Assembly (NCBI GenBank): GCA_951813015.1
Contig: CATOTG010000007.1
Coordinates: 186,001-250,000 of the forward strand
Direction of reading: 5' to 3'
DNA from: an uncultured Thermoanaerobaculia bacterium
GTDB taxonomy: Bacteria; Acidobacteriota; Thermoanaerobaculia; Multivoradales; Multivoraceae
DNA: 64,000 nucleotides
Position 1 is the stretch's first letter, and the number at the start of each line of letters is the position of its first letter. Under the pieces are notes generated by a model. It did not search any database, was not told where the DNA came from, and worked only from the letters and a program-made list of their open reading frames with translations. The position numbers and the translations under genes are program-made. Below are positions 1-64,000 of the stretch, piece after piece.

Positions 1-37
1 CCCGATTGGTACTATTGAAGCCCTTGGAGGAAGCGGC

Positions 38-179
38 ATGATCCGGTTCAAGACCGGCAACATCCTTCACGAGGACGCGGAAGCGCTCGTCAACACGGTG
101 AACTGCGTCGGCGTGATGGGGCGCGGGGTCGCGCTTCAATTCAAGAAAGCGTATCCGGAGAACTTCCGCGCCTACGCTA
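38..179 (+). pseudogene. darG: DarG-like macro-domain antitoxin, N-terminal fragment only
   Basis: MIRFKTGNILHEDAEALVNTVNCVGVMGRGVALQFKKAYPENFRAYA is a typical start of a DarG macro domain; it then runs into an inverted-repeat element. Bases 1-18 translate as PDWYY-stop, like the C-terminus of DarT/DUF4433 proteins. Confidence 0.75.
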
Positions 180-339
180 CCAGCCCGTGGCAGAAGTCCG
201 TGTCGCACCGAGAGTGGCCAGGCACCCGCCCGGCAAGGCGCGAAGAGGGAGCATATCGGGCCATATTCGACCGAGGAGCAACGATGCCGGGCGGGATGCA
301 TGGCCGCTCGAATGCAGCGCGACTTCTGCCACGGGCTGC
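180..339. mobile_element. MITE-like non-autonomous element, copy 1
   Basis: Terminal inverted repeats CAGCCCGTGGCAGAAGTC (181-198) and GACTTCTGCCACGGGCTG (321-338), flanked by TA on both sides (178-179, 340-341); second copy at about 25.1 kb. Confidence 0.75.
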
Positions 340-389
340 TACGGCCTGCAAGGGCGGCGTCGTTCGGCCTGAACGCATATTAGTCGCGG

Positions 390-572
390 GAACGGCGCGC
401 ACGCTTGCTCCATGAAGTGATCGAGGACATCCGCAGATCGCGGCCGGGATTCCGTGCCTGCGACAATCTTCCGCGGGAAGCCCTCTACGACCGTGACCTG
501 GCCCGAGCCGAAGCCAGGGCGGCCGCCGAGAAGGAAGGCAGGTCGCCTGCCGAGTCCTCGAGCGAGACGTGA
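390..572 (+). pseudogene. C-terminal remnant of an unidentified ORF overlapping the hsdR start
   Basis: In-frame RRARLLHEVIEDIRRSRPGFRACDNLPREALYDRDLARAEARAAAEKEGRSPAESSSET-stop; the TGA overlaps the GTG of hsdR (GTGA). No clear start. Confidence 0.4.
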
Positions 573-3500
573 CGACCGACACTACCGAGCGCGGCCTCGA
601 ACGCCTCATCTGCACCGCCCTCGCCGGCCACCCCTGCGACCCGCCGAAGCCCGGCGAACTTCCCCAATCGACCGAGCCGAGCGCCGCCGCCGGCACTCCC
701 CCCGCCACCACCTCCGGCTGGACCGCCGGAAACCCCCGCAACTACGACCGGAACTACTGCGTCGATCTCGCCCAGCTCTCCCCGTTCCTCCACGCCACTC
801 AGCCAGACGCCGCCGCAAGCCTGGCCCTGGACGACGACGGGCCGGCGCGGCGCAAGTTCCTCGCCCGGCTGCAGGGCGAGATCACGAAGCGCGGCACCAT
901 CGACGTGTTGCGCAACGGCATCAAGCACGGCGCGCACGACATCGAGATTTTCTACGGCACGCCGTCCGAAGGGAACGAACTCGCGCAACAACGCTTCGAC
1001 CTGAACCGCTTCACCGTCACGCGGCAGCTTCGCTACAGCCGGGACGAGACGCAACTGGCGCTTGACCTGGCGCTGTTCGTCAACGGCCTGCCGGTCGTCA
1101 CGTTCGAGTTGAAGAACAGCCTGACCAAGCAGACCGTGAGCGACGCGGTCGAGCAATACCGGAAGGACCGCAATCCGCGGGAGAAGCTGTTCGAGTTCGG
1201 ACGCTGCATCGTCCACTTCGCGGTGGACGAGCGGGAAGTGCGCTTCTGCACCCACCTGCGGGGCAAGGCGTCCTGGTTCCTGCCGTTCAACCGCGGCTGG
1301 CAAGACGGCGCGGGGAACCCGCCGAACCCGGACGGTCTCGCCGCGGACTACCTGTGGCGCGACGTGCTGACCCGCGAGAGCCTCACGGAGATCGTCGAGA
1401 ACTACGCCCAGATCGTCGAATCGAAGGACGAGAAGACGGGCCGCAAGAGGAAGACCCAGATCTGGCCGCGCTACCACCAGCTCGACGTAGTCCGCCGGCT
1501 TCTGGCCGACGCGGCCGAGCACGGCGCCGGCAACCGTTACCTGATCCAGCACTCGGCGGGCAGCGGCAAGAGCTACTCCATCGCCTGGCTGGCCCATCAA
1601 TTGATCGGGCTGAAGGGGCGGACGGGTTTCCCGCGCTCCCAGGCGGAAGAGGACAGTGGCTCGGTGTTCGACTCCATCGTCGTCGTCACCGACCGGGTCA
1701 TCCTGGACCGCCAGATCCACGCCACGATCAGGCAGTACGCCCAGGTCGGGGCAACCGTCGGGCACGCGGACCGTTCGGGGGATCTCCGCCAGCTCCTCGA
1801 AGGCGGCAAGAAGATCGTCATCACGACGATCCAGAAGTTCCCCCACGTCCTGGACGCCATCGGCAACGAGCAGCGCGGACGACGGTTCGCGATCATCATC
1901 GACGAGGCCCACTCCAGCCAGGGCGGGCGGACGAGCGCCGCGGTTTCGGGCGCTCTCTCCGAAGCTGGCGCCCGCGGCGAAGACGAAACGTACGAGGACC
2001 AGATCAACCGACTGATGGAGTCCCGCAAGCTGCTGCCGAACGCCAGCTACTTCGCCTTCACGGCCACACCGAAGAACAAGACCCTGGAGCTCTTCGGCCT
2101 TCCCGAACCGCAGCCCGACGGTTCGGTCAAGCGCCGCGCCTTCCACGCCTACTCGATGAAGCAGGCAATCGAGGAGGGCTTCATCCTCGACATCCTGAAA
2201 CACTACACGCCGGTCAGGAGCTACTACCGGCTCGCGAAGAGCGTCGAGGATGACCCCGAGTTCGATGTCAAGAAGGCGCAGCGGAAGCTGCGGCGCTTTG
2301 TCGAGGGGCACGACCACGCGATCCGACTGAAGGCCGCGATCATGGCGGACCACTTCCACGACCGGGTCGCCGCGCCGAAGAAGATCGGCGGCGAGGCGCG
2401 GGCCATGGTGGTCACGAACGGAGTCCAGCGCGCGATCCAGTACTTCCACGCCATCCGCGACGGCCTGGAAGCGAGGAAGAGCCCCTACCGGGCGATCGTC
2501 GCCTTTTCGGGCGAGCACGAGTACGGCGGAGCGAAGGTCACGGAAGCCTCGCTGAACGGCTTCCCGTCAAGGCGGATCGCGGAGAAGATCCAGGAACATC
2601 CCTACCGGTTCCTGGTCTGCGCGGACAAGTTCCAGACCGGCTACGACGAACCGCTGCTGCACACGATGTACGTCGACAAGACGCTGTCGGGGATCAAGGC
2701 GGTGCAGACCCTTTCGCGGCTCAACCGCGCGCATCCGGGAAAGCACGACGTCTTCGTGCTCGACTTCCTGAACGACTCCGAGATCATCCGCGACTCGTTC
2801 GCGAACTACTACCGCGGAACGATCCTGGCGGACGAGACGGACCCGGACCGGCTGCACGATCTGCAGGCCGACCTCGACGCAGCGCAGGTCTACTCGGCGG
2901 AGCAGATCGACCGCTTCGTCGAGCGCTATCTGGGCGGGGCGGAGCGCGACCGGCTCGACCCGATCCTCGACGACTGCGTAGCCGTCTACCTCAGCGATCT
3001 TGACGAGGACGGGCAGGTCGACTTCAAGGGCAAGGCGAAGGGCTTCCTGCGCGCCTACGGCTTCCTCTCGTCCATCCTCCCGTTCTCGAACGCCGGCTGG
3101 GAGAAGCGGTCGATCTTCCTGAACTTCCTGATCTCCAAGCTGCCGGCGCCACGGGAGGAGGACCTGGCGCGGGGCATCCTCGAAACAATCGACATGGACA
3201 GCTATCGGGCCGAGAAACAGGCGATGCGAAAGATCCTGCTGCCCGACGAGGACGCCGAGGTCGATCCGACGCCGCCCGCCGGCGCCGGCCATCGCGCGGA
3301 ACCGGAGATGGAACACCTCTCCAACATCATCAAGGCGTTCAACGACCATTTCGGAGGCATCGAGTGGGACGACGCCGACCGCGTGCAGCGAATGATCGCA
3401 TTCGACATTCCCGCAAGGGTCGCCGCCGACACGGCCTTCCGCAACGCACGGCAGAACTCGGACCGGGAGAACACCCGCATAGAGCACGACAAAGCGCTTG

Positions 3501-3631
3501 TCCGCGTGATGCAGAACCTGATGAAGGACGACACCGAGCTGTTCAAGCAGTTCATGGACAACGAGAGCTTCAAGCAGTGGATGTCCGAGACCGTCTTCAG
3601 GCGCGCGTACGACCAGGCAGGCGCTTCATGA
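569..3631 (+). CDS. hsdR: Type I restriction-modification system endonuclease subunit R
   Basis: 1020 aa; nuclease-like FELKNSLTKQ, Walker A HSAGSGKSYSIAW, DEAHSS, TATPKNKTLELFG helicase motifs; GTG start. Confidence 0.95.
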   Translation: MTTDTTERGLERLICTALAGHPCDPPKPGELPQSTEPSAAAGTPPATTSGWTAGNPRNYDRNYCVDLAQLSPFLHATQPDAAASLALDDDGPARRKFLARLQGEITKRGTIDVLRNGIKHGAHDIEIFYGTPSEGNELAQQRFDLNRFTVTRQLRYSRDETQLALDLALFVNGLPVVTFELKNSLTKQTVSDAVEQYRKDRNPREKLFEFGRCIVHFAVDEREVRFCTHLRGKASWFLPFNRGWQDGAGNPPNPDGLAADYLWRDVLTRESLTEIVENYAQIVESKDEKTGRKRKTQIWPRYHQLDVVRRLLADAAEHGAGNRYLIQHSAGSGKSYSIAWLAHQLIGLKGRTGFPRSQAEEDSGSVFDSIVVVTDRVILDRQIHATIRQYAQVGATVGHADRSGDLRQLLEGGKKIVITTIQKFPHVLDAIGNEQRGRRFAIIIDEAHSSQGGRTSAAVSGALSEAGARGEDETYEDQINRLMESRKLLPNASYFAFTATPKNKTLELFGLPEPQPDGSVKRRAFHAYSMKQAIEEGFILDILKHYTPVRSYYRLAKSVEDDPEFDVKKAQRKLRRFVEGHDHAIRLKAAIMADHFHDRVAAPKKIGGEARAMVVTNGVQRAIQYFHAIRDGLEARKSPYRAIVAFSGEHEYGGAKVTEASLNGFPSRRIAEKIQEHPYRFLVCADKFQTGYDEPLLHTMYVDKTLSGIKAVQTLSRLNRAHPGKHDVFVLDFLNDSEIIRDSFANYYRGTILADETDPDRLHDLQADLDAAQVYSAEQIDRFVERYLGGAERDRLDPILDDCVAVYLSDLDEDGQVDFKGKAKGFLRAYGFLSSILPFSNAGWEKRSIFLNFLISKLPAPREEDLARGILETIDMDSYRAEKQAMRKILLPDEDAEVDPTPPAGAGHRAEPEMEHLSNIIKAFNDHFGGIEWDDADRVQRMIAFDIPARVAADTAFRNARQNSDRENTRIEHDKALVRVMQNLMKDDTELFKQFMDNESFKQWMSETVFRRAYDQAGAS

Positions 3632-3670
3632 ACGAGGTGGTCCCGCTCCTGAACCACCCGCTCTCGGAAT

Positions 3671-3704
3671 CCGGAACCGCGGGAAGCCGTTCCCGGTTCC
3701 GCAT
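3671..3704. terminator. Imperfect hairpin between convergent genes
   Basis: CCGGAACCGCGGGAA ... TTCCCGGTTCCG between the hsdR stop and the stop of the minus-strand ORF. Confidence 0.4.
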
Positions 3705-3730
3705 CCCTGGTCGCGGCATATGCCTCGCGC

Positions 3731-5707
3731 TCAGTGCAACGGCAGTGCGTATCCCAAGGCATGAACGGCCTTGCGAAACTTCGCCTCCGACTTCGCCGGC
3801 ACCACCAGGCGCAGCGAGTCGACTCTCAGGCAGTATCTGGCAGCGCCCGGGTTTCCCGTTATCTCGCCAGCTACCCGCTCGCTTTCGCACTCGATGAGCA
3901 GCGCCGGCCGCCGTGTCACGGCTGTCGCGCCCCGCTCCATCCGGCGCAGAAACGCCTCGACCGTCTCCGGCAGCGGCTGCTCGTCGCGGGCGTCGAGGAA
4001 GTCCCGCAGTTCCGCCCCGTCGTGACCGCTCTCGAGGGCCGACAAAGCCCGGTCGATATCCAGCCGCCAGACGCCCTCCGCCTCGACCCGCGCGTATGTC
4101 TCGAGCAGAAGCCGCTCGTCCGCGGAAAGCGGTAACGAGGCGCGGACACGCAGATCGGTGAACAGGGTCAGGCTGCTGCTGACCAGCGGCGTGGACGGCT
4201 TGTAGCGGCGCGTCTTCCCGAGGCAGTAGGCGCCGAGAGGATTGAGGCGGATGAACGCCAGACCGTCGTAACGGCTCAGAAACGACACGAAGTCGGCGCC
4301 CCACCGCCAAGTGAAGTCGAGCCGCGCGCCACACGGGTCGGTGAACGCAACGTCCACCAAGCCGAGCGTCGCCGCATACTCGAACAGGACGCAAAGGAAG
4401 TAGCGCAATTCCAGATCGTCGCCGGGGCCATCGTTCTCGTATCCGAACGAGCCGTACTCCTGGTGCTCCAGGTAGAGAGTCCAGGGGTCGCGCGTGACGC
4501 TGAACCTCAGATCCGTGGCGTACATGAACCGAAACAACTCGTCGACCCCTACCCAACGCCCCGCGGGGCACTGCTTGAGCCCCGCGGCCACGACCGCGCG
4601 ACGCCTCGGCGCGGAAGTCAACGCCCCGCGGCCGCGCCCGCGGAACTGACCCTTGACCTTTTCCATGCGACTGAATTCGTCGAGCAGGGCGTTCTTGACC
4701 CAACTCCGCCAGACCTGTCGCAGCGTCTCCCAGGGCGGCGCCGACAACGCCGCGCGCCCCTGCCCCGTCAGCAGGAGCTTCCCGTTACCGGCAACCTCGG
4801 CCAACCCGGCCGCCTGCACAAGCCAGGACCAGGCGAACCCTCGGATCGGGCCCGCCTCCGAATCCCGCCGGCGCCGCTCTCCGGACGCCTCGAAGAAGTC
4901 GCCGCCATCGAGTTCCGCGCCGATTCGCTTCACGGTCCTCGCCGAAGGCCGCCGGGTCTGTGCGCTCACGGCAAGCCGTCCCCGATCGATCAGGCGCAGC
5001 ACCGCCAACAGGTCCCGGACCGCGGCTTGCTCCATGTCCCTGCGAACGAGCGCCACATCCTCGAACCTGGGCTCCTGGCCGTATCCCGTGTACTGCTCAC
5101 GGGACACGAAGTCCGGGCACTCGGCCCCCGATTCCAGGGCGGCATCGGGCGGTTCGGGCACGAACTTGCGCAGCCTTGCGGCAACATCGCCAGGTACCGA
5201 CGGCGACAAGCCATGAGAACGGTCGGGCGACTGGAGGAAGCACCGCAGCAGAGGCGACTCAACCGAGCCGTACTCCCCGATCCCCTCAGGAAGATCGCCG
5301 TACTTCACGAGAAAGCGGCTGGCCCTGAACCGGCCGGAGGCGCCGTACAGGGTCTCCGCCACCGCCAGTCGCTGCTTCTCGTCGAGTTGCGCCCAAAGGT
5401 CCTTCAACGTCGAGAGGGTCAGCCGGCGCCGCAGAGCGTCCACGATTTCCACCTTGCGCGTCGGTCTCGGCGTGGGAACTCCGAGCACGCCCATCATCGG
5501 CAGGAGAGACGACACGTTCAGCAGGTTCAAGGCACCCTTCAGAGTGGCTGGCGGCGCATCGATCACGGAATCTGCCTCAGTGCCGGTCACGCCCTTGGGA
5601 GGGAATGCAGCGACCGCGGCTCCTGCCATGTCGAGGAAGGCACGGCGGCAGTATCGCACGAGACGGCATTCCTGACTCCCGAACGCCTGCTGTCCGCGTG
5701 AACACAC
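3731..5707 (-). CDS. Uncharacterised large protein next to hsdR
   Basis: 658 aa open frame with protein-like composition (e.g. ALRRRLTLSTLKDLWAQLDEKQRLAVAETLYGASGRFRASRFLVKYGDLP); true start uncertain. Confidence 0.75.
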   Translation of the reverse strand: MCSRGQQAFGSQECRLVRYCRRAFLDMAGAAVAAFPPKGVTGTEADSVIDAPPATLKGALNLLNVSSLLPMMGVLGVPTPRPTRKVEIVDALRRRLTLSTLKDLWAQLDEKQRLAVAETLYGASGRFRASRFLVKYGDLPEGIGEYGSVESPLLRCFLQSPDRSHGLSPSVPGDVAARLRKFVPEPPDAALESGAECPDFVSREQYTGYGQEPRFEDVALVRRDMEQAAVRDLLAVLRLIDRGRLAVSAQTRRPSARTVKRIGAELDGGDFFEASGERRRRDSEAGPIRGFAWSWLVQAAGLAEVAGNGKLLLTGQGRAALSAPPWETLRQVWRSWVKNALLDEFSRMEKVKGQFRGRGRGALTSAPRRRAVVAAGLKQCPAGRWVGVDELFRFMYATDLRFSVTRDPWTLYLEHQEYGSFGYENDGPGDDLELRYFLCVLFEYAATLGLVDVAFTDPCGARLDFTWRWGADFVSFLSRYDGLAFIRLNPLGAYCLGKTRRYKPSTPLVSSSLTLFTDLRVRASLPLSADERLLLETYARVEAEGVWRLDIDRALSALESGHDGAELRDFLDARDEQPLPETVEAFLRRMERGATAVTRRPALLIECESERVAGEITGNPGAARYCLRVDSLRLVVPAKSEAKFRKAVHALGYALPLH

Positions 5708-6314
5708 GCGCGATTCTCATCGGGCTGGCGCTCGGCCTGGGGCTCGGAATCGCCGCGTCGGCGACGGGTTCGCCCGCGTTGCTGCGGGCCGCCGAGGCTG
5801 TTGCCCCTGGTCTGGTTCCTGGGCGGCGTGCCGCCCGGGCGCTTCATCCGGGCAACGGTGGGCACGTACACCGTGGGCTTCACGACGACGACGTCCGTGG
5901 GGACACTGCCGATGATGCTGCAGGAGGCGAAGGCACTCGGCCTGTCCGAGCGCAAGTACACGCTGATTCCTGCCGCTGGCGGCGTCGATCAACCGTCCGG
6001 GCAGCGCGCTGTTTCAGAGCGCGTCGCTCGTCTTCCTGGCGGCCATGCACGGGGTGCCGCTCGACGGGGGGCTGATCGCCGCGGCGGTGCTGGCGATCTT
6101 CCTCGCCGCGATGACGGTCGCTCCGGTGCCCAGCGCCAGCATCGTGTCGATGGTGCCGGCCCTCGACGTCGTGGGCGTGCCGATCGCGGGACTCGGCATC
6201 CTGCTGGGGATCGACCGCGTGCCCGACGTCTTCCGCTCCGCGGCCAACGTGATCGGCCACATGTGCGCCGCGACCACGGTCGACACGATGACGCGTGGCG
6301 ACGGCGAGGAGTGA
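5698..6314 (+). pseudogene. Degraded Na+/dicarboxylate (SDF/DAACS) symporter
   Basis: Fragments in different frames: VNTRAILIGLALGLGLGIAAS; TVGTYTVGFTTTTSVGTLPMMLQEAKALGLSERKYTLIPA; MHGVPLDGGLIAAAVLAIFLAAMTVAPVPSASIVSMVPALDVVGVPIAGLGILLGIDRVPDVFRSAANVIGHMCAATTVD. Middle of the family is missing. Confidence 0.75.
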
Positions 6315-6347
6315 GCCACCGATTCGCGGCCTACTATGGTGGGCAGC

Positions 6348-9029
6348 ATGTTGAATCGACACCGGCCTTCAAACCGTCTGGCGACCCTCTGTTTGCTCGT
6401 CCTCGCGCTCAGCGCTCAAGGCTGCACCGGCGGCGACTCAGGCGACTACCTGAGCGCGGACCTGCGGCAACGCGTCGAGGCGCTGAAGCTGGAGGCGCCC
6501 GAGAGCACCGACGACGTCGCCGTCCTGAGCGACCGGCTCGACACACTGTGGCAGTGGGCGAACGCCTACTCGCTCACCGGCGGGCCGATCCCCGACGCCT
6601 TCCCGCAGCTTGTCGCGAATGCGAATCGCTCACTTCGCGACGTGGGGGGCGGAGCGACGATCCCAATGTCGAGGATCCCGGAGTTCATCCGCCTCTACAC
6701 CCGGGAGTTCCAGATCAAGGACGAGCACCCGGGGGCGGTCGGCTCGCTGACCCTCGACCCGCCCGGTCCGTTCCGCGCCGGCGACCAGGTCACGGTCAGG
6801 CTGGTCTACACCGTGGGCACGCTCGGCATGGCGGAGGGCGGCGGCCTCCTGGTGCGCGGCGCGCGGAGCGGCATCCAGGCCGAGGATCCGGCCGGTCGGA
6901 ACTACGTGTCGGTCGAGAGCTCGAATCCGGACGCGTCGCTGACTTCCAGCGAGCCCTGGGGCAACTGGCTGGGGATGCACTTCCTCAACCGGGGCGGCCG
7001 GGCTCGCCCCGGCGTGCCGCGCGCCGTGCTGCAGTTCCGTCTGAGCGGTGCGGCTCTTGAGGAAGGCGACACGATCACCATCACCTACGGCGACACCTCG
7101 GGCGGCGGACCCGGCTTCGCGCTGCAGGAAACCTCCAACGACCAGGTGATCCTGCATGTGTACGCCGACATCGAGGGCGCTGGCGACCTGCTGAGACCGG
7201 CATGGCCTTCGTTCGAGGTACTGGGCCGCGACGAGGTCCGCTACGTCAACGCGGTCGCCCCCTCGATCGTCGCGCCCGGCGAACCCTTCACGCTGGCCGT
7301 CCGCGCCGAGGACCGGATGAAGAACCCGTCGTCGGCCACGATGCCCGCGCTCGAGGTGCTGCTGGACGGCGAGCCGTTCCGCACGATCGAGGCCGGCAGT
7401 CCGGCAATCTCGCTGCTTGAGAACGTCAGCCTCGCCGAACCCGGCATCTACCGTTTCTCCGTCCGGAACGAGGACGGATCGATCCGGGCGACGAGCAATC
7501 CCGTCCGCGTCGAGGAAGATCCGGCTACCCGCGTCTACTGGGGCGAGACCCACGGTCACACCGCCTTCGCCGAGGGCCAGGGATCGCCGGACGGCTACTA
7601 CCGGTTCGGGCGCGACGTGGCCCGGCTCGACTTCCTGAGCCTCTCCGAGCACGACATCTGGATGGACGACAGCGAGTGGCGGAAGCTGCAAGAACTCGTC
7701 GAGGAGTACCGGATCGAAGGACGAGTGCCTTTCTTGCGCTCGTTGACTCGCGCACGAACAGGTTCGCGGGCGCCGCGGGACGCGCCACCCGCGTTCACGC
7801 CGATCCTGAGCTTCGAGTGGACGTCGCGGTCGCCGCTGGGCGGCCACCACAACGTGTTCTTCCGCGACACGCCCGGCCGCAGCCGGGTTCCGAACCAGAA
7901 GGCGCCCCTGCTCGACGAGCTGTACGCCGGACTCCGTAGCGGAAACAGCACGGACGATGTCCTGGTCATCCCCCACGCCCACCAACCGGGAGACTGGACG
8001 AACAGCGACCCCGACCTGGAGCGGCTGGTCGAGATCCAGTCCGGCCACGGCACCTTCGACTGGTTCGGCAACAAGTACCTGCAGAACGGCTTCGAGGTCG
8101 GCTTCATCGGCGCTTCCGACAACCACAACGGCCATCCCGGGTACTCCGGGGCCGGCAACCGGCAACTGGGCGGTCTGGCCGCCGTCTACGCGCCCGAGAA
8201 CAACGCGGACGCGATCTTCAGCGCGCTCCGCGACCGGGCGACGTATGCGACGACCGGTGAGCGGATCATCCTCGAAGCGACCCTCAACGGCGGCCGCATG
8301 GGCACTCGCCTGGAGGACGCCGCCGTGCGCCGGATCGACTGCCGGGTCCACGGCACGGCGCCCATCGACGCGATCGACGTGATCAGGAACGGCACGATCG
8401 TCTACACCAGGAGGTACCTGGAGAGCGCGCTGTCCGAGGAAGCGCGGGTGCAGATCACGTTCGAGTCGTCGACGGAGATCCACGGCGAGCGCACGCCGCC
8501 CCGCGGCGGGCGACCGTGGAAGGGAGCGATCCACGTCGCCGGCGCGGAACTGGTCGACTACGAGAACCCCTGGTTCACCCAGCCGGCGACCTACCGCGTC
8601 GCCCGCAACACGGCGGAACGCAACCGGATCGACTTCGACTTTCCCACCCGCGGCCGTCCGAAGTCGCTCGTTCTCGAGTTGCGCGGCGCCAGCCCGGACA
8701 CCGTGGTCACCGTCGAGATGGAGACGACGACCGAGTCCCGCGGCTCGGGCGGCTACGTCCGCGTCCCCCAGGAGCTGCCGGCGAATACCGTGCGGTTTCA
8801 GCTCGGCGATCTGAAGGGACAGGTCGACCGCCGCGAGGTCCAGGTGCTGGAGCACACGGACGCGCTCTCCGCGCAGATCGTGACCGAGGGACGGGCCCTC
8901 GACCAGGAGTTCAGCTTCACCGACCAGGGCGAGGTCCAGGCCGGCGACTACTACTACCTGCGCGTGCGTCAGATCGACGGCAGCATGGCGTGGTCGAGCC
9001 CGTTCTGGGTGGGCGAAGGCTCCGGCTAG
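6348..9029 (+). CDS. DUF3604 domain-containing lipoprotein
   Basis: Lipobox LVLALSAQGCTGG; VYWGETHGHTAFAEGQGSPDGYYRFGRDVARLDFLSLSEHD; FIGASDNHNGHPGYSGAG. Confidence 0.85.
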   Translation: MLNRHRPSNRLATLCLLVLALSAQGCTGGDSGDYLSADLRQRVEALKLEAPESTDDVAVLSDRLDTLWQWANAYSLTGGPIPDAFPQLVANANRSLRDVGGGATIPMSRIPEFIRLYTREFQIKDEHPGAVGSLTLDPPGPFRAGDQVTVRLVYTVGTLGMAEGGGLLVRGARSGIQAEDPAGRNYVSVESSNPDASLTSSEPWGNWLGMHFLNRGGRARPGVPRAVLQFRLSGAALEEGDTITITYGDTSGGGPGFALQETSNDQVILHVYADIEGAGDLLRPAWPSFEVLGRDEVRYVNAVAPSIVAPGEPFTLAVRAEDRMKNPSSATMPALEVLLDGEPFRTIEAGSPAISLLENVSLAEPGIYRFSVRNEDGSIRATSNPVRVEEDPATRVYWGETHGHTAFAEGQGSPDGYYRFGRDVARLDFLSLSEHDIWMDDSEWRKLQELVEEYRIEGRVPFLRSLTRARTGSRAPRDAPPAFTPILSFEWTSRSPLGGHHNVFFRDTPGRSRVPNQKAPLLDELYAGLRSGNSTDDVLVIPHAHQPGDWTNSDPDLERLVEIQSGHGTFDWFGNKYLQNGFEVGFIGASDNHNGHPGYSGAGNRQLGGLAAVYAPENNADAIFSALRDRATYATTGERIILEATLNGGRMGTRLEDAAVRRIDCRVHGTAPIDAIDVIRNGTIVYTRRYLESALSEEARVQITFESSTEIHGERTPPRGGRPWKGAIHVAGAELVDYENPWFTQPATYRVARNTAERNRIDFDFPTRGRPKSLVLELRGASPDTVVTVEMETTTESRGSGGYVRVPQELPANTVRFQLGDLKGQVDRREVQVLEHTDALSAQIVTEGRALDQEFSFTDQGEVQAGDYYYLRVRQIDGSMAWSSPFWVGEGSG
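7725..7800 (-). repeat. R-family palindromic repeat, diverged copy inside CDS (R5)
   Basis: Reverse complement GCGGGTGGCGCGTCCCGCGGCGCCCGCGAACCTGTTCGTGCGCGAGTCAACGAGCGCA aligns with the R2 copy at 25233-25301. Confidence 0.55.
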
Positions 9030-9134
9030 CGCCACCGGAGGCCGCCTGCGGCGGCATGCCGGCCAGACCGCCGGCGCACCCGGCGGAAGCCGAGGCGTTA
9101 GGCTCCGGGGAACCCTGGAACAAGGAGATTCGAG

Positions 9135-10202
9135 ATGCGGAAGACCTTCACGCTGCTTTCCCTGCTGCTCGCGTCGGGCGCCGGCGCCGCCGCGGCCGCC
9201 GACGAGATTCCCCGAACGCCAAACGGCAAGCCCGACTTCACCGGCCGGTACGACATCCGCTCGCTGACGCCCTTCGAGCGCCGACCCGAGCGCGGCGAGG
9301 AACTTGTCCTGAGCCCGGAGGAGGCGGCCGAAGTCGAAGCCGCCCAGGTTCGGCGGGTCCTGGCCGGCGACGCGGACAGCAGCCCGGATCGGCCGCCACC
9401 CGAGAAAGGCGCCTTCATCGACTCGCAGAGCTACAACTACGCCTGGTTCGATCCGGGCCACACGATGTTCCAGCTCGACGGCAAGTACCGCACGTCCATC
9501 CTGACGAACCCGCGGAACGGACGGATGCCGCCGTTGACGGAAGAAGCGCAGAAGAATCGAGGGTCCCTGCCCCGGTTCATCTGGATGAACGACGACGGCA
9601 CGGCCTGGTGGCTGGAGTCGGGCGACACCCCCTTCGACAGCCCGGAAACGATGGTCCTCGGCGTGCGCTGCATCTACCAGCCCGGCGCCTCGATCCCGAT
9701 CCGCACGATCTCCTACAACAACCTGAAGACCCTGGTGCAGACGGACGACTATCTGATGATCCATGTCGAGTGGATGCACTGGACGCGGGTCGTGCGGATC
9801 GACTCGGAGCATTCGCCTGCGGCCTATCAATCCTACTCCGGCGACTCGGTCGGCCGGTGGGAAGGCGACACCCTGGTCGTAGAGACGACGAACTTCCGTC
9901 GCGAGGCGGCGCCCCGGATGCTGCACGGTCGAAAGTCGGCCGGCGTGCCGCGCGGCGCGATGAAGGTCACGGAGCGCTTCAGCCCGATCGACGGCCAGTC
10001 GCTGCTCTACCAGTTCGAGGTCGAGGACGAGGAGTACACGGCGTCCTACGGCGGCGAGATGCCGTGGCCGAGGACGGACCAGTACAACTACGAGTACGCC
10101 TGCCACGAAGGCAACTACTCCATGCTCGGACAGCTCAGGGGAGCACGCCAGCTCGAGAAGGAGTGGATCGCCGCCGGCAAGCCGGTCAAGGGCGGCGAGT
10201 AG
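9135..10202 (+). CDS. Secreted protein of unknown function (paralog of 40872..41969)
   Basis: Signal peptide; GKPDFTGRYDIRSLTPFERR; shares YRTSILTNPRNGRMPPLT, GTAWWLESG and YACHEGNYSM blocks with the paralog. Confidence 0.8.
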   Translation: MRKTFTLLSLLLASGAGAAAAADEIPRTPNGKPDFTGRYDIRSLTPFERRPERGEELVLSPEEAAEVEAAQVRRVLAGDADSSPDRPPPEKGAFIDSQSYNYAWFDPGHTMFQLDGKYRTSILTNPRNGRMPPLTEEAQKNRGSLPRFIWMNDDGTAWWLESGDTPFDSPETMVLGVRCIYQPGASIPIRTISYNNLKTLVQTDDYLMIHVEWMHWTRVVRIDSEHSPAAYQSYSGDSVGRWEGDTLVVETTNFRREAAPRMLHGRKSAGVPRGAMKVTERFSPIDGQSLLYQFEVEDEEYTASYGGEMPWPRTDQYNYEYACHEGNYSMLGQLRGARQLEKEWIAAGKPVKGGE

Positions 10203-10246
10203 CGCCGGCGCCGCCTCCCGCGGATGCCAAAGGCCTCGCTCCGCTC

Positions 10247-11104
10247 TCAGATCATGCTGTAGCCGGAGCCCTGGCGCTCCGTGCCGAGCCCGCGCCCCTT
10301 CTCGATCCAGCCGAACTCTTCCAGGATGGCCTGGCTGTAGGTCACCCGCCCGGTCACGCGGTCGATCGGCTCCGTCGCGAGCAGCAGTGCAGCCTGCGCC
10401 ATCGTCTCGACGGTTTCGGCCTCGTTCGGATCGCGTCCTTCCATCAGCCGGTGGTGGACGACGCCGGGAGTCGGCACGATCTGCGACGGGCTGTAGCAGG
10501 TCACCGAAACGCCGTCTTCGTAGACCTCGGAGGCCAGGCCCTGGGTGAAGCGCTCCAGGGCCGCCTTCTCGGCGCCGTACAGTGAGCCGCCCGCGAACTG
10601 CGGGCCCGTGTACGGGCCGCGGCCGGGGCCGATCGCGGCGCCCGACGAGACGTTGACGATGCTGCCGGCGCCCCGCTCGATCATCTCGGGCAGCACGAGT
10701 TTCGAGAGATAGAACGGCGCGTGGAAGTTGACCGCGGTCGAGCGGCGCCACTTGTTGACGGGGAAGTCGACGACCGGGATGAAATAGGTCAAGGCGGCGT
10801 TGTTGATCAGCACGTCGACCGGCCCGAGCGCGGCTCGCACCTCGCTCGCCAGCCGCTCGCAGTTGTCGTACTCGGACACGTCGCAGGCGAAGGCGGTCGC
10901 GTCGCCGCCGGCCGCCCGGATCTCCTCGATCGTCTCCTCAAGCGAGCCGCCGAGGTAGTGCCCGCCCGCGGACAGCGTGCGTGCCGTGCAGGCGACCCGC
11001 GCGCCGTGCTCGGCGAACAGCTCGGCTATCGCCTTGCCGATGCCGCGGCTCGCTCCGGTAACCAGGGCAACCTTGCCGTCGAGCTTCTTCGCTGCTTGCG
11101 TCAC
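10247..11104 (-). CDS. SDR family oxidoreductase
   Basis: GKVALVTGASRGIGKAIAELFAEHGARVACTART; NNAALT; S-YxxxK (SLYGAEKAALE). Confidence 0.9.
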   Translation of the reverse strand: MTQAAKKLDGKVALVTGASRGIGKAIAELFAEHGARVACTARTLSAGGHYLGGSLEETIEEIRAAGGDATAFACDVSEYDNCERLASEVRAALGPVDVLINNAALTYFIPVVDFPVNKWRRSTAVNFHAPFYLSKLVLPEMIERGAGSIVNVSSGAAIGPGRGPYTGPQFAGGSLYGAEKAALERFTQGLASEVYEDGVSVTCYSPSQIVPTPGVVHHRLMEGRDPNEAETVETMAQAALLLATEPIDRVTGRVTYSQAILEEFGWIEKGRGLGTERQGSGYSMI

Positions 11105-11113
11105 TGTGCTCCT

Positions 11114-11224
11114 CCTTCAATCGTCGTAAGCGTCCCGGTACCGCTCGCGCGCTTACGCGTGGCGTCGTGACGTGCGTCGCTGGCCGACCTTCAATCGTCG
11201 TAGGCGTCCCGGTACCGCTCGCGC
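11114..11224. repeat. Repeat-spacer-repeat duplication at gene junction (locus B)
   Basis: 37-bp near-identical copies at 11114-11150 and 11188-11224 (1 mismatch), 37-bp spacer, 74-bp period; includes the acyl-CoA ligase stop codon. Confidence 0.9.
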
Positions 11225-12684
11225 AGCACGTTCTTCTGTACCTTCCCCATCGCGTTGCGCGGCAGTTCCTCGACCCAGTAGAAGCGTCGCGGGTGCTTGA
11301 ACCGGGCCAGACCCGCATCGAGCGCAAAGCGGAGCGTATCGTCGCCGACCGGCGCCTGCTCCGCCACCAGCACGGCCACGACCCCCTCGCCCAGGTCGGC
11401 GTGCGGCGCGCCGATCACCGCGGACTCCGCGACACCCGCCACCTCGTCCAGTCGATCCTCGACTTCCTTGGGATAGACGTTGAAGCCGCCCGCGATGATC
11501 AGGTCCTTGCCGCGGCCTGCCAGGGTCACACGGCCCTCGCCGTCGACGCTCGCGAGGTCGCCGGTGACGAAGAATCCATCGTCGCGCATCGCCTCGGCCG
11601 TTTTCTCCGGCAGTCGCCAGTAGCCCGGAAACAGGTTCGGGCCGCGAATCTCCAGGGTTCCCACTTCCGCCACAGGCAATTCGGCGCCGTCCTCGCCCGC
11701 AACCCGGACCTCGACGTCCGGCAGCGGAAAACCCACAGTGCCGGCCACCCGCTCCCCTCGCAGCGGGTTCGACGTGATCATCCCGGCCTCGGTCATGCCG
11801 TAGCGCTCCAGAATCCGATGCCCCGTGCGCGCCTCGAACTCGCCGAAGACGGCCTCCGTCAGCGGCGCCGATCCGGAAACGAACAACCGGATGCGCTCGC
11901 AATCGGCGCTGCCGAAACCCGGCTCGGCCAGCAGCCGCGAGTAGAACGTCGGCACACCCATCAGGACCGTCGCCTCGGGCAGCAGACCGCGCACCACGCC
12001 GGCGTCGAACGCCGGCAGGAAGAGGATCTTCGAGGCGTTCAGGAACGCGGTGTGGAGCGCCACGAACAGACCGTGGACGTGGAAGATCGGCAGCGCGTGG
12101 AGCAGCACGTCGCCCGGCTCGAAGCCCCAGATCTCGTGCAGCGCCAGCGCGTTCGAGATCAGGTTCCCGTGGGTGATCATCGCCCCCTTCGACCGACCCG
12201 TGGTGCCCGACGTGTAGCAGATCGCCGCCAGGTCGTCGTCGTCGCGGGGCTCGATCGCGGGCTCCGCCGGGGCTGCCCGGGCCTCCCTCCACAGCCGGTC
12301 GACGTCAACCGTCCGCGGGTCTCCGCCGTCGCTTGAATCGGCCGCAACCGCGCCGCGCACGACGACCCGCGGCGACGCGTCACCGACGAAGAAGTCGACC
12401 TCCCGCTCCGTGTACGCCGTGTTCAAGGGTACGTAGACCCCACCACAGCGCAACACGCCCAGGTAGAGCGCCACCGCCTCGATCGACTTCGGCGCCTGAA
12501 CCACCACCCGGTCGCCCGGCTCGACACCCCGGCCGCGCAGCGCGGCCCCGAACCGGGCCGACGCCTGATCGAGCTCGCCGCAGGTCCATTCCGCACTCGC
12601 GCCGCAGCCAGCTCGCACGACGAGGCTCGGGCGGTCCAACGAGGGTTCGAAACGTTCGCGAAGAAGACGGAAGAGATTCGTCAT
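11191..12684 (-). CDS. AMP-dependent acyl-CoA ligase, malonyl-CoA synthetase-like
   Basis: CYTSGTTGRSKGAMITHGNL; YVPLNTAYTEREVDFFVGDASPRVVV; GRGKDLIIAGGFNVYPKEVE. Confidence 0.85.
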   Translation of the reverse strand: MTNLFRLLRERFEPSLDRPSLVVRAGCGASAEWTCGELDQASARFGAALRGRGVEPGDRVVVQAPKSIEAVALYLGVLRCGGVYVPLNTAYTEREVDFFVGDASPRVVVRGAVAADSSDGGDPRTVDVDRLWREARAAPAEPAIEPRDDDDLAAICYTSGTTGRSKGAMITHGNLISNALALHEIWGFEPGDVLLHALPIFHVHGLFVALHTAFLNASKILFLPAFDAGVVRGLLPEATVLMGVPTFYSRLLAEPGFGSADCERIRLFVSGSAPLTEAVFGEFEARTGHRILERYGMTEAGMITSNPLRGERVAGTVGFPLPDVEVRVAGEDGAELPVAEVGTLEIRGPNLFPGYWRLPEKTAEAMRDDGFFVTGDLASVDGEGRVTLAGRGKDLIIAGGFNVYPKEVEDRLDEVAGVAESAVIGAPHADLGEGVVAVLVAEQAPVGDDTLRFALDAGLARFKHPRRFYWVEELPRNAMGKVQKNVLRERYRDAYDD

Positions 12685-12726
12685 GAGAAACTGGCTGCGT
12701 TCGGAAGACCGACGATCCTACGCGCG

Positions 12727-14097
12727 TTGCACCTCCCCATGCCGGCAATCCACAGGTCCAGCCGTGGCCGACAGGCGCTGCTCCTGATCGCCGCCCTGCT
12801 CCTGCCGGCCCTCGTCGCCTGCACGGACGATCCGGTCTCCGAGGCCGTGACGCTCGAGTTCTTCCCGGAGGCCGAGAACGCGCCGAACGCTGCCGAGGAC
12901 GGTCCCGCCTTGCCGCCCGACACCTCCGGCTACGTCCGCATCGAGGCCGAGGTCGAGATCCGGCGCCACATGATCCCGCAGGGAAACTCCCTCATCGCCC
13001 GGCGGGTGAACGACCGGACGGAAGCGCTGATGAACGAGCACGATCGTTGGCATATCCGTTTCGATCGCGTCTTCGAGCCGGTCGCTGACGGCGCCGAGTG
13101 GCAGCGCGCCGGGAGAGAGCTGACCAGCTACCGCCGCTGGGCGCTGGCGGCCGACCCGGACACGGCGCTCCAGGACTTCTTCGTCGACACCCCGATGCGG
13201 CCCGTGTTCGAGGTCCGGGACAACGAACCCCGGCTACCGGACCAGCAGCGGCCGCCGCCACAGACCGTCACCCTTGCATTCGTCTTCTCGGGCGGAACCA
13301 GGGCGACGGCGGGCGAGTCGGACACCGCGTACCGGGGCTTTCGCAACTTCGCAGCCGACGCGGCGCGCTACCAGCGCCGGGTCGCTGCCCTGTGGGAGTA
13401 CATGGACGAGAACCCGGGCCGTCGCTTCGAGACGCTGCGGGGACTGTTCGCCGGGGCCGAGGGCGAGGAATTGCCGGAATCGCAGTTGATCGTGCAACCA
13501 CGGCAGTTGGCGCCGCCGGCGGCGCCGCAGCCGATCCATCGCGGCTCGGGGAGTCTTCCGCGCCTCCGCGACCTGGAAATCGAGTTGATCGAAAGGGTCG
13601 TCACGGCCGGCGAACCGCTGGTCCGGATCTTCGAAGTACCGGATGACGACGCATTCACCCTGCAGGAACTGTCGCGCCGCGTGTTCGACCCCTTCCCGGG
13701 CGTCGTCACCGCGAAGCCCGACGGCGCCGTCGTCGAAGCGGTCGGATTCGTCGAGGGCGGCGAGGGCTACAGCATCCCCTCGCTCGACCTCTGGAACGCG
13801 TACAGGGCTCTGGACGGCCTCTTCGTGTCTCCCGACCCGCTCGTCTTCCTGCTCGAAACCCAAAACGACGACTTCGGCTGCGACGAGGACGACAACGCCT
13901 GCAGGAGCACCGCGCGCGTTTCCGCTTTCCTGCAAAGCGGGCCACTGACCGCCCGCCCCGGCTCCGCGACCCGCATCCAGCTGGTGCTGGAGGCCGAACT
14001 GCGCCCCCTCGACGAGTACCGCCTGGTCTGGATCCGCGGTGGCGCCGACGAGATCGCGGAAGCAGCCGCCCAGCCAGCCGTCGAGACGGGCCAGTAG
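12727..14097 (+). CDS. Hypothetical lipoprotein
   Basis: 456 aa; signal and lipobox ALLLPALVACTDDP. Confidence 0.75.
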   Translation: MHLPMPAIHRSSRGRQALLLIAALLLPALVACTDDPVSEAVTLEFFPEAENAPNAAEDGPALPPDTSGYVRIEAEVEIRRHMIPQGNSLIARRVNDRTEALMNEHDRWHIRFDRVFEPVADGAEWQRAGRELTSYRRWALAADPDTALQDFFVDTPMRPVFEVRDNEPRLPDQQRPPPQTVTLAFVFSGGTRATAGESDTAYRGFRNFAADAARYQRRVAALWEYMDENPGRRFETLRGLFAGAEGEELPESQLIVQPRQLAPPAAPQPIHRGSGSLPRLRDLEIELIERVVTAGEPLVRIFEVPDDDAFTLQELSRRVFDPFPGVVTAKPDGAVVEAVGFVEGGEGYSIPSLDLWNAYRALDGLFVSPDPLVFLLETQNDDFGCDEDDNACRSTARVSAFLQSGPLTARPGSATRIQLVLEAELRPLDEYRLVWIRGGADEIAEAAAQPAVETGQ

Positions 14098-14273
14098 ATC
14101 CGGGTCGGGCCCCCGACGCTCGCGGCCGGACCCGCGGCGTGTCTGGCGTGGTGCTCTCAGCCGTCGACCGCAGGCCGGTACAATCCGGCGCTGCGTTACG
14201 GAACGCGAAGCGGAGGCGCCACGGTCCGCCGAATCAGGAACCGTCGCGCAGACTTGATCCCCACGAGGTGCCG

Positions 14274-15440
14274 ATGACCCTTTCGATCTTCAACCGACCC
14301 CACCTGTCTCCGTGCCGCAACGCGGCGCTTCCACTTGCCGTCCTCCTGCTCCTGGCTGCCGCCGGTTCAGCAGCGGCGCAACGGGCCTATCCGCCGAACA
14401 TGGAGGGGACGACCGCGGAGGTCTACCGCACCGTCGGCGATGTCGAACTGAACCTCTACCTCTGCAACCCCGAAGGCCACTCGGCCGAGGACTCGAGACC
14501 TGCGATCGTCTTCTTCTTCGGCGGCGGCTGGCGCTCCGGTTCGCCGCAGCAGTTCCTGCCCCACTGCCGCTACCTCGCCGACCGTGGGATGGTCGCGGCC
14601 GTCGCCGACTACCGGGTGGCCAGCCGGCACGGCGTGACGGCAAATGAGTGCGTCGAGGACGCGAAGAGCGCCGTCCGCTGGCTGCGCGCCAACGCGGACA
14701 GGCTCGGCATCGACCCCGAACGCATCGCCGCCGGCGGCGGATCGGCGGGCGGCCACCTGGCGGCCGCCACCGCCACGCTGCCGGGGCACGATCCCGATCC
14801 CGACGGCCCGAGCCCGGTTCCGAACGCCCTGGTCCTGTTCAATCCCGCCACCGTTCTGGCGCCCGTCGACGGCGATCCGATGCCGACGGAAGAGCAGCGA
14901 GAGCGCTTCGCCGCGCTGGCGGAGCGTTTCGGAGCGCCGCCCGAGTCGATGTCCCCCCACCACCACCTGCGGGAGGGGCTGCCGCCCACGATCATCTTCC
15001 ACGGCACCGCCGACGAGACCGTGGCCCACAGCACGGCGGACCGGTTCTGCCTCGGCCTGCGCGAGCACAGGGCGCGATGCGACTTCGTCAGCTACCGCGA
15101 TCAGGGCCACGGCTTCTTCAACTTCGGCCGCGATGAGGGCGACGAGAAGAACAAGTGGTACGAGGACACGGTCTCCCGCATGGACGGCTTCCTGTACTCG
15201 CTCGAGTGGCTCGATCCGAAGCCCAATCCCGACGGCACCCCGGGAGAACGCCTGACCTGGCAGGAGTCCCTCAGCAGGGCGCTCGGCAATCAAAGTCTCC
15301 CTCCAGGAGTCCAGGAGATCAGGGAGGGGCTTGAACGCCGCGCCGCCGAGGCGGCGGTCTCTGAAGACGCTGAGAGCAGCGACGAAGAGGACGCTCCGCC
15401 TGACGGTGAGCAAATCAACAACGACGACGACGACGAGTGA
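14274..15440 (+). CDS. Alpha/beta hydrolase (esterase/acetylhydrolase-like)
   Basis: Signal peptide; FFFGGGWRSGSPQQF; GGGSAGGHLAA; IIFHGTADETV; DQGHGFFNF. Confidence 0.85.
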   Translation: MTLSIFNRPHLSPCRNAALPLAVLLLLAAAGSAAAQRAYPPNMEGTTAEVYRTVGDVELNLYLCNPEGHSAEDSRPAIVFFFGGGWRSGSPQQFLPHCRYLADRGMVAAVADYRVASRHGVTANECVEDAKSAVRWLRANADRLGIDPERIAAGGGSAGGHLAAATATLPGHDPDPDGPSPVPNALVLFNPATVLAPVDGDPMPTEEQRERFAALAERFGAPPESMSPHHHLREGLPPTIIFHGTADETVAHSTADRFCLGLREHRARCDFVSYRDQGHGFFNFGRDEGDEKNKWYEDTVSRMDGFLYSLEWLDPKPNPDGTPGERLTWQESLSRALGNQSLPPGVQEIREGLERRAAEAAVSEDAESSDEEDAPPDGEQINNDDDDE

Positions 15441-17461
15441 TCCCCGGCCCCGCGATTCGCCGGCGCCTCGGCTCCGTTGTTCTCGTCGCGTTCGCTATCG
15501 GGACCGCGGCCTTCGCCCAAACAGCGCCGACGCCAAGAGCGGCCTCGTCCAGCCAGACTGGAGCCCAGCCGTCCGGCGAATGGCACAACTACGCGGCCGA
15601 CAGCCGGAGCAGCAAGTACTCGCCGCTCGACCAGGTCGATGGGACCAACGTTCACGAGCTCGAGATCGCCTGGCGCTGGAAGTCGATCGACTATGGCCTC
15701 GCCGCCCGACACGAGGGCGTCGTCCCGCCCTTCGTATTCCAGAACACGCCGATGATGCGCGACGGGCGGGTGCTCGTCGCTACCGGCATCGGCGCCGCCG
15801 CGCTCGATCCCGCAACCGGCGAGATCCTCTGGACCTTCGACCCCTTCAAGGACGAGGCGCCAAGGAACATGGGGCGGCTCTCGGTGCGCGGGGGCGTCAC
15901 CTGGAACGACGGCGCCACGCGGCGGCTCTTCTTCAACGGCAACGGCCGGCTGACCGCGCTTGACGCAGACACCGGCGCCCTCGACCAGGACTTCGGCGAC
16001 GGCGGCCGGCTCGACATGCTGGACGCCGGCCAGGGCGTCCGTCGCCGCCAGTACTTCTGGACCTCCGCGCCCGTTGTCTGCGGCGATGTCATCGTGCTCG
16101 GCGAGTCGACCTCCGACGCCTGGTCGAGGCGCCGCAACCCGCCCGGGATGATCCGCGGCTACGACGCGCGCACCGGCGCCCTGCGATGGCGCTTCAACAT
16201 CGTTCCGGAGCCGGATGAGTTCGGCTTCGACACCTGGGAAAGCGCCGAGGCAGCGCAGGCCGGCGCCGCGAACGTCTGGACGTGGATGAGCTGCGACCAG
16301 GAACTCGGCATGGTCTACGCCGCGACCAGCACGCCGAGCAACGACTGGTACGGCGGCCACCGCCCCGGCAAGGGCCTGTTCGCCGAGTCGATCCTCGCCC
16401 TCGACGCCGGGAGCGGCGAACGGCGGTGGCACTTCCAGGCCGTCCACCACGGCCTCTGGGACTTCGACTTCCCGGCCCCGCCCGTGCTCGCCGACATCGT
16501 CGTCGACGGCAAACCGATCAAGGCGCTGGCGCAGCCTTCCAAGCAGGCGTTCCTCTACGTCTTCGACCGGGAGACCGGCGAACCGGTCTGGCCGATCGTC
16601 GAGCTGCCCGTGCCGCCGTCCGATGTGCCCGGTGAACAGGCCTGGCCGACCCAGCCCCATCCGACCTGGCCGCTGCCCTACGACCTCCAGGGGCTCGCCA
16701 TCGACGACCTGATCGACTTCACGCCCGAACTCAGAGCGATGGCGCTCGAGTACGTCTCCCGGTACCGCATCGGCCCGATCTTCCAGCCGCCGACGCTGAT
16801 CGAGGGGCCGGACGCCAAACCGACGATCCAGGTGCCTGGAGCCGTCGGCGGCACGAACTGGAATGGCGCCGCGCTCGATCCGGAGACGAACGTGCTCTAC
16901 CTGCCATCCGTCACCGTGCCGGCGATCCTGGGCCTGCGGCCGCCGCCCGATCCCGCACGCTCCAACCTGCGCTACCGCGTCGACCTGAGCGAGGCCGACG
17001 GCTACGCGTGGGCCACCCTGCCGAACGGCCTGCCAATCACGAAACCGCCCTACGGCCGCCTGACCGCAATCGACCTCGACACCGGCGAGCACCTGTGGAT
17101 GGTCCCGAACGGCGACGGACCGCGCGATCACCCCGCGCTCGCCCATCTCGACCTGCCGCCGCTAGGCCAGCAAGGCCGCGTTTCCGCGCTGGTCACGAAG
17201 ACTCTCGTCTTCCTCGCCGACGGCTCGGACGCCATGCCGGTCCAACCCGAGGGTTCCGGCAGCAGGAAGTTCCGCGCCTACGACAAGGCGAACGGCGACG
17301 TCGTCTGGGAAATGGAGCTGCCGGCCGGCGTCAGCGGCGCGCCGATGACCTACCTCCACGAAGGCCGCCAGTACATCGTGATGGCGATCAGCGGGGCCGG
17401 CTTCGAGGGTGAACTGCTGGCCCTCGCGCTGCCCGAAGCACCGGCCGCCTCGGCGCCCTGA
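15437..17461 (+). CDS. PQQ-dependent dehydrogenase (quinoprotein)
   Basis: GEWHNYAADSRSSKYSPLDQVDGTNVHELEIAWRW; repeated propeller motifs; GTG start overlaps the preceding TGA (GTGA). Confidence 0.9.
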   Translation: MIPGPAIRRRLGSVVLVAFAIGTAAFAQTAPTPRAASSSQTGAQPSGEWHNYAADSRSSKYSPLDQVDGTNVHELEIAWRWKSIDYGLAARHEGVVPPFVFQNTPMMRDGRVLVATGIGAAALDPATGEILWTFDPFKDEAPRNMGRLSVRGGVTWNDGATRRLFFNGNGRLTALDADTGALDQDFGDGGRLDMLDAGQGVRRRQYFWTSAPVVCGDVIVLGESTSDAWSRRRNPPGMIRGYDARTGALRWRFNIVPEPDEFGFDTWESAEAAQAGAANVWTWMSCDQELGMVYAATSTPSNDWYGGHRPGKGLFAESILALDAGSGERRWHFQAVHHGLWDFDFPAPPVLADIVVDGKPIKALAQPSKQAFLYVFDRETGEPVWPIVELPVPPSDVPGEQAWPTQPHPTWPLPYDLQGLAIDDLIDFTPELRAMALEYVSRYRIGPIFQPPTLIEGPDAKPTIQVPGAVGGTNWNGAALDPETNVLYLPSVTVPAILGLRPPPDPARSNLRYRVDLSEADGYAWATLPNGLPITKPPYGRLTAIDLDTGEHLWMVPNGDGPRDHPALAHLDLPPLGQQGRVSALVTKTLVFLADGSDAMPVQPEGSGSRKFRAYDKANGDVVWEMELPAGVSGAPMTYLHEGRQYIVMAISGAGFEGELLALALPEAPAASAP

Positions 17462-17585
17462 AGCCGCCGCCCGCCGCTGACTCCGTGTTCGGCCCCGGCC
17501 CCCGCGACCCCACGACCTCGCGCCGAAGAACCTGCCGCGCTGCGTGCCGCGGCCCAAGCCAACCCTCCCGGCCTGCGACCGTCGA

Positions 17586-19028
17586 ATGAACCTGCGCGCC
17601 GTTGCCGGGCTGGTCGGGCGGCTCCTGTTGCTGCTGGCCGGCGCCCAGTTGATCCCCTTCGCGTTCGCGCTCTGGCACGGCGAGGAGCGGCCAGCCGGGG
17701 CGCTTGCCGGCTCGCTGCTGGTTTGCGCCGCGGCCGGCGTCGCCGCTCACTGGTGGGGCAGACCACACGAGAAGATCTACCGGCGCGAAGCGATCCTCGT
17801 CGTCGTCGGCGCCTACATCCTGGCGTCCTTCTTCGGCGCGCTTCCCTACCTGCTCAGCGGCGAGATCACGGATCCGATCGCGGCCCTGTTCGAGTCCGCC
17901 TCGGGCTTCACCACGACGGGCGCCTCGATCCTGACCGACATCGAGCAACTGAGCGCGAGCATCCTGCTCTGGCGGAGCCTGACCCAGTGGCTGGGCGGAA
18001 TGGGGATTCTGCTCCTGTTCGTCGCCCTGTTCCCCAGCCTTGGGCCCGGCGCCCGCCTGCTCTACCGGCTGGAGGTGCCGGGGCCAACCCAGGACATCAT
18101 GCAGCCCCAGGTTCAGAAGACGGCGACCGTCCTCTGGCAGATCTACGTCGGCCTGACCATCGCGCTCATTCTCCTGCTGCTGGCGGGCGGCGCGAGCCAG
18201 TACGAGGCCTTCTGCTACGCCTTCACGACCGTGTCGATCGGCGGCTTCGCGCCCCTGAACGCGAGCGTCGCCGCGCTCGACTCCGCCTTCATCGAGTGGA
18301 CAATCGTCGTTTTCATGCTGGTCGCCGGCATCAACTTCTCCCTGATCTTCGCGGTACGTTCACGGCCCAGCCAGCTCTACCGGGACACCGAGTTTCGCGC
18401 CTACGCATCGATCGCCGCGGTGCTCGTCGCCCTGGTCACTGTCGATCGCTGGCGCAGCACCGACCTGCCCTTCCTCGAGGCCCTGCGCGAAGCCGCCTTC
18501 AACTCGGTGTCGCTGATGACGACGACCGGCTACACGACCCGTGACTACGACTCCTGGAGCGACACCTCCCGCACCCTGCTGCTGCTCGCCATGTTCGTCG
18601 GCGGCTGCGCCGGCTCGACCGCCGGCGGCGTCAAGGTCGGCCGCCTGGTCATGACGCTGAAGATGGCCCTGCGCGAGGTGCAGCTCCTGTTCAACCCGCG
18701 CCGCGTACTGGCGCTGAGGGTGGGCGACCGGACGATCAGCGACCAGGTGGCCCGCAGCCTTGGCGGCTTCATGACCCTGTTCGCCTTCCTGTGGCTTGGC
18801 GTCGCCGCCACCCTCGCCATCGCCGGCAACGACATGGTGACTTCCCTGTCGTCGTCGCTCGCTTGCCTCTCGAACGTCGGCCCGGCGATGGGAGCGGCCG
18901 GTCCGAGCCTGAACTACGCCTTCTTCGCCGGCTGGGAGAAGCTCCTGCTCGTCGTCCTCATGTGGCTGGGCCGACTTGAGATCGTGGCCGTCGCCGCGAT
19001 CCTGCTGCCCGTGTTCTGGCGCCGCTGA
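17586..19028 (+). CDS. trkH: TrkH family potassium uptake protein
   Basis: ASGFTTTGASILTDIE; SLTQWLGGMGILLLF; MTTTGYTTRDYDSW; GGCAGSTAGGVKVGRL. Confidence 0.9.
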   Translation: MNLRAVAGLVGRLLLLLAGAQLIPFAFALWHGEERPAGALAGSLLVCAAAGVAAHWWGRPHEKIYRREAILVVVGAYILASFFGALPYLLSGEITDPIAALFESASGFTTTGASILTDIEQLSASILLWRSLTQWLGGMGILLLFVALFPSLGPGARLLYRLEVPGPTQDIMQPQVQKTATVLWQIYVGLTIALILLLLAGGASQYEAFCYAFTTVSIGGFAPLNASVAALDSAFIEWTIVVFMLVAGINFSLIFAVRSRPSQLYRDTEFRAYASIAAVLVALVTVDRWRSTDLPFLEALREAAFNSVSLMTTTGYTTRDYDSWSDTSRTLLLLAMFVGGCAGSTAGGVKVGRLVMTLKMALREVQLLFNPRRVLALRVGDRTISDQVARSLGGFMTLFAFLWLGVAATLAIAGNDMVTSLSSSLACLSNVGPAMGAAGPSLNYAFFAGWEKLLLVVLMWLGRLEIVAVAAILLPVFWRR

Positions 19029-19158
19029 CCCTTCCTGCGCGGCCTCGGGGCGGCTTCTCCGAAGCGGGAACCATCCCCGTTCAGGCGCCGACGCCAACCG
19101 CGACTCTTCGGCGCAACGCAGGAGATGGCCCTCGCCGACACTTGAAGTCGGCGAACAG

Positions 19159-19749
19159 CTACTCAATGCGGCAGACTTCGCTGAACTCGGGCCGCGGCAG
19201 GCGCGGGAAGACGCCCTCGGGATCGCCGTAACCGATCGAACACAGGAAGTTGGAGCGCACCGAAGTGCCGGCGAAGAACGTCTCGTCGCACTTCGCGTTG
19301 TCGAACCCCGACATCGGCCCGCAATCGAGCCCCAGGGAGCGCGCGGCGAGCATGAAGTAGGCGCCCTGCAGGGTCGCGTTCCGGAAGGCCGTGACCTCGG
19401 CCAGCTCGGAGTCGCTCCGGTACATCTCCGCCATGCCCGGGTCATGGGCAAAGAGCACGTCCATCTTCTCGAAGAAAGCGAGGTCATGGCCCAGGATCGC
19501 CGTCGCGGGCGCCTGCCGGATCTTGTCCTGGTTGCCCGGCATGGCGATCGAAGCCAGCCGTTCCTTCGCTTCATCGCTCACTGCGAAAACGACCCGCTGC
19601 GGCCAGCAGTTCGCGCTGGTCGGGCCCCACTTCATCACGTCGTGAAGTTCCTGAAGCGTCTCTTCGGGCACCTCCCTCGGTAGCCAGCCGTTCTGGCTGC
19701 GAGCGTCTCGAAACAGGATGTTCAGGGCTTCGTCGGCAATCTTCGGCAT
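19159..19749 (-). CDS. Nitroreductase family protein, RutE/malonic semialdehyde reductase-like
   Basis: LFRDARSQNGWLPREVPEETLQELHDVMKWGPTSANCWPQRVVF; TAFRNATLQGAYFMLAARSLGLDCGPMSGFD. Confidence 0.85.
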   Translation of the reverse strand: MPKIADEALNILFRDARSQNGWLPREVPEETLQELHDVMKWGPTSANCWPQRVVFAVSDEAKERLASIAMPGNQDKIRQAPATAILGHDLAFFEKMDVLFAHDPGMAEMYRSDSELAEVTAFRNATLQGAYFMLAARSLGLDCGPMSGFDNAKCDETFFAGTSVRSNFLCSIGYGDPEGVFPRLPRPEFSEVCRIE

Positions 19750-19925
19750 GGCAGTCCTCCGCCGGCGGATGTTAGCCCGCATGTTTCACCGGCCGCCCCG
19801 TTCAACGAGGGCGGCCGCGCCCTGACGCCTGATTCCGACCTGGCTCAGCTGCCTGTCGCTGACCGCCTTGCCGCCCGGCACGGAGTCTCCGTCTCCGTCA
19901 GGTCCGACGGCGGATCCCCGTGCTG

Positions 19926-21497
19926 TCAGTCGGTCGCCGAAGCGCGCCGGAACAGCGTGGCGACGTGGGCCTCGGGCAGCGGCCGGGTCGCAAGCGAAAC
20001 CGCCGCGGTGCAGCCCATCGCGAAGAGTCCCGCCAGCGCCGCGCAGGAGGTCGGGTTCGGAGACTCACCGTGGAGCCACGAGAACACCGGGTGCAGGAAG
20101 CTGCCCTCGAACCACGCCGGATCGATCACGCCGGTGTGCAGGATCAAGAAGGAGCTCAAGCCGACAATCAAGCCCGTGTAGGCGCCCGACCGGGTGACGC
20201 CGCTCCACAGCGCGCCGAGCACGAGCGGACCCGCGAAGGCCGCCATCATGCCGCCGTTGCCGGTCCAGACCAGGATGGCGATGTTCATGTCCATCAGCAT
20301 CCAGGCCATCGCCACGCAGACGACCATCACGCCCACGGTCGCCCAACGGCTGATGACCAGCACGCGGTGGTCGAGCTGCTCCTCGCTGAGGTGCGAATGG
20401 AAGCGAGGCGCGATCGTCCGGCGGTAGAGGTCGTTCGCGACGATCTGGGACGACGACACGACGAGCCCGTCCGCCGTCGACATGACCGCCGACAGGATGC
20501 CGACTCCGATCAGCGCCGCCAGCCAGGCGGGGAACAGCTCGATGAACAGCGCCGGCAGCGCCTCGTTCGGCGTCGACCCCTCCTGGTACAGGCGGCCGCC
20601 GAGCACCGCCCGGGCAAGCGCGCCGCCAAGCCCGAGCATGCCCAGAGTGACGCCGAAGACGGAAGCGAACCGCAGGAAAGTGAAGCGCGACTTGCCGGTC
20701 TTGAGCGCCCAGATCTTGTTGCCGATGTGCGGCAGCAGTCCGAGCGGGATGTGGGCCAGCAGCACCGCCATCTGCGACCACCAGGAGTGGTAGAGCGGCG
20801 TCGAGCGGTTGATCCAGCCGACCTGGTCCGGATCCTGTCCCCGGATACTGGAGATGACCGAGCTCAAGCCCCCGTCCAGACCGGCGCCGAAGACGAACAA
20901 CAGGACGACGAGCACACCGATCAGCAACATCAGGAAACCCTGCACACCGTCGGTGAGGATGTCCGCGTGGGCGCCGCCGAGGGACACGTAGACCATCAGC
21001 ACGACGGCAGTGATCCCGAGCGCCCAGGCCGGTGAAAGCCCAAGCATCGTCTCGAACATGACCAGGCCCGACAGGAGCTGGCCGGCAAGGTAGAAGAACA
21101 GGAGCAGGGAGGCCACGGTGACGATCACGCGGATGCCGTCCGACTGGTACCGGTCGCCCAGGAACTCCGGGATCGAACGCGAGCCGAACCTGTCGCCCGC
21201 GTTCGCGACCAGCCGCATGCAGATCAGCACGCCCAGATACACGCCCGCCGGGTAGAGCACCGCCGACAGCAGCGCCGCCGTCCCGTGCTCGTACGCGAGG
21301 CCCGGAAAGCCGAGGAACGTCGCCCCGCTCGCCGTCGTTGCGGCGAAGGCCAGGGCCAGGAAGAAGGGACCGTAGGCCGCCCGCGCGGTCGCGAAGTCGT
21401 CGGCGCCGTGAACCCGGCTCCGGCCGATCAGCCCGAACGCCAGCATGCCGCCCATGTAGACGGCCAGAAACAGCCAGGACCAGACGATCAAGCTCAT
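19926..21497 (-). CDS. Sodium:solute symporter (SSS family)
   Basis: 523 aa multi-TM; RSIPEFLGDRYQSDGIRVIVTVASLL; SAVMSTADGLVVSSSQIVANDLYRR. Confidence 0.9.
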   Translation of the reverse strand: MSLIVWSWLFLAVYMGGMLAFGLIGRSRVHGADDFATARAAYGPFFLALAFAATTASGATFLGFPGLAYEHGTAALLSAVLYPAGVYLGVLICMRLVANAGDRFGSRSIPEFLGDRYQSDGIRVIVTVASLLLFFYLAGQLLSGLVMFETMLGLSPAWALGITAVVLMVYVSLGGAHADILTDGVQGFLMLLIGVLVVLLFVFGAGLDGGLSSVISSIRGQDPDQVGWINRSTPLYHSWWSQMAVLLAHIPLGLLPHIGNKIWALKTGKSRFTFLRFASVFGVTLGMLGLGGALARAVLGGRLYQEGSTPNEALPALFIELFPAWLAALIGVGILSAVMSTADGLVVSSSQIVANDLYRRTIAPRFHSHLSEEQLDHRVLVISRWATVGVMVVCVAMAWMLMDMNIAILVWTGNGGMMAAFAGPLVLGALWSGVTRSGAYTGLIVGLSSFLILHTGVIDPAWFEGSFLHPVFSWLHGESPNPTSCAALAGLFAMGCTAAVSLATRPLPEAHVATLFRRASATD

Positions 21498-21638
21498 GGC
21501 GGAACGGCGCTCACCGTATCACCCGCACCGCGGCGGAAACACGTCCTTCAGGCATCGCGGGAAGTACGACGCCATCGTCTCGGAGATTGCGGCGTGGACC
21601 GTCGCGCCGGCACTCCGGCCCTCCGTTACTGTTCCACC

Positions 21639-24122
21639 ATGCCGACGACCACACGCAAGCCGCACTTCCCGCATCTCCTTGCAGCCCTCATGGCTGTCCT
21701 TGCTCTCGCTCCGGCGGCAGCCCAGAAGGAGCCCCTGGAACTCCGCCACGTCTACGGGCCGGACGCGCTCGACTTCTCGCCGGAGCTTCCGCATGTCCGC
21801 TGGCTGCCGGGCGGCCGCGACTATCTGCAGGCCGAAGACAACGAGGACGGGCCCGGTCGGCTATGGCAGGTCGTTGACGCGGCGACCGGGGACGCGGCGC
21901 CGTTCTACGACCCCGAGCCGTTGGCCCGGGCTCTGCAAGAGCAACTGCGGCTGGACAGTGAGGACGCCGCGTCGACGGCGCGACCGTCGTCGCTCCGCCT
22001 TTCCCCGGCCACCGATCGGCTCCTGCTCCAGCTCGCATCGGACCTGTTCGTCTGGGACTTCGACGCCGAGACGCTGACGCGGCTCACCCACGGTCCCGAG
22101 GACGAGGAACTGGCCCGCTTCTCGCCGGACGGTCGCAGCCTCGCCTTCGTGCGCGACGCGGACCTGTACGTGGTCGGCGCTGGTGGCAGCGAAGTCCGGC
22201 TGACCACGGACGGGGGCGAGAACACGCTGAACGGCAAGCTCGACTGGGTCTACCAGGAGGAGATCTACGGCCGCGGCAACTACCAGGCCCACTGGTGGAG
22301 TCCGGACAGCCGCCTGATCGCGTTCCTGCAGACCGACGAGCGGGACGTGCCCCGCTTCACGGTCGTTGATCACGTGCCCTACCGGCCGCCGCTCGAGGTC
22401 TACCCCTATCCGAAGGCCGGCGACCCGAATCCCCGCGTCCGGCTCGGCGTCGCCTCGGCGGCCGGCGGCGACATCACCTGGATCGACCCGGGCATCTACG
22501 GTCACGCGGAGATCCTGTTCGTGAACGTCGCGTTCTCGCCCGACGGCGACCTCTGGTACCAGGTCCAGGACCGCCGACAGACCTTCCTCGACCTGCACCG
22601 GGCCGATCCGGACACCGGCAAGTCGGAGCGGGTCCTGCGCGAAGAATCCCACGCCTGGGTGAACCAGCTCGGGCCGCCGCACTTTCTGAGGGGGAACAGC
22701 CTGGAAGGAAACAGCCTGGAAGGAAACAGCCTGAAGGGGAACAGCCTGAAGGGGAACAGCCTGGAGGGGAACGGCCTGAAGGGGAACGGCCTGAAGGGGA
22801 ACGGCATCGAGGGGAACGGCCTGAAGGGGAACAGCCTGAAGGGGGACAGCCTGAAGGGGAACGGCCTGAAGGGGAACGGCCTGAAGGGGGACAGCCTCGA
22901 AGGGGACAGCCTCGAAGGGAACAGCCTCGAAGGAAACGGCCTGGAAGACGGCGGCTTCCTCTGGCTCAGTGAGCGGACCGGCTTCCAGCACCTCTACCAC
23001 TACGACCAGGACGGAAAGCTGGTCGGGGCACTGACCGAAGGACGCTGGGAGGTCCGGTCGCTCAACGCCGTCGACGAGGAGGCCGGCGCGGCCTATGTCT
23101 CCGGCGCCTACCGCTCGGCAATCGGCGCCGACGTGCTCCGGGTCGCTCTCGACGGCTCAGGCGTCACCCTGCTCACCGGGGAACCCGGCAGCCACCGCGG
23201 CAGCTTCCCGGAGGACGGCCCGATCGCGCACTGGATCGCCACGTCGAGCGATCTCCACACACCGACGACCATGACCCTGCGCCGCGCCGACGACGGTGCG
23301 ACCATGCGGGACCTCGGCGGCGGCGACGTCCCGGACCTCGAGCGGTTCGACATCTCGCCGCCGGAACTGCTCCGGATCACCACCAGCGACGGCGTCGACC
23401 TGGAAGCGATGCTCATCCGCCCGCATGGCTTCGACCCCGAGCGCATCTACCCCGCCTGGGTTCACGTCTACGGCGGCCCCCACGCCCAGCAGGTCCGGAA
23501 CGGCTGGCAGGGTTCTCGCGGCATGTGGTTCCAGTACCTCGCGCAGCAAGGCATCGTCGTCCTGGTCGTCGACAACCGGATCGCTTCAGGCAAGGGAGTC
23601 GAATCGACCTGGCCGGTCTACCGGAACTTCGGCAAGCAGGAACTCGTCGACCTGGTCGAAGCCGTCGACTGGCTCGGCGCCAAACCCTGGGTCGACAAGG
23701 AGCGGATCGGCCTCGACGGCTGGAGTTTCGGCGGCTACATGACGCTCTACGCGCTGACTCGTTCCGACCGCTTCCGGGCCGGCATCGCCGGCGGCAGCGT
23801 CGTCGACTGGCGCGCCTACGACTCGATCTACACCGAGCGCTACATGTCGACGCCCGACGACAACCCTGACGGCTACAAGGCCTCCTCAGTTCGCGAACGG
23901 GCGGCCGACCTCCACGGCGACCTGCTGCTCATCCACGGCACGATGGACGACAACGTCCACATGCAGAACACGCTGCAGATCGCCTGGGACCTGCAGAAGG
24001 CCGGCAAGCCGTTCGAGATGATGCTCTACCCGAAGTCCCGGCACGGCATCTCGGACCCCGACCTCTCGCTCCACCTGCGCGAGACGATGGCGCGCTTCAT
24101 TCTGAAGACGATAGAACCATAG
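21639..24122 (+). CDS. S9 family peptidase (dipeptidyl peptidase IV-like)
   Basis: DPP-IV propeller motifs (WLSERTGFQHLYHY), HVYGGPHAQQVRNGW, catalytic GWSFGGYM, HGTMDDNVH, SRHG; signal peptide. Confidence 0.93.
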   Translation: MPTTTRKPHFPHLLAALMAVLALAPAAAQKEPLELRHVYGPDALDFSPELPHVRWLPGGRDYLQAEDNEDGPGRLWQVVDAATGDAAPFYDPEPLARALQEQLRLDSEDAASTARPSSLRLSPATDRLLLQLASDLFVWDFDAETLTRLTHGPEDEELARFSPDGRSLAFVRDADLYVVGAGGSEVRLTTDGGENTLNGKLDWVYQEEIYGRGNYQAHWWSPDSRLIAFLQTDERDVPRFTVVDHVPYRPPLEVYPYPKAGDPNPRVRLGVASAAGGDITWIDPGIYGHAEILFVNVAFSPDGDLWYQVQDRRQTFLDLHRADPDTGKSERVLREESHAWVNQLGPPHFLRGNSLEGNSLEGNSLKGNSLKGNSLEGNGLKGNGLKGNGIEGNGLKGNSLKGDSLKGNGLKGNGLKGDSLEGDSLEGNSLEGNGLEDGGFLWLSERTGFQHLYHYDQDGKLVGALTEGRWEVRSLNAVDEEAGAAYVSGAYRSAIGADVLRVALDGSGVTLLTGEPGSHRGSFPEDGPIAHWIATSSDLHTPTTMTLRRADDGATMRDLGGGDVPDLERFDISPPELLRITTSDGVDLEAMLIRPHGFDPERIYPAWVHVYGGPHAQQVRNGWQGSRGMWFQYLAQQGIVVLVVDNRIASGKGVESTWPVYRNFGKQELVDLVEAVDWLGAKPWVDKERIGLDGWSFGGYMTLYALTRSDRFRAGIAGGSVVDWRAYDSIYTERYMSTPDDNPDGYKASSVRERAADLHGDLLLIHGTMDDNVHMQNTLQIAWDLQKAGKPFEMMLYPKSRHGISDPDLSLHLRETMARFILKTIEP
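22692..22946 (+). repeat. 15-bp x 17 in-frame tandem repeat (GNSLK/E pentamer) inside the S9 peptidase
   Basis: GGN AAC RGC CTG RAR units; protein GNSLEGNSLEGNSLKGNSLKGNSLEGNGLK...GNGLE counted directly as 17 units. Confidence 0.98.
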
Positions 24123-24140
24123 GAACGGGCGCGACAGAAA

Positions 24141-24245
24141 CCGGGTGCGCCGGCGTGCCATCCGTGCGCCCAATGACGGGCGCACGGACTGGTTCACGGT
24201 GGCGCGGATCGCGCCGCCGGGTTCCCGCCGGCACCCGGCGCGAGG
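24141..24245 (-). repeat. R-family palindromic repeat copy (R1)
   Basis: CCATCCGTGCGCCCAATGACGGGCGCACGGACTGGTTCACGGTGGCGCGGATCGCGCCGCCGGG: two nested hairpins shared with copies at 25.2, 45.5 and 61.9 kb. Confidence 0.85.
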
Positions 24246-24438
24246 CGTCGAAATCCGAACCTTGCGGCGGCGATTTCGGGCACGGTGTTCGCGGTGATCA
24301 GCAGGGACAACTCGCCCTTCGAGGACCTGGCCCAGGGCTTCCTTGGAGAGGTCGCGGGGGAGCGGCTTGGGCGCAGGCCTGGCGTCGCCATCTTCCGCAC
24401 CGGCTTCCGCCGCCTTCTGCGCCTTGCTTCTGCCGCGC

Positions 24439-25005
24439 TCAGCTTCGCCAGGCGCGCACGCTCAGAGCCAAGGTCGCGATCGTGCCCCAGGAAAGACCGA
24501 CGACCACGCCGGCATCGAGGATTCCCCGCCAAGGCTGGTCCAGCCGGTGGACGAGGACGATCAGGACCAGGATGCCGAGCGTGCCGAAGTAGACGCCCAG
24601 GCGCTCGCGCCTCGTGCCCTCGAAGTACCCGGCCGCGAACAACGGCGCGAGCACCACCCGGAGCAGCGTCGGCTGGCTGCGCACCATCATCGCCCGCTCC
24701 GCCACCCGCGGCGAGAAACGCAACTGGAACCCGCGCAGCCCTTCCGACCAGGCCATGAACGGAATGATCAGGAGAAGGGCCGCCCAGTGGTACCAGGCGA
24801 ACGGTTGGTCGAAGGCCGCGATCGAGATTCTGGCGAGCCGGTAGACCGCCCACACGAGCAGAGCGACGACCCCGCCCACGGCCCAGAAGGCGCCTGCCGT
24901 CGCCGCGGCGCGGCCCGCGAATCCGCTGCCCGGGTCCGTCACCCGGTCTGCCTTGCCGGACGGCATGGGGGGAATCCGCGTGGAGGGCGAGGACCCATTC
25001 TGCAT
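24439..25005 (-). CDS. Hypothetical multi-TM membrane protein
   Basis: 188 aa with several hydrophobic spans (FWAVGGVVALLVWAVYRL; WAALLLIIPFMAW; GTLGILVLIVLVHRL). Confidence 0.6.
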   Translation of the reverse strand: MQNGSSPSTRIPPMPSGKADRVTDPGSGFAGRAAATAGAFWAVGGVVALLVWAVYRLARISIAAFDQPFAWYHWAALLLIIPFMAWSEGLRGFQLRFSPRVAERAMMVRSQPTLLRVVLAPLFAAGYFEGTRRERLGVYFGTLGILVLIVLVHRLDQPWRGILDAGVVVGLSWGTIATLALSVRAWRS

Positions 25006-25110
25006 TCTGCCGAGTTTCGCGCTCCGCTCGAGGCCGTGCCCGATTTCATCCGGAAACCGCGAGGCCGCTGTCCGGGGCCGACACCCGGTCCGCTTTCAGG
25101 TCGGCGGGCC

Positions 25111-25364
25111 TAGCAGCCCGTGGCAGAAGTCCGTGTCGCACCGAGAGTGGCCAGGCGCCCGCCCGGCAAGGCGCGACGAGGGAGCATATCGGGCCGCCCG
25201 CAATCCCGGGAACAAGGGCGACCGAGGAGCAACCCGGGTGGCGCGGTTCCGCGCCACCCGCGAACCAGTCCGTGCGCCCGTCATCGGGCGCACGGATGGC
25301 ACGATGCCGGGCGGGATGCATGGCCGCTCGAATGCAGCGCGACTTCTGCCACGGGCTGCTGCTA
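25111..25364. mobile_element. MITE-like element, copy 2, carrying a nested R repeat
   Basis: Perfect 20-bp inverted ends AGCAGCCCGTGGCAGAAGTC (25112-25131) and GACTTCTGCCACGGGCTGCT (25341-25360); interior near-identical to copy 1 apart from two insertions. Confidence 0.85.
25233..25301 (+). repeat. R-family palindromic repeat (R2) nested in MITE copy 2
   Basis: About 69 bp absent at the equivalent site of MITE copy 1 (GAGGAGCAAC|GATGCCGGGC). Confidence 0.85.
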
Positions 25365-25367
25365 GCT

Positions 25368-26681
25368 TCAGTCATCCGAGGCCAGATCCCGCCGGCCCTG
25401 GTCGCTGGCCAGGGCGGCGTGGTTCAGGATGTTCCTCGCCATCGACGAGGGTTGGCGCCCGGCATTCTCCCGGTAGATCGCTGCGCGCGTCTCGTGCACC
25501 GCGGCGCTCTCGGGCGCCGCATGCCGGGCCGCCTCGATCAGGTGGCACGCCACCGCGTGCCGCCCGGCCGCCGACGAAGCGCGCGCCCGTTCGATCACCC
25601 TCTCGACGCCGCCCGCCAGTTCGACCCAGGCTTCGGCCTGCTCCCTCTTCGCCGCCGGCACGACGCTGTCGAACTCGCCGTCCCACCAGCCGCCGTAGCG
25701 TCGCCAGACCATCCGCACGAGGAAGCTCGGATCGTCGTAGACCGGCTGCAGGTACGGCTCGTCCGCGAGGTCGGCCGGCGGCGTGACCGCCTGGACCACC
25801 TGGTCGAGGCTCAACCCGCGATTCATCGCGGCCACGCTCTGCTCCTCGATCGACCGCATGTAACGGGCCGTGCCCTGAAGCGCCCGGCGCACGCGGTCGG
25901 CGCCGAGGATCGGCAGGCCGTGCCCGGGCAGCAGGATCTCGGCCCCCAGGGGCAGCATGCGCTCCAGGCTGTCCGCCCAGTCGCCGACGTAGCGCTGCAC
26001 CTTCTGCGGATTGCCCGCGTTGGGGACCGCCCAGATGAACAGGTCGCCCGTGTGGAGAATCCGGCGCTCCGGAATCCAGGTCCAGGTCACGTCGTCCGTC
26101 TCGCCCCGGCCGTGGGTCAGTTCGAAGGTCAGATCGCCTCGACAAAAGGTCAGGTTCCGGCGGTAGAGAACGTCCGGATACCGGTAGCTCTCGGGCCAGC
26201 GGTAGTGCGGCGCGTCGATTGCGAACTGCCGGCGGTTGATCGCCGTGTTCCAGCCAAGGGTCGCCTGGTAGCGGTCGAAGTGATCCGGCACCCGTTCGTG
26301 CGCGTAGACCGTTGGCCGCGGCCAGCCCCGCTTCTCTGCCTCCATGTCGAAGGCGGTGACCGAGAACACATGGTCCACGTGGTGGTGCGAGTAGATCGCC
26401 GCGGCCACCGGCGTATCGGGCCACTCCCGCCTGACCTCCTCGAAGCAGCGCTTCACGTCGAGCAGGTGGCCGGCGTCGAGCATCACCAGACCGTCGCCGC
26501 TGTCGACGACGTAGAAGCCCGCGATGCCCTTGAAGCCGAGCAGACCGTCCGTGAGCCGGCAGGCGCCGGGGTAGTACCGGTGCACCGGGTGGTGCTCGAA
26601 CCGGAGGTCCAGCTCGCCTCGCCACGCCTGTTCGGCCAGATCGAGAAGGTTCGGTGCAGGCTCGTCAGGCACGTCAGGCAT
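25368..26681 (-). CDS. MBL-fold hydrolase (alkyl sulfatase-like)
   Basis: SHHHVDHVFS; LTHGRGETDDVTWTWIPERRILHTGDLFIWAVPNAGNPQKVQRY; LPGHG; C-terminal dimerisation-like region. Confidence 0.85.
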   Translation of the reverse strand: MPDVPDEPAPNLLDLAEQAWRGELDLRFEHHPVHRYYPGACRLTDGLLGFKGIAGFYVVDSGDGLVMLDAGHLLDVKRCFEEVRREWPDTPVAAAIYSHHHVDHVFSVTAFDMEAEKRGWPRPTVYAHERVPDHFDRYQATLGWNTAINRRQFAIDAPHYRWPESYRYPDVLYRRNLTFCRGDLTFELTHGRGETDDVTWTWIPERRILHTGDLFIWAVPNAGNPQKVQRYVGDWADSLERMLPLGAEILLPGHGLPILGADRVRRALQGTARYMRSIEEQSVAAMNRGLSLDQVVQAVTPPADLADEPYLQPVYDDPSFLVRMVWRRYGGWWDGEFDSVVPAAKREQAEAWVELAGGVERVIERARASSAAGRHAVACHLIEAARHAAPESAAVHETRAAIYRENAGRQPSSMARNILNHAALASDQGRRDLASDD

Positions 26682-26837
26682 GGAGGCGGACGTTACCCCA
26701 GCAACGCGGCGGACCCAGGCATGGCGACCATGCATCGCCGTGGCAAAGTGGGCGAACAGGCTCTTGGGGTGGTCGAGCCCGAAGGGGACGGCCACAACGA
26801 TCATGATAATCTGCAACCACATCGGGCTCTGAGCGAG

Positions 26838-27740
26838 ATGCGCTGCCTCCTTCCAATTGTCCTGGCCCTTTCGAGCGGTTCCCTGGCTTCGGGAAACGAC
26901 GAGATTCCACGGCGTGTCCTGGTCGACGACTCCGAGTACGTCGGGCGACACGAGGGGCTGTTCGAGGACGTCTACTACCTGTGGCTGCACGTCGAGGAGC
27001 TTGAGCGCGAGCGGGCGGAGTGGCGGCTCGGGTTCGACGACGCGCAGGACGCTACCTTGTTGGCAATGGAGACATTCGCGGAGTTCGCTCAGGACGAAGA
27101 CGACGAGTCGTTTCCGGCCGCACTGATTCAGCCCGGGGCGGCGCCGGCACACGGCCTGCGGGACGGTCAGCGGATACCGCCCGAGGAGTTCGCGAACGTC
27201 TGCAAGACGGCCAGCTTCAATCCGTCCGAGGACGCCGTGCTGGACCAGCCTCCAGTGCGCTTTGCCCGGCACGTCGAGCAGGCGCGGGGCGCGGTCCTCG
27301 GACGCGTGACGCGAATCGAGCATGGCTTTTCGGGGCCGGTCCCTTCCCTGCTACTGGAACTGGATGTAGAGGACACTCTGATCCCGTCCGACTACTCGCC
27401 GCACGCCTACCTCGTCGTGGCGACCAGCGGCTACGTTCATCAGGAGACGGTCTTCTGCAGTTGGCCCGGAATGAAAGGCTGGCTGCCGACGGTGGGCGAG
27501 CGTCTCATCGCGATGCCGGTGACCGGCCCCTGGGAGAAGGACGGTGAGATCATTCCGATCTTCGACCCGGTCGAGATCTTCCTGGTCGGCGAACCGGACA
27601 GCGCGGGCGTTTCGGCGGTAACTCCTCTCCTCGAACGGACGTCCGTCCCCAGGACGTTGCTCGACTTTCGTCGCCGGCTGTGGGACATTCACGACGGGAT
27701 CGGTCACGAAGCTGCCGACACTCGGGTTCCCCGACAGTAG
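26838..27740 (+). CDS. Hypothetical secreted protein
   Basis: 300 aa; signal-like MRCLLPIVLALSSGSLASG; low homology recognition. Confidence 0.65.
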   Translation: MRCLLPIVLALSSGSLASGNDEIPRRVLVDDSEYVGRHEGLFEDVYYLWLHVEELERERAEWRLGFDDAQDATLLAMETFAEFAQDEDDESFPAALIQPGAAPAHGLRDGQRIPPEEFANVCKTASFNPSEDAVLDQPPVRFARHVEQARGAVLGRVTRIEHGFSGPVPSLLLELDVEDTLIPSDYSPHAYLVVATSGYVHQETVFCSWPGMKGWLPTVGERLIAMPVTGPWEKDGEIIPIFDPVEIFLVGEPDSAGVSAVTPLLERTSVPRTLLDFRRRLWDIHDGIGHEAADTRVPRQ

Positions 27741-27853
27741 CGCCTCGGTCGCCGAAGCTGCTGCTAGCCTCCGCCCGTCCTGTCGCAGGAACAACAGATG
27801 GAGCGCCCGGCCGGGTCCCGGGTTCTCACCGCCGACCTCACGCAGCCACGCCC

Positions 27854-30115
27854 GTGCCGAAACCGAAGCCGAACGTCGCGGCCATTGCCGGCGGGTTCGC
27901 TCTGCTGGCAGTGCTGCCGGTCGCGGGCCTGCAGGACTCCGCGCCGACCGCCGAGCGTCCCCGCATGGCCGCCACCCGGGTCGACCAGGGGCCGAACGTC
28001 GACGGCGACCTGAGCGACGCGGCCTGGCAGGCGTCCGAGGTCGGCACGAACTTCATGCAGCATGAGCCGCTCGACGGCGTGGCGGCAACCGAGCAGACGG
28101 AGGTCCGGGTCGTCTTCACGGACAGCGCGATCTACTTCGGCATCACGGCATTCGACGCGAATCCGGACGCGATCATCGCCAGGGAGATGGAGCGCGACAG
28201 CCGCGTCTACCAGGACGACTCGATCATTCTGCTGCTCGACACCTTCCACGACCGGCGCAACGCCTACGCCTTCGAAACGAATCTCAACGGCGCCAGGACC
28301 GACACCCTGGTCACGGACGAGGGACGCGACCTGAACCTGGAGTGGGACGGCATCTGGTCCGTCGCCTCCCGGAAGACGGTCCGGGGCTGGGCGACCGAGA
28401 TCGCGATTCCGATCTCGACGCTGCGCTTCGACCCGGCGGCGCCCGCCTGGGGCTTCAACGTTCAGCGGTACATCGCCCACAAGCGCGAGATGACGCACTG
28501 GTCCGGTCTGCCACGCGAGGTCAGTGTGCTCGGGCAGGTGGGATCCCAGATCCAGCCTGTCCACCGCATCTCGATGGCCGGAGAACTGACCGGCCTGACC
28601 GGACTCGCCCAGTCCGCCCAACTCCAGATCAAGCCCTTCGTGATCGGCGATGTCAGCGAGGACCCGCGGCTCGAAGCGGACCCGATCACCGACGGCGACG
28701 GCGGCCTCGATCTCAAGTGGGGCGTGACCCGTTCCCTGGCGCTCGACCTGACCTGGAACACGGACTTCGCCGAGGTCGAAGTCGACGAACAGCAAACGAA
28801 CCTGACCCGCTTTTCGCTCTACTTCCCCGAGAAGCGCGATTTCTTCCTGGAGAACGCCGGCATCTTCGACTTCGGGCCGCCTCACCGGGAGTTCTACCGC
28901 CCGCCCGTGCTCAAGGCCTTCTTCTCGCGCCGTGTCGGCCTGGACGACGGCCGGCAGGTGCCGATCGACTGGGGCGCCCGGCTCACCGGCCGACTGGGCG
29001 GCTGGAACATCGGGGTGCTGCGGGTCGCGACCGCCGGCATCGACCGGGATGACGGCAACCTGCCAGCCAACGCGTTCACGGTCGCCCGCCTCAAGCGCAA
29101 TCTGGGCCGGCGCTCGACGATCGGGGCCATCGTCACCGAAGCGGCGCCCGACAACGAGGACGCGAATCGAGTCGTGGGCCTGGACTTCAACTACAAGCCC
29201 ACGACGAAGTTCGGCGTCGGTGGCTTCTGGACGGGCAGCGGCCTGAGCGAAGATCCGGAGGACGCCGGAGTGGGTGCTTCAGCCGACACCGGAGAAGCGG
29301 CCTACGGCGTCAACGTCGACTACCAGGGGCGGGCGCTGACGATGTCGATGGACGCCGAGGAGATCGAGGAGAACTACCAACCCGCGGCCGGCTTCCTGCT
29401 GCGCAAGAACGTGCGCCACCTGAATCCCCGCTTCCAGTGGCTGCCGCGAATCGAGCGCGGCCTGGTCCGCTCCTGGTTCACCGAGGTCCGCTACGACTAT
29501 TACGAGACCCTGGACGAGGGCGAGCTGGAGTCGGGCCGGTTTGAAATCTCGCCCATCGGCATGAGGATGACGACCGAGGACCGCTGGCGACTCGCGTATG
29601 TCGGCGAGGAGGAGAACCTGGTCGAGCCGTTCGAGATCGCTTCGGGCATCGTCATCCCGGCCGGTCGCTACGAGTTCGACGGCCTCGAACTCGCCATGTT
29701 CAGCAACCAGAGCCGCCTCCTCGGCGTCCGCGGCCTGTTCGGTTGGGGAGACTTCTACGACGGCGCCCGGACCTCCGTCCGCCTGACCTTCGGCGTCCGC
29801 GCCTCGAAGCACGTGCAGACCGAGAGCCTCTGGGTCTACAACGACGTCGAACTGCCCCAGGGCGCGTTCGACATCGGGCTGTTCAGCCAGCGGGTGGACT
29901 TCACCTTCACTCCCAACCTTCGGCTCAACACGATCGTCCAGTACAACGACGACACCGAGGATCTGGGCCTGAACGTCCGGCTGCACTGGATCTACAGGCC
30001 GGGGTCCGATCTGTTCGTCGTCTACAACGAGAACTGGATGGAGGGGGACCTCCGTCAGCGGCTAAGCACCCACCGCCAGATCGCGGTGAAGTTCACCTAC
30101 CTGATCCAGCCATAG
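27854..30115 (+). CDS. DUF5916 / CBM9-like outer-membrane-associated protein
   Basis: VDGDLSDAAWQ; VYQDDSIILLLDTFHDRRNAYAFETNLNGARTD; LTRFSLYFPEKRDFFLENAGIFDFG; GTG start inferred. Confidence 0.85.
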   Translation: MPKPKPNVAAIAGGFALLAVLPVAGLQDSAPTAERPRMAATRVDQGPNVDGDLSDAAWQASEVGTNFMQHEPLDGVAATEQTEVRVVFTDSAIYFGITAFDANPDAIIAREMERDSRVYQDDSIILLLDTFHDRRNAYAFETNLNGARTDTLVTDEGRDLNLEWDGIWSVASRKTVRGWATEIAIPISTLRFDPAAPAWGFNVQRYIAHKREMTHWSGLPREVSVLGQVGSQIQPVHRISMAGELTGLTGLAQSAQLQIKPFVIGDVSEDPRLEADPITDGDGGLDLKWGVTRSLALDLTWNTDFAEVEVDEQQTNLTRFSLYFPEKRDFFLENAGIFDFGPPHREFYRPPVLKAFFSRRVGLDDGRQVPIDWGARLTGRLGGWNIGVLRVATAGIDRDDGNLPANAFTVARLKRNLGRRSTIGAIVTEAAPDNEDANRVVGLDFNYKPTTKFGVGGFWTGSGLSEDPEDAGVGASADTGEAAYGVNVDYQGRALTMSMDAEEIEENYQPAAGFLLRKNVRHLNPRFQWLPRIERGLVRSWFTEVRYDYYETLDEGELESGRFEISPIGMRMTTEDRWRLAYVGEEENLVEPFEIASGIVIPAGRYEFDGLELAMFSNQSRLLGVRGLFGWGDFYDGARTSVRLTFGVRASKHVQTESLWVYNDVELPQGAFDIGLFSQRVDFTFTPNLRLNTIVQYNDDTEDLGLNVRLHWIYRPGSDLFVVYNENWMEGDLRQRLSTHRQIAVKFTYLIQP

Positions 30116-30505
30116 CGGACCCCGGCCGGCGCTCCCGGAACCGCGACCCGGGGCGAGCGCCAGGAAATCGCTCCAGCGGGGAAGGGGCAAGTGTTTTCCA
30201 ATAGAGAGATGAGCGCGTAGCGGCGACGGCAGAGCGGCTTCGATCCCAACCGGCTCACGCTTGTGTGTTCCACTTCAGGCCGAGGGAGGTTGATGTCAGG
30301 CTTGGCCTGTCTGCGTTATTGGGCTACACTGGCGCAGCTTGCACGGTGCCGCGAGGCAGGTGACCGCGAATCGGCTATTGCCGCCAAACGCTCACAGCGG
30401 CCGCGACTCAGCTTCCGGAGACGTACGTCGCAGCGTCCTCCGGGAAGCAACAGAACTGCCAGCCGGCGGCGCCGGCGGATTCAACGGGTCGAACACCCCA
30501 CCGGA

Positions 30506-33500
30506 ATGCCAGAAGCGCAGAGCGAACACCCCACCGGAACCTCACGCACGTCCAAACCCTCGCGACCGGCCCGCCGCAGGCGGCGCAGCCGGTCGCGTGG
30601 CCGGTCGCGCGGCGGGCGCACCGTCCCGCTCCATCAACGCAGCGCGTCCCACTTTCGGCCAGAGGATCGGGAAGAAGGAAAATCCGTTTTCTCCAAGGGA
30701 AACATCACGCTGGAGATCGCGGGCGAAGGCGCCCGGATCCTCTTCGCTCCGCCGGCCGCCGGCGACGCCGCCCCCAGCTCTGATCCGAATCTGAATGGCA
30801 TCGCCAATGTTGAGCTCGACTGGTCCAGGGTCCCGGACGAACGCATCCTCCATGCCGTCTGCGGATGCGACCAGTTCGCCACCGGCGCGGCCTGCGGTCA
30901 TGTCTGGGCGTCGTTGCTGCAACTCGCCGCGAACGAGCCGAAGAGTCAACCGGCGGGATCCGGCCGTGTTTCGCTGCGCAAGACCCGCCCACCCCAAGTG
31001 TCGATTCCGGGATCGGCGTTGAAGACCGCAGAGCCCACGAGCGACGACCGGCAAGAAACCCCGCGCCCGGTTCGCCGCTCCCGCCGGAGCCGCAACCGGC
31101 GGCGTCGGCGAGCCCCCGCGGCAACGAGCTGGCGTTCGATCGTCGAGACCGTGCGCGAGGACATCGAACAGCAGGCTCAGAAGAAGAAGCCGGCTACTCC
31201 CAGGAACGCGCCGCCTCAGCTCCAGTTCCTTCTCAACGCCGCCACCAGCCGCAACGCTGGCGGCCTGATGATCGACATCTTCGGACGCAAGCAGAACCCG
31301 CAGGGTGAGTTCGGCAAGCTGAAGCGACTGAGCATCGACCACGGAAGGCTGGAAGAAGTGCTCGGACTGACAGCGACCGACACGACTCAGGCGGCGTGGA
31401 ACGGAGGTCCCCCCGGCGCCGGACCAGCCATGGTCACCGCCCTGCCGCCGGAAGTGCCGGCTCGCGCCAGCCGCAAGCGCAAGGGCGGTCGCGGCGCCCG
31501 CAAGCCGGGCCGTCCCCTGGTGCAACGGGTCTACCTGCCCATGAACTGGATCGGCGCCCTGCTCCCGCGGCTGAGTGCGGAAGGCCACCTGTACTGGTGG
31601 GACGGTCGTTCGCTCGGCGACCCGCGGGCGGTCACGATCGACGACGGCGAGCCCTGGCGCCTTGCCCTGCAACTGGAACTCGCGGCGGCCAGCCGGGTCC
31701 GGCTGCGCGGTCTGCTCAAACGCGGCGACGAAACCGTCCCCTTGAGCCGGGCCGCGCTCGTTCTTCCCTTCCCCAACGACGGCGGAGCGGCCCCCGATGC
31801 CCCGTCCGGCGAGCAGGAAGACATGCTGCTCCTGGTCGACGACACGATCGGCCGGCTGCAACTCGATCCGCAGCGAGATCGGCCCTGGTATGCGTTGCTG
31901 GGCAACAGCGGAGATCTCGTGATCCCGGATGAGGACCTCGAGGCCGCGGTGACCAGCCTGCTCGAGTTACCCAAGCTGCCGCCCCTCGAACTCCCGCAAG
32001 AGGTCTACCTGTCGGAAGAGGCGCCCGTGCCCCTGCCGCGGCTGGCGCTTCAGCCGGAGGACGCCCCGGAGTGGATGAACCCCCAACTCAAGGCACGACT
32101 TTCCTTCGGCTACGGCGGACTGTGCGTCGACGCGGGCGATCCGCGTTCAGCGGTTGTCGACTGGGAGGAGCATCGCTTCGTCCGCCGGGATCTGGACATG
32201 GAGCAGGAAGCCCTCGTCAGGCTGCTCGAACTCGGTCTCAAGCCGGTCGCTTCGAAGAGCGGCCACGGCCTGGAACTCGAGCCGCGCGATCTGCCGGCGG
32301 TCGCCGAGCCGCTGCTGCTCGAAGGTTGGGAGGTCGAGGCCCACGGCGCCTCGATTCGTTCGCCCAGTCCACCGGCGCTGCGCATCGAGAGCGGCGTCGA
32401 CTGGTTCGAACTCAGCGGGCAGATCGAGTTCGAGGGCGATCCGATCGATTTTTCGGAGATCCTCGCCGCGATCTCGGACGGGCGCCGTTCCGTCGAACTG
32501 GAGGACGGCTCGAAGGGACTGCTCCCGGCGGCCTGGGTCGAGAACTACGGTTCTCTGAGTCAGCTCGCCCAGGACTCGAACGACGAAGGTCTGCGCTTCC
32601 TGCCCTCACAGGCACTCCTGGTCGACGCGCTGCTGGCGGTCACACCGCCGACCAACGTAAGCAAGACGTTCGCGGAACTGCGCGAGAAACTGGCCACGTT
32701 CTCCTCGATCAGGCCCAGGAAGGAACCCCGCAGCTTCGTCGGCACGCTCAGGAACTACCAGCGCCTGGGCCTTGGTTGGCTCTGCTTCCTGCGCGACTTC
32801 GGTCTCGGCGGGGTCCTCGCCGACGACATGGGGCTGGGCAAGACGATTCAGGCGCTGGCGCTGCTGCGCACGTACCGCACGGCGTCGAAGACGACGAAGC
32901 TGCCGTACCTCGTCGTCGCACCGCGCAGCCTCGTCTACAACTGGATTGACGAGGCCGCGCGCTTCACGCCCGATCTGAAGGTGCTCGAGTACGCGGGGCG
33001 GGACCGCGAGGACCTGCGCGACGAGCTCGACAGCGCCGACCTCGTCGTGACGACCTACGGCACCGTCCGCCGCGACATCGGCTACCTCGCCACGGTCGAG
33101 TTCGACACGGTGATCCTCGACGAGGCACAGGCAATCAAGAACGCCGGCTCGCAAACCGCCAAGGCCTGCCGCCTGCTCTCGGGCCAGAACCGCCTCGCAC
33201 TCACCGGCACGCCAATCGAGAATCACCTCGGCGAACTGGGCTCGATCTTCGAGTTCCTCAACCCCGGACTTCTCGGTCGATTGCCCGCACTTGACGTCTT
33301 GGCCGGAGGGCGGGCGCCGAGCCAGCAGGAACTCGCCCTCGTCGCCAAGGGTCTGCGGCCGTTCATCCTCCGCCGAACCAAGGAGCAGGTGCTGCCCGAC
33401 CTGCCCGAGAAGACCGAACAGATCCTCCAGTGCACCCTGAACCCGAAGCAGCAGGAGCTCTACGACAAGCTCCGGGCGAGCTACCGCGACAGCCTGCTGA

Positions 33501-34126
33501 AACAGGTCGAAGACAAGGGAGTCGCCGGGTCGACCATGCAGGTGCTCGAAGCCCTGCTGCGGCTCCGCCAGGTGGCCTGCCATCCCGGCCTGGTCGACGA
33601 GACGTGGGAGGACGCCGGGAGCGCCAAGCTCGAGTCCTTGATCGAGCAGGTCTCCGAAGTCCTCGACGAGGGTCACAAGTGCCTCGTCTTCTCCCAATTC
33701 ACGTCGCTGCTGGCCTACGTCCGGCGTCACCTCGAAGAGCAGCGCGTGCCCTACGCCTACCTCGACGGCCAGACACGGAACCGGGGCGAAGTCGTCGAAC
33801 ACTTCCAGACCGACCCGGACACGAACATCTTCCTGATCAGCCTCAAGGCCGGCGGCGTCGGCCTGAACCTGACCGCGGCCGGCTACGTCTTCCTGCTCGA
33901 TCCGTGGTGGAACCCTGCCGTTGAAGCGCAGGCCATCGACCGCACCCACCGCATCGGCCAGACCCAGCCGGTGTTCGCCTACCGACTGATCGCGCGCGAC
34001 ACCGTGGAAGAGAAGATGCTCGAGCTGCAGCGCTCGAAGCGGAAGATCGCCGACGCGATCCTCGAAGGCGGCGGATCGTCCCTGCGGGATTTGACCGCAG
34101 ACGATCTGCGCATGCTGCTGAGCTGA
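30506..34126 (+). CDS. SNF2-family DEAD/DEAH helicase with SWIM-like zinc finger
   Basis: CGCDQFATGAACGHVWA; LADDMGLGKTIQALALL; DEAQAIKN; LTGTPIENHLGEL; DPWWNPAVEAQAIDRTHRIGQTQPVFAYRL. Start uncertain. Confidence 0.9.
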   Translation: MPEAQSEHPTGTSRTSKPSRPARRRRRSRSRGRSRGGRTVPLHQRSASHFRPEDREEGKSVFSKGNITLEIAGEGARILFAPPAAGDAAPSSDPNLNGIANVELDWSRVPDERILHAVCGCDQFATGAACGHVWASLLQLAANEPKSQPAGSGRVSLRKTRPPQVSIPGSALKTAEPTSDDRQETPRPVRRSRRSRNRRRRRAPAATSWRSIVETVREDIEQQAQKKKPATPRNAPPQLQFLLNAATSRNAGGLMIDIFGRKQNPQGEFGKLKRLSIDHGRLEEVLGLTATDTTQAAWNGGPPGAGPAMVTALPPEVPARASRKRKGGRGARKPGRPLVQRVYLPMNWIGALLPRLSAEGHLYWWDGRSLGDPRAVTIDDGEPWRLALQLELAAASRVRLRGLLKRGDETVPLSRAALVLPFPNDGGAAPDAPSGEQEDMLLLVDDTIGRLQLDPQRDRPWYALLGNSGDLVIPDEDLEAAVTSLLELPKLPPLELPQEVYLSEEAPVPLPRLALQPEDAPEWMNPQLKARLSFGYGGLCVDAGDPRSAVVDWEEHRFVRRDLDMEQEALVRLLELGLKPVASKSGHGLELEPRDLPAVAEPLLLEGWEVEAHGASIRSPSPPALRIESGVDWFELSGQIEFEGDPIDFSEILAAISDGRRSVELEDGSKGLLPAAWVENYGSLSQLAQDSNDEGLRFLPSQALLVDALLAVTPPTNVSKTFAELREKLATFSSIRPRKEPRSFVGTLRNYQRLGLGWLCFLRDFGLGGVLADDMGLGKTIQALALLRTYRTASKTTKLPYLVVAPRSLVYNWIDEAARFTPDLKVLEYAGRDREDLRDELDSADLVVTTYGTVRRDIGYLATVEFDTVILDEAQAIKNAGSQTAKACRLLSGQNRLALTGTPIENHLGELGSIFEFLNPGLLGRLPALDVLAGGRAPSQQELALVAKGLRPFILRRTKEQVLPDLPEKTEQILQCTLNPKQQELYDKLRASYRDSLLKQVEDKGVAGSTMQVLEALLRLRQVACHPGLVDETWEDAGSAKLESLIEQVSEVLDEGHKCLVFSQFTSLLAYVRRHLEEQRVPYAYLDGQTRNRGEVVEHFQTDPDTNIFLISLKAGGVGLNLTAAGYVFLLDPWWNPAVEAQAIDRTHRIGQTQPVFAYRLIARDTVEEKMLELQRSKRKIADAILEGGGSSLRDLTADDLRMLLS

Positions 34127-34154
34127 CGCTCCGCACATCGGCCTCCAGGCAATG

Positions 34155-34195
34155 GCCTTCGGAACCCGAGTAGGGGTTCCGAGGGCTTTCTTGCG
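34155..34195 (+). terminator. Intrinsic-terminator-like hairpin after SNF2 gene
   Basis: TCGGAACCC gagtag GGGTTCCGA followed by GGGCTTTCTT. Confidence 0.6.
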
Positions 34196-34550
34196 TCTTA
34201 GTCAATGAACGCCGCAACGAAACCCGCGGCGCACGACTTCGACGCACTACACGGACTTCCAAGTCCACTGGCGAGGCCACCACCGGCCGGCGCCGCCCCT
34301 GGAGAACGATGACGCCCGAGAACCCCCCTTCCCGACCCCGCCCTCCGCTCCCGGAACCCTTTCGGAACGAAACGCGCTCCGGCGCCGGCAACGCTCTGGA
34401 GATTCGACTCGCGGAGTCTCCCCCGCGGGCCCTCGAGGCACGGCTGGAGCACGCGCTCGGGATCCTCGACGCGCGTTGTGTTCCGCCTGTCTCGGTGCTG
34501 CGCCCCGCCCACCACCGCCAGACCAGCCGCGGCCACCGGGAGAGTCGGCT

Positions 34551-35054
34551 GTGAAGAGGCGCCGGCTTGCCATCGCGGTCGTCGCCCTCGCCGTCATCGG
34601 CCCGCTCGGCGGCCTCCTCTGGTTCGAGTCCCGGCTCGAAGCAAGACTGTCTCAACGACCCGAAGTCGGCATGGTGTTCCCCTCCCTGCCGGGCCTCGCC
34701 GACGGCGAGTTCCTGCCGGCCTCTCCCAACCGGCTTCGGGTCGTTACCTTCGCCAGGGCGGGCTGCGGCAACTGCGACCGCACGATCGCCACCTTCCGGC
34801 GCCTCGCGGCGGACAGCGAACTCGACTTCGATCTGATCGCCGTCGTTGCGGGTTCCACCGCCGAAGAACGCATCGAGGGCATTCGGCACACGATCGCCGA
34901 CCCCGATGCCTCCATCTCCCGGCGCTTCGGCGTGGTCCACGTCCCGCTCGTCTTTCTGGTCGACGGCAACTCCCGGATCCAGGCCGTCGCCACCGGCGAA
35001 CGAGCCGAGACCGCCTGGCGCTCCTTTCTGGGAATCGAAGGCGATGCCCGTTGA
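34551..35054 (+). CDS. Membrane-anchored thioredoxin-like (redoxin) protein
   Basis: N-terminal TM (LAIAVVALAVIGPLGGLLWF); FARAGCGNCDRTIATFRRL CxxC; VVHVPLVFLVDGNSRI. Confidence 0.8.
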   Translation: MKRRRLAIAVVALAVIGPLGGLLWFESRLEARLSQRPEVGMVFPSLPGLADGEFLPASPNRLRVVTFARAGCGNCDRTIATFRRLAADSELDFDLIAVVAGSTAEERIEGIRHTIADPDASISRRFGVVHVPLVFLVDGNSRIQAVATGERAETAWRSFLGIEGDAR

Positions 35055-35161
35055 TCCCACGAAAACTGCCCGGCGTCGCCGCCTGGCCGCTGCCGGGCTG
35101 CTGCTCGCCACCGGCCTGGTGACCGTCGCCGTCCGCGCCGTCGGCCCCACGCTCGACCGTC

Positions 35162-35650
35162 TTGCCTGGGCGGCCTCCGTCGCCCCCCTCGACTTCAGGA
35201 TTCGGCGAGGTTGTTCGACAACAGAAGCGCTCCGACTGCGGGCCCGCGGCGCTCAAGATGATCCTCGATCACCACGGCATCGCCGGGGCCACGCTCACCG
35301 AACTGGAGGCCGACACCGGCACCGGACCGGACGGCACCAGCATGCTCGCCCTGAAGAGAGCCGCCGAAGACCGGGGGCTCGTCAGCCAGGGCCTCCGGCT
35401 GCCGGTGAAACGGCTGGGCCACATTCCCATGCCCGCGATCGCCCATGTCCACGGCGATCACTTCGTCGTCATTCGCAGCGCGGGGGACGAACTCATCATC
35501 GACGACCCATCGCTGGGTCGCCTCCGCATGAGTTCCAGGACCTTCGAGCGCTCCTGGGACGGCGTCCTCCTCACCTTCACCGGCGGCCCAGCAACGATCT
35601 CGCGGACGGTACGGATGCCGTCCGTTTCCCAAGAAACCACCAACCCCTGA
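35162..35650 (+). CDS. C39 (double-glycine) peptidase domain protein, N-terminal TM segment in another frame (from 35044)
   Basis: VVRQQKRSDCGPAALKMILDHHGI; MPAIAHVHGDHFVVI; IIDDPSLGRLRMS (Cys/His/Asp of C39). Upstream frame MPVDPTKTARRRRLAAAGLLLATGLVTVAVRAVG supplies a TM anchor. Confidence 0.8.
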   Translation: MPGRPPSPPSTSGFGEVVRQQKRSDCGPAALKMILDHHGIAGATLTELEADTGTGPDGTSMLALKRAAEDRGLVSQGLRLPVKRLGHIPMPAIAHVHGDHFVVIRSAGDELIIDDPSLGRLRMSSRTFERSWDGVLLTFTGGPATISRTVRMPSVSQETTNP

Positions 35651-35784
35651 AAAGGAGAACAGCCATCAATCATCCATCCAAACCCGCCACCGCTTCGCGG
35701 GCCGGCATCAACGCCTCGAGACACTCACACACCATGAATCACACCTCCTCCTCCCCTCAGACCCCACCGAAAGGACACCCCTCC

Positions 35785-36093
35785 ATGAAGATGCGCATCG
35801 CCCTCTTGTCCGGACTGGTCACCCTCGTCGCCAGCGCCGCTGCCGCCATTCCCACGACAGACAAAGAGCCGGCAACGGAACCGGCGCGAGGCCTCTTCGT
35901 CTGGGACGAAGGCCTGACCGCGGAACTTGCCACATTTGCCGTCCAGCCGGAGTCGACGGAGCTTGCCGTCTACAGTCCCTGCGGCTGCACTCCACGCCCC
36001 GGCCTCCCGTTCCCGTTTCCCTTCCCGCTGCCGTGGCCTCCGACCGGCCCGATCTTCGACCCGTTCCCCATTCCCGGCCCCTGTCCCTTCTAG
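35785..36093 (+). CDS. Small secreted Pro/Phe-rich Cys-containing peptide precursor
   Basis: 102 aa: MKMRIALLSGLVTLVASAAAAIPTT...SPCGCTPRPGLPFPFPFPLPWPPTGPIFDPFPIPGPCPF; SD-like AAAGGA upstream. Confidence 0.65.
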   Translation: MKMRIALLSGLVTLVASAAAAIPTTDKEPATEPARGLFVWDEGLTAELATFAVQPESTELAVYSPCGCTPRPGLPFPFPFPLPWPPTGPIFDPFPIPGPCPF

Positions 36094-36184
36094 CTTCCGT
36101 GCCCGTTCCAGGTACGTTCAGCTCACGCGCAACTACACAAAAACGCACTAGCCACTCAAACACCTTCAAAGAAAGGAACAAATC

Positions 36185-36454
36185 ATGAAACTGACTTCAC
36201 TCCTGGTCCTTCTCGGGCTAGTCCTTGGAACCCCGGCTCTGGCCGCGCACCCGGACTTGTCCTCCGTGCATCAGCTGGACGAGTCGAGCCTTGCAGAGTA
36301 CACGGGCGCCGGCTGGTTGGAAGCGGCCTGTGCCTTCGGCACCGGCGCCGGGATTCCTCTCGCAGTAGGTGGTCTGGTCGTTTCCAGCCTGGCGCTCGGC
36401 ATTCCGGCCCTCGTACTGGCGATCGGCGGTGGCGTTTGCATGGTCGCGCTGTAG
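36185..36454 (+). CDS. Small bacteriocin-like precursor peptide (CxFGT type)
   Basis: 89 aa: signal MKLTSLLVLLGLVLGTPALAA, leader-like LDESSLAEYTGAG, core WLEAACAFGTGAGIPLAVGGLVVSSLALGIPALVLAIGGGVCMVAL; SD AAAGGA. Confidence 0.7.
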   Translation: MKLTSLLVLLGLVLGTPALAAHPDLSSVHQLDESSLAEYTGAGWLEAACAFGTGAGIPLAVGGLVVSSLALGIPALVLAIGGGVCMVAL

Positions 36455-36538
36455 CTCAAGCAGACACATTTCGCCAGACCGACTCGACCTATCAATCCAC
36501 AAGCAATCTCGCTCAACTCACAGAAAGGGAATCAGGCA

Positions 36539-36853
36539 ATGATCCTGTCTCGAATAGCGTTCGTTTCAACCATCTCCATCCTGTCCGTCTCACTCGGACT
36601 GACACCGCTGGAACCACCCTCGGTCTCCGCGGACAGCCAGGCGCCGCAGGGCGTCGCGATCGCTGACGCCGAAGCGGCGCAGACCCTCGGAGGCGAATTC
36701 ACGATGACCGAGTGCGTCTTCGGAACGCTCGGCGTCAGCGTCGGAGCCCTCCATGGAGGCGCTTTCCTGCTCATACTTGGAGGTCCGGTCGCCTGGGGCG
36801 CCGGGCTCATCGGCGCTGGTGTCGTTATGGGAGGGCTGATGGCCGCCTGTTGA
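36539..36853 (+). CDS. Small bacteriocin-like precursor peptide (CxFGT type)
   Basis: 104 aa: signal region, IADAEAAQTLGG leader end, core EFTMTECVFGTLGVSVGALHGGAFLLILGGPVAWGAGLIGAGVVMGGLMAAC. Confidence 0.7.
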   Translation: MILSRIAFVSTISILSVSLGLTPLEPPSVSADSQAPQGVAIADAEAAQTLGGEFTMTECVFGTLGVSVGALHGGAFLLILGGPVAWGAGLIGAGVVMGGLMAAC

Positions 36854-37020
36854 ATGCGGTAGCGGCGCCGGAAGGACCAGATGGGCTCTCTGGCCCGTGG
36901 ACCTCCCGTTTCAGAATGCCCAAGCTCTACACGATCAACGACCATCCCTGAAAACGAACAGCAGGCCACTCGCGCATGACCTCTCTTGGCCTTTGCCCGC
37001 ATCAGGGAAAAAGAACGTTT

Positions 37021-37053
37021 GACGGACGCTACAGGCGCGGGGTAGCGTCCGTC
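37021..37053 (+). terminator. Strong hairpin downstream of peptide genes
   Basis: GACGGACGCTAC aggcgcggg GTAGCGTCCGTC perfect 12-bp stem followed by TCTTTG and preceded by GGGAAAAAGAACGTTT. Confidence 0.75.
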
Positions 37054-37271
37054 TCTTTGTCGTCAGCGGCGCAACGGGCCTGCGAGCCGGCCTTTCTGCA
37101 AAACTTGGCCGCCGCCCTTGGGTCCAGGATCGCTCCTGCCCAAGGTCGGTCGACGCCTGGTCTCGTTTCCCCTCTGGAGGACCTCGCTCAGAGTGGCCAG
37201 TTCGGCCCGCCACCAGTCCAGGCGCCGGCGCACCTTTTCCGAGAGCCGGCCAGAGCCACCTTGAGGACTCG

Positions 37272-38885
37272 ATGGCCACGTTGACGAAGCCCGGAAGCCG
37301 GGCGGACCTGCTGCTGACGCTTGCACGGCTGGCACTGCCGGACGCCGTGCGGCGAGCCAACCAGCCGGTGGGAGTGACGATCCTGGTCGCCGTCCTGTTT
37401 CTGGTGTTCGCAACTGTCGGGACTCTGGGGATCCTGCCGCTGATCTTCGCGATCGAGGGCGACGCCCTGCGGAGAAATCTCCTGAGCCTGATCGCCTGCT
37501 CCGTAACCGGGCTCGCCCTTCTCGCCCAGGCGGCGCTTCGGGCGCCGATCACCTGGCTGCTCGACCTGGAGGACCTGCTGCGGTTGCCGGTGGGCTTTCG
37601 GGACCTGTACGGGCTCCGCTTCGCCCTGAGCACGATCGGCTACTGGATTCCGGTTCTCGGTCCCGCCGGCCTCTACCTGACGGTCATGAGGTCGGACGGC
37701 ATGGCGGGGATGCCGATCACTTTCCTCGGCATCCTGAGTCTGGTTTGGATTGTCGGCCGGCTGGCAGCGATCCTGTCTCTTCTGACCGACCGCTGGGTCG
37801 AAGGTGTGCTCGGAACCTTGGCCGTGTTCGTCATCGCGGTTGTCGTCCACGGCACGATCCTCGTCACCGCAATGGCCTTCGGCGGTGTACTCGATTCAGA
37901 AGGGATCATTCGAGCAATCGAGGAATCCGCTGTTCTTGGCGGCCTCGGCTACACGCCGCCCGGGCTCGTTGCCGGCATCGTCCACGACCCGGGCCCTTCG
38001 CCGTTGAATCTGGCGAAACTCGGCAGTCTGTTCGCCATTCTCGGCGTCTTGGCCGTGCTGGAAGACCGGCTCCTTCTCGGCAGCTACCTGGAGCGTCCCG
38101 GCGGCGACCGCCGAGGCGCTTCCAGAGTGCTTCCTCTGACTCGGATACTCCGAAGATCCCGCCGTCTCACTCCCATGGCGACCCTTGCGGCGCTCGAAAT
38201 CGAATGTCTGTTACGTTTCAAACCGGCAAGGCGGGTTCTGGCAATCACGGCCGCCTTCGCCTTCGTGTGGGTACCCGCCCTGGCCGGTCTCGCCGTCGGT
38301 GTGGCGGGGGCTATTGGTCTGGTGCTTCACGGTTTCCGAGTCGAGAAGCAGCCGTCGACCTGCTACGTATGGAGGGAATCGCTCGGCCTGCCCCTCACCG
38401 CCACCCGGATCTTCCGCGCGACCGGCCGCGCCCCCGGCGTGGTGACTGCCTTCGTTCTTGCGCTCATTCTGGGTCTGACGCCACTCGACTGGTTCGGCTG
38501 GCGGTTCTTCCTGGTTGCGACCTGCCTGATGCTCGCAAGCGCCCTCCTGACCAGCGCCGCGCACGGCCTGATCCAGGTCTACTGGCCCCAACGCAGCGCC
38601 GGACTGAACAACGAACCGAATGGCGCAAAGTTCGTGATGTCTTTCCTGATAACGCCGATGGCTTTGGTCCCCGCGGTCCTCTCTCCTTTTCTGTACATTC
38701 TCTACGCAAGGCAGGGTCTCAGCGCTCTTGCCGCCGGGTTCATCGCGGCGGCGGTGTTGCTCCTTGCGGCCGCGGCCGCATACACCTCTCGCCGATGGCA
38801 AGCCCGCGTGCTCAAAGCGCGTGGGCGCGAACTCCTGCTTGACGACCCCGACGAAGATTCTCCGAAGGAATCGAGCCTTTCCTGA
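37272..38885 (+). CDS. Putative ABC exporter permease (multi-TM)
   Basis: 537 aa multi-TM; followed by an ABC ATPase; homologous by eye to 47879..49492. Confidence 0.75.
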   Translation: MATLTKPGSRADLLLTLARLALPDAVRRANQPVGVTILVAVLFLVFATVGTLGILPLIFAIEGDALRRNLLSLIACSVTGLALLAQAALRAPITWLLDLEDLLRLPVGFRDLYGLRFALSTIGYWIPVLGPAGLYLTVMRSDGMAGMPITFLGILSLVWIVGRLAAILSLLTDRWVEGVLGTLAVFVIAVVVHGTILVTAMAFGGVLDSEGIIRAIEESAVLGGLGYTPPGLVAGIVHDPGPSPLNLAKLGSLFAILGVLAVLEDRLLLGSYLERPGGDRRGASRVLPLTRILRRSRRLTPMATLAALEIECLLRFKPARRVLAITAAFAFVWVPALAGLAVGVAGAIGLVLHGFRVEKQPSTCYVWRESLGLPLTATRIFRATGRAPGVVTAFVLALILGLTPLDWFGWRFFLVATCLMLASALLTSAAHGLIQVYWPQRSAGLNNEPNGAKFVMSFLITPMALVPAVLSPFLYILYARQGLSALAAGFIAAAVLLLAAAAAYTSRRWQARVLKARGRELLLDDPDEDSPKESSLS

Positions 38886-38916
38886 CCACCCGCAACCACA
38901 AGGAACCCGCAAACTG

Positions 38917-39702
38917 ATGGAAGCAATCAAGGCAGAAAACCTGACCCGCTCCTACAACGGCAACGTCGTCGTGGACGGTGTGGATCTCGACGTCCGGGAG
39001 GGCCAGATCCTGGGGTTCGTCGGTCCCAACGGGGCCGGCAAGACGACGACCTGGTCCATGCTGACCGGCGTGCTCAAGCCCACGAGCGGCACGGTCCGCC
39101 TGCTGGGCAAGCCAGTCGACGTGAACGACACGGAGCTCAAGCGGCAACTCGGCATCGTGCCCGATCACAGCGAGATGTTCGAGAGCCTGACCGGGGAAGA
39201 GCTGCTGCTGTCGTACGCCCGCATCTATGGCCTGGGCCGCGAAGACGCCGGCCAGCGAACCGACGAGGCGCTCGCCGTCTTCGACCTCGAAGACGCCGCC
39301 AGGCGACCGATCACGACCTACTCCCACGGCATGAGAAAGAAGATCCGGTTGGCGGCAGCGACCCTGCACGGGCCGCGGATTCTGTTTCTCGACGAGCCGT
39401 TCGAGGGCATGGACGCGATCAGCGCGCGCACCGTGATGTCCATTCTGCAGCAGATGGCCCGGGACGGCGCGGCCGTGTTCCTGACGTCCCACATGCTCGA
39501 CTACGTCGAACGCGTGTCGAGCCACATCGCCGTCATCCGGGACGGCAAGGTCCTCCTGTCCTGTTCGCGCGAAGAGTTCCGCGAACTGCCCGACTCCGAG
39601 GGAGAAGACGGCGCCGGTCGGCTCGAGAACCTCATCCTCAGCATCTCACGACGCGAGAGGTTCTCCCGCCTCTCGTGGATCGGCAACAGGAGCAAGACAT
39701 GA
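38917..39702 (+). CDS. ABC transporter ATP-binding protein
   Basis: GPNGAGKTTTWSMLTG; YSHGMRKKIRLAAATLHGPRILFLDEPFEGMD. Confidence 0.95.
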   Translation: MEAIKAENLTRSYNGNVVVDGVDLDVREGQILGFVGPNGAGKTTTWSMLTGVLKPTSGTVRLLGKPVDVNDTELKRQLGIVPDHSEMFESLTGEELLLSYARIYGLGREDAGQRTDEALAVFDLEDAARRPITTYSHGMRKKIRLAAATLHGPRILFLDEPFEGMDAISARTVMSILQQMARDGAAVFLTSHMLDYVERVSSHIAVIRDGKVLLSCSREEFRELPDSEGEDGAGRLENLILSISRRERFSRLSWIGNRSKT

Positions 39703-39799
39703 CCGAGCCTTCCCAGGACACTCACCCAGCGAGCCGCGGACCACGGCGGTTCAGGCGCGCAAGGAGCAAGACATGACCGAGCCTTACCAGGACACTCAC
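39688..39799. repeat. Repeat-spacer-repeat duplication at gene junction (locus A)
   Basis: 38-bp AGGAGCAAGACATGACCGAGCCTTmCCAGGACACTCAC at 39688-39725 and 39762-39799, 36-bp spacer, 74-bp period. Confidence 0.95.
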
Positions 39800-40543
39800 T
39801 CCCACCAGCACGGCAAGTCGAACGGAAACCAACCGAGCGACCGGACCGCCTGGCTCAGCGCCCTGATCGGGATCGTCGCCTCTCCACGCAGAAGCTTCGA
39901 CATCATCCGGCGGCGCAGCCCCTGGCTCGGAGCTGCGGTCTTCCTCGCGGCCGGCACGATGGCCCTGGCCAGCCTCCTGGCGCCGTTCGGTCTCCAGGCG
40001 CTCCGCACGCAGTTGACCCGGCAGATGCCCCAGGAACAGGTCGAGGCGATGATGAACCAGTTCGAGCAAACGGCCGCAGCGACCCGCTGGCTGTCGATGG
40101 CCACCGGTCCCACCCTCGTGGTGATCGGGATCCTGGTCCAAGCCGTCTTTGTCTACCTCCTGGCGGTGGCGTTCCAGGGCCAGGCCCGCTTCGCCCAGTC
40201 CCTCTCCCTGATGCTCCACCTGGGCGTGATCGCCCATCTCAAGAACTGGGCCAACCTGCTCTTCCTCCACCTCCGGGGCCTGGACGCGGTCCGCTCGCAG
40301 CAGGACCTTCAGACGCCAATGGGCCTTGAAGTCCTCGCCGGCGACAGCCCCGCACTCAACGCGGTCTACGCGAGCGTCAACCCCTTCACGATCTGGCTGC
40401 TGGTGCTGCTCGGCCTGGGCGCAGCGGCGGTGTACCGGCTCCCGCGCCGGAAGGGTCTCATGCTCGCCGGCCTCTACTGGGCGGCTTCGACGGCCCTCTC
40501 AGCCGGGGTAGCCGGGGTAGCGGATGGACTCCTGCCCACCTGA
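39773..40543 (+). CDS. YIP1 family membrane protein
   Basis: ALIGIVASPRRSFDIIRRRSPWLGAAVFLAAG and multi-TM architecture typical of Yip1-domain proteins. Confidence 0.75.
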   Translation: MTEPYQDTHSHQHGKSNGNQPSDRTAWLSALIGIVASPRRSFDIIRRRSPWLGAAVFLAAGTMALASLLAPFGLQALRTQLTRQMPQEQVEAMMNQFEQTAAATRWLSMATGPTLVVIGILVQAVFVYLLAVAFQGQARFAQSLSLMLHLGVIAHLKNWANLLFLHLRGLDAVRSQQDLQTPMGLEVLAGDSPALNAVYASVNPFTIWLLVLLGLGAAAVYRLPRRKGLMLAGLYWAASTALSAGVAGVADGLLPT

Positions 40544-40871
40544 ACGGGCTGCTCCGCCGTCCCCTCTCGGCGGCCGGTTGTGCCAGCATCCGCCCGGCGG
40601 AGCGCGGCGGGTGTCGCGGCTATCGCGGCGACCTCCTTCTCCGCGCCTCGTTGACGCACGTCGCCGCGACAAGGTAACTTCGCGCTATTGGTCGTCAACT
40701 GCGGAGTGGGCCTGCGAGACGGGTCCCCTGCCGAATGGAACAGCCGGCACAAGGCGCCGGGGCGCTCCCGACGCTCGATGAACAGGCAGGCGTACCTGCC
40801 CACTGTGCATGGCGACCAACAGGGCCCGGCGCCATTTGTCCCAACCGCCACCAACGGCCAGGAGAGAAGTG

Positions 40872-41969
40872 ATGCAGCGCAGAACTCTCGGAGCACTCGC
40901 GGCGGCAGCCGCCGCCATCTTCCTCGCGACGCCGGTCGCGACAGCCGCCGAGGACGACGCGACTCCGCGCACGGCCTCGGGGCGGCCGGATCTGACCGGC
41001 CACTACGACATCGCCACCCTGACGCCGCTCAACCGGCCCGAGGAGTTCGGCGACAATCTGTTCCTGACTCGGGAACAGGCGGCAGAGATCATCGAACGGG
41101 AGCGCCAGCGGGTAGCCGCCAGGGCCGCGGTCCGCCGGATCGACGAACCGCCCCCGCCAGGCGGCGCGCCACCCATCGGTCTGGGCGACGAGTTCCGGGA
41201 GACGAGCGGCGCGGGCAACGTCGGCGGCTACAACAACTTCTGGACCGATCGCGGCAGCGACGTGTTCTCCATCGACGGCAAGTTCAGGACCTCGATCATC
41301 ACCGACCCGCCGAACGGCCGGATGCCTGCGCTCACCGCGGAGACGATGCAGCGGCTGTCGGAACGCCGCGGCCGCCGTCGCGGCAACGACGGCACGGCCT
41401 GGTGGCTGGAGGTCGAAGGCCCGGGACCGTACGACGGGCCGGAGTCCCTGGGCGTGCCCGAGCGCTGCCTGATCGGCTTCGGCTCGACCGGCGGGCCGCC
41501 GATGCTGCCCGTCCTCTACAACAACGCCAAGCGGATCGTGCAGACCGGGAATCACCTGATGATCCTGACCGAGATGGTCCACGACGCGCGGGTCGTGCGC
41601 ATCGGCGGCGAGCACATCCCCGCAGGCGAGCGCCGCTGGCTCGGCGATTCGATCGGCTGGTGGGAAGGAGACACCCTCGTCGTCGAGACGACGAACTTCA
41701 TCGACCAGCCGGCGCTCTTTCTCGCTTCACGGAACCTCAAGGTAACCGAGCGGTTCACCCGCAAGGGCAAGGATCTCCTGTACGGCTTCACGATCGAAGA
41801 TCCCACCGTCTGGACCACGCCGTGGAGCGGCGAGTACCTGTGGCCCGGCACTCCGGCAAGGGTCTACGAGTACGCGTGCCACGAGGGGAACTACGCGATG
41901 GGCAACATCCTCCGGGGAGCGCGGCTGCTCGAGGACGAGACGCGGAGCGCGGCGAGCGGCGGCCAGTAG
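40872..41969 (+). CDS. Secreted protein of unknown function (paralog of 9135..10202)
   Basis: Signal peptide; SGRPDLTGHYDIATLTPLNRPEE; FRTSIITDPPNGRMPALT; YACHEGNYAMGNILRGAR. Confidence 0.8.
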   Translation: MQRRTLGALAAAAAAIFLATPVATAAEDDATPRTASGRPDLTGHYDIATLTPLNRPEEFGDNLFLTREQAAEIIERERQRVAARAAVRRIDEPPPPGGAPPIGLGDEFRETSGAGNVGGYNNFWTDRGSDVFSIDGKFRTSIITDPPNGRMPALTAETMQRLSERRGRRRGNDGTAWWLEVEGPGPYDGPESLGVPERCLIGFGSTGGPPMLPVLYNNAKRIVQTGNHLMILTEMVHDARVVRIGGEHIPAGERRWLGDSIGWWEGDTLVVETTNFIDQPALFLASRNLKVTERFTRKGKDLLYGFTIEDPTVWTTPWSGEYLWPGTPARVYEYACHEGNYAMGNILRGARLLEDETRSAASGGQ

Positions 41970-42093
41970 GCCGGCGCGCGTTCGAACCGGCTTGCAGGGG
42001 AACCGGCTTCCGCGTCGACGCCCGGCGCCGGGGCCACCGCGTGCGGGTCGACCGCGGCGCCGGGCACGAGCCCGAGGCCGCGGGCGAGGATGC

Positions 42094-42528
42094 TTACCGG
42101 CCCGGCGGCTCGGTCGGGTCGCGGCCGTCGCGCGGCGCGCCGGTACCGGACGAGCCCATGAACAGCTTCCGGCCGTCCGGGAACGTCAGGTCGCGGCCGT
42201 TCGCCTTGTTCGAGCCATCCTTCGCCTGGTAGCCGTCGACGACGATCTCGGTCCCCGGGAGCAGCGAATTCTTGGTAAAGCCGCGGCGGGCCAGCGTGTT
42301 CGGCGTACCGCCCTCGACCATCCAGACGGCCCTTGAGCCATCGTCGTTCGTCACCTCAAGGTGAATCCAGGCATGGGGGTTGATCCACTCCATCTTCGTC
42401 ACCGTGCCGCGAAGCTGGAGCGGCCGGTCGGCGTCGAACTCGGCCGAGAAGGCGTGGTGAGCGGCGACGGGTATGGCAATCACGACGGCCGCGCCCGCGG
42501 CCAGCCAAGCGATTCGCTGGAACTTCAT
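42094..42528 (-). CDS. DUF6152-like secreted protein
   Basis: MKFQRIAWLAAGAAVVIAIPVAAHHAFSAEFDADRPLQLRGTVTKMEWINPHAWIHLEV. Confidence 0.8.
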   Translation of the reverse strand: MKFQRIAWLAAGAAVVIAIPVAAHHAFSAEFDADRPLQLRGTVTKMEWINPHAWIHLEVTNDDGSRAVWMVEGGTPNTLARRGFTKNSLLPGTEIVVDGYQAKDGSNKANGRDLTFPDGRKLFMGSSGTGAPRDGRDPTEPPGR

Positions 42529-42563
42529 CGTTGTTCTCCTTCTACGACAATCAGCTTTGGGGG

Positions 42564-43385
42564 TCAGGGACTCGAGTCGGCGCCCTTGCGCAGGTGCCCG
42601 TACATCAGCTCTTCGGCGAACTCGACGCACTTGAACTCCAGGAGCTGCATGTTCGGGTCGATCCGGCGGTACAGCGGCAGGCTGATCTTCCAGGGTTCGC
42701 TGTAGACGTTCTCGTCCGTGATCGTCGCCTCGTAGTGCAGGTGGTAGGGGCTCGTCGCCGTCCACCGCTCCTCGACGTGGATTGCGTCCGTGTGATGGTT
42801 GCCGCTCGAGTCGAGCCAGGTGTCCGGCACCTGGCTGGTCACGTCGACGACGAGAGTCTCTCCCTCCCAGCGTCCGCGGGAATGCCCCATCCAGGTATCG
42901 AAAGGGGCCTCGAAGTCGGGCCGGCTCATGTAGATCACCCGGCTGGCGCTGGCGAACTCGTACGCGATGAGGACGTGATCCGGCGTCTGGACGATCTGGA
43001 AGGGAAACGGCAGGTAGTTGGCCCGAGGGATCCCCGGCATGTAGCACTTGATCGCCGGGTCGAGTTCCATCCAGTTCTCGCGGTTCTGGTTCCGCAGCTC
43101 CAGCGCGTCCGGCAGATAGGGGATCTTCCCTCGTTCAACGACGCCGAGGCCGCCCGGGATGGCGCCCAACGCGCCCATCTCGACCACCGGTCCATGGCGT
43201 GCGGCGTGGGCCTCCATGTCCCAGTGGGCGGCGCCCAGGGCCTGCCAGATGCCGTTCAGGTCCGGCTTGTCGTCGTGGGTGCGCGGCGCCGTGTAGCCGG
43301 TGTCCTGTGCGGCGACGGGCGCCGCCGCCAAACCGACCGCGACCAGGACCGTGACCACCCTTCGTTCGATGAGACTCCGCTTCAT
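42564..43385 (-). CDS. Secreted protein of the 'PDLNGIWQ' type
   Basis: Signal peptide; THDDKPDLNGIWQALGAAHWDMEAHAARHGP; CYMPGIPRANYLPFPFQIVQTPDHVLIAYEFASASRVIYM; SD GAGGAGGGA. Confidence 0.8.
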   Translation of the reverse strand: MKRSLIERRVVTVLVAVGLAAAPVAAQDTGYTAPRTHDDKPDLNGIWQALGAAHWDMEAHAARHGPVVEMGALGAIPGGLGVVERGKIPYLPDALELRNQNRENWMELDPAIKCYMPGIPRANYLPFPFQIVQTPDHVLIAYEFASASRVIYMSRPDFEAPFDTWMGHSRGRWEGETLVVDVTSQVPDTWLDSSGNHHTDAIHVEERWTATSPYHLHYEATITDENVYSEPWKISLPLYRRIDPNMQLLEFKCVEFAEELMYGHLRKGADSSP

Positions 43386-43462
43386 CAGACTCCCTCCTCT
43401 TTGCCGGGAACGGCGAGAATAGCAGCCGGTACCATCGGCCGTCGGCGCTAACATGGTCCCTC

Positions 43463-45385
43463 TTGGCCGGCTCACGACTTCTCCGCGCTTCGCCGACGCT
43501 GCTGGTCGCGACCCTCGCCGTGATCATCGCCGCGGCGCCCTGGTGCGGCCAGCCGCAGGCAACCGCGCAGGCCCGGCCGGGAAACGACACCGGCGAACGA
43601 AGTCCAGGCGAGTCGGATCGGGGCCCGGTCCGCGAGGACATCGTTCTTCGCGAGTCGATCGACGTGCGTTTGATCAGCCTCGACGCCGTGGTCACCGACT
43701 CCTCCGACCGGCCGGTCACCGGCTTGACCAGGGAGGACTTCCAGTTGAAGGTCGAGGGCGAGCCGGTCGAGATTCTCAGCGTTGCGGCGGGAGAGGACCT
43801 CCGCACCACGGTCAGCGGACGCCTGACGATTCTCCTGTTCATCGACGAACGGCACCTGCAGCGCAAGCACCGCGACGCGGTCCTGGCCGAGATCGGCGCC
43901 GCCCTGGATGCGGAGATCGAAGCCAACCCGACCTGGGTCGCTGCCGCCGCGTTCGGCGACCGCCTCGAGCCGCTGCTGTCGCCGACCCGCGACCGCGAGG
44001 CGGTCCGGAGGACGATCGAAGCCGCGATGGACCGGGACATCCCGTTGACGACTCTCCGCTCCCAGCAACGTTCCGCTTCCCTGGCGATGAGGGAGACGCT
44101 GCGGCTGATGGCGGCGAAGGGCAGTCGCTACCGGCTCGGCGAGGCCTCCCTCGCCAGCGTGGAGTCGAGCCTGCGGAGCTTCGGCCAGGCCCTGCAGCAG
44201 GACACGCTGCAGACGGTCCGCGCCGTGCGCTCCCTGGTCGAGGCGCTGGCCTTCGTGCCCGGCCGCAAGGCGATCCTGTTCGTCAGCGACGGCCTGCCCC
44301 GCCACCCCCTCGACAGCGCCGCCAAGACGATGTACGACCGGCTCGCGGGCGGTTCCAGGCAGCTCGACGGCGACGAGATGATCAGCGCACGCGGCTCGCT
44401 CGACCTGAACGACCGAAATCACCGGCCCTACGGCGTCGACCGCGCCGACCGCATGGGTGTGGCGACGAACATCGTCCAGGTCGACGACGGCGGTGCGTTC
44501 GCCTTCCAGACGATGGCCGCCGAGCTGAGCTGCGCCGACGAGTTCGATCGACTGGCGGCTCTCGCGAACACGCACCGGGTGACGTTCTATCCCCTCAAGC
44601 CGCCGGTCATCGACCCGGCGATCAGCGAACTCGGCGAGAGTTCCAAGGACCGCGGCTCGATCGTCGAGCTGTCGAACGTGCGCTCCGGCCTGAACAGCCT
44701 GGCCGGCCTGACCGGCGGGCTTTCCTTCGTCTCCGAGACCGGCGTCGCCGAGTTCCTGCAGTCGACCCGCACCGACATCTCGACCTACTACTCGCTTTCC
44801 TTCACGCCGCCCGACTCGATGGGCGACACCGGCATCCGCGAGATCACGCTCCGGTTGCGGCAGCGGCCCCTCGCCCGCAGCAGCTCTCTGCGCTACCGGG
44901 CGAGCTACGTTCCGGTGACGATCCAGCAGAACCTCGCCAGCCGCGCCTGGGGCACGCTCCTGTTCGGCTGGGAAGAGAACAACCACGGCATGGAGGTCCG
45001 GGTCACCAGATCGGCGGCGCGCGGACGGCCGGACCAGCCCGGACACACGCCGCTCGAAGTCAGAGCCAGCCTGCCGATCGGCGACCTGGAACTCGCTCCC
45101 ACCCGGGCCGCCCGTACCCCGGTCGCCAGCGGCTTCTTTCGCGTCGTGGTCCAGGTGCAGCGCGACGACGGCAGCCGGATGCCGCCCCGGCACTTCGACT
45201 TCGAGCTCAACGTGCCGGTAGCCGAGCTCGAGCAGGCGGCGGGCCAGTACATCGCCGTCCGCAGCGAAGTGCTTCTGCCGCCGGGCGCCTACCGGCTGGC
45301 GGTCGGCATCTGGGAGGAGAACAGCGGACGCTCGTCGTTCGTCGTCCGGGAGCTGGCGGTCCAGCCGGACCCGAGCGTCGCCTGA
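43463..45385 (+). CDS. VWFA-related (Acidobacterial-type) domain protein
   Basis: ESIDVRLISLDAVVTDSSDRPVTGLTREDFQLKVEGEPVEILSV; FVPGRKAILFVSDGLPR. Confidence 0.8.
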   Translation: MAGSRLLRASPTLLVATLAVIIAAAPWCGQPQATAQARPGNDTGERSPGESDRGPVREDIVLRESIDVRLISLDAVVTDSSDRPVTGLTREDFQLKVEGEPVEILSVAAGEDLRTTVSGRLTILLFIDERHLQRKHRDAVLAEIGAALDAEIEANPTWVAAAAFGDRLEPLLSPTRDREAVRRTIEAAMDRDIPLTTLRSQQRSASLAMRETLRLMAAKGSRYRLGEASLASVESSLRSFGQALQQDTLQTVRAVRSLVEALAFVPGRKAILFVSDGLPRHPLDSAAKTMYDRLAGGSRQLDGDEMISARGSLDLNDRNHRPYGVDRADRMGVATNIVQVDDGGAFAFQTMAAELSCADEFDRLAALANTHRVTFYPLKPPVIDPAISELGESSKDRGSIVELSNVRSGLNSLAGLTGGLSFVSETGVAEFLQSTRTDISTYYSLSFTPPDSMGDTGIREITLRLRQRPLARSSSLRYRASYVPVTIQQNLASRAWGTLLFGWEENNHGMEVRVTRSAARGRPDQPGHTPLEVRASLPIGDLELAPTRAARTPVASGFFRVVVQVQRDDGSRMPPRHFDFELNVPVAELEQAAGQYIAVRSEVLLPPGAYRLAVGIWEENSGRSSFVVRELAVQPDPSVA

Positions 45386-45430
45386 CGCGGCCCACCAGCG
45401 CTGCACAAGGTCCGGAAGCCGGCGCTTCCC

Positions 45431-45533
45431 GCCGGATGCCGGCCAGGACCCGTGTGGCGCGGACCCGCGCCGCCCGCGAACCAGTCCGTGCGCCCGTCAG
45501 CGGGCGCACGGATGGCAGGCCGGCGCACCCGGT
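45431..45533 (+). repeat. R-family palindromic repeat (R3)
   Basis: GCCGGATGCCGGCCAGGACCCGTGTGGCGCGGACCCGCGCCGCCCGCGAACCAGTCCGTGCGCCCGTCAGCGGGCGCACGGATGGCAGGCCGGCGCACCC. Confidence 0.85.
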
Positions 45534-45631
45534 CTCCACCGCGCACGCTGCGAGTCACCTGGTACTACGGCGAGGCCGCCAGCGGATTCGCCAGGCGCAC
45601 CCGGTCTCCGCCGCGCACGCTGCGAGTCACC
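45522..45631. repeat. Repeat-spacer-repeat duplication at gene 3' end (locus C)
   Basis: 38-bp GGCGCACCCGGTCTCCrCCGCGCACGCTGCGAGTCACC at 45522-45559 and 45594-45631; 34-bp spacer; contains the DUF5916 stop. Confidence 0.95.
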
Positions 45632-47882
45632 GCTGCAGCAGGTAGTTGAACTTGACGATCACCTGGCGGCCCAGCGGCTCGCGGCGGCTGATCATCGGCG
45701 CGGTCCAGTTCTCGTTGTAGACGATGAACAGATCCGACCCGGGCCGGTAGATCCAGTGGAACCGGGCATTCACGCCGAGGGCTCCGTCGGCGGCGTTGTA
45801 CTGAGCCAGGAGGTTCAGTCGGAGGTTCGGCGTCCAGGCAACGTTGATCCGTTGCTGGAACTGGTCGAAGCTGAAGCCACCGGAAGGGAGATCCACCTCC
45901 GTGTAAATCCAGCCCGACTGCGTCTGAAGGCGCCGGGACAGCCGGAACGTCACGCTGTTTTGGGTGGTGAACCAGTCGCCGTCGAAGAAGCCGCCGCCGA
46001 AGGTCAGGTTGTCGTACCAGAAGGCCCGCTTGCCGCTGGTCGAGAACCCGCCGGCGTAGCCCTGGTTCTCGTACAGCCCTACAGGCGCCACGACGCCGGG
46101 TGAGATCTCGAACGGCTCGAACAACTGCTCCTTGGTCCACCGCGGGCCAAACCACAGGAACTCGCCGCTCTCGGTCGCGAATCCGAGCGGGGAGAGGGAG
46201 ACGCTCTCGCTCTCCAGTCGGCCGTCGCTGCTCCGTTCGAAGCGCTGGACGCCGAGGTCGGACCACCAGCTCCGCAGCCCCCACTTCTCGATCCGCGGAC
46301 GCCATTCAAGGCGCGGGTAGAACATCCGGAAGTCGGGTCGCAGCAGGAAGCCGACGGCCGGGTCGAAGTCCGGCTGGACCTCGACGTAATCGGCGGAGGC
46401 TGTGAACTCGGGCCCCTGGTAGGCGAATCCCGCGCCCAGCGTCTCGTTGCCCTCCTCCTCTGCGATACCGAGTCCCAGGTCGCTCTCGGCCCAGAAGCCC
46501 GAGAACTCGGTGCGTTGCGTCGGTTTCCAATCGAAATCGAGACCGTAGAGCCGTTCGCCTGCAAGCCCCTCGCGGTCCCGCATCGTGAAGATGCCGCCGA
46601 CCGTTGACCGCTCGCCGAGGTTCCTGGTCACCCGGGCCACGCCGTAGGTGGCGGCCGGCACAGCCGCTTCGCCGTCCGCCCCCGGCCCAAGACCGGCGGC
46701 GCCGATTCCGAGCACGCCGATGTTCCAGCCCCCTGCCCTCCCGGTGAGCCGGGCGCCGTAGTCGATCGGCACGGTGCGCCCGTCCTCGAGCCCGATCCGG
46801 CGAGAAAAGAATGGTTTCATCAGCACCTGGCCCCAGCCCACGCGGGGCCTGGGCCCGAAGTCGAAGACGCCGGCATTCTCGAGGAAGAAGTCCCGCTTCT
46901 CGGGGAAGAACAGCGAAAACCGGGTCAGGTTGACCTGCTGCTCGTCGACCTCCACTTCGGCGAAGTCCGTGTTGTAGGTCAGATCGAGAACCAGCGAGCG
47001 GGTCAGCCCCCACTTCAGATCGAGCCCGCCGTCCAACTCTTCACTGCTGTCTCCACGGACCCGGTCTTCGTTGCGGCCGCCGACAGCGTAGGGCTTCAGA
47101 TCGAGTTGACGCGAGGGCCGCAGGCCCCGCAGACCCGTCAACGTCCCGGCCAGCGACACGCGGTAGACCGCAATCTGTCCAGACTGCGACAGGTCGCTGT
47201 TGATGCTGGCTTCGAGCGGCAAGGACGCCCAGTGCGTCTCCTCGTTGCGTCGCCGGATCATTCGCTGGACGTTCAGCCCCCACTCCTCGCCCACGGGATC
47301 GAAGCGGAGCGTCGAGACGGGAATCGCGATCTCCGCTATCCAGCCATCCGCCGTCCGGCGAGCCGCGACCTCCCACACGCCGTCCCAGGCCCAGTTCACA
47401 TCCCGCCCCTCGTCCGTGAGGAGGGCGTCGGTACGGGCCCCGTTCGGGTTGGTCACGAAGAGGTAGGCGTTCCGCCCGTCGTTGAACGTGTCGAACAGCA
47501 GCAGGATCGAGTCGTCCTGGAACAGGTCGCTGTCACGCTCCATCTCCTTCGCCACGATCCTCGCCGGCTCGCGATCGTTCGCCCGCACCCCGACGAACAG
47601 CGTGTCGGACGTGTAGACGATGGCGAACTCCGTCGACTCGCTTGACGGCGCCCCGGTGCGGGGCTGGCGCTGGGTGAAGCCGCCGGCCCACTCGGCCTGC
47701 ACCCAGGCGGAGTCGGTCAGTTCGCCGTCGAGGCGAACCGGCTGCTCGATCCCGAGGGCCGACGCCGCCGGTCGGCCCTCGCCGCCCGTGGCGGCAGACG
47801 GCGCGAGGAGCACCGGGGCCGCCAGAGCCGCGGCACAAAGCAGGGACGGCAGAAACCGCACACGCCCCGATCGCCGGTTCAC
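45627..47882 (-). CDS. DUF5916 / CBM9-like protein (paralog of 27854..30115)
   Basis: VRLDGELTDSAWVQAEW; LFQDDSILLLFDTFNDGRNAYLFVTNPNGARTD; LTRFSLFFPEKRDFFLENAGVFDFGPR. Confidence 0.88.
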   Translation of the reverse strand: MNRRSGRVRFLPSLLCAAALAAPVLLAPSAATGGEGRPAASALGIEQPVRLDGELTDSAWVQAEWAGGFTQRQPRTGAPSSESTEFAIVYTSDTLFVGVRANDREPARIVAKEMERDSDLFQDDSILLLFDTFNDGRNAYLFVTNPNGARTDALLTDEGRDVNWAWDGVWEVAARRTADGWIAEIAIPVSTLRFDPVGEEWGLNVQRMIRRRNEETHWASLPLEASINSDLSQSGQIAVYRVSLAGTLTGLRGLRPSRQLDLKPYAVGGRNEDRVRGDSSEELDGGLDLKWGLTRSLVLDLTYNTDFAEVEVDEQQVNLTRFSLFFPEKRDFFLENAGVFDFGPRPRVGWGQVLMKPFFSRRIGLEDGRTVPIDYGARLTGRAGGWNIGVLGIGAAGLGPGADGEAAVPAATYGVARVTRNLGERSTVGGIFTMRDREGLAGERLYGLDFDWKPTQRTEFSGFWAESDLGLGIAEEEGNETLGAGFAYQGPEFTASADYVEVQPDFDPAVGFLLRPDFRMFYPRLEWRPRIEKWGLRSWWSDLGVQRFERSSDGRLESESVSLSPLGFATESGEFLWFGPRWTKEQLFEPFEISPGVVAPVGLYENQGYAGGFSTSGKRAFWYDNLTFGGGFFDGDWFTTQNSVTFRLSRRLQTQSGWIYTEVDLPSGGFSFDQFQQRINVAWTPNLRLNLLAQYNAADGALGVNARFHWIYRPGSDLFIVYNENWTAPMISRREPLGRQVIVKFNYLLQR

Positions 47883-49492
47883 CTGCCGAGCCCCGGCGCG
47901 CGGTCCTCTTCCCGGCGGTCCGCCAGAGAGTCGAGGATCCTGTGCGGGTCGGCTCGCGCCACGCGGTCAGCCGCACGGGCGAGCAGGACGCCGAGCGCCA
48001 GGGCGCAGAGAATCAGCGCAAGCCCTCCGACAACGGCCATCGGCGGTCCCCAGGAAACGCCCCGAGCCAGAGACTCGAGCAGGAACGGGGTTCCGACAGC
48101 GACTCCGAAGAAGCAGAACGCCGCTCCAAACCCGCCCGGGGAGGACGGGAGCTTCATGGAATAGGGCCCGAGGTCCACCGCATACGGCCAGCGGACGGAC
48201 GAGTACGCCCCGAAGCCGTAGCCGCCGATCAGGATGCCCACGGGAAGCGCCAGCCACAAGGCGAACGTCCCCCACCCCGGCCAACCCACCCGCTGCCATG
48301 CCCAGGCCACGGCGACGCCGAAGATGAGGGCGGAAAAGAGCGTCAGGCTCTTTCCGGCGGCCGTCGCCAGGTCGACCAGGCGCACAGGCAGGAGGAACCG
48401 CTCGCCGATCGAGCGGTGCGCCGCTCCGTAGACGTTGTTGCGGAGGCCGAGCAGGAAACCGGTGATGAGGAGTGCCTGGACGATGCCCAGGAGACGGCCC
48501 GTCTGCACCAGGGGCGCCAGAAAGACACCGAGCACCAGAATGCCGCGGACCCACGTCAGCCTCATCGCCGAGTCGAACTCGATCAGGGCCAGACAAGTCG
48601 AGGGTCCAAGACGCCTCGCCCGGCGCAGAATCCGCGCGAGCGGCAGATGGACTCCCGCGACGTCGCCCCGGCGCGTCGACGGGACGTAGCTCTCCTTCCT
48701 GAGAATCCGGCACTCGACCAGCATGCAGCCGGCAGCGGCCAGGCACAACGCGACCAGCCGCGCGAGGTTCACACCGAGGTCCCGAGGCGCTTCGAAGATC
48801 GCGGCCAACAGGCCGCCCGGCAGGTAGCCGGCGGCGGTCAGTACCCGCGACTCTCGCACCTGGTCGGCGATCAGTTCGACGACCGGCTGCTCCGTCAGAT
48901 CGAGAGCCCGGTCCTTCATCACGGGCTCGACGGCGAACGCAGCCGCCAGCGCCAGGACCAGCAGTGCGGCCGTCGTCATCCAACTCGCGGCGAGGTGGTC
49001 AAGCTTCAGCAGGACGAGGGCGACGAGGCGACCGAGCAGGACGACCAGGACGATCGTCGCGAGCAAGGCAACGGCGCCACTCGAAGGGCCTGCCGTCCGG
49101 GCGACGAGGAGGTAGAGGATCGACGGGCCGAACAACGCAAGCCAGGGCCCGGTCAGCCCGGCGCCGACCCGCAGCGCGTAGAGCGTCCTGAACTGAACCG
49201 GCAATACCAGCAGCCCCCGGAAATCGAAGTGGCGGGAAATCTCGAGCCGGCCGACGATCGTCATGACCAGCCACGCCAGAACTCCCAGCGCCGCCAGGAG
49301 ATTCAGCAGGTTCCGCCGCAGCCGCTCGTCCTGCAGTTCGAGAGTCGCCGCCACGCCGGACGCCACGAGCAGGCCAACGAACAGGAAGGAACCGGCCAAT
49401 ACCAGCCGGCCGAAGCGCTCCTTCGAACCCCGCCGCCAGTTGTCGCGCAACAGGACCGGCAACAGCGCCCGGCACTCGCCCAGCATGACCAT
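47879..49492 (-). CDS. Putative ABC exporter permease-like membrane protein (paralog of 37272..38885)
   Basis: 537 aa multi-TM; RRNLLNLLAALGVLAWLVMTIVG and PLARILRRARRLGP blocks similar to the other permease; stop overlaps the next start (GTGA). Confidence 0.75.
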   Translation of the reverse strand: MVMLGECRALLPVLLRDNWRRGSKERFGRLVLAGSFLFVGLLVASGVAATLELQDERLRRNLLNLLAALGVLAWLVMTIVGRLEISRHFDFRGLLVLPVQFRTLYALRVGAGLTGPWLALFGPSILYLLVARTAGPSSGAVALLATIVLVVLLGRLVALVLLKLDHLAASWMTTAALLVLALAAAFAVEPVMKDRALDLTEQPVVELIADQVRESRVLTAAGYLPGGLLAAIFEAPRDLGVNLARLVALCLAAAGCMLVECRILRKESYVPSTRRGDVAGVHLPLARILRRARRLGPSTCLALIEFDSAMRLTWVRGILVLGVFLAPLVQTGRLLGIVQALLITGFLLGLRNNVYGAAHRSIGERFLLPVRLVDLATAAGKSLTLFSALIFGVAVAWAWQRVGWPGWGTFALWLALPVGILIGGYGFGAYSSVRWPYAVDLGPYSMKLPSSPGGFGAAFCFFGVAVGTPFLLESLARGVSWGPPMAVVGGLALILCALALGVLLARAADRVARADPHRILDSLADRREEDRAPGLGR

Positions 49493-49681
49493 CGGGCGAT
49501 CTTAGCCGCGCCCGACCGAACCCCCGGCCGGCTGTCAAGGACGTTTTCCACGCCGGCCACCTGACCGTCGGCAAGCCGCCTCCGACCGCCGGGCGCGATA
49601 CGCTGGAGCGTCCAAGACCGGCAACGAGGGCGGCGCCCGGCGAAGACGCCGCCGGCGCCGATGAACCGCAGGAGACATACC

Positions 49682-50719
49682 ATGTCCGCACGCATGTTGT
49701 TGATCGCCCTGGGCTGCGCCGGCGCGGCCGGAATCCTCGGCGCCGCCGGCGACAACAAGACCTCCGACACGATGGCCTCGGCCGCGAACAACCTGCTCGC
49801 GTCGCTCGACGCCGACCAGCGCGCAACCCTGATGCTCGATTTCGACGATGCCGAGAGGGTCGACTGGCACTTCATTCCCAAGGAGCGCAAGGGACTGTCG
49901 ATGCTCGACATGAGCCCGGACCAGCACCACCTGCTCCACGCCCTGCTCAGCGCCTCGCTAAGCCGAACGGGATACGGCAAGACGACGACCGTGATGAGTC
50001 TGGAGACCGTGCTCCGCAGGATCGAAGAAGCGGCGGGAGCAAACCCCTTCACGGCGATGCGCGACCCGCTCCGCTACCACGTGACGTTCTTCGGCGAACC
50101 GAGCGAAGGCGGCGATTGGGGGTGGAGCTTCGAGGGACACCACGTGTCGCTCAACTTCACCGTCGTCGCCGGCGAGGCGACGGCGTCCACGCCCCTCTTC
50201 CTGGGCGCCAACCCGCACCGTGTGCCGAGCGGGCCGCGCGAAGGCCTGCGAGCCCTCGGGCGCGAGGAGGACCTCGCCCGGGCGTTGCTCGAGTCTCTGG
50301 ACGAAGAGCAGCGCAAGAAGGCCGTCATCGGCGACGAGGCGCCGCGCGACATCTTCAGCTCAAACCAGCCGCGGCTCGAGCGCCAGGCGCCCGCGGGCGT
50401 GCCGGCAGGCGCGCTCAACCCCGAGCAACGGCAGCTGCTCGACGCCCTGATCGAGGAGTACGCCGGCAACGTGCCGCCCGACCTCGCCCACAGGCGTCGC
50501 GCCCAGGTCAAGGCGGCCGGCAACGCGATTCACTTCGCCTGGATGGGCCCCGCCGAGGTCGGCGCTCCGCACTACTACCGCGTCCAGGCGCCGCACTTCG
50601 TCATCGAGTACGACAACGTTCAGAACGCCGCCAACCACAGCCACACGGTCTGGCGGGACTTCGACGGCGATTTCGGTCGCGACCTCCTGGCCGAGCACCA
50701 CCGCGAATACGAGCACTGA
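49682..50719 (+). CDS. DUF3500 domain-containing protein
   Basis: RVDWHFIPKERKGLSMLDMSPDQHHLLHALLSASLSRTGYGK; WGWSFEGHHVSLNFTVV; HFVIEYDNVQNAANHSHTVWRDFDGDFG. Confidence 0.88.
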   Translation: MSARMLLIALGCAGAAGILGAAGDNKTSDTMASAANNLLASLDADQRATLMLDFDDAERVDWHFIPKERKGLSMLDMSPDQHHLLHALLSASLSRTGYGKTTTVMSLETVLRRIEEAAGANPFTAMRDPLRYHVTFFGEPSEGGDWGWSFEGHHVSLNFTVVAGEATASTPLFLGANPHRVPSGPREGLRALGREEDLARALLESLDEEQRKKAVIGDEAPRDIFSSNQPRLERQAPAGVPAGALNPEQRQLLDALIEEYAGNVPPDLAHRRRAQVKAAGNAIHFAWMGPAEVGAPHYYRVQAPHFVIEYDNVQNAANHSHTVWRDFDGDFGRDLLAEHHREYEH

Positions 50720-50912
50720 CGAGACGGCTGCGGAACCGGCGCTTCCGTCGCCAGGGTTGCGCCTTCGCCGCTCGAAGTAGTGGATGCCCCGGACGCGCTG
50801 TTCACGACCGACGGTTCGAACCTTGGACCGCGCCTCTCGTGAGAGCCGCGTGCTGCTGAACCGGCACTTGCGTTGCTAGGGTTGCGCCCCCAAACAACGC
50901 AGGAGGCGCCCA

Positions 50913-51935
50913 ATGTCCGCACCCAAGCCCGGCACGGCCGGGTGGCTTGCCCAGGTCCAGGAAGAAACCGTCGACCCATCCCGCCGGATCGTTGATCCGC
51001 ACCACCATCTCTGGCGGCGGCCCACCGGCGACTATCTGCTCGACGATCTCCGGGGCGACACGGAAGCGGTCGGCGCCGACAAGGAGAGTCACAACGTCGA
51101 GAAGACCGTCTTCGTGGAGTGCCGCGCCTGCTACCGCGAGGGCGGTCCGGAGCACCTGCGCTGCATCGGCGAGACGGAGTTCGTGGCCGAGGTCGCGGCC
51201 GCCTCGGCCGAGGGCGACGGAGCCACCATTGCCGGCATCGTGAGCCACGCCAATCTCACTCTGGGCGACGAGGTCGCGGAAGTCCTCGACGCGCACGAAG
51301 AGGCCGGCGCCTCGCTGTTCCGGGGCATCCGCCACGCCGGCGCGCGCGACCCGCATCCCGAACACTTGCGCATCGCGGGTCGGGCGCCCGAAGGCCTCTA
51401 CGCCCGCGACGACTTCCGCCGCGGAATGAAGGTGCTGGGCGAGCGCGGCCTGACCTTCGACACCTGGCACTACCACCACCAGAACCGCGACTTCGCGGCA
51501 CTGGCGCGCGCCGTGCCGGAGACGACGATGGTCCTCGACCACTTCGGCACCCCACTGGGCGTCGGTCCCTACGCCGACAGGCGCGAGGAGATCTTCAAGG
51601 CCTGGAAGCAGGACATTGCCGAGATCGCGGAATGCCCCAACGTGGTCGCGAAGATCGGCGGCCTGGCGATGCCCGACAACGGCTTCGGCTGGAGCGAGCG
51701 CGCCACCCCAGCGACTTCGGACGAACTCGTCGCCGCCCAACGCCGCTACTACCTGCACACGATCAAGTGCTTCGGCCCGGAGCGGTGCATGTTCGAGAGC
51801 AACTTCCCCGTCGACAAGCTCTCGATCCCGTACCACGCCCTCTACAACGCTCTCAAGAAGATTGCCGCCGAGTTCTCCGACGACGAGCAGGACGCGATGT
51901 TCTGCCGCACCGCGGAGCGCGTCTACTCCTTGTGA
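50913..51935 (+). CDS. Amidohydrolase family protein
   Basis: RRIVDPHHHLWRRP; FDTWHYHHQNRDF; VLDHFGTPLG; CMFESNFPVDK. Confidence 0.88.
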   Translation: MSAPKPGTAGWLAQVQEETVDPSRRIVDPHHHLWRRPTGDYLLDDLRGDTEAVGADKESHNVEKTVFVECRACYREGGPEHLRCIGETEFVAEVAAASAEGDGATIAGIVSHANLTLGDEVAEVLDAHEEAGASLFRGIRHAGARDPHPEHLRIAGRAPEGLYARDDFRRGMKVLGERGLTFDTWHYHHQNRDFAALARAVPETTMVLDHFGTPLGVGPYADRREEIFKAWKQDIAEIAECPNVVAKIGGLAMPDNGFGWSERATPATSDELVAAQRRYYLHTIKCFGPERCMFESNFPVDKLSIPYHALYNALKKIAAEFSDDEQDAMFCRTAERVYSL

Positions 51936-52089
51936 CGTTGCGGCTTCAGGCTGCCGTCTGCGGCCTGCTTGCCGCGGCGTCAGTCGGGAGTCAGGTCCAG
52001 GAGCCGGCGCCCGCCCGGCCAGAACGCCACGCAGACGCCCTCCAGCCTGGGCGAGCGCCACAGGACCGACACGCCGACGCGCTTCCGAC

Positions 52090-53364
52090 CTAGTTCGCCG
52101 CGCTCTCTTCCGTGTGCCGCCGCAGCTCGGCACGGCCGACGACGAGGTGATGGACCTCGTCCGGGCCGTCCGCGATGCGGAGCGTACGCTGGCCGGTGTA
52201 CATGTCGGCGAGCGGCGTCCACTGGGAGACGCCGGTGGCGCCGTGCATCTGGATCGCCTGGTCGATGATCTGGCAGGTGCGCTCGGGGACCATCGCCTTG
52301 ACGGCATGGACCCACACCCGCGCTTCGCGGTTGCCGAGCACGTCCATCGCCTTGGCGGCGCGCAGGACCATGAGACGCATCGCCTCGATGTCGATGCGGG
52401 CGCGCGACACGACCTCGATGTTCTTGCCGAGCTGGATGATCGGCCGGCCGAAGGCCTCGCGGGACATGCCGCGCTCGACCATCAGGTCGAGCGCCCTCTC
52501 GGCCTGACCCACCGACCGCATGCAGTGGTGGATGCGGCCCGGACCCAGGCGGAGCTGGGAGATCTCGAAACCGCGGCCCTCGCCCAGCAGGATGTTCTCC
52601 TTCGGCACGCGGACGTTGTCCAGCTTGATGTGCATGTGGCCGTGCGGCGCGTGGTCGTGCCCGAAGACCTTCATCGGACCGAGGACGTTCACGCCCGCGG
52701 TGTCCATCGGCACCAGGATCTGGGACTGCTGCCGGTGGGCCGGCCCGCCCGGACTCGTCTTGACCATGCAGATCATGATCTTGCAGCGCGGGTCGCCGGC
52801 GCCGGAGATGTAGTACTTCTCGCCTTCGATCACCCACTCGTCGCCGTCCAGCGTGGCGCGGGTGCCGATGTTCTTCGCGTCGGACGAAGCCAGGTTCGGC
52901 TCGGTCATGCCGAAGCAGGAGCGGATCTCGCCGTTCAGCAGCGGAACCAGCCACTTCTCCTTCTGCTCCTCCGTGCCGACGCGCTCCAGCACCTCCATGT
53001 TGCCGGTGTCCGGCGCGCTGCAGTTCATGCACTGCGAGGCGAGCGGGTTCTTGCCCAGTTCCTGGGCGATGTAGGCATAGTCGAGGTTCTTCAGCCCCTC
53101 GCCTGTTTCCGCGTCCGGCAGGAAGAAGTTCCAGAGGCCCATCTCCCTGGCCTTCGCCTTGGCGCCGTCGAGCAGCTCCAACTGCCCCTCGCCGTAGCTC
53201 CAGCGCTCTTCCCGGCCTTCGCCGCGCCGGTAGTACTCCTCGGTGATCGGCTCGACGTAGTCGGCCATGAAGTTCTTGACCTTGGTCAGCAGCGGCTTCG
53301 CCGCCTCGGACATCGAAAGGTCGTACAACTCGGCGTCGATGCCGAACGGGTCCAGATCGGGCAT
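52090..53364 (-). CDS. Acyl-CoA dehydrogenase family protein
   Basis: SCFGMTEPNLASSDAKNIGTRATLDGDEWVIEGEKYYISGAGDPRCK; FEISQLRLGPGRIHHCMRSVGQAERALDLM; QIDQAIQMHGATGVSQWTPLADMYTGQRTLRIADGPDEVH-type end. Confidence 0.93.
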   Translation of the reverse strand: MPDLDPFGIDAELYDLSMSEAAKPLLTKVKNFMADYVEPITEEYYRRGEGREERWSYGEGQLELLDGAKAKAREMGLWNFFLPDAETGEGLKNLDYAYIAQELGKNPLASQCMNCSAPDTGNMEVLERVGTEEQKEKWLVPLLNGEIRSCFGMTEPNLASSDAKNIGTRATLDGDEWVIEGEKYYISGAGDPRCKIMICMVKTSPGGPAHRQQSQILVPMDTAGVNVLGPMKVFGHDHAPHGHMHIKLDNVRVPKENILLGEGRGFEISQLRLGPGRIHHCMRSVGQAERALDLMVERGMSREAFGRPIIQLGKNIEVVSRARIDIEAMRLMVLRAAKAMDVLGNREARVWVHAVKAMVPERTCQIIDQAIQMHGATGVSQWTPLADMYTGQRTLRIADGPDEVHHLVVGRAELRRHTEESAAN

Positions 53365-53692
53365 GGCTCGCTTGCTCCTTCTCCCGGAAAACCAGGGCGC
53401 TGTGATTCGAGGCCGCGAAGCTATCGCAGCCGGCCGGCGGACGCCACACTCCCGGCGACGCGGGCGTCATTCTGGCAGCCGGTGGTTCAAGAACCGGAAT
53501 CGGGAAACCGAATCCCGGATCCAGCGATTCGCAGAAATGCCTCCAAGACAGTGACTTGACGATCCGGGCGCGGGCGTCATATTCGGCGCCCGAATTGCGG
53601 GAAATCCGCGCAACAACAACACCAATCGGCCCGACCGGGTGCTTGTCGGACTCCGGTCAGCAGGGTTGGCATCCTCCTTGCTCGGTCATCTC

Positions 53693-56449
53693 ATGCCCCG
53701 CAAGCAGGAGGGACATACCGCAGTGTCACATCGTCAAGACAACCCCAGAGGAACCCGACCCGGCCTGAGCCGAAGCGCGATCCCCGGTCTGTGCGCCGCG
53801 CTGGCGCTTGCATTCCTTGCCGCCCCGACGGCCGCTCAACTCACCGGCCGGCTGGCCGGGCAAGTCATGGACGCCGAGGGCGCGCCGCTTCCCGGCGTCT
53901 CGGTTACCGTCAACTCGCCCAACCTGATGGGCTCACGGACCGACTTCGCGGACGAGGACGGCGGCTTCAGCTTCCCCAGTCTGCCGCCGGGCGTCTACAC
54001 GATCGACGCCGCACTGGACGGCTTCATTCCACAGCAGCGGAGTGAGGTCGAGGTTCGACTCAACCGGGCCACGGAGATCCACATCTCCATGCCCGTGGGC
54101 GAGTTCGGCGAGGAGGTCATGGTCGTCGCCGAGACCCCGGTTGTCGATCCGGAACAGGTGTCGACGTCACAGACGTTCGGTGTCGAGTATCTGAAGAAGG
54201 CCTCCATCGGTTCCGGGAACCGGAGCTACCAGAGTGTGCTGACCGACGTCGGCGGCGTGGCGGGCGGCTCGAACCCGAACGTGTTCGGCTCCACTCTGGG
54301 CGAGAACTCCTTCCTCGTCGACGGCGTGAACACGACCGATCCGGTCACCGCGACCTGGAACATCAACATGAACTTCGACACGATCCAGGAGATCAGCTTC
54401 GAGACCAGCGGTTTCGAGGCTCGCTACGGAAACGCGACCGGCGGCGTGGTCAACGTCGCCACGAAGTCCGGCGGCAACGCCTTCTCGGGAAGTCTGGACG
54501 TGCGCTACCGGGACTCCGACTTCAACACCAACGGCGAGCACTTCGACGCGGATGAGAACGTCGTCGAGTTCCAGGAGACCTCCGCCACGCTCGGCGGTCC
54601 GATCCGGCGCGACGAACTCTGGTTCTTCGTCGCGGCCAACCCGGTGCGGTCGAAGCGCACGCCTACCGAATCACCGACCACCCGGGATTTCGAGGGCACG
54701 AACCTCAACGGCAAGCTGACCTGGCAGGTGAATCCGGAGTGGCAGCTCAGCGGCCGCTACATCGGCGAGGAAACGACCATCGCCAACGCCAACGCCTCTC
54801 GCTCCGTGGCCCTGGAAGCAGCGCGCTTCCAGGAGCAGCCGAAGACGATTCTCGGACTGGACGCGCTCGGCCTGTTGACCACGGACCTGCAGTGGCACAT
54901 CAAGGTCGCGGCGGTGCGCGGCGAGTTGAACTCGTTCCCACAGAGCCGCGACTTCGACACGATCGGTCACGTCGACACCTTCGGCGACGGCTCGAGTTCG
55001 GTGAACTACACGAACCAGCAGTTCTCGACCCGGGACCGGGACGACCTGACGACCAACCTCACCTGGTTCACTGACGGAGCGGCGGGAGACCACGAAGTCA
55101 ATGTCGGCGTCGAATACGCCAGCAACTTCTTCGCCAGTCAGAACAACACGACCGGCGGCGGGTACTCGTTCGGCGACCGTTTCGGTGCTCCCTACACCCT
55201 TCTCTTCTCGCCCATCGAGTCGCCGGCCGAGAACGACGGCAGGCAGCTCACCGCGCACATCCAGGACACCTGGCGCGTCCTGCCGAACCTGACGCTCAAG
55301 CTCGGTGTGCGCCACGACCAGGTCGCGTTCGAGAACGACATCGGCGAAGAAGTGGCCGACCTGTCCAAGCTACAGCCGCGACTCGGGATCGCCTGGGATA
55401 TCGGCAGCGAAGCCAGAACAGTGGCGCGCGCGAACTGGGGCCGCTTCATGCACCCGAACGCGCTCACCCTGCCCAGCTTCGCCAGGGTCAACCAGTTCCC
55501 GACCATCCGCTGGATCTCCTGTTCGACGTTCCAGCCCGACCTCGGCGCGGCCTGCCGCGACGCCTACCCCGGCGAACGAACGGTCGGCGGCCTGACCGTC
55601 TCGAACTGGGTTGCCGATCCAGACGGCTTCGATCCGAATGGCTGGTTCTTCAACAGAGTGTTCTCGAGCACGCCGAGCACGATCTCGCCGGACCTCGAGC
55701 CCACCTACGCCGACCAGTGGAGCGTCGGTGTCGAGCGGGAAATCTTCCGCCGCACCTCGATCGGCCTGACGTACATCAACAAGGAAACGCTCGACATCTT
55801 CGAAGACACCTGCAACGGCAACCTGCCGACGCCGGCCGCCGGCGCCGATTGCGACTTCTACGTGATGGCGAACCTGCCGGGGCTGGCTCGCGACTACAGC
55901 GGCTTCGTCCTTGACTTCGAATCCAGGTTCGCGGACTGGTTCCACATTCTGGCCTCGTACACGAACTCGGAATCCGAGGGCAACGTCGCGTACACCCAGA
56001 ACTCCGGCGTTGCCTTCGACTTCTATCCGGACCACTTCCAGAACACATACGGCTATCTCGGAGACCACCGCAGGCACCGGGTCAAGATCAACGGCTACGT
56101 CGATCTGCCGCTCGACTTCACGCTTGGTTTCGAGGGCTTCTGGTCGTCCGCGGGCGTCTACGCGGCGACGGAGGCGTCCGAGGAGTACGGGCGCATCTTC
56201 ACGGAACGGCGCGGCAGCAGAGAGGCGAACGATCGCTACGGCATCGACGTGCAGCTATCGAAGGGCTTCACCTTCGGGCGCGACCTGCGCTTTGAGGTGA
56301 TCGGGGCCGTGTTGAACGTCCTGGACCAGGAACAGGTGACCACGGTCTGCGCCCGGGTCGAGGGTTGCGCAGGCGGCCTGGACCTGGATGCGGCCTCGGC
56401 CTACGTGCAGCCGCGCCGATTCGAAGCCGGAATCCGCTTCGAGTTCTAG
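53693..56449 (+). CDS. TonB-dependent receptor with carboxypeptidase-regulatory-like domain
   Basis: LAGQVMDAEGAPLPGVSVTVNSPN; DGFSFPSLPPGVYTI-type domain; plug and barrel motifs; C-terminal GIRFEF. Confidence 0.85.
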   Translation: MPRKQEGHTAVSHRQDNPRGTRPGLSRSAIPGLCAALALAFLAAPTAAQLTGRLAGQVMDAEGAPLPGVSVTVNSPNLMGSRTDFADEDGGFSFPSLPPGVYTIDAALDGFIPQQRSEVEVRLNRATEIHISMPVGEFGEEVMVVAETPVVDPEQVSTSQTFGVEYLKKASIGSGNRSYQSVLTDVGGVAGGSNPNVFGSTLGENSFLVDGVNTTDPVTATWNINMNFDTIQEISFETSGFEARYGNATGGVVNVATKSGGNAFSGSLDVRYRDSDFNTNGEHFDADENVVEFQETSATLGGPIRRDELWFFVAANPVRSKRTPTESPTTRDFEGTNLNGKLTWQVNPEWQLSGRYIGEETTIANANASRSVALEAARFQEQPKTILGLDALGLLTTDLQWHIKVAAVRGELNSFPQSRDFDTIGHVDTFGDGSSSVNYTNQQFSTRDRDDLTTNLTWFTDGAAGDHEVNVGVEYASNFFASQNNTTGGGYSFGDRFGAPYTLLFSPIESPAENDGRQLTAHIQDTWRVLPNLTLKLGVRHDQVAFENDIGEEVADLSKLQPRLGIAWDIGSEARTVARANWGRFMHPNALTLPSFARVNQFPTIRWISCSTFQPDLGAACRDAYPGERTVGGLTVSNWVADPDGFDPNGWFFNRVFSSTPSTISPDLEPTYADQWSVGVEREIFRRTSIGLTYINKETLDIFEDTCNGNLPTPAAGADCDFYVMANLPGLARDYSGFVLDFESRFADWFHILASYTNSESEGNVAYTQNSGVAFDFYPDHFQNTYGYLGDHRRHRVKINGYVDLPLDFTLGFEGFWSSAGVYAATEASEEYGRIFTERRGSREANDRYGIDVQLSKGFTFGRDLRFEVIGAVLNVLDQEQVTTVCARVEGCAGGLDLDAASAYVQPRRFEAGIRFEF

Positions 56450-56488
56450 CGCCGGTCTGCCGTCGGACGGCCAATCAGACGGCCAACG

Positions 56489-56528
56489 GGCCCGGCGTCT
56501 CATCCGCTGAGACGCCGGGCCTTCTTCG
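56489..56528 (+). terminator. Intrinsic terminator of TonB receptor gene
   Basis: GGCCCGGCGTCTCA tccgc TGAGACGCCGGGCC perfect 14-bp stem followed by TTCTTCGT. Confidence 0.85.
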
Positions 56529-56601
56529 TCTCGTAGACGGTTGGGCGGCCTCCTTCGTAAGAGTCAGTGAACCCACGCTCACAGGAAGGCCCCTTGAACC
56601 G

Positions 56602-58278
56602 ATGCTGAAGTGCACGACCACGATCCTCCTCCTCCTCCTCCTGGCATGGCCGGCCGTGATCCGGGCGCAGCCGCCCGATCCGGCTCGCGCCCAATTCGCG
56701 GACGAACTCGACGTGCGGCTGGTCCACCTCGACGTGCGGGTCGAGCGAAGGGGCGAACCGGTTACCGATCTGAGCATCGAGGACTTCGTCCTGCTGGAGG
56801 ACGGCGAACCGGTGGAAATCGCCGTGTTCTCACCGCCGAACCTGACTGGTCCACGCGGTGATTCCGGCGCCCCGGCGGCGGTCGCCGCAGCGACTCCGAC
56901 AGCGACGGCCCCGCCAGCGTCCAGGGGCGAGGTCGGCGCCGTCGCCGTGTTCGTGGACGATGTCAGCCTCGGTCCAGGCCAGAGGAAGCGCACCCTGCAG
57001 ATCGTTCAGGCACTGTCCGATCCGTCGAACCCGAACAGCGCCGGGCTCGTCGTCTTCCGGCACTTCCGACGCGGGCGTCTGACCCTGCAGTTGGGGAATG
57101 CGCCGGTAGCCGACGCCGCGGACTTCAGGGAGTTGAGCCGCGCCGCCGCGGCGCGAGAGCAACAGGCCATCTTCTTCGCCATGCGTGAGATCCAGAGTGT
57201 CCTCGCCCACTCCAGTTGCATCGACGCCCGGGGGCAGCTTCTCGGCGTAGCCGACGGCTACGCCGCCGAGGCCCTCGCCTCGAGCGAGATGCGAGCCCAG
57301 TTGCTCGGCGACGCGATCGAGTACCTGAGCGCCCTGCCGGGACGCAAGATGCTGATCGTGGCTGCCGGCCGGATCGAACTCCAGCCCGGCGTCGCGATCC
57401 TCGAGCACCTCCAGGACCTCTGTCCCGGGCTTTCGAGCGAACTGAGCAGTCGCATCCTGGGCGCCACGAACATGGCGAATCGGCTGCACCGCGTGGCCGG
57501 GCTCGCGAACTCCCATCGCGTGACCCTGGTGACCGTTGACGCACGCGGCATCGGCGCGCCGTCCCAGGCCAACGTGGGCCTCGATTCCGCGCGCTTCGGC
57601 GGCAGTCAACTGAACCAGATGATCACGAACGCCAACCTGCAGTCCGGCCTGACGCAGCTTGCATCGGAGACCGGGGGCAGCACGATCTTCAACGCGAACA
57701 ACATGGTCAAACCGGTGCTCCAGTCCGTGAATCGCGCCGAAGCGGTCTACACCCTTGCGTTCTATCCCCAACACCAGCGAACCGGGGAGAGGCACACTCT
57801 GGAGGTCCGGCTGGCCGGCGATGTGAAGCGCCGCACCAGAGTCCACTACCGTCGGAGCTACGTGGATCGCACGATGCAACAGGAATGGGCCGACGGCCTG
57901 CGCACGGCGGCCCGGGCGCCGGCTCTGCGGCCCGACGCCAGCCTGCCCAATCCACTCGCGGCACGGCTCACCGTCGGCGCGGACGCGGAGGGACTCCTGG
58001 CTTCACTGAGCCTCGACGCCGAGGCCGTGGCGACGATGAGGGGGCTCTCGCCAGAGAGCGAGCGCAGGCTCCGCCTCTGGCTCTACGTCGTTGATGCGGA
58101 GGGTCGGGAGAGCGCGGTCCGCGAAGGGTTCCTCACGGCGCCTACGGCGCCCGGACCCTGGCAGGCCAACATCCGTCTGCCCCTGCCTGCCGGCGAGTGG
58201 ACGGTCGCCGCCGGCCTGCGCGACGAAGTCACCGGGGAGATCAGTCTGCTTCGCCACGAGCCTGCGCCGGCCCGGTAG
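56602..58278 (+). CDS. VWFA-related domain protein (paralog of 43463..45385)
   Basis: ELDVRLVHLDVRVERRGEPVTDLSIEDFVLLEDGEPVEIAVF; LSALPGRKMLIVAAGRIEL. Confidence 0.8.
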   Translation: MLKCTTTILLLLLLAWPAVIRAQPPDPARAQFADELDVRLVHLDVRVERRGEPVTDLSIEDFVLLEDGEPVEIAVFSPPNLTGPRGDSGAPAAVAAATPTATAPPASRGEVGAVAVFVDDVSLGPGQRKRTLQIVQALSDPSNPNSAGLVVFRHFRRGRLTLQLGNAPVADAADFRELSRAAAAREQQAIFFAMREIQSVLAHSSCIDARGQLLGVADGYAAEALASSEMRAQLLGDAIEYLSALPGRKMLIVAAGRIELQPGVAILEHLQDLCPGLSSELSSRILGATNMANRLHRVAGLANSHRVTLVTVDARGIGAPSQANVGLDSARFGGSQLNQMITNANLQSGLTQLASETGGSTIFNANNMVKPVLQSVNRAEAVYTLAFYPQHQRTGERHTLEVRLAGDVKRRTRVHYRRSYVDRTMQQEWADGLRTAARAPALRPDASLPNPLAARLTVGADAEGLLASLSLDAEAVATMRGLSPESERRLRLWLYVVDAEGRESAVREGFLTAPTAPGPWQANIRLPLPAGEWTVAAGLRDEVTGEISLLRHEPAPAR

Positions 58279-58328
58279 CCGCGCGCCGCACCGTCACTGC
58301 GCCGCGCGTCCCGGGCGGAGCGTCCCCT

Positions 58329-58865
58329 TCAATCAAGAGCGACGGCATGAGGTCCGCACAGCTGGCGTACCTCCTCCGCCCCGCTCTCGGTCAGGCCGTG
58401 AACGCGGAGCAGCAACCGACCGTCGGCGACATGACGATCGAAGTCCGACGGCCGCCCGCGGCCGCCTCGGATCGCCCGGCCCGGCAGCAGCCCGCCTTCC
58501 CAGAGCACCCTCAGGACGGTCATCAGGATCAGCCCGAGCGCCGTGCCTTCGTAAGTCACGACGCCCACCGGCGGACCGGCGACGATCGACATGCCGCCGG
58601 TCGGCAGCGGATACGCGAGGGCGGTCCCGGCTGCCAGACCGAAGGCCGTCAAGCCGCCGAGGACGGCGCCGGCGAGCGCGAACAGCAGAACGCGGGACTT
58701 CGGCTTCGGCAGCGGCAGTTCGTCTTCTTCCAGCGGCGCCGGGCTGCGTACTTCCAGCTGGGACGCCGCGACGCCCGACTCGAGCGCGGCTTCGACGACC
58801 GCCCGGACGTCCTCGACCCGGTCGAACACGGCTTCGACCAGATGACGCTCCGCGGCCGCCGTCAT
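58329..58865 (-). CDS. actD: DUF3341 domain protein (ActD-like)
   Basis: LVEAVFDRVEDVRAVVEAALESG; TALAYPLPTGGMSIVAGPPVGVVTYEGTALGLILMTVLRVL. Confidence 0.8.
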   Translation of the reverse strand: MTAAAERHLVEAVFDRVEDVRAVVEAALESGVAASQLEVRSPAPLEEDELPLPKPKSRVLLFALAGAVLGGLTAFGLAAGTALAYPLPTGGMSIVAGPPVGVVTYEGTALGLILMTVLRVLWEGGLLPGRAIRGGRGRPSDFDRHVADGRLLLRVHGLTESGAEEVRQLCGPHAVALD

Positions 58866-60259
58866 GCCGCACCTCCACCAGGTACAGGTGCTGCCGCCGT
58901 CGCGGAGGTCGGCGCAGCGCCTGAGGTCGCCTCGCCCTCGCCGCGTGCCCCGTGCCGCCAGCCCTCGCGCATCTCCCAGACGGAGACGATCGGCAGCCAC
59001 CGGGTGAACGTGAAGTAGAGACAGGCGAAGACGCCGACCGCCCCGATCATGATCCCGAGCTCCACCCAGCTCGGCATGTAGTCGCCGATGCTGTAGGCCA
59101 GCCGCGGCGTCGACAGCGAGGGCACGACGATCAGGAACCGCTCCAGCCACATCCCGACCAGAACGCCGCAGCCGACCAAAGCGGTCGGCAGCGGCCGCCG
59201 GCCGCGCGGGAAGGAGAGCACGGCCACCGGAATCACCAGGTTCACCACCACCATGGTCCAGAACGGCGCCGCGAAATCGCCGTGCAGCAGGACGTGGTGC
59301 ACCAGTTTCTCTGACAGGTCGCCGCTGTACCAGACGGTCAGGTGCTCGGCGAACGTGAAGTAGCCCCAGACCAGAGACATGGTCACGAACAGGAGGCCGA
59401 GGTTGTTGAACACCCGATCGGTCAGGAAGCGCCCCAGACCGAGACCGCGGCGGAGCAGCGCCAACGCGATCATCAGTACCGCAATCCCCGAGAAGATCGC
59501 GCCGACCACGAAGTAGGGACCGAAGATCGTACTCTTCCAGCCCGGCGTCCGGGTCATCGCGAAGTCCCAGGAAACGATCGTGTGCACCGAGACGGCGACC
59601 GGGATGATCGCCACCGCCAGAATGCGGATCCCCCACTCCAGGCTGTGCCACTGCTGAGCCGTGCCGCGCCAGCCGAGAGCGAGCAACGCGTAGAAGCGCT
59701 TCTTCAGGCCCGCCGCCGCGCGATCCCGCATCACCGCCGCATCCGGAATCAAAGGCAGGAACAGGTAGAGCGCGCTGCCGATGATGTAGGTCGTGATCGC
59801 GGCGATATCCCAGACCAGGGGCGAGCGGAAGTTCGGCCACAGCATCCGGCTGTTGGGATAGGGGATCATGTAGTAGAAGATCGCCACCCGGCCGAGGTGG
59901 ATCAGCGGGAACAGACCGCCGATGGCAAGCGCGAACAGCGTGATCGCCTCCGCCGATCGGGTCACCGGGCGCCGCCACTCCGCGTTCGTCACGCGCAGGA
60001 TCGCCGAGATCAGCGTGCCGGCGTGGCTGATGCCGATCCAGAAGACGAAGTTGATGATGTAGAAGCCCCAGAACACCGGACGGTTGAGGCCGGTGACGCC
60101 GATGCCGTTCGCGATCTGGTAGCCCCAGCAAGAGAAGAAAACCAGGGCCAGCGCACCGCTCGCCAAGGCGCCGACCAGCAGACCGGGACGGCGCCGGTCG
60201 AGGCGGCCGAGCAGCTCACCGTCGAGGACGGCCGCCGAGCGCTGGGATTCCGTCGTCAC
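58862..60259 (-). CDS. actC: NrfD/PsrC family membrane subunit (ActC-like)
   Basis: VFWGFYIINFVFWIGISHAGTLISAILRV; multi-TM; GTG start overlaps the upstream TGA; stop overlaps the actD start. Confidence 0.88.
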   Translation of the reverse strand: MTTESQRSAAVLDGELLGRLDRRRPGLLVGALASGALALVFFSCWGYQIANGIGVTGLNRPVFWGFYIINFVFWIGISHAGTLISAILRVTNAEWRRPVTRSAEAITLFALAIGGLFPLIHLGRVAIFYYMIPYPNSRMLWPNFRSPLVWDIAAITTYIIGSALYLFLPLIPDAAVMRDRAAAGLKKRFYALLALGWRGTAQQWHSLEWGIRILAVAIIPVAVSVHTIVSWDFAMTRTPGWKSTIFGPYFVVGAIFSGIAVLMIALALLRRGLGLGRFLTDRVFNNLGLLFVTMSLVWGYFTFAEHLTVWYSGDLSEKLVHHVLLHGDFAAPFWTMVVVNLVIPVAVLSFPRGRRPLPTALVGCGVLVGMWLERFLIVVPSLSTPRLAYSIGDYMPSWVELGIMIGAVGVFACLYFTFTRWLPIVSVWEMREGWRHGARGEGEATSGAAPTSATAAAPVPGGGAA

Positions 60260-60957
60260 TCGGCCGGCGCCCTCCACTCCGAGCCGCTCAGGTAGACGAC
60301 GCCGGGACGCGTGTCCAGATCGCCCAGCAAGCTGAACGCCCGCGGCGACTCGGCCCACCGGGAGACTTCGCTGTCCGCATCCTCAAGATCGCCGAACGCG
60401 ATCGCCTTGGTCGGACAGGACTGCTGGCAGGCGGTCTTCACCTCGCCGTCCGCAACCTCCCGCTCCTCCTGGGCCGCCTCGTCCTTGCCGGCCACAATGC
60501 GCTGGACGCAGAACGTGCACTTCTCCATCACGCCGCCGGGGCGGACGCTGACGTCCGGGTTCAACTGCGAGTCGAGCGGGGCCGGAAACTCGGCGTCGAA
60601 CCAGTTGAAGACACGCACGGTGTACGGGCAGTTGTTGGCGCAGAACCGCGTGCCGATGCAGCGGCTGTACACCATCGCGTTCAACCCTTCCGGGTTGTGG
60701 TACGTCGCGTAGACGGGGCAGACCGGTTCGCACGGGGCCGCGCCGCACTGCTGGCACAGGACGGGCATGAAGCGTGTGCGGACGTTCGGGAAATCGCCCT
60801 CGTAGTAACGCTCGATCCGGAGCCAGTGCATCGCCCGACCCTCGCGCGCCTGCTCCTCGCCGACCGTCTGAATGTTGTTCTCGGCGGCACACGCAACAAC
60901 GCAGGCCTCGCAGCCGGTGCAGCGGTCGAGATCGATGGCCATGCCCCAGCGCGTCAT
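60256..60957 (-). CDS. 4Fe-4S ferredoxin-type subunit
   Basis: DRCTGCEACVVACAAENN; CQQCGAAPCEPVCPVYAT; CIGTRFCANNCPYTVR; CTFCVQRI; CQQSCPTKAI. Confidence 0.93.
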   Translation of the reverse strand: MTRWGMAIDLDRCTGCEACVVACAAENNIQTVGEEQAREGRAMHWLRIERYYEGDFPNVRTRFMPVLCQQCGAAPCEPVCPVYATYHNPEGLNAMVYSRCIGTRFCANNCPYTVRVFNWFDAEFPAPLDSQLNPDVSVRPGGVMEKCTFCVQRIVAGKDEAAQEEREVADGEVKTACQQSCPTKAIAFGDLEDADSEVSRWAESPRAFSLLGDLDTRPGVVYLSGSEWRAPAE

Positions 60958-61062
60958 GCCTTCTCCTCCCAGGTTGTACCACCCGGTCTTCTTGGCCGGC
61001 TTCGTGGCGCTGATCTTCCTGCCCAGCGCGTCATGCCTTCTCCTCACGGGTTGCATCACCCG
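60945..61062. repeat. Repeat-spacer-repeat duplication at gene junction (locus D)
   Basis: About 41-bp CCCAGCGCGTCATGCCTTCTCCTCmCrGGTTGyAyCACCCG at 60945-60985 and 61022-61062; 36-bp spacer; 77-bp period. Confidence 0.9.
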
Positions 61063-63637
61063 CCGCAGCTGCACGGCGCAGGGGGACCGGCCGGCGCGCG
61101 AAGCCACGGTTGCCGTCGCCGTCCACGCCGGCGACATCCTCGGACGGGGCGGCAACGCCCAGGCCGGACCGTGGCGCCGGCTCCAGGGCGTGCCGGGCGC
61201 CGCCTTGGTCAGACGCCCAGCCGACCGGAATCTCCTCGGCCTGCCGCAGGCCGCGGCCGTAGATCACGGGTCGCTCGCCGCGGCGGGGGCGACGCAGCCG
61301 CTCGACCCGCACCAGCAGGCCGCACCGGGCGAACGCGCCGGCGCCCGTCACCCGACGGTCCGAGGTCAGCAACACGTTCACGTTGGCGCCGCGGCCCCGC
61401 GCGTAGCGACCGTAGTCCGCATGGCCGCCGCCCACCGGCACGCCCACGCACCCCGGACGCACGGTCGGCAGGACAATCGCGGGCAAGTCGATTTCGGCAG
61501 CGGTTCCGGTCAGCCGCACGATATCGCCGTTCTGAACGCCCAGGCGATCCGCGTCGGCCGTCGCCATCTCGGCCCAGGACCCCCACATGACGGTCGACAG
61601 CGGGTCGGGCAATTCCTGCAGCCAGGGGCGGTTCGCACCGCGACCGTCGCCGAGCTTGAGCGACTCGAACGGAATCAGCACGAAGGACTCCACCCCCGCG
61701 GGGGCGTCGGGCGCCGGCAGGGCCGCCGGATCGGGAAGACCGTCGCCACCGGAACCGGAAGCCTCCGCCGCGGGCGCGCCACCGCGCATCGCTCCTTCGG
61801 CAGGCTCGTCAAGGTCGCCGCCGGAACCGGAAGCCTTCACCGCGGGCGCCGGCCTGTCATCCGAGCGCCCGACGACGGGTGCAGGAACCGTTTCACCGGC
61901 GCCTCGCGACAGCCGGGTTCCGGCCGGCATCCGGGAAGGCGCGCGCCTCATCTCCTCCGTCCCGACCAGGCCGCCGGCATCCGTCGTCCGGCGCACGAAT
62001 TGGCGCGCATTCAGGGCGCCCGCGATCAGGGATTCGGGCAAGGCATCGTTCCCCTCGGCATCCGCCCTCGTCGCGGTGAAGGCGTCGATCAGCGTCGACT
62101 CGACCGCCTCCTGGAAGCCCGGCCAAGGCAGCTCCCTGCCGGCGGCCGCCGCAAGGGCCAGGACCACGTCGCCCGGATGCCGGGCTTCGCCTCTCGGGGC
62201 CACGGCCGGGGACGCGATCAGCAGCGCCGGCACACCCCGCACCGGGTCCGGCTCCACCGCCTGGAAGCGCTCCAGGTCGGTCTGGATCGGCAGCACCAGG
62301 TCGGCGCGAAGCGTCGTGTCGTCGAAGAAGGCGGAAAGCGCAATCACGGCGCCCGCGCCGCCCATGGCGGCCTCGAGCCCCGGCATCGCGTGCAACGGAT
62401 CGGCCTCCGAGACGATGACGACGCTCGACTCACCGGCCTCGGCCAGTCGCTCCGCCAGCGCCGCCGGCGGCGCGGCCGGGTCGGCGTCGCCGGCCAGTCG
62501 ACCTTCAAAGCCGAAATCCCCACCGGCGAAGACACCGCCTTCGCGGCCCACCGAGCCCAGCAACACGTTGAGCGCCAGCGCGGCCGCGCCAGCGGCGAGG
62601 CCGTTTTCGCCCTCGAGCGCGGATCCTCCGGTCATCGCCAACGGCCGGCGGGCGCGGGAGAGTTCGGCAACAAGTCGTTCGATCCGGTCGGCGTCGATGC
62701 CGCAGCGCTCCGCGGTCGCCGCCAGATCGGGCGCCAGCTCGGGATAGAGCTCCTCGTAAGCGATTCGCGCCTCTTCCCCAAGCCTCCCCGAGCCGATCAG
62801 CAGCCCGGCCAGCCCGCGGGCGAACACGCCTTCACTGCCGGGCTTCACCGGCAGCCAGTCGTCCGCGTTTGCCGCGGTCAACGAATGCCGCGCCTCGACC
62901 TGAACCAGCTTGCCGCGCCGGTCGGCGGTCAACTCCGCCCAAGCGCCGCCGAAGTGGACCGGGCTGCGCCAGCTGTCCAGGAAGGGCGCACCAATGCAGA
63001 CCACGTAGTCCGCTCGCGCCAGATCATAGGCCGGGCGGGTCGCCTCACCGAAGGCGAACCGAGCGGCCTCCCGCTCGACGACCACGTCGGCGGACCGCCA
63101 GTGGACCGGCGGCGCCGCCCCAATCGCGGCAGCGAACCGCCGCCAAAGGCCAAGAAGCGGCCCCGACGGCGCGCCCGAGACAACAGTCGTCGTCCCGGGC
63201 GCCGCGGCCATCGCGGTCGCCGCGGCTTCAAGCGCCTCCTCCCAGGACACCGGCGCCAACTCACCCGAAGCGCCCCGCCGCATCGGCTCCGTCACGCGGT
63301 CCGGGTGATACAGCTCCTGCAACGCGGAATGCCCCAGCGCGCAGACGCCGCCCTGGTTGACGAAGCCGTCCGGCAGCCCCTCGATCTTCTTCGCCAACCG
63401 GTCGACGGTCCGTACTTCGATCTCGCAACCGGCGCCGCACTGGCCGCAGATCGACCGCCGCCAGACCGACGCTCCGGGAAGTGCCGTACTGCGCCGCGCC
63501 GGCGATTCGATCAGTTCCTGGTCCCGCCGCCGGCAGCCCTGAAGCACCGCCACGCCGGCCGCGGCGTAGACCTTGAAGAAGTCCCGCCGGCCGATCGTGA
63601 CCCGGGGTTCCCGGCGCTTGCCGTTGCTGCCGCTCAT
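61031..63637 (-). CDS. Molybdopterin oxidoreductase-like subunit (TAT-type signal)
   Basis: TIGRRDFFKVYAAAGVAVLQGC; CGQCGAGCEIEV...GGVCALGH; Mo-bisMGD-like fold motifs. Confidence 0.85.
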   Translation of the reverse strand: MSGSNGKRREPRVTIGRRDFFKVYAAAGVAVLQGCRRRDQELIESPARRSTALPGASVWRRSICGQCGAGCEIEVRTVDRLAKKIEGLPDGFVNQGGVCALGHSALQELYHPDRVTEPMRRGASGELAPVSWEEALEAAATAMAAAPGTTTVVSGAPSGPLLGLWRRFAAAIGAAPPVHWRSADVVVEREAARFAFGEATRPAYDLARADYVVCIGAPFLDSWRSPVHFGGAWAELTADRRGKLVQVEARHSLTAANADDWLPVKPGSEGVFARGLAGLLIGSGRLGEEARIAYEELYPELAPDLAATAERCGIDADRIERLVAELSRARRPLAMTGGSALEGENGLAAGAAALALNVLLGSVGREGGVFAGGDFGFEGRLAGDADPAAPPAALAERLAEAGESSVVIVSEADPLHAMPGLEAAMGGAGAVIALSAFFDDTTLRADLVLPIQTDLERFQAVEPDPVRGVPALLIASPAVAPRGEARHPGDVVLALAAAAGRELPWPGFQEAVESTLIDAFTATRADAEGNDALPESLIAGALNARQFVRRTTDAGGLVGTEEMRRAPSRMPAGTRLSRGAGETVPAPVVGRSDDRPAPAVKASGSGGDLDEPAEGAMRGGAPAAEASGSGGDGLPDPAALPAPDAPAGVESFVLIPFESLKLGDGRGANRPWLQELPDPLSTVMWGSWAEMATADADRLGVQNGDIVRLTGTAAEIDLPAIVLPTVRPGCVGVPVGGGHADYGRYARGRGANVNVLLTSDRRVTGAGAFARCGLLVRVERLRRPRRGERPVIYGRGLRQAEEIPVGWASDQGGARHALEPAPRSGLGVAAPSEDVAGVDGDGNRGFARRPVPLRRAAAAGDATREEKA
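61742..61848. repeat. In-frame repeat-spacer-repeat duplication inside Mo-oxidoreductase CDS (locus E)
   Basis: About 35-bp GTCGCCrCCGGAACCGGAAGCCTyCrCCGCGGGCGC at 61742 and 61814; 72-bp period; protein repeats KASGSGGD/EASGSGGD. Confidence 0.85.
61843..61947 (-). repeat. R-family palindromic repeat, diverged copy inside CDS (R4)
   Basis: Plus strand GGCCTGTCATCCGAGCGCCCGACGACGGGTGCAGGAACCGTTTCACCGGCGCCTCGCGACAGCCGGGTTCCGGCCGGCATCCGGG aligns with R1 over its full length. Confidence 0.7.
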
Positions 63638-63644
63638 CGGAACC

Positions 63645-64000
63645 TCACCGGTGGCACGCCAGACAGTCGTCGCTGGCCTGGTTCTCGCGGTGACACTCGA
63701 CGCACCATCCCATATCGGCGACGTTGCGGACGGGCTCGGCGACGGTCATCGCGGCGACGTCCCCGTGGCAGGCCAGGCACTCGATGCCGGCACGGGCATG
63801 GGCGCGGTGATTGAAATGGACCATCGCCGAGTCCGGGATCACGTTCACCTGGGCCCACAGGATCGGCTCGCGGTTTTCGTTGGCGAGCATGACCTTCTGC
63901 ACTTCCGGATGGTCGGGGATCTCGCGCCGATGACAGCCGGCGCAGGCCTGGACCGACGGCATGCCGGCGTGCACGCCCTCTTCCGCGCCGCGATGGCAGC
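63645..64000 (-). CDS. Multihaem c-type cytochrome (ActA/class III-like), partial at window edge
   Basis: CAGCH, CLACH, CVECH, CLACH haem motifs; HFNHRAHARAGIECLACHGDV. Confidence 0.85.
   Translation of the reverse strand, partial: CHRGAEEGVHAGMPSVQACAGCHRREIPDHPEVQKVMLANENREPILWAQVNVIPDSAMVHFNHRAHARAGIECLACHGDVAAMTVAEPVRNVADMGWCVECHRENQASDDCLACHR

What the first reader, a model, noticed from the sequence alone, without database searches (positions are those of the whole stretch)
34551..40543. Candidate undescribed secreted-peptide production cluster (redoxin + stand-alone C39 protease + three precursors + ABC export set)
Seen: same-strand run of a membrane CGNC redoxin, a short C39 peptidase without an ABC transporter fusion, three 89-104 aa ORFs with N-terminal hydrophobic signals, then an ABC permease, ABC ATPase and YIP1 membrane protein. 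Established: C39 peptidases cleave double-glycine leaders of bacteriocin-like peptides, usually as the N-terminal domain of an ABC exporter. Inference: here precursors may be exported by Sec, cleaved at GG/GA by a membrane-anchored periplasmic C39 protease, and disulfide-bonded by the redoxin, with the ABC/YIP1 set giving immunity or export. That would be a different topology from classical class II bacteriocin maturation.
Basis: partly seen in the sequence, partly recalled or inferred. Interest (0 to 1): 0.85.

Follow-up and report, generated by a model that had tools for sequence, protein, structure and literature searches.

The report
Sec-exported peptides with periplasmic C39 protease
Bacteria related to marine sponge symbionts carry a conserved gene set that seems to push small bacteriocin-like peptides out through the general secretion channel, trim and disulfide-bond them outside the inner membrane, and protect the producer with an ABC transporter; the peptides are swapped between close relatives, as toxin-type peptides often are.

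Summary
The cluster is real and conserved. The window comes from a Thermoanaerobaculia (Acidobacteriota) MAG related to 'Ca. Multivorans'. A homologous C39 gene occurs in all 20 other genomes of the genus that were searched. In 18 of 18 fetched loci it directly follows the redoxin, and in 16 of 16 complete loci it is followed by a variable cassette, a permease, an ATPase and a YIP1/YknW gene. Paralogous sets, and sets in other families of the order, class and phylum, keep the plan. The catalytic Q, C, H and D are invariant. Relatives show an N-terminal membrane helix on the C39; the window copy is frameshifted there by one extra C. The cassette encodes 2-4 precursors: Sec signal, linker, double-Gly-type leader, then a 38-59 aa Gly/Ala-rich core, usually with two Cys. 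They are under purifying selection, often in fixed pairs. Between the window and a relative with 94% nt identity in the flanks, the whole cassette is replaced. Best reading: bacteriocin-like peptides exported by Sec, cut in the periplasm by an anchored C39, oxidised by the redoxin, with the ABC/YIP1 set as immunity. Periplasmic C39 has precedents (FapD, NapP), so this is a new variant. Activity, cleavage, disulfides and outer-membrane export are untested.

The parts
34551..35054 (+). redoxin, TlpA/ResA-like, N-terminal membrane helix, CGNC motif (GTG start)
   Evidence: Pfam Redoxin E 4.4e-5, just below the curated cut-off; profile A2 hits ResA/DsbE/thioredoxin structures, best 2m72 E 2.5e-12; directly upstream of C39 in 18/18 genus loci and in L103, L104, L088-L090, L093
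35044..35188 (+). N-terminal membrane anchor of the C39 gene (ATG frame), separated from the catalytic frame by an extra C in the C6 run 35183-35188
   Evidence: relatives L002-L019 are a single ORF with this anchor; L002 has five C at the same place
35162..35650 (+). stand-alone C39 cysteine peptidase catalytic domain
   Evidence: Pfam PF03412 E 8.5e-31; catalytic Gln, Cys, His, Asp invariant in 12 sequences
35785..36093 (+). p1: Sec signal plus proline-rich, Cys-containing tail, no double-Gly site; always the first gene after C39
   Evidence: family alignment A5; present in all genus loci that extend this far
36185..36454 (+). p2: Sec signal + leader LDESSLAEYTGA + 47-aa core with 2 Cys
   Evidence: homologs in L004, L015, L018, L019; dN/dS 0.36; leader search
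36539..36853 (+). p3: Sec signal + leader IADAEAAQTLGG + 52-aa core with 2 Cys
   Evidence: homologs in the same four genomes as p2; dN/dS 0.40; core predicted helical at pLDDT about 83-88
37272..38885 (+). polytopic membrane protein, probable ABC permease (1-2 copies in relatives)
   Evidence: next to the ATPase in 16/16 complete loci; no Pfam hit; AF2 model mostly helical but low confidence (pLDDT 52)
38917..39702 (+). ABC ATPase (DrrA/NodI/antibiotic-efflux type)
   Evidence: ABC_tran E 6.7e-30; NCBIfam drrA E 3.2e-64, below its cut-off
39773..40543 (+). Yip1/YknW-like membrane protein
   Evidence: Yip1 E 9e-12; YknW_fam E 9.5e-19, below its equivalog cut-off

Best explanation
This is a production and self-protection cluster for small bacteriocin-like peptides, usually in pairs. 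Precursors have two N-terminal targeting parts: a Sec signal for inner-membrane export, then a class II double-glycine leader. After Sec export and signal removal, a C39 cysteine protease anchored in the inner membrane with its catalytic domain in the periplasm cuts after GG, GA or GT. The co-encoded CGNC redoxin makes or isomerises the disulfide between the Cys near the new N-terminus and the Cys near the C-terminus. The ABC permease/ATPase/Yip1 set expels or excludes the hydrophobic mature peptides and so gives immunity. Peptide genes are exchanged as cassettes between close relatives. Shown: gene content, conservation, catalytic residues, bipartite precursor anatomy, purifying selection, cassette replacement. 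Inferred: Sec use, topology, cleavage, disulfide, immunity role, antagonistic activity.
For: C39 homolog in all 20 other same-genus genomes; order redoxin-C39-variable cassette-permease-ATPase-Yip in 16/16 complete genus loci, plus paralogous sets L020 and L021. The plan also occurs in other families: L103, L104, L088-L090, partly L091 and L093. 22 of 23 precursor types examined carry a Sec-like N-terminus, and most a leader whose residues at -12, -7 and -4 match the C39 rule (PMC10885120); combined shuffle p 1.3e-7. Precursor L020:5469 hits PF10439 Bacteriocin_IIc (E 0.0017) and TIGR01847/TIGR03949 at the leader after its signal, all below cut-offs. dN/dS 0.36-0.44 against 0.19 for C39. Window against L002: flanks about 94% nt identical, 35859-37010 unalignable, permease 3' part 64-74%. 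Active-site residues invariant; the stand-alone C39s of this system group apart from transporter C39s, 85/94. YknWXYZ protects Bacillus from the SDP toxin (PMC4887032).
Against: No experiment: no expression, cleavage or activity data. Cores are mostly neutral or slightly acidic, unlike cationic antimicrobial peptides. Co-variation of permease and peptides beyond genome relatedness is not significant (partial r 0.13, p 0.22). No outer-membrane exporter in the cluster. Some 57-aa GG precursors lack a Sec signal. In the p3 model the core is one long helix, which does not itself bring the two Cys together. No redoxin was detected in L091, L092 or L094.
Confidence: 0.6

Rival explanations
1. Same maturation route (Sec, periplasmic C39, redoxin), but the peptides are structural or signalling molecules, for example surface fibres or symbiosis/self-signalling peptides, as with Fap amyloids or the autolysis-promoting Naps, and the ABC/Yip set moves or senses them.
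For: FapD (periplasmic C39) serves functional amyloid (PMC5557850); Naps did not kill competitors but drive autolysis (PMC11798529); cores are not cationic; the cluster is universal in the genus, as expected of a core function.
Against: Cassette replacement between close relatives, paired small peptides with class II leaders and the linked YknW-like/ABC set fit toxin and immunity better; no FapF-like channel was seen in the cluster; cores lack obvious amyloid-type repeats.
Confidence: 0.25
2. The ABC permease/ATPase/Yip set is the exporter (inner membrane or envelope) and the N-terminal hydrophobic segments are not cleaved Sec signals.
For: 57-aa GG precursors without a Sec signal sit in the same cassettes in 7 genomes, so another route may exist.
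Against: Nearly all other precursors have a typical signal-like N-terminus, some with A-x-A sites, followed by a linker before the leader; the ABC set lacks a C39 domain, and the C39 is anchored separately with a periplasmic-type topology.
Confidence: 0.12
3. The short ORFs are ordinary unrelated membrane or secreted proteins and the C39/redoxin acts on something else.
For: Gly/Ala-rich cores make GG-like motifs common: single-sequence shuffle p-values are often above 0.05.
Against: Conserved position, paired inheritance (p2 with p3 in 5/5 genomes), consistent core length and Cys placement across families, a bacteriocin-leader profile hit in L020, and stand-alone C39 next to such ORFs in other families.
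Confidence: 0.03

Closest known systems
FapD, Pseudomonas functional amyloid system (PMC5557850; NCBIfam NF058616)
   Same: stand-alone C39 peptidase working in the periplasm in a Sec-dependent export system
   Different: the Fap proteins lack canonical C39 sites; FapF outer-membrane channel; no redoxin or ABC/Yip reported in the passages read; our C39 scores 49.5 bits against a cut-off of 330
Neisseria nap island, NapP/NapABC/NapF (PMC11798529)
   Same: several small GG-leader peptides, a C39 proposed to cut in the periplasm, immunity-like partner
   Different: cationic peptides; no Sec signal described and inner-membrane passage uncertain (NapH suggested); FapF-like channel; no redoxin or ABC/Yip named in the passages read
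Class II (two-peptide) bacteriocins with PCAT exporters (PF10439, TIGR01847, TIGR03949)
   Same: double-Gly leader with hydrophobic residues at -12/-7/-4, paired small Gly-rich peptides
   Different: C39 is fused to an ABC exporter and acts in the cytoplasm; precursors have no Sec signal
Bacillus SDP toxin / YknWXYZ (PMC4887032)
   Same: hydrophobic peptide toxin with an ABC transporter plus YknW (Yip1) for protection; Sec export and a disulfide in SDP are from memory
   Different: no C39 and no double-Gly leader; different accessory proteins

Membership tests
Peptidase C39 | C39 domain with catalytic Cys, His, Asp and oxyanion Gln | tested here: met
   Pfam E 8.5e-31; residues invariant in 12 sequences
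PCAT (peptidase-containing ABC transporter) | C39 fused to an ABC permease and ATPase | tested here: not met
   stand-alone open frames of about 160-300 aa; separate group from PCAT C39s
FapD equivalog (NF058616) | score over the curated cut-off | tested here: not met
   49.5 bits against 330
Class II double-glycine bacteriocins | double-Gly leader with hydrophobic -12, -7, -4 | tested here: met
   in most precursor types, combined shuffle p 1.3e-7 with a score written after seeing the sequences; weak profile hits for one precursor only
Class II double-glycine bacteriocins | curated Pfam/NCBIfam cut-offs | tested here: not met
   best 18.7 bits against 27.1 for PF10439; window p2 and p3 have no bacteriocin hit
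Class II double-glycine bacteriocins | export and cleavage by a PCAT or type I system | tested here: not met
   no PCAT in the cluster; the only C39 match in the genome is this gene
Class II double-glycine bacteriocins | growth inhibition of relatives | not testable with these tools
   needs bench work
Sec-dependent secreted peptides | N-terminal signal sequence | tested here: inconclusive
   hydropathy and visible motifs only; no signal-peptide predictor was available
YknW family | score over equivalog cut-off | tested here: not met
   67.7 bits against 110; the Yip1 domain itself is met

The most novel reading that the evidence does not exclude
A previously undescribed, phylum-wide class of Gram-negative two-peptide, disulfide-closed bacteriocins that combine a Sec signal with a double-glycine leader and are matured in the periplasm by a dedicated membrane-anchored C39 and redoxin, with cassette-swapped peptides and ABC/YknW-type immunity.
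Probability: 0.5. Interest if true: 0.82.

Novelty: new variant of a known kind. Interest (0 to 1): 0.66.

Why it matters
If true, C39 processing of bacteriocin-like peptides is not tied to ABC exporters: a two-step leader (Sec, then double-Gly) would keep a membrane-active peptide inert until it is outside the inner membrane. Searches that look for a PCAT plus a short GG precursor would miss such clusters. A lineage related to sponge symbionts would gain a candidate family of competition or symbiosis peptides, testable in E. coli laboratory strains.

Tried and rejected
Permease fold comparison: AF2 model too poor (pLDDT 52), so no fold search was made. Genus-wide co-variation of permease with peptides: not significant. 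Plasmid collection: the two unannotated best candidates opened (Ensifer, Caballeronia) are fused PCATs, not this system. Known families for the window's short ORFs: none in Pfam, and only a sub-threshold PatX hit for p2 in NCBIfam. Defence library: only generic ATPase hits. Terriglobia-type stand-alone C39s (L099, L100, L102, L105): a different clade, not this system. Programmed frameshift in C39: considered; an indel or assembly error is simpler because the relatives are intact. Phyla outside Acidobacteriota could not be searched systematically.

Full report
What is there. The window is a piece of a 4.3 Mb Acidobacteriota MAG. Its same-genus relatives are named Thermoanaerobaculia, Holophagales, Acidobacteria or 'Candidatus Multivorans thiocomprendens' MAGs. 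That the genus is sponge-associated is taken from general knowledge of such MAGs, not from a test here.

The C39 gene. Pfam identifies the domain with E 8.5e-31, and a profile of twelve stand-alone relatives finds PCAT1 and ComA peptidase structures (E 1.4e-24). Gln59, Cys65, His139 and Asp154 (L002 numbering) are invariant. In relatives the gene is one ORF that starts at the ATG overlapping the redoxin end and begins with a basic, then hydrophobic segment, which predicts a membrane anchor with the protease outside the cytoplasm. In the window a run of six C, against five in L002, puts the anchor out of frame. Whether this is a sequencing error, a real mutation or phase variation cannot be told here.

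Conservation. The C39 is found in all 20 other same-genus genomes at 73-96% identity, and seven of them carry a second copy at 56-60%. In 18 of 18 fetched genus loci the redoxin is directly upstream, and in all 16 loci whose contig continues the permease, ATPase and Yip follow after a variable stretch. L020 and L021 are paralogous sets with the same logic. Outside the genus the redoxin-C39 pair, with short precursors and/or Yip or ATPase genes, occurs in L103 (same order), L104 (same class), L088-L090 and L093 (same phylum); L091 has C39, a precursor, ATPase and Yip but no detected redoxin. In a tree of C39 domains these stand-alone proteins lie together, apart from transporter-fused C39s, with moderate support 85/94.

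The precursors. Every genus locus with sequence available has p1 first, then two or more further ORFs. p1 keeps its Sec signal but has a proline-rich tail with Cys and no GG site; its role is unknown. The others share Sec signal, linker, leader and a Gly/Ala-rich core of about 38-59 aa with usually two Cys, one near the start and one near the end. Residues -12, -7 and -4 of the leader are the hydrophobic positions that a C39 protease needs (PMC10885120). My leader score was written after seeing the sequences; single-sequence shuffle p-values are often modest because the cores are Gly-rich, but the combined p is 1.3e-7. An independent sign is that one precursor (L020:5469-5783) hits Bacteriocin_IIc and bacteriocin signal models exactly at the leader that follows its signal peptide, though below cut-offs. 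dN/dS of 0.36-0.44 shows that these are translated proteins under constraint. p2 and p3 occur together in the same five genomes, and two other families are also inherited as an adjacent pair, which recalls two-peptide bacteriocins.

Cassette replacement. Against L002, the window is about 94% identical in DNA on both sides, but from 35859 to 37010, starting just after the p1 signal sequence, nothing aligns; L002 has three different GG precursors there, and the permease falls to 64-74% in its 3' part. L013 carries unusual precursors and an extra distant permease copy next to them. This suggests that peptides and permease form a specificity unit, but across the genus the partial correlation is not significant.

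Mechanism. The simplest reading is Sec export, signal removal, cleavage by the anchored C39, oxidation by the CGNC redoxin (a TlpA/ResA/DsbE-like protein), and protection by the ABC/Yip1 set, the last by analogy with YknWXYZ and the SDP toxin (PMC4887032). Export through the outer membrane is not explained. The 57-aa GG precursors without a Sec signal in seven genomes are not explained either.

Relation to known systems. FapD is a Sec-exported periplasmic C39 needed for amyloid secretion (PMC5557850). The Neisseria nap island has GG peptides, a C39 (NapP) proposed to act in the periplasm and a FapF-like channel; there inner-membrane passage is uncertain (PMC11798529). The open literature searched gave no description of precursors with both a Sec signal and a double-Gly leader linked to a C39 and redoxin, but most subscription papers and preprints were not searchable. 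I therefore rate this as a new variant of a known kind.

Noticed in passing
window 35183-35188: One extra C in a C run frameshifts the C39 gene relative to its relatives: assembly error, mutation or phase variation.
   Followed up: partly
L004:8833-9006 and equivalents in L005, L009, L011, L012, L014, L015: 57-58 aa precursors with a classic double-Gly leader and two Cys but no Sec signal, in the same cassettes; upstream in-frame extension is not signal-like.
   Followed up: partly
L003:9204-9668: Apparent fusion of a GG-type precursor front with a p1-type proline-rich Cys tail, a sign of recombination within cassettes.
   Followed up: no
L004:9070-9402 and L015:9069-9401: p2 homologs carry a p1-type signal peptide instead of their own: leader swapping between precursor families.
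   Followed up: no
L100 and L105 near the C39 gene (oriented 5392-5799 and 5045-5476): Terriglobia-type stand-alone C39 beside a Sec-signal protein with an LDKVTAG-like leader and Asn-rich tail; possibly another periplasmic C39 system with an amyloid-like substrate.
   Followed up: partly
L002:12637-12948 (minus strand), also L006-L011 and L014: A gene weakly similar to the 40809-41969 protein lies downstream on the opposite strand in many relatives.
   Followed up: no
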